32,704 bases of DNA. Source: Candidatus Bipolaricaulota bacterium. Its GTDB lineage: Bacteria > Bipolaricaulota > Bipolaricaulia > RBG-16-55-9 > DRXL01. A program made the position numbers and the translations under genes. Below the pieces are notes generated by a model that was not told the DNA's origin, ran no database searches, and saw only the letters and a list, made by a program, of their open reading frames with translations. This document shows, one piece after another, positions 1 through 32,704 of this stretch. The DNA is taken from positions 1 to 32,704 of the forward strand of contig JAUQPG010000007.1 in the NCBI GenBank assembly GCA_030550495.1, read 5' to 3'. Every line of letters begins with the position of its first letter. Positions within the stretch are counted from its first letter, which is position 1.

Positions 1-2630
<2,630 letters not shown>

Positions 2631-2631
<1 letters not shown>

Positions 2632-5435
2632 TATTCGAAGGCCACCCCAATCGAGATAAGGACGTTCTGTTCGGAGTGCTCTGCCCCAACAAAGGGATAG
2701 CCAAGTCGCAGCACAAGGGTGAAGGGCAAGAGCCCCCCGATGCTCGTCCCGCGAACGCGAAACTCTATCCCCGCTTCGACCTTGGCTCCTTCCGTGCTGA
2801 GCCAGCTCTCAAACGTTGGGGCCGTGCGCCCAGCAATCATATAAACAGCTTGATCTATCTGGTTGATCAGCGCGAGATTGAGCAGATTGTACCCCATCTC
2901 GCGCTGGAGCGGGAAGTTCACTTCCATATAAGTGAGCCAGCGGAACCGATCCGCAAAGGGAAAACCCTTGATATTTTTGAAGCTGCTCAGCTCCCTCAAG
3001 TCGAATCGAAAACCCCCTTGGGTGTTGAAGCCCAAGCCGAAGTCCCCAGCGACGTCGAGATAGACATTGGGCCACAGCCGAATCCGCGTGATTCCCTGCA
3101 GCGAGAGCTGGGTGAAGTTCAGCCCTTGGCGCAGGGAGAGCCCGAAGATATAGAGATTCTTTAAGAGCTCGCTGCGCTGGTAGTCGAGCGCTGCAAAGAG
3201 CACGGGGACGTAGGGCCCGCTGGGTCCCTCCGGCGCATCAAGCAGTCGCGCGACTGTTAGGGCAAATCTCTCATGGGGCACCCACCACGTCCCCCGGTAG
3301 CCGATGTTGGGCTGAGCGAACGTCATCCAGCTCAGACTCACTACCCCAAATATATCTGTGCCGGTCGGAGCTATGACCGCAGAAGCTACTGTCCCACGCC
3401 CTAGATTCAGCCAGCCCCCTATATAGCCGTTCGCGAATATCAGTCGGTAATCATTCAAAAAGCCAATCTCGACGGTCTGTCCCAAGGGGTTAACGCGCAC
3501 CAGATACGCATCGAGGGGCATATCGTTATCCCCGTTGGTGATGACACGTGTGCGCTGGGGATAATAGTTATTGAGGCGATTGACGTCTGGGGTGACTTCG
3601 TAGGGATCGACGCGCACTTCTTTGATGGGGCGCTTGCTGCGAAACTCCCAGACTTCTTTAGGATTCTCACTAGAGTACGTGTACGTGAACTCCTCGTCGA
3701 GTTCCGAGACCGCGATGACCGTCACCGGCATATGAATGGGGCCCTTGCGCTCCAGGAAGACCCGCACTAAGTATCTGTCAGCATCCTTGGGGGCATCCTT
3801 GGGCAGTTCCAGGGGTTCAGCTTCAAAGCCGGTGACGGCGTAGTCCAGATAGAGGGCGGGATCGTCGTCGCGATGGAGCCAGACGTTGAAAAACTCTGAA
3901 AAGTCTTGTCCAGCGATCTCTTCGACTAAGCTTTCAAACTCAGGAGCAGTAATAAACTTATGAGCCCAGCGCTCATAGGCGGTGCGCAAAATTCTGTTCA
4001 TCGTCTCATGGCCGAGCAGGCCGCGCAGCGCCCGCAAGACGAGATAGCCCTTGTTATAGAGTCTTACGGCGCTGTAATTCGCATAGCGCACGTCCTGCTG
4101 GGGCTTGATGATCGCTTCATCGAAGCGATTCTTATGGACTGTTACATAGGGGAGCTCGCTCAAGTGCCGACGCAGATTGAGATACCCCAACTGTGACTGA
4201 ATGAACTTTTCTAAGAGTCCCGCACGCTCGATCTGGATGAGATTAGGGCCAAACTCCCCGTACTTCTCCTCAAAGTACGTGATGGAGAGATAATCTGAGA
4301 ATGCTTCGGAAAAGAAATTCTCTGCGTTCAAGTCAGCACCGATACCGATACCCCACCACAGGTGGGCGATCTCGTGGGCCAAGATATACTCTGTCAGACG
4401 ATCGAGTGCTCCGGCAACTCCCAAGTCTTTCTCAAAGAAGAACGAGTTGCCCAGCATCACAAAGCCGTCGGCAGTCATCCCGAAATAGCCGTCTGACGCA
4501 GCCTCGACGATCACGAGGCGCTTATAGCTGAACGCCCCAAAGTGTGCTTGGTAGTACTCTAGGATCTCATGGGCGTACGTGGCGAGCACGCGGGCGTTGG
4601 CTTCGTGGCCTGGACGGTAGTAAACAAGAATGGGGATCTCTTCTTGAAGCTCGTATTTTCTGAATTTATCGCTGATGCTGATGGGGATCGAGCGCACGGG
4701 AATTTCAGTGGTGACGCGCACGATCTTTTGCCCTTTCAGGTCAGGGTGAGGCTCTTCGGACTGAGAGTCGCCTCCAGCAGCGACGACATATTCCTTGGGC
4801 AGGGTCAGCTCAAGCTCATAGAGCACTGCAGGCATCAAGAACTTATAGTACGGCCTAGGAGCAATGTACTGGCCATCACGAAGCTCTGTGGCGGGCACGG
4901 GGATGGGGCTCCAGCCAAAGCGCCAGGTGAACGTCCCGTTATGAAAGCCCTCATCGGCCCCACTGATGTGAGGAAATTTCGTCTCGAACTCAATGACGAC
5001 TGTGATGCGCTGTCCTGGCTCTAACGGCTGGGGTAAGTCTATACGCAGGAGCGTCTCGTCGAGGGAGTACGTCTGGAACCAATCAGGCCCACGCTCCACA
5101 GTAAAGTCGAGCGCTGTGCCGTCGAGCGTCCGCACTGAGAAGATCTTCATCCATGCTGGATCGAATCCGCTCCAGTAAGAGCTGTCGAGCACTGCTGGGG
5201 CGAGATGGGGATTGGGCTCGCGGCTGTAGTTGGGCATGAGCAAGAAGTAGAGCGCGGGTATTGACGCTTGGGAGTCGTTGGTGTAGTCCATAGTCGCCGT
5301 TCCGGAGATCACCCGGTCTTCGGGGTCGAGTGAGACCTGTAAGAGATACCGATCGGGCTGAGCCTCTTGAGCCCACGTGAGAGCTCCGGCTCCTGCCCAT
5401 ACGGCCAGCAAGACGATGCGAAAGAGTTTAATCAT
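2631..5435 (-). CDS. Exported M1-family metallopeptidase with C-terminal outer-membrane barrel-like domain
   Basis: The 934-residue protein begins with a signal peptide (basic MIKLFR, a hydrophobic stretch, then a probable cleavage after TWA before QEAQ). An M1 aminopeptidase-like beta-sandwich follows, then the gluzincin zinc site: H354-E-I-A-H358 and, exactly 18 residues later, E377 (HEXXH-X18-E). The usual GAMEN exopeptidase motif is replaced by a GMTADG-like sequence. From about residue 640 the sequence turns into alternating aromatic/hydrophobic strands with Gly-rich turns and ends SIGVAFE. Around residue 822 it reads IKGFPF followed by an MEVNFPL strand, which resembles the [VI]RG[FY] loop and following strand of Omp85/BamA barrels. 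I infer a peptidase anchored in or presented at the outer membrane. The substrate is unknown. An upstream AGGAGG precedes the ATG, and the gene sits 21 bp after the CorC gene. Confidence 0.85.
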
Positions 5436-5456
5436 TGGGCCTCGATGCCTCCTGTG

Positions 5457-6893
5457 TTATGAGACTTTCGATGTCGCTACGAGCTCGACGCGCACCTTGC
5501 GCACCCCTTTCTCTGTGGCCTCAACGACAGTAAGGCGTGCGCCGTCTACCGTGAGCGTCGTCCCTACTTTAGGGATTTCCGCGAGCCGATGCAACAGCAA
5601 TCCTCCAACTGTGACGGCCTCCGACAGCGGCAACTCCAGAGAGAGCCGAGCGTTTAGTTCATCTAACGGGGTCTCACCGTCTACGAGATAGGTCGTAGGC
5701 GAGAGCTGCTTAATCTGGAGCTCCGCTTGCTTCTCTTCGGGCTCGTCGTACTCGTCACGGATCTCCCCGACGATCTCTTCTAAGATGTCTTCAAGAGTGA
5801 CGATCCCCATCATTCCGCCGTACTCGTCCACGACGATCGCCATGTGCTTCTTATTCTTTTGGAAGTCGCGCAAGAGCTTGCGAATTGGCTTATTCGGCGC
5901 GGTGAAGAACGCCGGTCTGATAATATGCTCTAAGCGAGCGGTGCTGAGCAACTCCCGCAGCCGCCGCACTTCCGCTTCATAGAACGTCTTCTCTTCAGCA
6001 AGCTTCTTGAGTTCTTCGGGGGTCTTGGCTTGCTTCATACGTTGCGGCAGCTCATCTTGGAGCTTCTTTTTGCATTCATCGAGCTTTTGTTTCTCAGCGT
6101 AGCCGAAGCGCAAGAGATCTTTCGCGTGCAGGATCCCACGAATGTTATCTAGACTGCGCTCATAGACGGGGTAGCGCGAGTGCCCCTCGCGGGCAATGAT
6201 CTCGCGCACTTCGGCCAAGGGGGTGTTGATCTCAATGGCGACGACGTGCGTGCGCGGCACCATGACTTGGCGCACGACTAGGTCGTCGTAGACGAAGATA
6301 CGACGAATCATCTCGCCCTCTTCTTCTTGGAGCATACCCCGTTCTTCGCTGAGCTCGATTAAGAACTTAATCTGATCTTCGCTGACGTGGACGGGTTCGC
6401 GCTGCCGATACTGTGTCGGCAGAAGGCGCAACAGTCCCTGAGAGATCGCTTGGAAAGCGACGGTCAAGGGGCGCAAGACCTGCGAGAGCCAATACAGCGG
6501 GCCAATAACGATGGGCGTGAGGCGCTCCGCGTTGTTCTTGCCCAGATGCTTGGGCGTGATCTCCCCAAAGATCAGCAGATAGATAGTGATCAAGAGCGTG
6601 GCGACGAGGGCTGTCTCGGACTTGCTCAGCTGCGGCAACAGTTGCAGCGTGAGCACGGTCGCGATGGAGCTCGCGAAGAGATTGACAAAGTTATTGAGAA
6701 TGGCTATAGCGGTGATGAGCGAGGTCGGGTCGTCGTGGAGGGCTTGGAGGGCCCGAGCGCGCTGCGGGTGCTCGCGGATCATCGTCTTGAGGCGCAGCCG
6801 GCTTACCGATGCAATCGCGATCTCCGAGAGCGAGAAGAAGAACGACAGCACCGTGAGCACAGCCAGGGTCACTATGCCTGCCAGTAGACTCAT
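5457..6893 (-). CDS. CNNM-CBS-CorC family membrane protein (putative divalent-cation/Mg2+ transporter)
   Basis: The product has 478 residues from the ATG at 6893. An N-terminal CNNM/DUF21 transmembrane domain (about 1-170, with FFSLSEIAIASV and IFGEITPKHLGKNN) is followed by a CBS pair (about 200-375, with VMVPRT and VVDEYGGMMGIVTLEDILEEIVGEI) and a C-terminal CorC/HlyC domain (about 395-475). The family is linked to Mg2+/Co2+ export or to cation and adenosine-nucleotide sensing. Between the two CBS motifs lies an unusual charged, probably coiled-coil insertion (about 265-322, rich in K/E). I chose the 6893 start because the membrane segment begins right there, a GAGAGA sequence precedes it and the promoter -10 lies at 6930-6935. 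The longer reading frame upstream would begin before the predicted transcription start. First gene of the minus-strand operon. Confidence 0.9.
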   Translation of the reverse strand: MSLLAGIVTLAVLTVLSFFFSLSEIAIASVSRLRLKTMIREHPQRARALQALHDDPTSLITAIAILNNFVNLFASSIATVLTLQLLPQLSKSETALVATLLITIYLLIFGEITPKHLGKNNAERLTPIVIGPLYWLSQVLRPLTVAFQAISQGLLRLLPTQYRQREPVHVSEDQIKFLIELSEERGMLQEEEGEMIRRIFVYDDLVVRQVMVPRTHVVAIEINTPLAEVREIIAREGHSRYPVYERSLDNIRGILHAKDLLRFGYAEKQKLDECKKKLQDELPQRMKQAKTPEELKKLAEEKTFYEAEVRRLRELLSTARLEHIIRPAFFTAPNKPIRKLLRDFQKNKKHMAIVVDEYGGMMGIVTLEDILEEIVGEIRDEYDEPEEKQAELQIKQLSPTTYLVDGETPLDELNARLSLELPLSEAVTVGGLLLHRLAEIPKVGTTLTVDGARLTVVEATEKGVRKVRVELVATSKVS

Positions 6894-6929
6894 ACGGTCT
6901 CTCTCACCCGCTCTTTCGGGAGTCATTCG

Positions 6930-6958
6930 ATTATAAGTTTGTGGTGTGCGCTTTGCAA
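6930..6958 (-). promoter_or_regulatory. Sigma70-type promoter of the CorC-M1-pheT-panC operon
   Basis: On the minus strand, -35 TTGCAA (6958-6953), a 17-bp spacer and a perfect -10 TATAAT (6935-6930). Predicted transcription start is about 6923, giving a leader of about 30 bases to the ATG at 6893. It is divergent from the ffh promoter, and the two -35 boxes are only about 16 bp apart. Confidence 0.82.
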
Positions 6959-6974
6959 ACCATGCTCCTGATCG

Positions 6975-7003
6975 TTGACAGGGCCGTGAATTTGCAGTAC
7001 AAT
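6975..7003 (+). promoter_or_regulatory. Sigma70-type promoter of the ffh operon
   Basis: Consensus -35 TTGACA (6975-6980), 17-bp spacer, -10 TACAAT (6998-7003). Predicted start is about 7010, leaving only about 14 bases before the ffh ATG, with no Shine-Dalgarno sequence in between. Confidence 0.85.
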
Positions 7004-7023
7004 CAGCAGCCAGTCTGATCTCT

Positions 7024-8325
7024 ATGTTCAATACGCTAACCGAGAAGCTGAACAGTATCTTGACGCAGTTGCGGCGGCGTGGCGCCCTCACTGAGAAAGA
7101 CTTAGATGAGGGCTTGCGCCAGGTCCGGCTTGCGCTGCTCGAAGCTGACGTCAACTACAGGGTCGTCAAGAAGTTTATAGACGATGTCAAGCACAAAGCC
7201 TTGGGCGCACAGATTCTCGAGAGCCTCACCCCGGGCCAGCAGATCGTTAAGATCGTTCGAGACGAACTCGTGCAGATCCTTGGCGGTGCTCGTGCCGAGC
7301 TGAAGCTGACCAGCTGGCCAAGTGTACTGTTATTAGTTGGCTTGCAAGGCTCGGGGAAGACCACAACGGCCGGGAAGCTCGCCAAGTATCTTACTGAAAA
7401 GCTCCAGAAGAGAGTCTTATTGGCCGCAACGGATTTGCAGCGTCCGGCGGCGATTGAGCAGCTCAAACAACTTGGCGCGAGGCTCGGTTACCCCGTCTAT
7501 GCTGAAGGGCGTACACCCATTGAAGTTGCCGAAGGGGCGCTCATCGAGGCGCGCAAAAATTCTTTCGATGTGCTCATTATCGACACGGCCGGGCGCTTGC
7601 AGATCAACGAAGAACTGATGGCTGAACTTGTCGAGATGAAAGCCAAGCTCCAGCCTGCTGAGATTCTTTTAGTTGCCGATGCCATGACCGGTCAGGAGGC
7701 CGTCAATATCGCGCAGACGTTCGATCAAAGATTGCAGCTGACAGGGATTATTCTCACCAAGCTCGACGGGGATGCGCGCGGCGGTGCGGCGCTCTCTATG
7801 GTCACGGTCACCGGGCGGCCCATAAAGTTTATCGGGGTTGGCGAAAAGCTTGAAGACTTAGAAGTCTTTCACCCTGATCGGATGGCCGAGCGCATCTTGG
7901 GCATGGGCGATATTCTCTCTCTGATCGAAGAAGCTGAAGCCCGCGTTGACGCCAAGAAGGCCGAAGAATTTGTGAGAAAGATTCAGAAAGAGAGCTTTAC
8001 GCTTGAAGATTTTCGCGAGCAGATTCAGCAGTTGCGTCGCATGGGGCCCATTACGAAATTATTAGAAAAGATCCCAGGGATGCAGAAGGTCGAGATCGAC
8101 GAGAAGGCGCTCATCAAGGTCGAAGCGATCATCAATTCGATGACGCCAGAAGAACGGCGTCATCCAGAGATTTTGAACGGCAAGCGCAAGAAGCGCATCG
8201 CCCTAGGAAGCGGAACCCAGGTCAGCGATGTGAATAAGCTCTTAAAGCGCTTTGAAGAAGCTCGGAAGATGATGAAACAGCTCAAGGGCAAGAAGTTGCC
8301 CTTGGGGCAGATGCCATTTCGATAG
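7024..8325 (+). CDS. ffh: Signal recognition particle GTPase, SRP54 homologue
   Basis: The 433-residue protein has the standard length and NG-M layout. An N-terminal helical bundle (about 1-95) is followed by the GTPase domain with G1 GLQGSGKT (106-113), G3 DTAGR (from 187), G4 TKLD (from 245) and the adjoining [10 protein letters not shown], then the M domain (about 300-433) with hydrophobic and Met-rich helices and the basic [16 protein letters not shown] stretch that binds SRP RNA. Ffh binds signal peptides emerging from ribosomes and delivers them through FtsY to the translocon. It leads an operon with ribosomal and tRNA-modification genes and ends with lepB, so it joins translation with export. 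Only 14 bases separate it from rpsP. Confidence 0.98.
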
Positions 8326-8339
8326 AGGAGGAAAATACG

Positions 8340-8606
8340 ATGCTGAAGATCAGGCTTAAGCGGACTGGGCGACGGTCACAACCGTCCTATCGGATCGTGG
8401 TTATAGAAGGGACGCGACAGCGGGACAGTCGCGTCGTGGCAGATTTGGGCTGGTACGATGTCTTGCATGGGGAATACGAGATCGACACAGCCGAGGCGCT
8501 CTTATGGCTAGGGCGGGGGGCCCAGCCGACGGAGGCGGCGCGGCACCTGCTCTCCAAGAAGGGTGTCTTGGCAGAGTTTCATAAGCAGCGTGTAGCGAAG
8601 ACGTGA
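8340..8606 (+). CDS. rpsP: 30S ribosomal protein S16
   Basis: The 88-residue product begins MLKIRLKRTGRRSQPSYRIVVIE and contains the family's WLGRGAQPTEAARHLLSKKGV segment. S16 is an early assembly protein of the small subunit. A strong Shine-Dalgarno sequence (AGGAGG at 8326-8331) precedes the ATG. The conserved position after ffh and before the KH-domain gene and trmD supports the call. Its stop overlaps the start of khpA. Confidence 0.98.
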   Translation: MLKIRLKRTGRRSQPSYRIVVIEGTRQRDSRVVADLGWYDVLHGEYEIDTAEALLWLGRGAQPTEAARHLLSKKGVLAEFHKQRVAKT

Positions 8607-8935
8607 ACCCAGTTTTTGCAGCGTTACAGTATCTGATCCGTGCGCTCGTGGACGCGCCAGAGAAGATCGCCATTGAACGGATCGAGGCGCCTAAGGTCGA
8701 TATTTTCAATATCAGTGTTCCCCAGGACGAGATGGGGCGGTTAGTGGGGCGGAACGGACGGACTGCTGAGGCTATCCGAGATGTGCTAGGGGCAATTGGG
8801 GCGACGCTCGGCAAGGAAGTTATTATAGACGTGATCGAGGCGCGGCCAGCGCCGCCGCCGCGTGCAGCGGCCAAGCGTTCTCGTCGTCGCGGTCGAGCGC
8901 GCTCTCAGATGCGTCCTGCTCGCAATGCGCATTGA
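8603..8935 (+). CDS. khpA: KhpA-like KH-domain RNA-binding protein with basic tail
   Basis: The 110-residue protein starts at a GTG that overlaps the rpsP stop (GTGA). Residues about 1-80 are a single KH domain with the RNA-binding GRLVGRNGRTAEAIR loop (equivalent to GKVIGKQGR in KhpA). KhpA, usually with KhpB/Jag, binds many RNAs and affects cell elongation and division in Gram-positives. The usual protein is about 75-80 residues. This one has an extra tail of about 30 residues, Pro-rich and then Arg-rich (PAPPPRAAAKRSRRRGRAR), which could raise RNA affinity. The last 11 bases overlap trmD. The start is inferred from the operon overlap, since no good Shine-Dalgarno sequence is seen. Confidence 0.9.
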   Translation: MNPVFAALQYLIRALVDAPEKIAIERIEAPKVDIFNISVPQDEMGRLVGRNGRTAEAIRDVLGAIGATLGKEVIIDVIEARPAPPPRAAAKRSRRRGRARSQMRPARNAH

Positions 8936-9605
8936 CATCGTCACAATCTTCCCACAGATGCTCGAAGGGTTTTTTAGTGCCGGGGTGATCGGCGCGGCAC
9001 GTCAAGCCGGCATTATCGAGATCTATATTCACAATCTGCGGGATTTCACAACGGATAAGCACCACCAAGTTGATGATCGTCCCTATGGCGGTGGTCCGGG
9101 GATGGTCTTAAAGCCGGAGCCGTTCTTCCGCGCTGTCGAGTTTATCAAGAGCCAATTGACTGTTCAGCCCCGCGTGATTTTGCTATCGGCGCAGGGTAAG
9201 CTCTTCACCCAAGAGATCGCGAAAGAGCTCGCCCAAGAGAGCGCGATTATCTTGCTCTGCGGGCGCTATGAGGGCGTGGACGAAAGGGTTCTCCATATCT
9301 GCACCGATGAGCTCTCTATTGGGGACTATGTCTTGAGTGGGGGTGAGGCCGCGGCAGCAGTAGTAGCGGAGTGTGTGGCGCGGCTCGTCCCGGGTGTGGT
9401 AGGCAGACGCGAATCGCTGGAGCACGATTCCTTCTATAACGAAAGACTCCTCGGGCCACCGCAGTATACGCGGCCCCCGGAGTTTCGCGGGCTGCGCGTC
9501 CCAGAGGTGCTCTTCAGTGGGGATCACAAGAAGATCGAGGAGTTTCGTCGCCGCGCAGCCTTAGAGAAGACTCTCAAAAACAGGCCGGATCTACTTCAGA
9601 AGTGA
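8925..9605 (+). CDS. trmD: tRNA (guanine37-N1)-methyltransferase
   Basis: The 226-residue SPOUT enzyme begins MRIDIVTIFPQMLEGFFSAGVIG. It carries the S-adenosylmethionine trefoil-knot sequences YGGGPGMVLKPEP, LLCGRYEGVDERV and SIGDYVLSGGEAAAAV, and the C-terminal LLGPPQYTRPPEFRG motif. It makes m1G37 next to the anticodon and prevents +1 frameshifting. I use the ATG at 8925, which gives the family's normal N-terminus. An upstream in-frame start at 8862 would add 21 residues inside khpA. The gene overlaps khpA by 11 bp. rimM, which normally sits directly before trmD, is absent. Confidence 0.97.
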   Translation: MRIDIVTIFPQMLEGFFSAGVIGAARQAGIIEIYIHNLRDFTTDKHHQVDDRPYGGGPGMVLKPEPFFRAVEFIKSQLTVQPRVILLSAQGKLFTQEIAKELAQESAIILLCGRYEGVDERVLHICTDELSIGDYVLSGGEAAAAVVAECVARLVPGVVGRRESLEHDSFYNERLLGPPQYTRPPEFRGLRVPEVLFSGDHKKIEEFRRRAALEKTLKNRPDLLQK

Positions 9606-9611
9606 GTGAAC

Positions 9612-10181
9612 ATGGGCAATCTCTATATCGCTCTGGTGCACTATCCGTGCCGGGATCGTCACGACAAGATCGTTACGACGATGATCACCCCTATCGATGT
9701 GACAGACATCGCCCGGAGTGCTTGTACGTATGGGGTGAGCCGGTTTTATATTGTCACGCCCTTGCCCAGTCAGCAGAGGATCGCCCAGAGATTGATCGAT
9801 TTTTGGCTGAGGGCTGAGCCCGATCTTGCCTATCGGCGGCCGGCCTTGCAACTGGCTCGCGTTGTTGATAGGCTAGAGACTAGTTTTAAAGAGGTACTCG
9901 AACAGGAGGGGCTCGCCCCGGTGCTCGTGGGTACGGACGCCCGTGAGCTGCCGGGGACGCGCATCAGCTATGAGAAGCTGCGAGAGCTGATCGAGACCGA
10001 TGCGCGCCCCGTCTATGTGCTGCTGGGGACGGGCTGGGGCTTGGCGCTCGAAGTTCTGGATCGTATGGACTATTTTCTTCCCCCTATCTGGGGGCCGACG
10101 GATTATAATCACTTGTCGGTGCGTGCTGCAGCTGCTATTATCTTAGACCGGCTGCGCGGACGACGATCAGTGAAGGAGTGA
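9612..10181 (+). CDS. SPOUT-family RNA methyltransferase of the TM1570 type (Methyltrn_RNA_4)
   Basis: The 189-residue protein begins MGNLYIALVHYPCRDRHDKIVTTMITPIDVTDIARSACTYGV and has a C-terminal knot-like region (VYVLLGTGWGLALEVLDRMDYFLPPIWGPTDYNHLSVRAAAAIILDRL). This is the pattern of the small SPOUT family found beside trmD in Thermotoga (TM1570) and fused to TrmD in some bacteria. It is expected to bind S-adenosylmethionine and methylate RNA, but the exact nucleotide is not fixed by the sequence. A GTG at 9606, directly after the trmD stop, could be an alternative start adding two residues. I prefer the ATG at 9612. It lies between trmD and rplS, six bases before the latter. Confidence 0.85.
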   Translation: MGNLYIALVHYPCRDRHDKIVTTMITPIDVTDIARSACTYGVSRFYIVTPLPSQQRIAQRLIDFWLRAEPDLAYRRPALQLARVVDRLETSFKEVLEQEGLAPVLVGTDARELPGTRISYEKLRELIETDARPVYVLLGTGWGLALEVLDRMDYFLPPIWGPTDYNHLSVRAAAAIILDRLRGRRSVKE

Positions 10182-10187
10182 GCGCTT

Positions 10188-10541
10188 ATGAAGGGTAATC
10201 TCATCCGTGAGATTGAACAAGAGCTTATGCAGAGAGAGATCCCGGAGTTTCGCCCCGGCGATACTATTCGTGTGCATGAGCGCCTCTTAGAAGGCGGTGA
10301 AGGGGCGAAGGAAGGGAAGGAGCGCATTCAAGTCTTCGAGGGGATCGTTATCAAGTGCGCTGGCAGCGGCGTTAACAAGACATTCACTGTGAGAAAAGTC
10401 TCCTATGGGATTGGGGTGGAGAAGATCTTCCCCTTGTATTCCCCAAGAATTGCCAAGATTGAAGTAGTCGAGCGTGGCCGTGCACGCCGTGCGCGCTTGA
10501 CCTATCTACGGCGGCAGGCTCTGGAAGCCAACGCTAAGTAA
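10188..10541 (+). CDS. rplS: 50S ribosomal protein L19
   Basis: The 117-residue protein shows the L19 signature: [13 protein letters not shown], then a short Gly/Glu/Lys-rich insertion (about residues 32-44), [30 protein letters not shown] and the C-terminal [10 protein letters not shown]19 lies at the 30S-50S interface. An AAGGAG sequence (10174-10179) stands about eight bases before the ATG. The position after trmD is the classical one, here interrupted by the SPOUT gene. Confidence 0.98.
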
Positions 10542-10544
10542 GCG

Positions 10545-11267
10545 ATGCCCGACGATCTCAAGTCCCCTGATACCCCTGGTGAGCCAGTCGCTCCTCGCGT
10601 TGAGATAGTCTATGAGGAGGAGCTTCCCAAGCCCTGGCTCGCTCGGGTCCTCAATCGTCGTGGGATTGAGACCACTCCAGGGATAGAGCGGGCTCTCGAT
10701 TGGCTGCAAGTTATCATTGTCGCTCTCGTGCTCGCGCTCATCACGATGAACTTCATCATCGTGCGGATGCGCGTGCCCACAGGCTCTATGGAGCCCACGA
10801 TCACAGCGGGCAGCTCGTTCTTCGTCGATAAGATCTCGTTCTACTTCCGCAAGCCCAAGCCCGGGGATATCATAGTCTTCTGGCACAACGAGGGCACCGA
10901 TGAGAACCCTCGCTGGGTGCGCTACGTGAAGCGCCTCATCGCCGTTGGCGGGCAGACCGTGCAGATCAAAGATTGCTATGTCTATGTGAACGGCGTCCCC
11001 ATGACCGACGACGCGTTCAATCATCCGGGGCATCCCCATCCGGAGCGCCAGTGCTACTATAACGCTGGGAAGATGGGGGATCAACTCTTGACGGTCCCGC
11101 CAGGGCACTATTTTGTCTTAGGGGACAACAGCCGCAATAGTTTAGATGGGCGGTTTTGGGATTTCCCGTTCGTGTGCGAGAAAGATCTTATCGGCGAGCC
11201 GTTTTTGAAAGTCTGGCCGCCTGATCAGATCGGGTTCATGAACGGCTACTTTGGCAGCCCGCGCTGA
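10545..11267 (+). CDS. lepB: Signal peptidase I
   Basis: The 240-residue membrane enzyme removes signal peptides from exported proteins on the outer face of the inner membrane. After a Pro/Glu-rich cytoplasmic head of about 45 residues there is one transmembrane helix (about 50-70, VIIVALVLALITMNFIIV). Next come the S26 boxes: PTGSMEPTI with catalytic Ser81, VRYVKRLIAVGG with the general base Lys129, and the late GDNSRNSLDGRFW box. A Cys-containing loop lies between them (DCYVY and RQCYYN). It starts three bases after the rplS stop and ends the ffh operon, matching its role downstream of SRP targeting. Confidence 0.96.
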   Translation: MPDDLKSPDTPGEPVAPRVEIVYEEELPKPWLARVLNRRGIETTPGIERALDWLQVIIVALVLALITMNFIIVRMRVPTGSMEPTITAGSSFFVDKISFYFRKPKPGDIIVFWHNEGTDENPRWVRYVKRLIAVGGQTVQIKDCYVYVNGVPMTDDAFNHPGHPHPERQCYYNAGKMGDQLLTVPPGHYFVLGDNSRNSLDGRFWDFPFVCEKDLIGEPFLKVWPPDQIGFMNGYFGSPR

Positions 11268-11274
11268 AGGACGA

Positions 11275-11303
11275 TTGACGTCTGTCCCCCAAGAATCTAT
11301 AAT
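11275..11303 (+). promoter_or_regulatory. Sigma70-type promoter of pyrD-pyrC, apparently giving a leaderless mRNA
   Basis: -35 TTGACG (11275-11280), 17-bp spacer, perfect -10 TATAAT (11298-11303). Only nine bases separate the -10 box from the pyrD ATG at 11313, so the expected transcription start falls within about three bases of the start codon. No Shine-Dalgarno sequence could be transcribed. Confidence 0.85.
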
Positions 11304-11312
11304 CTCGCTGTC

Positions 11313-12257
11313 ATGAAGGTCACAGTATACCCGCCCATCACCAATGCTTCCGGCCCTCACTCTGTTACCTATGAAGAACTTGAGCGCATCGCGCGGTCGG
11401 CCGCCGGCGCGATAGTGACCAAGAGTATGACCCACTGCCCTCGCCAGGGCAACCCCGAACCAAGACTGCGTTCGCATCTAGATAATGAGATCGGCTCGCT
11501 CAACTCGATGGGTCTGCCCAATCTCGGCTACCAGGAGTACGCGAAGTTCATCCCCAAGCTCAAGGATTTCGGAAAGCCCGTGATCGCGAGCATCGCGAGT
11601 GCGCCCTGCGCGCACAAGCTCCCTCCCGTCGAGCAATATCGCGAGATCGCTCTAGCGATAGAGAAAGCTGGTGCCGATGCCCTCGAACTCAATCTCTCGT
11701 GCCCCAACTTGGAAGACGTGCCCATCTCAATGGACCCGCAGAGTGTGCGTGCTGTCCTGCACGCTGTCACGCGCGCCGTGAAGATCCCCATCGGCGTGAA
11801 ACTCTCGCCATACAATAACGTTCCGAAGCTCTTTGAGGAGATCGCGCGCACACTGCTCGACTTCGAGATCGCTTACGTTGCGACCATTAATTCCGAGCCG
11901 TTGACGCTCGATATTGACTTACAAACCCGGACGAAGGTGGTTCGCCCCAATGAGGGCTTTGGCGGGCTAGGCGGCCCGGCGGTGCTCCCCATCGCGCTCG
12001 CCGAAGTCCATCGCTTCTATAAGTTCTTTCAGAAACACAAAGCCCGGATCGCCGTCTGGGGCGTAGGCGGGATTACCAAGCCCGAAGACGCAATTAAGCA
12101 CTTCCTTGCCGGGGCTTCGGTCGTGCAGATCGGGACGCTCTTTCTCTGGGAGGGACCACACGTATTCGAGAAGCTCTGGACGGGAATTCAGCGATGGCTG
12201 ACGGAGAACGGCTTTTCGAGTATAGAAGAGATCATCGGGCAGGTGAGGGAGGCGTGA
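11313..12257 (+). CDS. pyrD: Dihydroorotate dehydrogenase, class 1A-like
   Basis: The 314-residue FMN enzyme oxidises dihydroorotate to orotate, the fourth step of UMP synthesis. It begins KVTVYPPITNASGP and contains NSMGLPNLGYQEY and the LELNLSCPN loop with Cys130, the catalytic-base Cys of class 1 enzymes (class 2 uses Ser). The FMN phosphate region is at GVGGITKPEDAIKHFLAGASVVQIGT. The N-terminus and the position of the Cys resemble the cytosolic fumarate-reducing class 1A. No PyrK-like Fe-S partner gene is adjacent, which also speaks against class 1B, though the electron acceptor remains an inference. It overlaps pyrC by four bases. Confidence 0.93.
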   Translation: MKVTVYPPITNASGPHSVTYEELERIARSAAGAIVTKSMTHCPRQGNPEPRLRSHLDNEIGSLNSMGLPNLGYQEYAKFIPKLKDFGKPVIASIASAPCAHKLPPVEQYREIALAIEKAGADALELNLSCPNLEDVPISMDPQSVRAVLHAVTRAVKIPIGVKLSPYNNVPKLFEEIARTLLDFEIAYVATINSEPLTLDIDLQTRTKVVRPNEGFGGLGGPAVLPIALAEVHRFYKFFQKHKARIAVWGVGGITKPEDAIKHFLAGASVVQIGTLFLWEGPHVFEKLWTGIQRWLTENGFSSIEEIIGQVREA

Positions 12258-13495
12258 CCGTTCTCACAGGTGCTGAAGTCTTCGTAGAGGGCCATCTGCA
12301 GAAGCTCGATATCGCTATAGAAGATGGGAAGATCTGCGCCCTGGGGCGCGATCTTGAGGGAGACGAACGCCTAGACTGTTCTGGGAAGCTCGTCTTGCCA
12401 GGTGTGATTGACGTGCACGTCCACGCGCGCGATTTGAGGCAATCCCACAAAGAGGACTGGGGGTCTCTGGCAAGAGCTGCTCTCGCCGGCGGCGTCACAA
12501 CAGTCTTCGCCATGCCCAACACTGAGCCGCCCTTAGATACTATCGAGCGCGTGCGCGACTACCGTCGTCGCGCGCAGGCTTCGCAGATTAACGCTACGAT
12601 CTATGGCGCGATCACGTCAGAAAATTACAAAGATCTTGACAGGCTCACCCCACACGTCGCTGCCTTCAAGCTCTATCTCGGCGAGACGACGGGGCAGCTC
12701 ATCGTGCGCGATAAAAAGCTTCATCGCGAGATCTTTAAGAGTGTCACGCAAACTGAGAAGATTCTCACTGTGCACGCCCAGCGCGGCGGCGATCCTGCAG
12801 ACGTCACGCGCCACGAAGCCGACGATATCTGCTATGTGCTCGATCTAGCAGCAGCTTATGAGACGAAACTACACATTGCGCATGTGACGACCCAGCGTGG
12901 TGTCGAAGCGATTCTCGAAGCGAAAAAATCAAAAATAGACGTCTCGTTCGAGACATGCCCGCACTATCTCTACTTCACCGCGAAAGATCGCGAGTCCCGC
13001 GGAGCGTGGCTGAAGATGAATCCCCCCTTGGCTTCTGAAGAAGACCGTGAGTTCCTCTGGTGGGCATTGAACGAAGGCTTGATAGATATGATCGCGACCG
13101 ACCATGCCCCGCACACTATTGAGGAGAAGAGCGTCGGCTACGAGAGAGCCCCGGCGGGCGTGCCGGGAGTAGAGTTTTTGTTGCCCTTGCTCTTCGACGC
13201 TGTCAACGCCGATAAGCTCTCGTTGAGGCGTTTCGTCGAGGTCTGTTGTGGGACGCCGGCGCGGCGCTTTGGGCTGCCCAAGGGCGAGATCGCCGTCGGA
13301 CGGGACGCTGATCTTGTCGTTATTGATCCTGACAGAAAGAAGACGATAACCCGCAAAGACGTGCAGAGCAAGTGCGGCTGGTCGCCCTACGAGGGGCTGA
13401 CGCTACGCGGCTGGCCGGTGATGGCATTTGTGCGGGGAATTAGAAGAAATCCTCCGTGCGCAGCTCTTGCAGATGGAAGATGGAGTTCACTGTAA
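12254..13495 (+). CDS. pyrC: Dihydroorotase (class I type)
   Basis: The product is about 413 residues from the GTG at 12254, which overlaps the pyrD stop (GTGA). I chose this start because the family's N-terminus (TVLTGAEVFVEGHLQKLDIAIEDGKI) begins there. The zinc ligands and active site are visible: DVHVHARD, the AFKLYLGETTG Lys likely carboxylated, LTVHAQ, LHIAHVTT and the Asp in IATDHAPH, then the GCGxPARRFGLPKGEIAVGRDADLVVIDP-type segment near the end. The enzyme closes carbamoyl-aspartate to dihydroorotate, directly before PyrD. The last 56 bases overlap the convergent mutase-family gene, and the final residues after VRG (an Arg- and Pro-containing tail) do not look like the usual family C-terminus. 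Confidence 0.94.
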   Translation: MTVLTGAEVFVEGHLQKLDIAIEDGKICALGRDLEGDERLDCSGKLVLPGVIDVHVHARDLRQSHKEDWGSLARAALAGGVTTVFAMPNTEPPLDTIERVRDYRRRAQASQINATIYGAITSENYKDLDRLTPHVAAFKLYLGETTGQLIVRDKKLHREIFKSVTQTEKILTVHAQRGGDPADVTRHEADDICYVLDLAAAYETKLHIAHVTTQRGVEAILEAKKSKIDVSFETCPHYLYFTAKDRESRGAWLKMNPPLASEEDREFLWWALNEGLIDMIATDHAPHTIEEKSVGYERAPAGVPGVEFLLPLLFDAVNADKLSLRRFVEVCCGTPARRFGLPKGEIAVGRDADLVVIDPDRKKTITRKDVQSKCGWSPYEGLTLRGWPVMAFVRGIRRNPPCAALADGRWSSL

Positions 13496-14084
13496 ACACT
13501 TCGTAGGTATCGTCGTCTTCTCTATCAATGATGGTGATCCCGCAGTTGTCTACAGCGAAGTGCCCATTGCCAGGGCCTAATCCCAAGACATAGCGCAAGA
13601 TCGCTCGAATCGTCCCGCCGTGGCTCACGATCAGAATTTTTTGTTGAGGATGGCGCGCGACAAGCTCAGAGAAGATCTTTGACGCTCGCTCATAGAGCTC
13701 TCTGCGGCTCTCCCCGCCAGAGGGGCGAAAGTTCTCTGGATTAGTGCGGCGCATCTCATATTCTTGGGGAAATTTCTTCAGCACTTCTTCGCGAGTGAGC
13801 CCTTCCCACAGCCCATAGCGGGCTTCACGCAGTTCGGGAACGGTGATCACATCGAGCTTATGGGGCACGGCAATGATCTGCGCTGTCTCGACGGCGCGCA
13901 CCAGATCGCTCGCATAGATCGCTGAAAAATTCTCGTGAGCGAGCAGTTCAGCAGTGCGGCGCGCTTGCGCGCGTCCGCGCTCGTTGAGGGGGATATCTAA
14001 TTGCCCCATGACGCGCAGCTGCGCGTTCCAATCGGTTTCCCCGTGACGCACGAGAAAGACGCGAGTCTTATAGAAGCCGTCCAT
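13440..14084 (-). CDS. Histidine phosphatase superfamily protein (phosphoglycerate mutase-like)
   Basis: The 214-residue protein opens with TRVFLVRHGETDWN (phosphoacceptor His14, with Arg13) and contains Arg63, the Glu84 region VPELREARYGLWEG and the second histidine at ILIVSHGGTIR (His155). This is the complete active site of the histidine phosphatase/PGM superfamily. Members include cofactor-dependent phosphoglycerate mutase, alpha-ribazole phosphatase and broad phosphatases. The length and the YGLWEGLTREEV segment fit a small phosphatase or GpmB-like enzyme, and the substrate is unresolved. I place the start at 14084 because a promoter with its -10 only nine bases upstream would give a leaderless mRNA. 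The 29-residue longer frame would begin upstream of that promoter. It converges with and overlaps pyrC. Confidence 0.88.
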   Translation of the reverse strand: MDGFYKTRVFLVRHGETDWNAQLRVMGQLDIPLNERGRAQARRTAELLAHENFSAIYASDLVRAVETAQIIAVPHKLDVITVPELREARYGLWEGLTREEVLKKFPQEYEMRRTNPENFRPSGGESRRELYERASKIFSELVARHPQQKILIVSHGGTIRAILRYVLGLGPGNGHFAVDNCGITIIDREDDDTYEVFTVNSIFHLQELRTEDFF

Positions 14085-14093
14085 AGGACGGCT

Positions 14094-14122
14094 ATTATAG
14101 ACAAGAGAGCAGAGTACGGCAA
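14094..14122 (-). promoter_or_regulatory. Promoter of the phosphatase gene, apparently leaderless
   Basis: Minus-strand -35 TTGCCG (14122-14117), 17-bp spacer, perfect -10 TATAAT (14099-14094). Nine bases lie between the -10 box and the ATG at 14084, the same distance as at pyrD and at the glutamate synthase operon. Confidence 0.82.
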
Positions 14123-14123
14123 G

Positions 14124-14165
14124 AGAAAAGCTACGGGGCCGAGCGCGTAGTGTGCGCCCGACCCC
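14124..14165 (-). terminator. Likely intrinsic terminator of the acylase gene
   Basis: On the minus strand, downstream of the acylase stop, GGGGTCGGGCGC (14165-14154) can pair with GCGCTCGGCCCC (14146-14135). This gives a 12-bp stem with two G-U pairs and a 7-base loop, followed a few bases later by TTTT. The stem is GC-rich and lies just before the promoter of the next minus-strand gene. The short gap between stem and T-run lowers confidence. Confidence 0.55.
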
Positions 14166-14186
14166 TGTCACACTAGTTGTGAATAT

Positions 14187-17033
14187 TCAGTTCCCTCTGA
14201 ACTCCTGCTCCGACTCTGCGTTCGCTCTGATCTCGTCGTCGGTGAAGAGCACCGGATAGTAATCATTGACAAGCCAATACGCGAGCAGATCACCAAAGTG
14301 TGGCGTGTTCACGACCCCGCTCTGGCCAGTAGGCAGAGAGTTCCACGCCCGGATTCCCTTGGGATTAAGCTCGACGATGTGTCGCTGCGACGGCCCGCGA
14401 CTGAACCCGAAATCCTCGGCTTTCGTACCCTTGACGTTGTAGTTGGCAACATCTACGGCAGCTAAAGTGCCGTCAACGGGTAGGCCAGTGGCGTATTCGG
14501 GCTGCGCGAAGATCGCTGGGGGAATGCTAAATTTATCGGTCTGTGGGTGCAGCGCGTTTCTGAAGATAATGCGATGGAGCTTGCCCCACCGATAGTCCGA
14601 GAGCTTCTCGGACTTATTGTACGCCCTGGCGAACGCCTCACTCTTCAAGAGATCCAAAGCTTCTTGTAGGCTCTTTAAGATCAGCCAATCTCGCTCTTCT
14701 TCAGGAGACAAGAAGAGCGCAGGGACGTCAAAGAAATCGACGTCGGATTCGCCCTTGCCCTGCTTCTTCGGGAATTTTTCTAGGAGATTGATGATCGCCT
14801 TCACAGCGAAGAACCCGCCGGGCTTGGGCATCGTCTTGTCCAGGCGATCCAAGGTGTCGTCAATGACCCTGCGAATGAAGACGCTCAGCCAGACGTTAAA
14901 GATCGTCGTGGCGACGCTGTCGGTGATCTCGCTCTCGGACGGGGTGTTGAGCACGAAGCCCTCGCCGTCCGTGCTGATAGAGTCGTTCTCGTCGAAGCCC
15001 TCGGGGATGCCCGTGGGCGTGGCGAGACTCCACTTCGCCAGATACTGCTCGACAGCCTCGATGATCCGGGGGTCTTTCAAGAGATCTCTCAGTTCATCGG
15101 CGGCATCGCTTGCTCGGGCGTTCTTCAGAGCTTCGAGGATAGAGGGTCTTAGCCGCCGTGCGATGAGCGAGACCGTATCGGCTTGGATCTTCATCATGTC
15201 CTCGACAGAGAACTTCTCGCCCTTCGCGATCTTCTGCTTGATGAGTTCTGTAATCCTTCCAGCACGGAAGCCAATATCGTAGTTCCAGTCCAAGTAATAG
15301 ATCGCATTGCTCCCGCGGCGCTTCTGGTTGAGCGGGTCATTGTCGACCGTCACGCCGACGGGGTCGTTATTAGCGCTCACGATGAACCCTGACGGGGGGT
15401 TGATCGTCTGGGGCATCTCGCTTATAGGGAGAATAGCAAAGGGGATCGAATGTCCCTCTTCGCGTTCGCCCTGGAGAGCTACCCATTCGTGCCCGGCAGT
15501 GCCGCTGCCGTCGCGCACGAAGAACGGCGGCAGCCCCAGTGAGACTGCACCGCGCTCCAGGTCTTCGCGCAGCGGGGCTTCAGCACCCGTGAAGTACGCG
15601 ATGTTGCCCTCGACGTCGGCGTAGCCCCAGTTTTGTGAGCCAAAGTCGAAGTACTTCACCCCCTCTTGAAATTGCTGTAAGTTCTGGGCGCGGTTCCACA
15701 ACCGGAACGTCTTGATCTCTTGGGTGGCGTAGAACCCCGTGAACTGAATCGTGACAGCTTGGCCGCTCTTCAGATCGAGACTCGCGACAGGGCCGTGGCG
15801 TGGGATAATATACGTCGTCGTCTTGGGTGCGTCTTCGAAATTGTCGGGCACACCGTCGCCGACTCTGTTGACTTTGTACGACTCCTCGATAGCAACCACG
15901 GGTTCGAGCTTGCCTTGGTAATTGCTGTAGAGCTTTCCGTCTCGCTCGACGACCGACTCTTGGTACATGTCGGTCTCGTCGAGGGGGTTGACCGTCGCAC
16001 TCCACGCGATCTTTTCGTTGTGCCCCAGGATCACATAGGGGATGCCGGGGAAGGTCGTACCGACGACGTTGAGGCCGTCGGCGGTCTTCTGATGAATAGC
16101 GTACCAGACGCCGGGCATATCCAGGCCCAGATGGGGGTCGTTCGCAAGCAGCGCGTACCCTGAGGCGGAGAGCTTGGGGCCGATGAGCCACCAATTGCTG
16201 CCGGTCTCCATCAGTTCCGCACGACGGAAGATCGGCTCAAAGAACTCGATCTCTCTCAAGCGCTCGACAAAGTCTGTCAGCAGTGCGAGAGTCGTTGGCG
16301 AGAGCGTTGGCAGCTCCAAGCCCTGCGGCTCAGTAGACTCTAACCTGCCCTCAGCGCTGCCCATGATCGTCGCAGGGTCAGATGGCGCCGATCGAAAGAG
16401 ATCTTCGAAGAAGAGCGCATGGCCGTTGAAGCCCAGCTTGCTTCCCACTTCGCGGTACTTGAAGTACGTAAGCACGTTGGAAGCGTCGATGTCAAACGCC
16501 AGATCGAACGCCAAGAGCTTGCCCATCGCCAAAGTATCTAAGACTGTCCACGGGGCGACCTTGGAGATCTCGATCTCTTTGTACTCTGGGGGCAGGTCTC
16601 CGGTCTCGTTGATCTTTTGAATGTATGCGTTGATGCCGGCTGTATAGGCCTCGAGCTCGGCACGGATCTCCAGGGTGAGCAGCTTGGCGCTCTCTTCAGC
16701 GGCGCGGCGGATGCCCAAGGTGCGCAGCGTCACATCTTGGGAGAGCGCACGTGGACCGAGCAATTCTGCCAATGTGCCGTTGGCGGTGCGCCGTAAGTTA
16801 TCCATCTGCCAGAGCCGATCCCGCGCATGGAGCCAGCCCACGACGCGATATAAGTCTAAGACGTTCTGGGCGAATACGTGAGGGATGCCGTACTTATCTT
16901 GGATGACCGTGACGGGGGCGCTCAGCCCCGGGATCACGACGGGATCGAGCTTCTGGACGGTTTGGGCCAGCGGCCCCAGTGACAAGACCGCAACAAGTCC
17001 GATGGCAAGTACAGCAAGAGCGAACTTTTGCAT
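14187..17033 (-). CDS. Penicillin acylase family protein (Ntn hydrolase), exported
   Basis: The 948-residue precursor has a clear signal peptide (MQKFALAVLAIGLVAVLSL, cleavage near AQT) and an alpha-chain region with DKYGIPHVFAQNVLDLYRVVGWLHARDRLWQMD, typical of the family. A linker follows, then the autocatalytic cleavage site METGSNWWLIGP, in which Ser279 would become the N-terminal nucleophile of the beta chain. Beta-chain motifs follow: LLANDPHLGLDMPGVWY, FPGIPYVILGHNEKIAWSAT, PRHGPV and GFIVSANNDPVG with the oxyanion Asn. Family members hydrolyse amides, including penicillins, acyl-homoserine lactones and N-acyl amino acids. The natural substrate here is unknown, and quorum-signal or peptide-amide hydrolysis is possible. 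A GGGAGG sequence precedes the ATG. It is transcribed alone and divergently from pyrE. Confidence 0.92.
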   Translation of the reverse strand: MQKFALAVLAIGLVAVLSLGPLAQTVQKLDPVVIPGLSAPVTVIQDKYGIPHVFAQNVLDLYRVVGWLHARDRLWQMDNLRRTANGTLAELLGPRALSQDVTLRTLGIRRAAEESAKLLTLEIRAELEAYTAGINAYIQKINETGDLPPEYKEIEISKVAPWTVLDTLAMGKLLAFDLAFDIDASNVLTYFKYREVGSKLGFNGHALFFEDLFRSAPSDPATIMGSAEGRLESTEPQGLELPTLSPTTLALLTDFVERLREIEFFEPIFRRAELMETGSNWWLIGPKLSASGYALLANDPHLGLDMPGVWYAIHQKTADGLNVVGTTFPGIPYVILGHNEKIAWSATVNPLDETDMYQESVVERDGKLYSNYQGKLEPVVAIEESYKVNRVGDGVPDNFEDAPKTTTYIIPRHGPVASLDLKSGQAVTIQFTGFYATQEIKTFRLWNRAQNLQQFQEGVKYFDFGSQNWGYADVEGNIAYFTGAEAPLREDLERGAVSLGLPPFFVRDGSGTAGHEWVALQGEREEGHSIPFAILPISEMPQTINPPSGFIVSANNDPVGVTVDNDPLNQKRRGSNAIYYLDWNYDIGFRAGRITELIKQKIAKGEKFSVEDMMKIQADTVSLIARRLRPSILEALKNARASDAADELRDLLKDPRIIEAVEQYLAKWSLATPTGIPEGFDENDSISTDGEGFVLNTPSESEITDSVATTIFNVWLSVFIRRVIDDTLDRLDKTMPKPGGFFAVKAIINLLEKFPKKQGKGESDVDFFDVPALFLSPEEERDWLILKSLQEALDLLKSEAFARAYNKSEKLSDYRWGKLHRIIFRNALHPQTDKFSIPPAIFAQPEYATGLPVDGTLAAVDVANYNVKGTKAEDFGFSRGPSQRHIVELNPKGIRAWNSLPTGQSGVVNTPHFGDLLAYWLVNDYYPVLFTDDEIRANAESEQEFRGN

Positions 17034-17067
17034 GGCAACCTCCCGTCAAAGCGTTGTGAGTGGTCTA

Positions 17068-17097
17068 TTTATAGCAAGAATTGCTATGGGAAGGCAA
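17068..17097 (-). promoter_or_regulatory. Promoter of the acylase gene
   Basis: Minus-strand -35 TTGCCT (17097-17092), 18-bp spacer, -10 TATAAA (17073-17068) preceded by TGC, giving an extended -10. The predicted start near 17061 leaves a leader of about 27 bases containing GGGAGG five bases before the ATG, in contrast to the leaderless operon heads nearby. Confidence 0.68.
17071..17087. repeat. 7-bp perfect inverted repeat in the acylase/pyrE divergent promoter region
   Basis: ATAGCAA-GAA-TTGCTAT, perfect arms with a 3-bp centre. It covers part of the acylase -10 and its spacer and lies about 20 bp before the pyrE -35. Its place suggests an operator for a dimeric regulator, but no regulator gene is adjacent and chance is not excluded. 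Confidence 0.4.
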
Positions 17098-17106
17098 ACC
17101 GAGCCC

Positions 17107-17136
17107 TTGACCGTCTGGCTCAGTATGCAGTATGAT
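17107..17136 (+). promoter_or_regulatory. Promoter of pyrE
   Basis: -35 TTGACC (17107-17112), 18-bp spacer, -10 TATGAT (17131-17136). The ATG at 17149 follows after 12 bases, so the 5' leader would be about five or six bases without a Shine-Dalgarno sequence. The -10 overlaps an alternative upstream ATG (17125), which argues against that start. Confidence 0.72.
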
Positions 17137-17148
17137 ACCCCCCAGACC

Positions 17149-17781
17149 ATGATCTTGGCTCAACGGCTCTTGCAGACCCGTTCGGTGCAGATTCGCCCTA
17201 AGGAACCATTCACCCTGACGTCGGGGCGGCTCTCGCCGGTCTATGTAGACATAAGACGGCTCATCTCTTTTCCAGAAGTGCGTGCCCAGATCATCGAGTC
17301 TTTCGTGCAGATCGCGCGCGAGCGCATCGGCCTCGCATCCATAGACGTGATCGCTGGGGGCGAGACCGCTGGCATTGCTTATGCGGCGTTCTTGGCAGAA
17401 AGACTTCAGAAGCCCATGATCTACGTGCGCAAGGAGCCCAAAAATTATGGGAAAGCGTCGCAAGTCGAGGGCGTCCTCCAGCCGGGCCAGCGCGTGCTCC
17501 TAGTCGAAGACCTAGTCACTGACGGGGGGAGCAAGCTCAATTTCAAGCGTGGGATTGAGAGTGCTGGAGGCACAGTGCGTCACTGTCTCTGTGTCTTTGA
17601 ATATTTTTGTGAAGAAGCGGGGCTGCACCGTGCGCGCGATACCCTCAGAGAGCACGGGATTGAGCTGTACTCGCTCGTCACGTGGGACGACGTGCTGCGC
17701 GTGGCCCGCGCCGAAAACTCCCTCACGGAAAGCGAGATCGCTGTTGTCTTACAGTTTCTTACACAATTCGCGTCTTCATAG
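17149..17781 (+). CDS. pyrE: Orotate phosphoribosyltransferase
   Basis: The 210-residue protein (MILAQRLLQTRSVQI) transfers the phosphoribosyl group from PRPP to orotate, yielding OMP. Visible features are the FTLTSGRLSPVYVDIRRL substrate segment, VIAGGETAGIAYAAFLAERL, the catalytic loop region with VRKEPKNYGKASQVEG, and the PRPP-binding motif VLLVEDLVTDGGS starting at residue 116. The longest reading frame begins at 16885 in the acylase gene. I chose 17149 because the promoter ends just upstream and because family members start near here. It appears to be monocistronic, a few kb from pyrD-pyrC with which it shares the pathway. Confidence 0.95.
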   Translation: MILAQRLLQTRSVQIRPKEPFTLTSGRLSPVYVDIRRLISFPEVRAQIIESFVQIARERIGLASIDVIAGGETAGIAYAAFLAERLQKPMIYVRKEPKNYGKASQVEGVLQPGQRVLLVEDLVTDGGSKLNFKRGIESAGGTVRHCLCVFEYFCEEAGLHRARDTLREHGIELYSLVTWDDVLRVARAENSLTESEIAVVLQFLTQFASS

Positions 17782-17852
17782 CACTAGGGCACTCCACGAT
17801 TTCGTCGAATGTTTGTTTTGATAGATATTTTTGATATAAATAAAAAATTTAT

Positions 17853-17887
17853 CCGCTAAAAATTTTATATTTTTTTATTTTTAGCGG
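17853..17887. repeat. AT-rich dyad (11-bp arms) upstream of the glutamate synthase operon promoter
   Basis: CCGCTAAAAAT (17853-17863) and ATTTTTAGCGG (17877-17887) form a perfect 11-bp inverted repeat around a 13-base T/A-rich centre. It ends six bases before the -35 box. The flanking 17.80-17.89 kb stretch is almost entirely A and T in an otherwise GC-rich window. It may be an operator or UP-element-like activator of the operon, a terminator-like hairpin for pyrE, or both. The 17782-17931 gap holds no gene that I can see. Confidence 0.55.
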
Positions 17888-17893
17888 GAAAAC

Positions 17894-17922
17894 TTGACAT
17901 AAGTTGTTCTCTCTGCTATGAT
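17894..17922 (+). promoter_or_regulatory. Promoter of the glutamate synthase operon, apparently leaderless
   Basis: Consensus -35 TTGACA (17894-17899), 17-bp spacer, -10 TATGAT (17917-17922). Nine bases separate it from the ATG at 17932, so the message would begin at or within about three bases of the start codon. Confidence 0.85.
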
Positions 17923-17931
17923 GCCGTCTAT

Positions 17932-19866
17932 ATGGCGGCCAAGGGTGACAGATTGGCTTCGGAGCTCCGCGGTCGGCTCTCACCGGAAGCGCGCATCTAC
18001 GCTGATCTCTCCAGCCGGCGGCTCTACGCCCGCGACCAAGGAGAGCCCCCGCGCTTCGTCGAGAGAGTCTTGCTGAAACAGAACATCCCCGATCTCGTCC
18101 TGCAACCGGAGCTTCCCGACGACGTGAGCGCCGCTCTACGCTGGGCACGCGCAAGAGAGTTGTCAGTAGTGCCGCGCGGCGCCGCGACGTTTGGGCTTGG
18201 CGGGGCCGTGCCCACCCAGCACGGACTCGTTCTAGACTTCTCAGCCCTTAGATCGATCGAAGAGATAAATCTTGATGAGCAGACTGTCACGGTCTTGGCC
18301 GGAACGCGCTGGGCCGATGTCGCTCACGCCCTCAAGCCCTATGGACTAGCACTGTGCACTTACCCGACAAGCTGGTTCTCTACAGTTGGCGGTTGGGTCA
18401 ACACCGGCGGGTACGGCGTGGGCAGCCTCGCCTATGGGCACTTCAAAGATCAGATTCACAGATTGATCGTGCTCACGCCCCAAGGAGAATTAAAAGAACT
18501 GACAAGCGACGACCCAGAGTTTGAGTACTTTATCGGCACGGAAGGGCAGATGGGCGTCGTCTGGGCAGTGACGCTGCGCGTGCGCCGCGCGCCCCAGAAA
18601 ACAACACCGATACTCCTGCAGTGCGACTCGGTAGAGAGCGCGTTCGCGCTCGCTCACGAACTCCTGCAGGAGGGCTTCCAGCCCTATCATATGAAATATC
18701 TCAGCGCGGCACGCATCCACGAGATCAACGAGCTTCTCCACAGCTCAGAAGCGCAGATCCCTGAACGCGAGAGCCTGCTGATCGCTTTCGATGAGTGGGA
18801 GAGCGCACGAGCGTGTGAGCGCTGGGCCGTGCAGAGCGAGATCACGGTGAGCTCACTCTATCACGCATATTATCTGTGGCACGAGCGGCTCTTCCCCATG
18901 CGCCCCAAGCGACTTGGCCCAGGGATGCTTGCTTCTGAAACTGTGCTGAGCGCCGAAAAAGCCCCAGAGTTTATTAAAAAAGCCGAGCGCGAGGGAGCGC
19001 GCTTCGGCGTCCATCTCGCCAGCGAAGCCTACTTCGTCGGCGATGGCCAAGTGCTGCTGTTGCCCGCCTTCACGTTCAACTCTCGCAATGTGTTCTCAGA
19101 GTTTTTCGTAGCGAGCCTCTCGCTAGTGCTGACGAGACTTGGGATCGCTCTTGGCGGGCGGCCTTATGCGATCGGGATTTGGAATACGCCCTTTGCCCGC
19201 GCAAAGTTTGGCAAAAAATTCGACGAGCTGTGCGCGTACAAGAGAAAGATAGACCCCGATGGGCTGCTCAATCCCGGAAAGTTTTTCGCCCTGCCCGCGC
19301 ATTGGAGCTCGCTGATGCTGCGGGGGCTGCCCTTGAGCATCGGTTTGGAAATCGCGCGATTAGCCGCGCCGCTTGTACGTAAGTTCTTCGATCCAACTCC
19401 TAAGCGCTATCCCGCCCGCGAGCCGGGCCGCCCCCCAACAGCGATCTCGCCTCTGCTCGATCTCTTAGAGTATAACGAGACACTCTGCTCGCGCTGTGGC
19501 AGCTGCGTCCCCGTCTGCCCTGCTTATATCTATACGAAAGACGAGCGCACCACGGCGCGGGGCAAGCTCCAACTTGGGCTGGCGCTGCTCAAGGGTGAAA
19601 AACTCGACGCTGCAGGCGCTCAGGCGCTCTTCTATTGTATGCATTGTCGCGCGTGCACCGACGTCTGCCAGAGCTCTCTGGACTTAGTTCCCGTCTGGGA
19701 CGAGCTGGAGCGCCGCGTTGAGGCGCGCTTCGGCAAGGATCACCAGAAGATTGAAGAGTTCGTGCGCGGAGTCGAAGCGATGCAGATCATGCCCGGCACA
19801 GAATATGTGCCGCCGATTGTGAAAGTGCTAGAGGGAGTCGCGTATGGTCATCGCGACGCGAGCTGA
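17932..19866 (+). CDS. Glycolate-oxidase-like FAD-binding oxidoreductase fused to a two-cluster 4Fe-4S domain
   Basis: The 644-residue protein has an N-terminal FAD-binding (type 4, GlcD/D-lactate dehydrogenase-like) domain at about 45-225, with VVPRGAATFGLGGAVP, SWFSTVGGWVNTGGYGVGSLAYG and GTEGQMGVV. A C-terminal FAD-linked oxidase domain follows (to about 460, ending DPDGLLNPGKFF). A GlcF-like ferredoxin module completes it, with C519, C522, C525, C529 and C569, C572, C575, C579. It resembles GlcD joined to the Fe-S head of GlcF. Such enzymes oxidise 2-hydroxy acids or pass electrons between flavin and Fe-S partners. Heading the glutamate synthase operon, it may feed electrons to the synthase in place of GltD. 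That is inference, and the substrate is unknown. It overlaps the next gene by 23 bases. Confidence 0.87.
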   Translation: MAAKGDRLASELRGRLSPEARIYADLSSRRLYARDQGEPPRFVERVLLKQNIPDLVLQPELPDDVSAALRWARARELSVVPRGAATFGLGGAVPTQHGLVLDFSALRSIEEINLDEQTVTVLAGTRWADVAHALKPYGLALCTYPTSWFSTVGGWVNTGGYGVGSLAYGHFKDQIHRLIVLTPQGELKELTSDDPEFEYFIGTEGQMGVVWAVTLRVRRAPQKTTPILLQCDSVESAFALAHELLQEGFQPYHMKYLSAARIHEINELLHSSEAQIPERESLLIAFDEWESARACERWAVQSEITVSSLYHAYYLWHERLFPMRPKRLGPGMLASETVLSAEKAPEFIKKAEREGARFGVHLASEAYFVGDGQVLLLPAFTFNSRNVFSEFFVASLSLVLTRLGIALGGRPYAIGIWNTPFARAKFGKKFDELCAYKRKIDPDGLLNPGKFFALPAHWSSLMLRGLPLSIGLEIARLAAPLVRKFFDPTPKRYPAREPGRPPTAISPLLDLLEYNETLCSRCGSCVPVCPAYIYTKDERTTARGKLQLGLALLKGEKLDAAGAQALFYCMHCRACTDVCQSSLDLVPVWDELERRVEARFGKDHQKIEEFVRGVEAMQIMPGTEYVPPIVKVLEGVAYGHRDAS

Positions 19867-22864
19867 GAGCCGATATTCGATTCACACCCAGCGAGCGCCG
19901 TCGCGGGCGAAGCCCTTAGTGCGCCCGATGATCGTGCGCTCTGAGGCGTGCATCAATTGTGGGATCTGCGTGAGCGCGTGCATCTACGGCGTGCACTATC
20001 GCGCTGAAGGCTTGCGCATGATCATCGGGGAGCAGCCACAAGATCAGAATCTCTGCCGCAGCTGCCTGCGCTGCGTGCGCGAGTGCCCTCAAAATGCGCT
20101 CTCCGCTCCCATCCAGCCGGAATGGAAGCACACCGGTGACGACTACTGGACGCCCGAAATTATTCAGAGTCTCGTGCAACAAGCCGAAACTGGGAAGGTT
20201 CCGGTCTCCGGGCAGGGGTATCGCGGCCCATTTGTGGGCAAAGATTTTGACTCGATGTGGACGGACATGTCCGAGATCGTCCGGCCCACCCGCGATGGCA
20301 TCCACGGCAGGGAATACATCAGCACCGCGATCTTTTTAGGGAGAAAGCCGTTCGCTTTGACCTCTCCCCCTCCCCGGCACGGGGAGGGGGATCTCGACCC
20401 TGTGCTTGAAATCCCCATCCCCATGCTCTTCGACGCTCTACCCGCACCCTTCAACACCCCTAGCGTGCGCGAGGCTCTGCTGAGCGCAGCCCAAGCTCTG
20501 GGCACGTTCTGCCTTCGGAGAGTCGAAGAATGCCCCACGCCCTTGCCTACGGCGCTTGCTCCCTTGCTCCGCCCTGATGAGATTGACAGATATTCTGAAA
20601 CCATCCGCCAAGCGCTGCTTGTTGAGCTTGAGTGCGACGGTCATGTGCGCTCTCTCGAGAACGCTCTCGCTCAGATACGAGAGCTAAACCCTAACGCTGT
20701 CGTCGCCGTGCGTTTAGAGTTCGACGACGCGCTGGCTGAGGAGCTGGCGCGCACGGGCGTGGGCGTCTTGCACTTCGTCGCTAACTCGCACGGTCGGACG
20801 CAAAAGTTCGGGCACATCAAGGACGCGCTGCGCGCGGTGCATCTGCGCTTGCTCGATGCTCGCCTGCGCGATGCTGTCACGCTCATCGTCAGCGGAGGCA
20901 TCGCTGCTGCTGAGCACGTTCCCAAAGCGATCATCTGTGGGGCGGATGGGGTCGCACTCGATCGAGCGCTCTTAGTCGCGCTGGAGTGCTGGCGCGGGGA
21001 GGAGATGGCCCTCACCTCCAGCCCCTCTCCCGTCGGTGGCGACGGGAGAGGGGTGCCCGCAGGGCGGGGTGAGGGCCTTGAGTTTGATCCCGCTTGGGGC
21101 GCGCAGAGAATTGTCAATCTCATTGGAGCTTGGCGCGATCAGCTTTTGGAAGTCTTGGGCGCGATGGGCATGAGGGAAGTGCGGCGCCTGCGCGGCGAAG
21201 TGGGCCGCGCCATCTTCTATGACGATCTAGAGCGAGAGTTCAAAGAATATCTCAGATCACAGCCTATCGGCCTAGCTCGTCCCGAAGAGATTCAGTATGC
21301 TCTAGAAAATCCCGACGGGCTCATCCCGCCCATCACGGAAGAAATCCGCCCGCTCCCTCCAAACTTCCATCACGAGCTGGCGAAGTTCAAAGTCACCATC
21401 AGCGACGCATGTATCAGTTGCGGGCTGTGCGTTGAGCTGTGCCCATTTGGCGTCTACGCGCGCCCTGAGGGGCTGAATAAGCTCTTGCCGCCCACAAGCG
21501 CCAACTGCATCGGCCCTCTCTGTCAAGAGAAATATCCCGATCACTATTGTGTGGACAAGTGCCCCACGAACGCCATTGCTATCGAGCGCGAGCCAACTTA
21601 TGAGCTGTTAGGAGACCCGCGCTGGACGGCAGATCTGCTCCTCGCGACGTACAAGATGGCTGAGACCGGTCGTGCTCCAGAGCATCTTGAGTACAGGGTG
21701 GGGGCCTCCGGCGGCGGATTCGACAAAATAAAATTTACGTTTGAAAGTTGGCGGGTTCACAAGTCCACCCCCAGTCCCTCTCTCCTTCGAGGGAGAGGGG
21801 AGCCAAGGGGTGAGGGGACACGCAGCCACGAGCCCTCTACTGCCATCCCGCTCAATCGGCGCCCGTGGGGGCCAAAGATTTGGATTCCCGTGCCGTGGTA
21901 CGGTGGTGGCATGTCCTACGGCTCTGTGAGCCTACAGACGATGCTCTCGCGGGCGCGGGCTGCTAAAGCTTTTGGGACCTTCGTCTCCACCGGCGAGGGC
22001 GGCTACCCCGAAGCCCTCTATCCCTATGACGATCATATCATCACCCAGATCGCCACGGGGCTTTTCGGCGTCCGCGAAGACACTATACAAAGAGTGCGCA
22101 TCGTCGAGTTCAAGTACGCGCAAGGGGCCAAGCCCGGCCTGGGCGGGCATTTATTAGCTGATAAAGTCACAGCCGACGTGGCCAAGATGCGCGGCTCGGT
22201 GCAGTTCAGCTCGCTCTTCTCGCCGTTTCCATTTCATAGTGTTTACTCCGTCGAGGACCATAAAAAGCACGTAGACTGGGTGCGGGCGACCAACCCCCGC
22301 GCGCTCGTCTCTGTCAAAGTCTCGACGCCCAACGATGTAGACATGGTTGCCGTGGGCAGCTACTACGCCGGCGCGAACATCATTCACTTAGATGGGGGCT
22401 ACGGTGGCACCGGCGCTGCGCCGGATATCGCCAAGAAAAATATCGCGATGCCCATCGAGTACGCGATTCCTAAAGTTCATAAGTTCTTGGTGCAAGAGGG
22501 GATTCGCGATGAGTTAGTCTTGATGGCCAGCGGCGGAATCCGCACAGCCTACGATATTGCGAAAGCAATTGCGCTGGGGGCTGACGGCTGCGTCATCGGG
22601 ACGGCAGAATTAGTAGCGCTCGAATGCAATCGCTGTGGGAACTGCGAGCGTGGGCGGGGCTGCCCGTTCGGGATCGCTACGACAGATCCGGAGCTGTCGC
22701 AGCTCATTGCGCCCGATTGGGGTGCGCAGAGAATTATTAATCTCTTTCACGCGTGGCGAGCGCAGCTTATCGAGATTTTGCAAGAGCTTGGGATGCGCAG
22801 TATCTTGGAGCTGCGCGGGCGGGTGGATGTGCTGGAGTATATTGACGAGATGAAAGATCACTAA
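19844..22864 (+). CDS. Glutamate synthase FMN/Fe-S subunit with tandem ferredoxin-synthase modules (first degenerate)
   Basis: The protein has 1006 residues; GGGAG lies six bases before the ATG. Module 1: two 4Fe-4S motifs (C36/39/42/46 and C71/74/77/81), a linker with YWTPEIIQSLVQQAETGKVP and MWTDMSEIVRPTRDGIHG, and a worn barrel domain (about 185-460) that keeps SGGIAAAEHVPKAIICGAD and WGAQRIVNLIGAWRDQL. Module 2: ferredoxin-like C523/526/529/533 and C555/560/569/573, then a full synthase barrel (about 675-1000) with GGGMSYGSVS, QGAKPGLGG (760-768), DGGYGGTGAAP (850-860), SGGIRTAYDIAKAIALGAD and the 3Fe-4S-type C928/931/934/940. Module 2 should add the ammonia delivered by the glutaminase to 2-oxoglutarate. 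Module 1 lacks the catalytic motifs and probably serves electron transfer or structure. Three palindromic elements are inserted in frame (residues about 174-182, 388-411 and 641-658). Confidence 0.88.
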   Translation: MVIATRAESRYSIHTQRAPSRAKPLVRPMIVRSEACINCGICVSACIYGVHYRAEGLRMIIGEQPQDQNLCRSCLRCVRECPQNALSAPIQPEWKHTGDDYWTPEIIQSLVQQAETGKVPVSGQGYRGPFVGKDFDSMWTDMSEIVRPTRDGIHGREYISTAIFLGRKPFALTSPPPRHGEGDLDPVLEIPIPMLFDALPAPFNTPSVREALLSAAQALGTFCLRRVEECPTPLPTALAPLLRPDEIDRYSETIRQALLVELECDGHVRSLENALAQIRELNPNAVVAVRLEFDDALAEELARTGVGVLHFVANSHGRTQKFGHIKDALRAVHLRLLDARLRDAVTLIVSGGIAAAEHVPKAIICGADGVALDRALLVALECWRGEEMALTSSPSPVGGDGRGVPAGRGEGLEFDPAWGAQRIVNLIGAWRDQLLEVLGAMGMREVRRLRGEVGRAIFYDDLEREFKEYLRSQPIGLARPEEIQYALENPDGLIPPITEEIRPLPPNFHHELAKFKVTISDACISCGLCVELCPFGVYARPEGLNKLLPPTSANCIGPLCQEKYPDHYCVDKCPTNAIAIEREPTYELLGDPRWTADLLLATYKMAETGRAPEHLEYRVGASGGGFDKIKFTFESWRVHKSTPSPSLLRGRGEPRGEGTRSHEPSTAIPLNRRPWGPKIWIPVPWYGGGMSYGSVSLQTMLSRARAAKAFGTFVSTGEGGYPEALYPYDDHIITQIATGLFGVREDTIQRVRIVEFKYAQGAKPGLGGHLLADKVTADVAKMRGSVQFSSLFSPFPFHSVYSVEDHKKHVDWVRATNPRALVSVKVSTPNDVDMVAVGSYYAGANIIHLDGGYGGTGAAPDIAKKNIAMPIEYAIPKVHKFLVQEGIRDELVLMASGGIRTAYDIAKAIALGADGCVIGTAELVALECNRCGNCERGRGCPFGIATTDPELSQLIAPDWGAQRIINLFHAWRAQLIEILQELGMRSILELRGRVDVLEYIDEMKDH
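20365..20391. repeat. Palindromic coding insertion A
   Basis: A perfect palindrome with 12-bp arms (TCCCCCTCCCCG / CGGGGAGGGGGA) and a 3-base centre, inside the FMN-subunit gene and in frame. It is translated as part of the peptide ALTSPPPRHGEGD, just after a GRKP sequence and before the degenerate barrel. It shares the CCTC/GGGGAGG character of the other three elements but is shorter and lacks the outer arms. Confidence 0.7.
21007..21077. repeat. Palindromic coding insertion B (two nested stems)
   Basis: Outer arms GGCCCTCACC (21007-21016) and GGTGAGGGCC (21068-21077). Inner perfect 14-bp arms CCCCTCTCCCGTCG (21022-21035) and CGACGGGAGAGGGG (21040-21053) with a GTGG centre. It is in frame and adds a Gly/Pro/Ser/Arg-rich peptide (residues about 388-411) between the ALEC segment and the WGAQRIVNL segment of module 1. 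In module 2 the same two segments flank the cysteine region instead. Confidence 0.85.
21764..21818. repeat. Palindromic coding insertion C
   Basis: An imperfect member of the family. The outer CACCCC (21766-21771) pairs with GGGGTG (21807-21812). The inner CCTCTCTCC / GGAGAGGGG (21777-21800) has a small TTCGAG loop and one wobble pair. It is in frame and read as a STPSPSLLRGRGEPRGEGT-like peptide between the second ferredoxin module and the catalytic barrel, in the same reading phase as element B. Confidence 0.75.
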
Positions 22865-23122
22865 ATGAGCAAGAGAAAAGACTATCGCAAACAACTGGTG
22901 CAAGAGCTAGAAGAAGCTTTAGAGGTCGTTTTATACGAAGTTCTCGAGGCTGCCCGTAATTTTGAGAGCAAAGTCAAAAGCCTCAAAAACTTGAAGCGAT
23001 CCGGTTCTAGCTATGAAGGGCATCATGGTGAGTTGGCAGCAGCAGCGTTCTTGCTCAAGTTGAAAGCAGAAGCGGCTTACGAGACGCTAGAGCAGCTTAT
23101 AGAAGCTGAACCTGACGAATAG
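22865..23122 (+). CDS. Small charged helical protein of unknown function
   Basis: I do not recognise this 85-residue protein (MSKRKDYRKQLVQELEEALEVVLYEVLEAARNFE, ending TLEQLIEAEPDE). It is rich in Glu, Lys, Leu and Ala and looks wholly alpha-helical, probably two or three amphipathic helices, with no Cys, no signal peptide and no membrane segment. The ATG follows the stop of the synthase subunit directly (TAAATG), so it is made from the same message. A small assembly or regulatory subunit of the synthase is conceivable, but nothing in the sequence proves it. Confidence 0.75.
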   Translation: MSKRKDYRKQLVQELEEALEVVLYEVLEAARNFESKVKSLKNLKRSGSSYEGHHGELAAAAFLLKLKAEAAYETLEQLIEAEPDE

Positions 23123-23127
23123 CTACT

Positions 23128-23466
23128 ATGCCAAGCTTTATCCAGGTCATCACGGCAACGGCGAGCAAAGCCGAGGCCGAGCGCATCGCGCAGGCATTGC
23201 TGGAGAAGCGTCTAGCGGCGTGCGTGCAGATCGTCGGGCCGATGGAGAGTCTCTACTGGTGGCGCGGGAAGATCGAGCGCTCCGAGGAATGGCTGTGCGT
23301 TGCCAAATCGGAGCTTGCGCTCTTCTCGCAACTAGAAGAGACGATCAAAGCGTTGCACTCGTATGAAGTGCCGGAGATCGTAGCTGTCCCCGTGGTCGCG
23401 GGGAGCGCTGAGTATCTCCAATGGTTGCAAGAAGAGCTTCACAACAAAGGCCTATCGTCGAGGTGA
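23128..23466 (+). CDS. cutA: CutA1 divalent-cation tolerance protein
   Basis: The 112-residue protein carries the CutA1 signature from end to end: QVITATASKAEAERIAQALLEKRLAACVQIVGPMESLYWWRGKIERSEEWLCVAKS and the C-terminal LHSYEVPEIVAVPVVAGSAEYLQWL. CutA1 forms a trimer with a ferredoxin-like fold resembling PII proteins. It was first linked to copper tolerance, though its true role is unsettled. Its place between two glutamate synthase genes is noteworthy because the related PII proteins regulate nitrogen assimilation. The start follows the small gene by five bases. Confidence 0.95.
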   Translation: MPSFIQVITATASKAEAERIAQALLEKRLAACVQIVGPMESLYWWRGKIERSEEWLCVAKSELALFSQLEETIKALHSYEVPEIVAVPVVAGSAEYLQWLQEELHNKGLSSR

Positions 23467-23476
23467 TTCCCTGAGA

Positions 23477-26080
23477 ATGAGAACGCGCAATCTAATCGAG
23501 AAGCTCATCGCCTCACGGCATTCGCTAAAACCATATAATAATCTGGGGCACCATGCCGAGGCCGAAGGTGGCTGCGGCGTCCTGGGGATGATCGCTTCAC
23601 AGCCCATTGCCGGCAAGCATGTCTATCGTAGCTCCATCCAAATGCATAACAGAGGGAACGGCAAGGGCGGCGGGCTCGCGGCTGTTGGCCTTCTCCCTGA
23701 ACAGATGGGCGTCTCAAGAGAAAAACTAGAAGACAATTATCTCATCCAGATCGCGTATCTCGACCCAGCAGCTCGAAAAGACGTCGAACAGGATTTCTTA
23801 CTCCCGCACTTTGAGATTCATCAGGGCTACGCTGTGCCCAGCATACACGACCATCGAGAGATCGGCTTGGAGGTTCAGCCCCCGCTGGTGTGGCGCTACT
23901 TCGCCCGCGTCAAAGAAACTGTACTTGCCGAGTTCATTCAGAAGAACGAACTGAAGGGCATAGACCCCCGCCGCGCCGAAGACGAGTTCGTCTATCAAAA
24001 TTCTTATAAACTGAACAAGACGTTCTACGCGTCATTAGGCGAAAAGCGCGCGTTCGTGCTCTGTCACGGGAGAAATCTCTTAGTCTTTAAGATCGTCGGC
24101 TACGCTGAACAGGCTTTGCAGTATTATCAGCTAGAGAATCTCAAGGCCCATGGCTGGATCGCCCATCAGCGATACCCGACAAAAGGGCGCGTCTGGCACC
24201 CTGGCGGCGCACACCCCTTCATTGGGTTGCACGAAGCCCTCGTGCACAATGGAGATTTTGCGAACTATCACGGCGTCTGTGAGTATCTGAAACAGAGAAA
24301 TATCTACCCGCTCTTTCTCACAGACACCGAGGTCTCGGTGCTGCTCTTTGATCTGTGGAGCCGTGTCTATGGCTATCCGTTGGAGTACGTGATCGAAGCG
24401 CTCGCACCCACGACCGAGCGCGACTTTCTGATGCTCCCCAAAGAGAAGCAAGAGCTGTACAAACAGATTCAGGTCGCGCACCTGCACGGCTCGCCCGACG
24501 GCCCGTGGTTCTTCATCATCGCGCGCCATGAGCCGTATGAGAAAAAATTCCAACTGATCGGGATCACCGACACGAGTATGCTCCGCCCTCAGGTCTTCGC
24601 TCTGCATGAGGGGCCGGTGCAGATCGGGCTGATCGCTTCAGAAAAGCAAGCGATCGACGCTGCGCTCCAAAGCCTGCACGACGAAGACCCGCGCATCTGC
24701 CCCGTCGCTGATAAATACTGGAACGCACGCGGCGGCAGCCACACCGATGGGGGTGCCTTCATCTTCACCGTAGACTACAGCCAACCAAATTTAAAGCTTG
24801 TCTGCACGGATAAGTTCGGCAGGGAAGTATCTGCTGGCCCTCACCCCCGGCCCCTCTCCTGTGGGTCACCACGGGAGAGGGGTAGCCGTCAGGCTGGGGT
24901 GAGGGCCTCTCTCCCCACCAACCCCGTGGCTAGTGCGCTCGATCCCGCCCAGCCGGCTCTCGAAGCTTTCGCTGAACTCAAGAGCGAGATCAGAGCTTGG
25001 GATTATGACGTCTTTGAAGAGTTCTTGCGCGTCTGTCTAGAAGAATCTCGTCACAGTGATGCTCAGCGCCGTCATATACTAGAGTTGCTGACGTTCTTAT
25101 TAGACCGTCGCTATCGTACAGAGAAGATGGAGCGCAAGTGGCTGCGCGCCCTCCTTGAGGCGACTATCAATGAGATTTTGGATTCGGTGTCCTCGCTCGG
25201 TGCAGCGTCAGACTTTGGGCGCATCACGTGGCAGACGCGCGCTACGCTCTCTGCGCCGCGAGCGCCGACCCAAACGCTCGTCATAGACGCCACGGGCTTT
25301 CCCCCCGAAGGCGAGGACGCGCTCTCGCTCTTGATAGTGAGCGCCTATAAGCTTGGCTGGAAGAAGTTTCTTCTCTATCGCTGCTGCGGGCAGCGCTTCA
25401 TCGGAAGCGGGCTTGGCCCGCGCTCTCACGGCGTGCGCCTCGACGTCTACGGCAGTTCGGGAGACTATTTAGCGAGCGGGCTCGACGGCGCAGAGATCTA
25501 CGTCCACAACAACGGGCAAGATCAGCTGGGGCAGATCTATCACGATGGAAAGCTCGTCGTCTACGGGGACGTGGGGCAGACGTTCTTCTACGGGGCTAAA
25601 GGGGGGCAAGCGTATGTCTTAGGCAACGCTGCGGGACGCCCCTTGATCAACGCTGTGGGCTGCCCGCGTGTGGTCATCAACGGCACAGCGTTAGACTATT
25701 TAGCTGAATCGTTCATGGCCGGTGATCCCCTCAACGGCGGCGGGTTTGTCATCCTGAACGGGATCGCTCTCGATGAAGACGGGCAGATTCGAGAGTTAGA
25801 GACGCCATACCCTGGGAGTAATCTCTTCTCTCTCGCTTCTGGAGGGGCGATCTACGTGCGCGATCCCCATAAAAAATTAGATGACGATCAGCTCAACGGC
25901 GGCTGCTATGAAGAACTCAGCGACGCTGACTGGGCGCTCATTTTGCCCTATCTGAAAGAGAACGAGCGATTGTTTGGGATCACTGTTAAAGACTTGCTCA
26001 CCGTAGACGGGGAGAGACTGCCCCCGGAGCGGGTCTATAGAAAAGTCCGCCCGGTCAAGACGGGCGTGTTGAGCTCATAA
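23477..26080 (+). CDS. Glutamate synthase glutaminase (class II amidotransferase) fused to the GXGXG domain
   Basis: The protein has 867 residues. The N-terminal class II amidotransferase domain (about 33-440) has the nucleophile candidate Cys33 in EGGCGVLGMIAS, the glutamine-binding Arg232 in AHQRYPTKGRV, and the NGD motif N258-G-D in EALVHNGDFANYHG. A 32-residue leader before Cys33 would have to be removed, as in GltB propeptides. After a linker that carries palindromic element D (about 454-477) and a helical section, the C-terminal right-handed helix of the GXGXG type runs from about 630 to 780 (SSGDYLASGLDGAEIYV, GDVGQTFFYGAKGGQAYVLG). It should release ammonia from glutamine for the FMN subunit. 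In archaea-type enzymes these two domains are usually separate genes, whereas here they are joined without the synthase barrel. Confidence 0.88.
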   Translation: MRTRNLIEKLIASRHSLKPYNNLGHHAEAEGGCGVLGMIASQPIAGKHVYRSSIQMHNRGNGKGGGLAAVGLLPEQMGVSREKLEDNYLIQIAYLDPAARKDVEQDFLLPHFEIHQGYAVPSIHDHREIGLEVQPPLVWRYFARVKETVLAEFIQKNELKGIDPRRAEDEFVYQNSYKLNKTFYASLGEKRAFVLCHGRNLLVFKIVGYAEQALQYYQLENLKAHGWIAHQRYPTKGRVWHPGGAHPFIGLHEALVHNGDFANYHGVCEYLKQRNIYPLFLTDTEVSVLLFDLWSRVYGYPLEYVIEALAPTTERDFLMLPKEKQELYKQIQVAHLHGSPDGPWFFIIARHEPYEKKFQLIGITDTSMLRPQVFALHEGPVQIGLIASEKQAIDAALQSLHDEDPRICPVADKYWNARGGSHTDGGAFIFTVDYSQPNLKLVCTDKFGREVSAGPHPRPLSCGSPRERGSRQAGVRASLPTNPVASALDPAQPALEAFAELKSEIRAWDYDVFEEFLRVCLEESRHSDAQRRHILELLTFLLDRRYRTEKMERKWLRALLEATINEILDSVSSLGAASDFGRITWQTRATLSAPRAPTQTLVIDATGFPPEGEDALSLLIVSAYKLGWKKFLLYRCCGQRFIGSGLGPRSHGVRLDVYGSSGDYLASGLDGAEIYVHNNGQDQLGQIYHDGKLVVYGDVGQTFFYGAKGGQAYVLGNAAGRPLINAVGCPRVVINGTALDYLAESFMAGDPLNGGGFVILNGIALDEDGQIRELETPYPGSNLFSLASGGAIYVRDPHKKLDDDQLNGGCYEELSDADWALILPYLKENERLFGITVKDLLTVDGERLPPERVYRKVRPVKTGVLSS
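24836..24907. repeat. Palindromic coding insertion D (two nested stems)
   Basis: Outer perfect 12-bp arms GGCCCTCACCCC (24836-24847) and GGGGTGAGGGCC (24896-24907). Inner 14-bp arms CCCCTCTCCTGTGG (24851-24864) and CCACGGGAGAGGGG (24869-24882) with one G-T pair and a GTCA centre. Clearly the same family as element B. It is read in a different phase (PHPRPLSCGSPRERGS) but again without a stop codon, in the linker between the glutaminase and the rest of the protein. Confidence 0.87.
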
Positions 26081-26085
26081 GTGCC

Positions 26086-26730
26086 ATGCGCCGCTGGCTC
26101 CAACAGAAAATCATAAGCCCACTTATTGATCTCTCATATATACTGATGAGTCTTCTCTTTGCTGCGGGGGTTCCGCGTTGGTACGAGCGTCTCAACGCAT
26201 GGCACTATTGCTATCAAGCCGAGCACTATGACCGGAGCGTCATAGAATTCGAAGGAGCCCGCTACGCGCAAGCTCTTGAAGCCGGACTCCAAGCACTCTC
26301 GGTGCACCCCAGAGAGATTCTCGACGTCAACACTGGGACGGGCTTCGTCGCCCGAAAATTATTGGCTCTCTTCCCCCAGGCTCACATTGTCGCAACTGAT
26401 CTCTCCGAAGCGATGCTCGCCCAAGCACGGCTACGCTCTCCGCGGATCGAGTTCATCCGCGCGGACACCGCAAAACTCCCCTTTGCAGACGAAAGCTTCG
26501 ATCTCGTGACGCTCCACAACGGGCCGCCGCATCTTTTGGAGATGGCGCGCGTCTTGCGCCCTGGAGGGCAGATGCTCCTCGCATTCACGTCAGGGGCAAG
26601 GGTACCTCATCTCCTTCTCAAACGTTGGCTCGAGATCGCCCGACGCTTCGGCACGGTGGAGCTTGGACGGGTCGGCGACGGCTTGTGGGTGCTTGTGACT
26701 AAGTTTAGTCAAACCACCCCCGGCGCTTGA
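26086..26730 (+). CDS. Class I SAM-dependent methyltransferase, substrate unknown
   Basis: The 214-residue protein shows the methyltransferase type 11 fold. Motif I is ILDVNTGTGFVARKLL (DVNTGTG for the usual DxGxGTG), motif II has the acidic VATDLSEAMLAQA, then come FIRADTAKLPFADESFDLV and the LRPGGQMLLAF strand. The N-terminus has hydrophobic residues (about 9-30) that could touch the membrane. It resembles UbiE/menaquinone-type and other small-molecule methyltransferases, but no substrate can be named. It follows the glutaminase gene by five bases, so it is probably last in the operon. Its 3' end overlaps convergent corA by 26 bases. Confidence 0.82.
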   Translation: MRRWLQQKIISPLIDLSYILMSLLFAAGVPRWYERLNAWHYCYQAEHYDRSVIEFEGARYAQALEAGLQALSVHPREILDVNTGTGFVARKLLALFPQAHIVATDLSEAMLAQARLRSPRIEFIRADTAKLPFADESFDLVTLHNGPPHLLEMARVLRPGGQMLLAFTSGARVPHLLLKRWLEIARRFGTVELGRVGDGLWVLVTKFSQTTPGA

Positions 26731-27685
26731 ACCACCAGAACATCAGCGCGCCGAGAGTTGCCATAACCCCCAATACGGCGGGATATCCCCAAGGGGAGCG
26801 CAGCTCTGGCATGAACTCAAAATTCATTCCATAGATACTCGCAATGAACGTCAAGGGCAGGAAGATCGTGGCGATGATCGTCAGCGTCTTCATGATCTCA
26901 TTGAGTTTATTGGAGACCAGGGCTTGGTGGATCGCCATATCCGTGGAGATGAGCTCACGATATGTAAATATGAGATCGTTCAGGCGAGCCAAGTTATCCG
27001 AGACATCGCGGAAGTAGACGCGGAGGCTCGCTTTAATGAACGGCGATTCTTCCACGGAGAGGCGGCGGATGAGCTCTAGTTGTGGCCCGAGGATGCGCTG
27101 CAAATACACGATATTTTTGCGGAGCTTGGCGGCTCGCTGCAGCGTGGCTTTATCGGGATTGGTAAAGATCGCATCTTCAAGCTCACTGAGCTCTTCATCG
27201 AGCCAGCTGAGGATTTGCAAGTTATCGTCGACGAGCAGATCAATGATAGCATGGACGAGGTAATCAGGGCCGCGCGCAATGGTGCGAGAGGCAGAGCTGT
27301 AGAGTCGGGTGATGGCTGTTTCGATGCATTCCATGGGCTCAGTATGTGCGGTGATGAGAAAATTCTTGCCCAAGAAGAGATCGAGCTCGAGCGCGCTGAG
27401 ATTCTTTTCGATGCGGTCGACATCGGCGTCGCGCAGCACGATCATGAGGCCGTTGTCGTAGGTATCGATCTTGGGGCGATACTGGGGGGTGATCAGATCT
27501 TCGATGGCCAAGGGGTGGAGGTTGAAGAGCTTTCCGATCTTTTGGATCTCGGCAACGTCAGATCCGGGAAAATCGATCCAAAAAGTGACCGTCTCTTGCT
27601 CTGCCTTGGCCACAAGATCGGTTATGGGGACATCGTTCATAAGTCCCTGACCCTCTTCGTACAAGAACGTGCGCAAGGGGCTCAC
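26705..27685 (-). CDS. corA: CorA-family magnesium/cobalt transport protein
   Basis: The 326-residue protein has the CorA layout: a cytoplasmic alpha/beta funnel domain (about 1-150, with VTFWIDFPGSDVAEIQKIGKLFNLHPLAIEDLI), a long stalk helix (about 165-265) and two C-terminal transmembrane helices. The channel signature YGMN is followed by FEFMPEL and the last helix, ending with basic WFKRRGWFD. CorA forms a pentameric Mg2+ channel in the inner membrane. The GTG start at 27685 is chosen from the reading frame and the promoter a few bases upstream. A later Met (MNDVPITDL) is possible. With the CorC-like gene it is the second putative cation transporter in the window. Confidence 0.94.
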   Translation of the reverse strand: MSPLRTFLYEEGQGLMNDVPITDLVAKAEQETVTFWIDFPGSDVAEIQKIGKLFNLHPLAIEDLITPQYRPKIDTYDNGLMIVLRDADVDRIEKNLSALELDLFLGKNFLITAHTEPMECIETAITRLYSSASRTIARGPDYLVHAIIDLLVDDNLQILSWLDEELSELEDAIFTNPDKATLQRAAKLRKNIVYLQRILGPQLELIRRLSVEESPFIKASLRVYFRDVSDNLARLNDLIFTYRELISTDMAIHQALVSNKLNEIMKTLTIIATIFLPLTFIASIYGMNFEFMPELRSPWGYPAVLGVMATLGALMFWWFKRRGWFD

Positions 27686-27699
27686 CTCCGCTTCCGTTT

Positions 27700-27728
27700 A
27701 GATTAGTGCATAAGAAGACGTTTGTCAA
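27700..27728 (-). promoter_or_regulatory. Promoter of corA
   Basis: Minus-strand consensus -35 TTGACA (27728-27723), 17-bp spacer, -10 TAATCT (27705-27700). The GTG at 27685 follows after 14 bases, giving a predicted leader of roughly eight bases. Confidence 0.68.
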
Positions 27729-27798
27729 AAATCAACCCCTCCTAAAGAGGCGAAGAGAGGGGGTATGGAGCTTACTGGCGCGCTCCCCACTCATCGCG

Positions 27799-27823
27799 TA
27801 GAATAACAAATAATCAAGGAGGG
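27799..27823 (+). promoter_or_regulatory. Possible -10 box and strong Shine-Dalgarno before the M16 gene pair
   Basis: TAGAAT at 27799-27804 could be a -10 box, but no good -35 is present at 16-18 bp. AAGGAGGG at 27816-27823 is a strong ribosome-binding sequence 12 bases before the ATG at 27836, a little farther than optimal. This start is leadered, in contrast to the operons that begin without a Shine-Dalgarno sequence. Confidence 0.45.
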
Positions 27824-27835
27824 ATTCTTTCACAC

Positions 27836-29215
27836 ATGGAAGCACAAGGACAAAAACCGACAAGACGCTCAACCCTGTGGATCACCGGCGGGGTGGTCAT
27901 CGTCGCGATCGTTGCAGCCGTTTTTGCCGTTTGGACGCTGACTAAGCCACCTTCAGCTACCGTCGGCTCGATTACGGCGTATACGCTCGACAACGGACTC
28001 CGACTTATCGTCTACCAAGACACGACAGCCCCGGTCGTCTCGGTCAACGTTTTATATCGCGTGGGCTCCAAGGACGAACCCCAAGGGAAACGCGGCATGG
28101 CTCATCTTATGGAGCACATGGCATACAAAGGCTCCAAGAACGTCGGCCCGGAAGAGCACTCCAAGCTCATTGACCAAGCCGGGGGCCAAGACAATGCCTT
28201 CACCGGCGACGATATGACTGGCTACTGGGCGCAGCTGCCCAAGGAGAAGCTCGACCTAGCTCTGTATCTGTTCGCCGAGCAGATGCACAACCTCGTGCTC
28301 ACTCAAGAGCACCTCGACTCCGAGCGCGAGGTCGTCAAGGAAGAGTGGCGCGTGCGGTTAGAGAACCAGCCCGTCAGTAAAGCGTTCGATAAATTCAGAG
28401 ATATCGCGTTTGCAGGCACGCCCTACGCCAAGGGCCCTGAGGGCTACATGGAAGACCTAGACAATATCACGCTCGAAGATCTTCAGAATTTCTATCAGAC
28501 GTACTATGCTCCCAACAACGCGGTCTTAGTCGTCGCGGGCGATGTGCGGCCTAACGAAGTGCTTGCGCTGGCGAAGAAGCACTTCGGTGGGATTCCCAAA
28601 GCTCAGACGCCCTCACCGATGCCGATCACGCTGCCCCCGCAGACCCAGATGCGCGAGGAGACTCTCGAGATGGCTGTGCAGTTACCCGTCATTATCGGGG
28701 GCTATCGCGTGCCGGGTTCAGGGCATGCGGATCAGCCAGCCCTCGAAGTGGCCGGGCTCATTCTCTCTCGAGGGCAGAGCTCGCGACTCTACAAAAAGCT
28801 CGTGCGGGAGCAGCAACTCAGCGTCGGTGCCGGGGGCTTCCCCTTGGTCTTCAAGGACGTGGGCACAATGCTCATCTTCGCCTTCTTCACGCCGGACAAG
28901 GATCCCACCCAGGTCAAAGAGGCGCTGCTCGCTGAAGTCGAACGTCTCGCTACTGAGCCCATAGACGAAAAAGAGCTCCAGAAAGCGAAGAATCAGCTCA
29001 CAGCTCAATATATCTTTGGCCTCGATTCCATCTCTAGAGTAGCTCTAGAGCTCGCTGAAGCTGAGGTCATCTACGGTGACTATAAAGAGTTCGAGAAAGC
29101 CAAGACGAAGTACGACAATATCACGGCCGCGGACGTGCAGCGCGTGGCGCAGACGTACTTTAAGCGCGAGAACTTAACTATCGTGACGCTCAAGCCCGAA
29201 GGAGGCACACAATGA
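27836..29215 (+). CDS. M16-family zinc peptidase, catalytic subunit, membrane-anchored
   Basis: The 459-residue protein has an N-terminal transmembrane or signal-anchor helix (about 13-35, LWITGGVVIVAIVAAVFAVWTL) after a basic head. The M16 peptidase domain has the inverted zinc motif H90-L-M-E-H94 and, about 75 residues downstream, the Glu-rich REVVKEEW that supplies the third ligand. The second M16_C domain covers the rest (PYAKGPEGYMEDLDNITLEDLQNFYQTYYAPNNAVLVVAGDV). It is like the active partner of bacterial two-protein M16 peptidases such as PqqF/processing-peptidase-type pairs. It probably acts in the periplasm on peptides or unfolded proteins. The following gene overlaps by four bases and encodes the inactive partner. 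Confidence 0.93.
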   Translation: MEAQGQKPTRRSTLWITGGVVIVAIVAAVFAVWTLTKPPSATVGSITAYTLDNGLRLIVYQDTTAPVVSVNVLYRVGSKDEPQGKRGMAHLMEHMAYKGSKNVGPEEHSKLIDQAGGQDNAFTGDDMTGYWAQLPKEKLDLALYLFAEQMHNLVLTQEHLDSEREVVKEEWRVRLENQPVSKAFDKFRDIAFAGTPYAKGPEGYMEDLDNITLEDLQNFYQTYYAPNNAVLVVAGDVRPNEVLALAKKHFGGIPKAQTPSPMPITLPPQTQMREETLEMAVQLPVIIGGYRVPGSGHADQPALEVAGLILSRGQSSRLYKKLVREQQLSVGAGGFPLVFKDVGTMLIFAFFTPDKDPTQVKEALLAEVERLATEPIDEKELQKAKNQLTAQYIFGLDSISRVALELAEAEVIYGDYKEFEKAKTKYDNITAADVQRVAQTYFKRENLTIVTLKPEGGTQ

Positions 29216-31380
29216 GACAGTTCCAAGTTAGCAAGTTTCAAGTTATAAAGTTGTTACTTGCGTTCTTGCTGATCGGCCCAGTGGTCGTCTGGGCGCAACA
29301 GGGCAACGTCGAGCCGATTCAGCTGCCCCCGATTAAGACCGTCACGTTAGAGAATGGGCTGAAAGTCATAGTCATAGAGCAGCCGTCGCTGCCCATTGTG
29401 CAGTTCTCAGTGCGCGTGCGCGTCGGAGCCATTCATGAGCCTTCAGACCGCACAGGCTTGGCGACGTTTACAGCGTCGATGCTGCGCCAGGGAACGACAA
29501 ACAGAACAGCTGAGCAGATCTCTGAAGAGATCGATTTCGTCGGCGGCTCCCTAGGGGCGAGCGCCGACGTCGAGCGCACTGACGTCACGGCTCGAGTCTT
29601 AAAGAAAGACCTCCAGGTCGGGTTAAATCTCTTAGCTGATATTGTGCAGAACCCGAACTTCCCCGAAAAAGAGATAGGCATTATACGCAACCAGCTTTTG
29701 GCCAGCGTGCGCGGGATGCGCGATGACCCGGAAGAGTTAGCTTCAGCGCATCTCGATTTTGCCCTCTTTGGGACGATCCATCCCTTGGGACGCGCCATGA
29801 GCGAGCAGAGCCTCAACGCGATCACTCGTGACGACTTAGTCACGTTCCACGGGATATATTATCGTCCTAATAATTCCGTGCTCGCTGTCGCCGGAGACGT
29901 CAAAGCCGACGAGATTATTAGCTTAGTAAAGCAAGCGTTCGGCACGTGGCAGAAAGCAGATATTCCGCCCGCGCCCTTGCCAGAACCAATTAAGCTCCAG
30001 GGTTATAAAGTGCGCTTCGTGCACAAGCCCGGCCAGACCCAGACCCACATTGAGATCGGACACTTTGGGCTGGCCGTCACTGATCCGGATTATATTCCGA
30101 CAGTGCTTGCTAACTATGTACTGGGCGGGGGGGCGTTCTCATCGCGTCTGCTTCAGGTCATCCGAGCTAAGTACGGAAAGACCTACTCGATCTTCAGCTA
30201 CTTCCCCAGCTATAGCTTCCCAGGGTATTTCCGAATCTCGACGTTCACCCGCAACGAGCAAGCGTTTGAAACGCTGCAGATGATCTTGGACGAGTTCAAG
30301 AAGTTCAAAGAGAATGGGATCACTCAAGAAGAACTCCAAGCGGCGCAAGACAACATCGCCGGGAGCTATATTCTGAGATTAGAGACGCTCTCCGGGCTGA
30401 CGACGACCGTGCTCAATAACGATTTCTATGGGTTTGGCATGGAGCGCAGCCGCAACTGGCGCAAGATAGTTCGTTCGGTAACTTTAGAGCAAGCCAATCA
30501 AGCGATCAAAGATCGCTTCGATCCCGACAACCTCGCGATTGTCTTGTTGAGCGACATCAAGACTCTGGAGGGCCGGACGGAGCTGATTCCGGGAATCCCG
30601 CTAGAGAACGTCAACGTTGTCGATTGGCTGGAGCCGATCACGGCGCGAGCCAAGCCCTATGCAGAGTTTCTCGCGGCGCTCGCTGCTCCCAAAGGGCCAA
30701 CGGAACTGACGTGGGCCGCGCAGATCACCCCCGAAGCAAGGGCGCTGTTGGAGAGGGCGTTTGCGGCCCAAGGGGGCTTTGAGAGGGTCGCCCAGATTCG
30801 CGATGTCTACACAAAGGGACGTGGGAGCATCTTCCGGGGCGGCCAGGAGTTCAAATTTGAAGGAGAGCTCTGGATCAAGCTGCCTAATAAACTCAAACAG
30901 ATAATCAAGTTCGCTGGCGGGCAGAGCACGGTGATCTATAACGGGACGCAAGGCTGGGTGGAAGCCGGTGGACGCGTGCGCGATCTACCTGCGCAAGCCC
31001 TCGCTGAGATCCGCGAATCTATCGAGTTTGACTCGCTGTTGTTCTTGTGGAATATTGCGCGTGCTGACTACACGTTCGACATCGTGGGCACGGCTCAGGT
31101 GGACGGTCAGGAGACCCAGGTTCTGCGAGTGACGAACGAGCAAGGCAAGTCAGCGGACTTCTACTTCGATCTAAAGCGCTTCGTGCCGCTCAAGATTATC
31201 ACGTCGCTTGGCGAGGGAAAGAGCAAGGAGCAACTCTTGAGCGACTACCGTCAAGTCGAGGACTTCTGGGTGCCGTTTGCGCTCAAGACGCTCGAAGACA
31301 AGGAGCTCACTGATAGCTTTGAAGTGCTAGAGTTCAAAGTGAACACTGGGGTTGGGGACGAGCAGTTTGAGAAGCCGTGA
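29212..31380 (+). CDS. M16-family peptidase-like protein, non-catalytic partner, with extra C-terminal domain
   Basis: The 722-residue exported protein begins with a signal peptide (hydrophobic LLLAFLLIGPVVVW, cleavage near WAQ). Two M16 domains follow (about 35-475), but at the place of the HxxEH zinc motif it reads GLATFTASMLRQGT, so it cannot bind zinc there and should form the inactive half of a heterodimer with the preceding gene. A further region of about 240 residues (about 485-722) has strand-rich sequence (FEGELWIKLPNKLKQIIKF, STVIYNGTQGWVEAGG, FYFDLKRFVPLKI) reminiscent of LolA/LppX-like lipid-binding outer-membrane lipoprotein folds. This last assignment is only an impression. ruvA overlaps its stop. 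Confidence 0.88.
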   Translation: MRQFQVSKFQVIKLLLAFLLIGPVVVWAQQGNVEPIQLPPIKTVTLENGLKVIVIEQPSLPIVQFSVRVRVGAIHEPSDRTGLATFTASMLRQGTTNRTAEQISEEIDFVGGSLGASADVERTDVTARVLKKDLQVGLNLLADIVQNPNFPEKEIGIIRNQLLASVRGMRDDPEELASAHLDFALFGTIHPLGRAMSEQSLNAITRDDLVTFHGIYYRPNNSVLAVAGDVKADEIISLVKQAFGTWQKADIPPAPLPEPIKLQGYKVRFVHKPGQTQTHIEIGHFGLAVTDPDYIPTVLANYVLGGGAFSSRLLQVIRAKYGKTYSIFSYFPSYSFPGYFRISTFTRNEQAFETLQMILDEFKKFKENGITQEELQAAQDNIAGSYILRLETLSGLTTTVLNNDFYGFGMERSRNWRKIVRSVTLEQANQAIKDRFDPDNLAIVLLSDIKTLEGRTELIPGIPLENVNVVDWLEPITARAKPYAEFLAALAAPKGPTELTWAAQITPEARALLERAFAAQGGFERVAQIRDVYTKGRGSIFRGGQEFKFEGELWIKLPNKLKQIIKFAGGQSTVIYNGTQGWVEAGGRVRDLPAQALAEIRESIEFDSLLFLWNIARADYTFDIVGTAQVDGQETQVLRVTNEQGKSADFYFDLKRFVPLKIITSLGEGKSKEQLLSDYRQVEDFWVPFALKTLEDKELTDSFEVLEFKVNTGVGDEQFEKP

Positions 31381-31964
31381 TCGACTTTCTTGAGGGCGAG
31401 GTCGTTGAGCTCACAGAGCATTCGGTTGTCCTGGCCGTGGGGGGCGTGGGCTATCGCGTGATCGTTTCGAAAGCAACAGCCGAAGCTCTGCGCGGCCAGA
31501 CTGGCCCTGTGAAGATTTTTACACACTTGCACTACACGCCCAACGACCTCGCCCTCTACGGCTTTGCCACACCTGAAGAGCGCCAGCTCTTTGAGTTATT
31601 AATCTCTGTCTCTGGGGTCGGCCCGAAAGTCGCGATGGGGATTCTCTCAGCCACGACTCCCCAATATTTTGCCGAAGCGATCTTGCAGAACCGCCGCGAT
31701 CTCTTAGAAGATTTGAAGGGGGTGGGGCGCAAGACCGCTGAGCGACTGATCGTCGAGCTCAAAGAGAAGATCACACAAATCCCACTGCGGGCTGAACCGT
31801 CCTTAGCACCGGCGACGACGCAAGAAGAGTTAGCTATTAAGGCGCTGACGCGTTCCTTGGGCTTTACCGAGACGGAAGCGCGTCGTGCGGTGGCGCGTGC
31901 CAAGGCTATGGGAGCAACGACAACAGAAGACCTCGTGAAGAAAGCCCTGGCTTTGCTCTCGTAG
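31377..31964 (+). CDS. ruvA: Holliday junction DNA helicase subunit RuvA
   Basis: The 195-residue protein has the RuvA three-domain layout. An OB fold (about 1-62) contains MIDFLEGEVVELTEHSVVLAVGGVGYRV and HYTPNDLALYGFAT. Two helix-hairpin-helix motifs follow (LISVSGVGPKVAMGILS and LEDLKGVGRKTAERLIVELKEKI), then a flexible linker and a C-terminal domain III (about 148-195, with KALTRSLGFTETEARRAVARA) that contacts RuvB. RuvA binds four-way junctions and loads the RuvB motor. The GTG start overlaps the preceding stop (GTGA). ruvB and ruvC are not in view. The gene ends three bases from the convergent membrane-protein gene. Confidence 0.97.
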   Translation: MIDFLEGEVVELTEHSVVLAVGGVGYRVIVSKATAEALRGQTGPVKIFTHLHYTPNDLALYGFATPEERQLFELLISVSGVGPKVAMGILSATTPQYFAEAILQNRRDLLEDLKGVGRKTAERLIVELKEKITQIPLRAEPSLAPATTQEELAIKALTRSLGFTETEARRAVARAKAMGATTTEDLVKKALALLS

Positions 31965-31967
31965 GGC

Positions 31968-32342
31968 TCACGCTCTGAGAATCGCGTACAGGATCGTGCT
32001 CACGATGCTGATGAGCAGCGCGCCAAGCAACGCCCAGCCGAAGCTTTCGATAGCAAACGCGGGCACAATCACATCTGTGAGCCAGAGCATCCCCGCGTTG
32101 ATGAGTATCAAAAAGAGCCCAAACGTGATCAGCGTCGCGGGCAGTGTCAGAAATATTACAATGGGGCGTAAGATCGCGTTGAGCAGCCCAAGCACCAAAC
32201 CGACGAGAATGACAGTGCTGAGATAGTCTGCCCCTTCAATGCGGATATGGGGATTGAGCAGCCAAGTCGTGACAGCGACTGCTGCTGTCGAGACGACCCA
32301 GCGGATCACGAAGCGCATTAAGATGCCGTCACGCGAAGGCAT
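31968..32342 (-). CDS. Small four-helix membrane protein, phage-holin-4-2/DUF360-like
   Basis: The 124-residue protein contains about four transmembrane segments: VIRWVVSTAAVAVTTWLL, YLSTVILVGLVLGLLNAIL, RPIVIFLTLPATLITFGLFLILINAGMLWL and a C-terminal GWALLGALLISIVSTILYAIL. The LNAILRPIVIFLTLPATLITFGLF pattern is typical of the phage holin family 4 superfamily IV (YvlD-like) proteins. These are common chromosomal membrane proteins of unknown function and do not imply a prophage. I place the start at the ATG at 32342 because a TGCTAGAAT extended -10 lies only five bases upstream. A second ATG at 32318 (MRFVIRW) is the alternative and lacks a Shine-Dalgarno sequence. Confidence 0.85.
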   Translation of the reverse strand: MPSRDGILMRFVIRWVVSTAAVAVTTWLLNPHIRIEGADYLSTVILVGLVLGLLNAILRPIVIFLTLPATLITFGLFLILINAGMLWLTDVIVPAFAIESFGWALLGALLISIVSTILYAILRA

Positions 32343-32347
32343 GGCAC

Positions 32348-32377
32348 ATTCTAGCAGAAAGCGGCGACAGCGCACAA
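32348..32377 (-). promoter_or_regulatory. Promoter of the small membrane-protein gene, leaderless
   Basis: Minus-strand -35-like TTGTGC (32377-32372), 18-bp spacer, -10 TAGAAT (32353-32348) with a TGC extension. The ATG at 32342 follows after five bases, so transcription would start at the A of the start codon itself. Confidence 0.6.
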
Positions 32378-32423
32378 GTCGAGGGTCACCTAACAGATGG
32401 GCTTGCTCCGACTTCCGTGATTC

Positions 32424-32452
32424 TTGGCTTTCGCGCCGTAAATGGGTAGAAT
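32424..32452 (+). promoter_or_regulatory. Promoter of the aldehyde dehydrogenase gene
   Basis: -35 TTGGCT (32424-32429), 17-bp spacer, -10 TAGAAT (32447-32452). Predicted start is about 32459, giving a leader of about 20 bases that contains GAGGTG (32466-32471) seven bases before the ATG. Confidence 0.6.
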
Positions 32453-32478
32453 AGCAACGATCTTTGAGGTGGTCTTTT

Positions 32479-32704
32479 ATGGGAGTCTCAACAAGCGCGC
32501 AACGGAATCTCGAGGTCTTCAATCCTGCCACGGGCGAGAAGATCGCGGACGTGCCAATCACGCCGCCGGAAAAAGTCGGCGAAGCCGTCAGCCGCGCCCG
32601 CCAAGCGTTTCAGCTCTGGCGTCACTTCTCGATCGCCCAACGAGCGCGCTATCTCTACGCCGCCCGCGATTGGATCGTCGATCACCAAGACGAAGTCATT
32701 GACA
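32479..32704 (+). CDS. Aldehyde dehydrogenase family protein, N-terminal part
   Basis: Seventy-five codons are present before the right edge. The translation MGVSTSAQRNLEVFNPATGEKIADVPI, followed by EKVGEAVSRARQAFQLWRHFSIAQRARYLYAARDWI, is the standard N-terminus of the NAD(P)-dependent aldehyde dehydrogenase superfamily (NPATGE..., AVxxARxAFxxW, RaxxL). The catalytic Cys and Glu lie beyond the window, so the substrate class cannot be given. A Shine-Dalgarno sequence and a promoter precede the ATG, and it is divergent from the small membrane-protein gene. Confidence 0.88.
   Translation, partial: MGVSTSAQRNLEVFNPATGEKIADVPITPPEKVGEAVSRARQAFQLWRHFSIAQRARYLYAARDWIVDHQDEVID

Follow-up and report, generated by a model that had tools for sequence, protein, structure and literature searches.

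Palindromic elements in two glutamate synthase-like genes

This locus raises the question of whether palindromic sequences lying in frame inside two glutamate synthase-like genes belong to a mobile family or are simply part of the proteins. The sequence analysed, called the window here, is a stretch of 32,704 nt from a Candidatus Bipolaricaulota MAG. A preliminary description had placed four related elements in these genes, and three of them proved to be copies of a dispersed family. The first host gene (19844-22864, + strand) encodes a ferredoxin and Glu_synthase (PF01645) protein of 1006 aa and holds two of the three. A full (type A) element of 71 nt at 21007-21077 (+) codes for residues 388-412 (MALTSSPSPVGGDGRGVPAGRGEGL), and a short (type B) element of 57 nt at 21763-21819 (+), with a partly decayed outer stem, codes for residues 640-659 (KSTPSPSLLRGRGEPRGEGT). 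The second host gene (23477-26080, +) encodes a glutamine amidotransferase-like and GXGXG (PF01493) protein of 867 aa and carries a full element of 72 nt at 24836-24907 (+), which codes for residues 454-477 (GPHPRPLSCGSPRERGSRQAGVRA). The two full elements are nested palindromes with a fold z-score of about -8 each, and they matched the family's covariance model, which was built with both among its input, at an E-value of 2.3e-19 or better. The short, decayed copy matched at 2e-4. As the preliminary description had stated, no other significant covariance-model copy occurs in the 32.7 kb, and all the elements preserve the reading frame, lying within uninterrupted ORFs. As 71 nt cannot be divided by three, it is the net change at the site, and not unit length, that keeps the frame.

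The fourth candidate, at 20365-20391 (+), is a simple, local 12-bp hairpin. Its covariance-model E-value of 0.06 is below family significance, and it was rejected as a member. It was also rejected as an insertion, because the homologue in G012, a genome of the same order and another family, is equally long there, and the version in G004, a sister species of the same genus, is 9 nt shorter and has lost the palindrome with those nucleotides. This pattern would be expected if a quasi-palindrome had been completed by template switching.

The AlphaFold model of the 1006-aa protein had a mean pLDDT of 44.9 and was too poor for use. This protein is a fusion of two related halves, each of which is an ORF of its own in G012. 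The Cys-rich loop has been lost from the first half, and the element sits at that place.

A dispersed family with three conserved stems

Pattern and covariance-model searches found many further copies in the genome. The exact-arm pattern occurs at 31 places in the 1.63-Mb genome compared with one for a reversed-pattern control, and the covariance model gave 104 matches genome-wide, with both strands counted and most places scored twice. At a cut-off of E 1e-9 or better, the element is present in all 10 genomes of the window's family (1-48 copies each) and in 3 of 90 other genomes of the phylum (one or two copies each). The named contigs that bear it are Ca. Bipolaricaulota or Acetothermia MAGs. 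Look-alikes of the inner hairpin, without the complete junction, were found on Cupriavidus, Azospirillum and Pseudanabaena plasmids, and a literature search with the literal motif CCCTCACCC returned unrelated papers only. The clustering in one operon that had been suggested is within chance, since, given 41 copies in the 1.63 Mb, p was 0.32 for neighbour pairs no more than 5 kb apart and 0.15 for triplets within 4 kb.

The full element (~71 nt) folds as a three-way junction made of a 12-bp outer stem (GGCCCTCACCCC/GGGGTGAGGGCC), a 12-bp inner hairpin (CCCCTCTCCCGT/ACGGGAGAGGGG) and a small third hairpin (GCCC/GGGC), which the short type lacks. Across the family, the unit measures about 57-73 nt. 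Among 106 distinct copies, pairing holds in 97.7% of 2915 pair cells and falls to about 60% when the columns are slid by one, and doubly changed cells number 44 compared with 15.6 in shuffles. The stems thus covary. They are also very stable, and their conservation does not depend on which strand is sense in the mRNA. Orthologous copies share 84-98% identity, in most cases more than the flanking sequence does, and their hairpin apex varies in compensated sets, for example GTA..TAC to GTG..CAC. Pairing is as good in genes (97.7%) as between them (97.9%), and therefore conservation acts on the nucleic acid and not on the peptide: it is the nested stem structure that is maintained. Rfam contains no known RNA family that matches the window, and at the element in the triosephosphate isomerase (TIM) gene it gave sub-threshold microRNA chance matches only.

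Residence inside genes

Four genomes (G000, G005, G007 and G008) were examined in detail. A copy was called in-gene when both flanks were coding in one frame, as judged with a home-made three-periodic coding model trained on long ORFs. By this measure, 43 of the 129 copies are in frame within a gene, compared with 68-75% of random positions, and the other 86 do not. Among the placed copies, 55 of 84 lie between tandem genes and 16 of 84 between convergent genes. The element thus avoids genes, yet genes are far from closed to it. As a rough estimate, a copy in a gene survives about 0.19 times as often as one at an intergenic site. With phase and orientation taken at random, 40% of insertions contain no stop; if every in-frame open insertion were tolerated, survival would be expected at roughly one third of this, or 0.13.

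Many in-gene units are 70, 71 or 73 nt long. All in-gene copies are stop-free in the reading used, a property that the search for spanning ORFs demands beforehand. For each unit length, one phase is blocked by a TGA in the 3' outer arm, and no in-gene copy uses that phase. Most of the full-size in-gene copies (29 of 36) are read in the phase that begins nnG-GCC-CTC, which yields peptides such as EALTPSPSPV..GRGEG. The same nucleotide unit is read in different frames, and on both strands, in unrelated proteins. Hosts with Pfam matches include TIM, valyl-tRNA synthetase, DNA polymerase I, PriA, RecG, MutL and a ClpC-like ATPase, as well as aconitase, asparagine synthase, PurD, CarA, tRNA-guanine transglycosylase, TilS and arginase. 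When aligned with PDB homologues, the TIM and PurD peptides fall at gaps, and the aconitase peptide aligns over a poorly matching, slightly shorter loop of the solved homologue. The asparagine synthase gene of G008 (L183, 6394-8088) has two full elements in one ORF.

TIM provides the clearest case. In G000, G005 and G007, an element or its remnant occupies the loop between helix 5 and strand 6, a site that is empty in 21 other relatives. The homologous DNA is read three ways in these genomes, as HPHPQPLSPSRERGAGVRG, as APSPLAPLPSEGEGSRGEG and in a third way. In G003, the same slot holds a palindrome of a different, second family, also in frame (L217, 270-350). One slot read in different frames in sister species is direct evidence that the nucleic acid, and not the peptide, is what selection acts on. 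A search of G000 for a second TIM gene found none, and the catalytic residues of TIM are conserved. The AlphaFold model of the protein has a mean pLDDT of 89.4, with values below 50 at residues 159-172 only, all within the element peptide, and its best PDB match is the TIM of Thermotoga (1b9b; TM about 0.9). The barrel is thus predicted to be intact, with the element peptide alone disordered.

Filled and empty sites in relatives

Comparison of related species, which the preliminary description had proposed, showed that sites differ. The element at window 21763 is not present in G004, G012 or G016, and by sequence comparison it is probably a derived insertion with a net gain of 45 nt relative to G004. 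At this site, G004 has a perfect 26-nt palindrome, GTTCGCGGGTTCTAGAACCCGCGAAC (L086, about 10195-10225). Of the element at window 21007, G004 has kept the 3' half alone, after an in-frame deletion of 54 nt. The element at window 24836 is common to both genomes at the same site, and G004 has an extra copy upstream of the gene homologous to the window host gene. Some other copies are likewise common to two or three species.

G007 lacks the copy that G008 has in its ClpC-like gene, and for intergenic copies either of two relatives may be the one with the empty site. The window itself has an empty site at 31370-31385, where ORFs ending at 31380 and starting at 31377 overlap; between the same two genes, G005 (L160) and G008 (L192) have a full element. 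Empty sites of this kind appear to indicate insertion. At one site (L123 in G005, L020 in G000), an arm fragment was left behind. As the MAGs are about 80% identical, some of the empty sites could be clean losses.

Flips, composites and a second palindrome family

Of 15 orthologous sites, 4 hold the element inverted with respect to the flanking sequence, and in three of these both flanks align. There are also composite copies, with another palindrome inside the inner hairpin or in its place. In G005 (L252, L246, L247 and L253), a short element is nested in the inner hairpin of a full element; others have an inner hairpin of the second family. This second family (CCAGRCTTCGYCTGGACYGT ... ACRGTCCAGRCGAAGYCTGG, about 69 nt) is unrelated to the main one and occurs in 9 of 10 genomes of the window's bacterial family and in none of 11 outside. 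Besides the copy in the TIM slot, it has copies between two tRNA genes, at C65:19132-19200 in G000 (L245) and at C6:598-666 in G005 (L250), in opposite orientations.

The flips and composites suggest hairpin-directed rearrangement. They could even reflect a modular hairpin system, in which whole stems invert where they lie or are exchanged, inside genes as well, with template switching during replication as the probable cause. We regard this wider reading as tentative and doubtful. If it were true, essential proteins would gain rapidly changing loop peptides without loss of frame.

Mode of movement and alternative explanations

The flanks of the element favour A at -1 and a purine at -2. Target duplication was looked for and none was found: direct repeats of 2-8 nt at the flanks did not exceed shuffles, and the excess of 1-nt repeats is weak (p = 0.037). 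Y1 transposases (PF01797) were searched for in G000, G005, G007 and G008, which are MAGs of 91-93% completeness, and none was found, while five control genomes gave matches. One is present in G006, which has few copies. A distant arm pair enclosing a gene, as in a longer partner element, was not found in G000. Because no Y1 transposase was found in these four genomes, no longer partner in G000 and no target duplication, we infer transposition from the differences between sites only.

The findings are best explained by a non-autonomous palindromic mobile element family of about 57-73 nt, found mainly in one family of Ca. Bipolaricaulota, and we consider this likely. The pattern of filled and empty sites points to mobility rather than only loss. 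Copies would arise at new sites without target duplication, somewhat more often where the flanks are A/T-rich. Those in genes would survive when stop-free with a net change that is a multiple of three, and would presumably be translated as disordered Pro/Gly/Arg-rich loops of 18-25 residues at tolerant surface or linker positions. Replication-linked hairpin processing may cause the flips and apex swaps. In a narrower version, a DNA transposon ending in GGCCCTCACCCC terminal repeats would move the element in trans as its MITE. The 12-bp terminal inverted repeats, the A/T flank preference and the differences between species all fit, but the lack of a target duplication and of any gene enclosed by an arm pair in G000 does not, and this version is possible rather than probable. 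That the copies are REP-like repeats moved by a Y1 (RAYT) transposase, with those in genes as a by-product, seems quite unlikely. Small palindromes in tens of copies, mostly intergenic, with an inner hairpin resembling the Cupriavidus and Azospirillum plasmid repeats, are what it calls for; however, no Y1 transposase was found in the four genomes examined in detail, a unit has about double the length of a REP and one copy in three lies in a gene.

Another possible explanation is that the element is a functional intergenic structure, such as a terminator or mRNA stabiliser, that is under selection and occasionally trapped in genes. The 86 of 129 copies outside genes, and their places between tandem (55/84) and convergent (16/84) genes, are in line with such a role. 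It is an unlikely one, since the structure is as well kept in genes as outside them, the presence of elements varies from species to species and the rough estimate of in-gene survival needs no such selection. Stable stems conserved for either strand as mRNA sense might also suggest that the sequence removes itself, by mRNA splicing or ribosome bypass, giving a protein without the peptide. Exact removal of in-gene units of 70, 71 or 73 nt would shift the frame, though, and we know of no splicing ribozyme as small as 71 nt. The stop-free reading of all in-gene copies also counts against self-removal, even if the ORF search itself demands it, and we hold this explanation to be very improbable. 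Least credible of all are ancestral functional protein segments that merely look palindromic. Some copies common to two or three species would fit, but unrelated proteins carry the same nucleotide unit, read in different frames and on both strands, and homologues without it exist. For TIM and for window 21763, this explanation is refuted.

Comparison with known systems

The preliminary description had likened the elements to the palindromic elements of Rickettsia (RPE), and a family of this kind that tolerates residence in genes is supported by the further copies, the peptide-less homologues and the differences between species. As described in PMC2229807 and PMC10969869, RPE (Ogata 2000, 2002) are short palindromes with 12-bp terminal inverted repeats, found between genes and in frame in unrelated conserved genes; they form several families, and target duplication is not established in these accounts. 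The host protein is still translated and active, as shown for gmk. The Bipolaricaulota element is likewise a palindrome with a long stem and terminal inverted repeats, inserted in frame in unrelated conserved protein genes. Its length is 57-73 nt, in contrast to 105-146 bp for RPE (PMC2229807), and its host belongs to another phylum. It is a GC-rich three-way junction with no known sequence relation to RPE. Both of its strands are read, in several frames, and it also differs in being inverted in place and in forming nested copies with a palindrome of the second family. By its length and its host, the element is not an RPE member, although it works like one.

Protein-coding palindromic repeats inside genes are also described for Wolbachia (Ogata 2005, as cited in PMC2229807), an alphaproteobacterial endosymbiont; the likeness lies in coding palindromes within genes. 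Bacterial MITEs with ORFs (ERIC and the 107-bp form of Correia) have terminal inverted repeats, comparable to the 12-bp outer stem here, and occasional in-frame gene fusions, but are listed with target duplications (PMC2229807), whereas none was found for our element. REP elements, the GTAG/CGTC-tagged repeats associated with RAYT, are also dispersed hairpin palindromes, of 20-40 bp and extragenic (PMC3733652). The Bipolaricaulota element is longer and lies partly in genes, and the element-rich genomes are without a Y1 transposase.

In-gene palindromes kept in frame have detailed accounts almost only from Rickettsia and Wolbachia; by its title, Ogata 2002 called in-frame palindromes in conserved genes unique to Rickettsia, and Wolbachia was added later. 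Here, dozens of palindromes reside in working genes, including single-copy enzyme genes, as floppy extra loops. These in-gene copies offer a natural record of the places where an enzyme can accept an added loop. That an unrelated family lives in genes such as those for TIM, DNA polymerase I and valyl-tRNA synthetase, and does so in a distant uncultured phylum, suggests more than one origin for this way of life.
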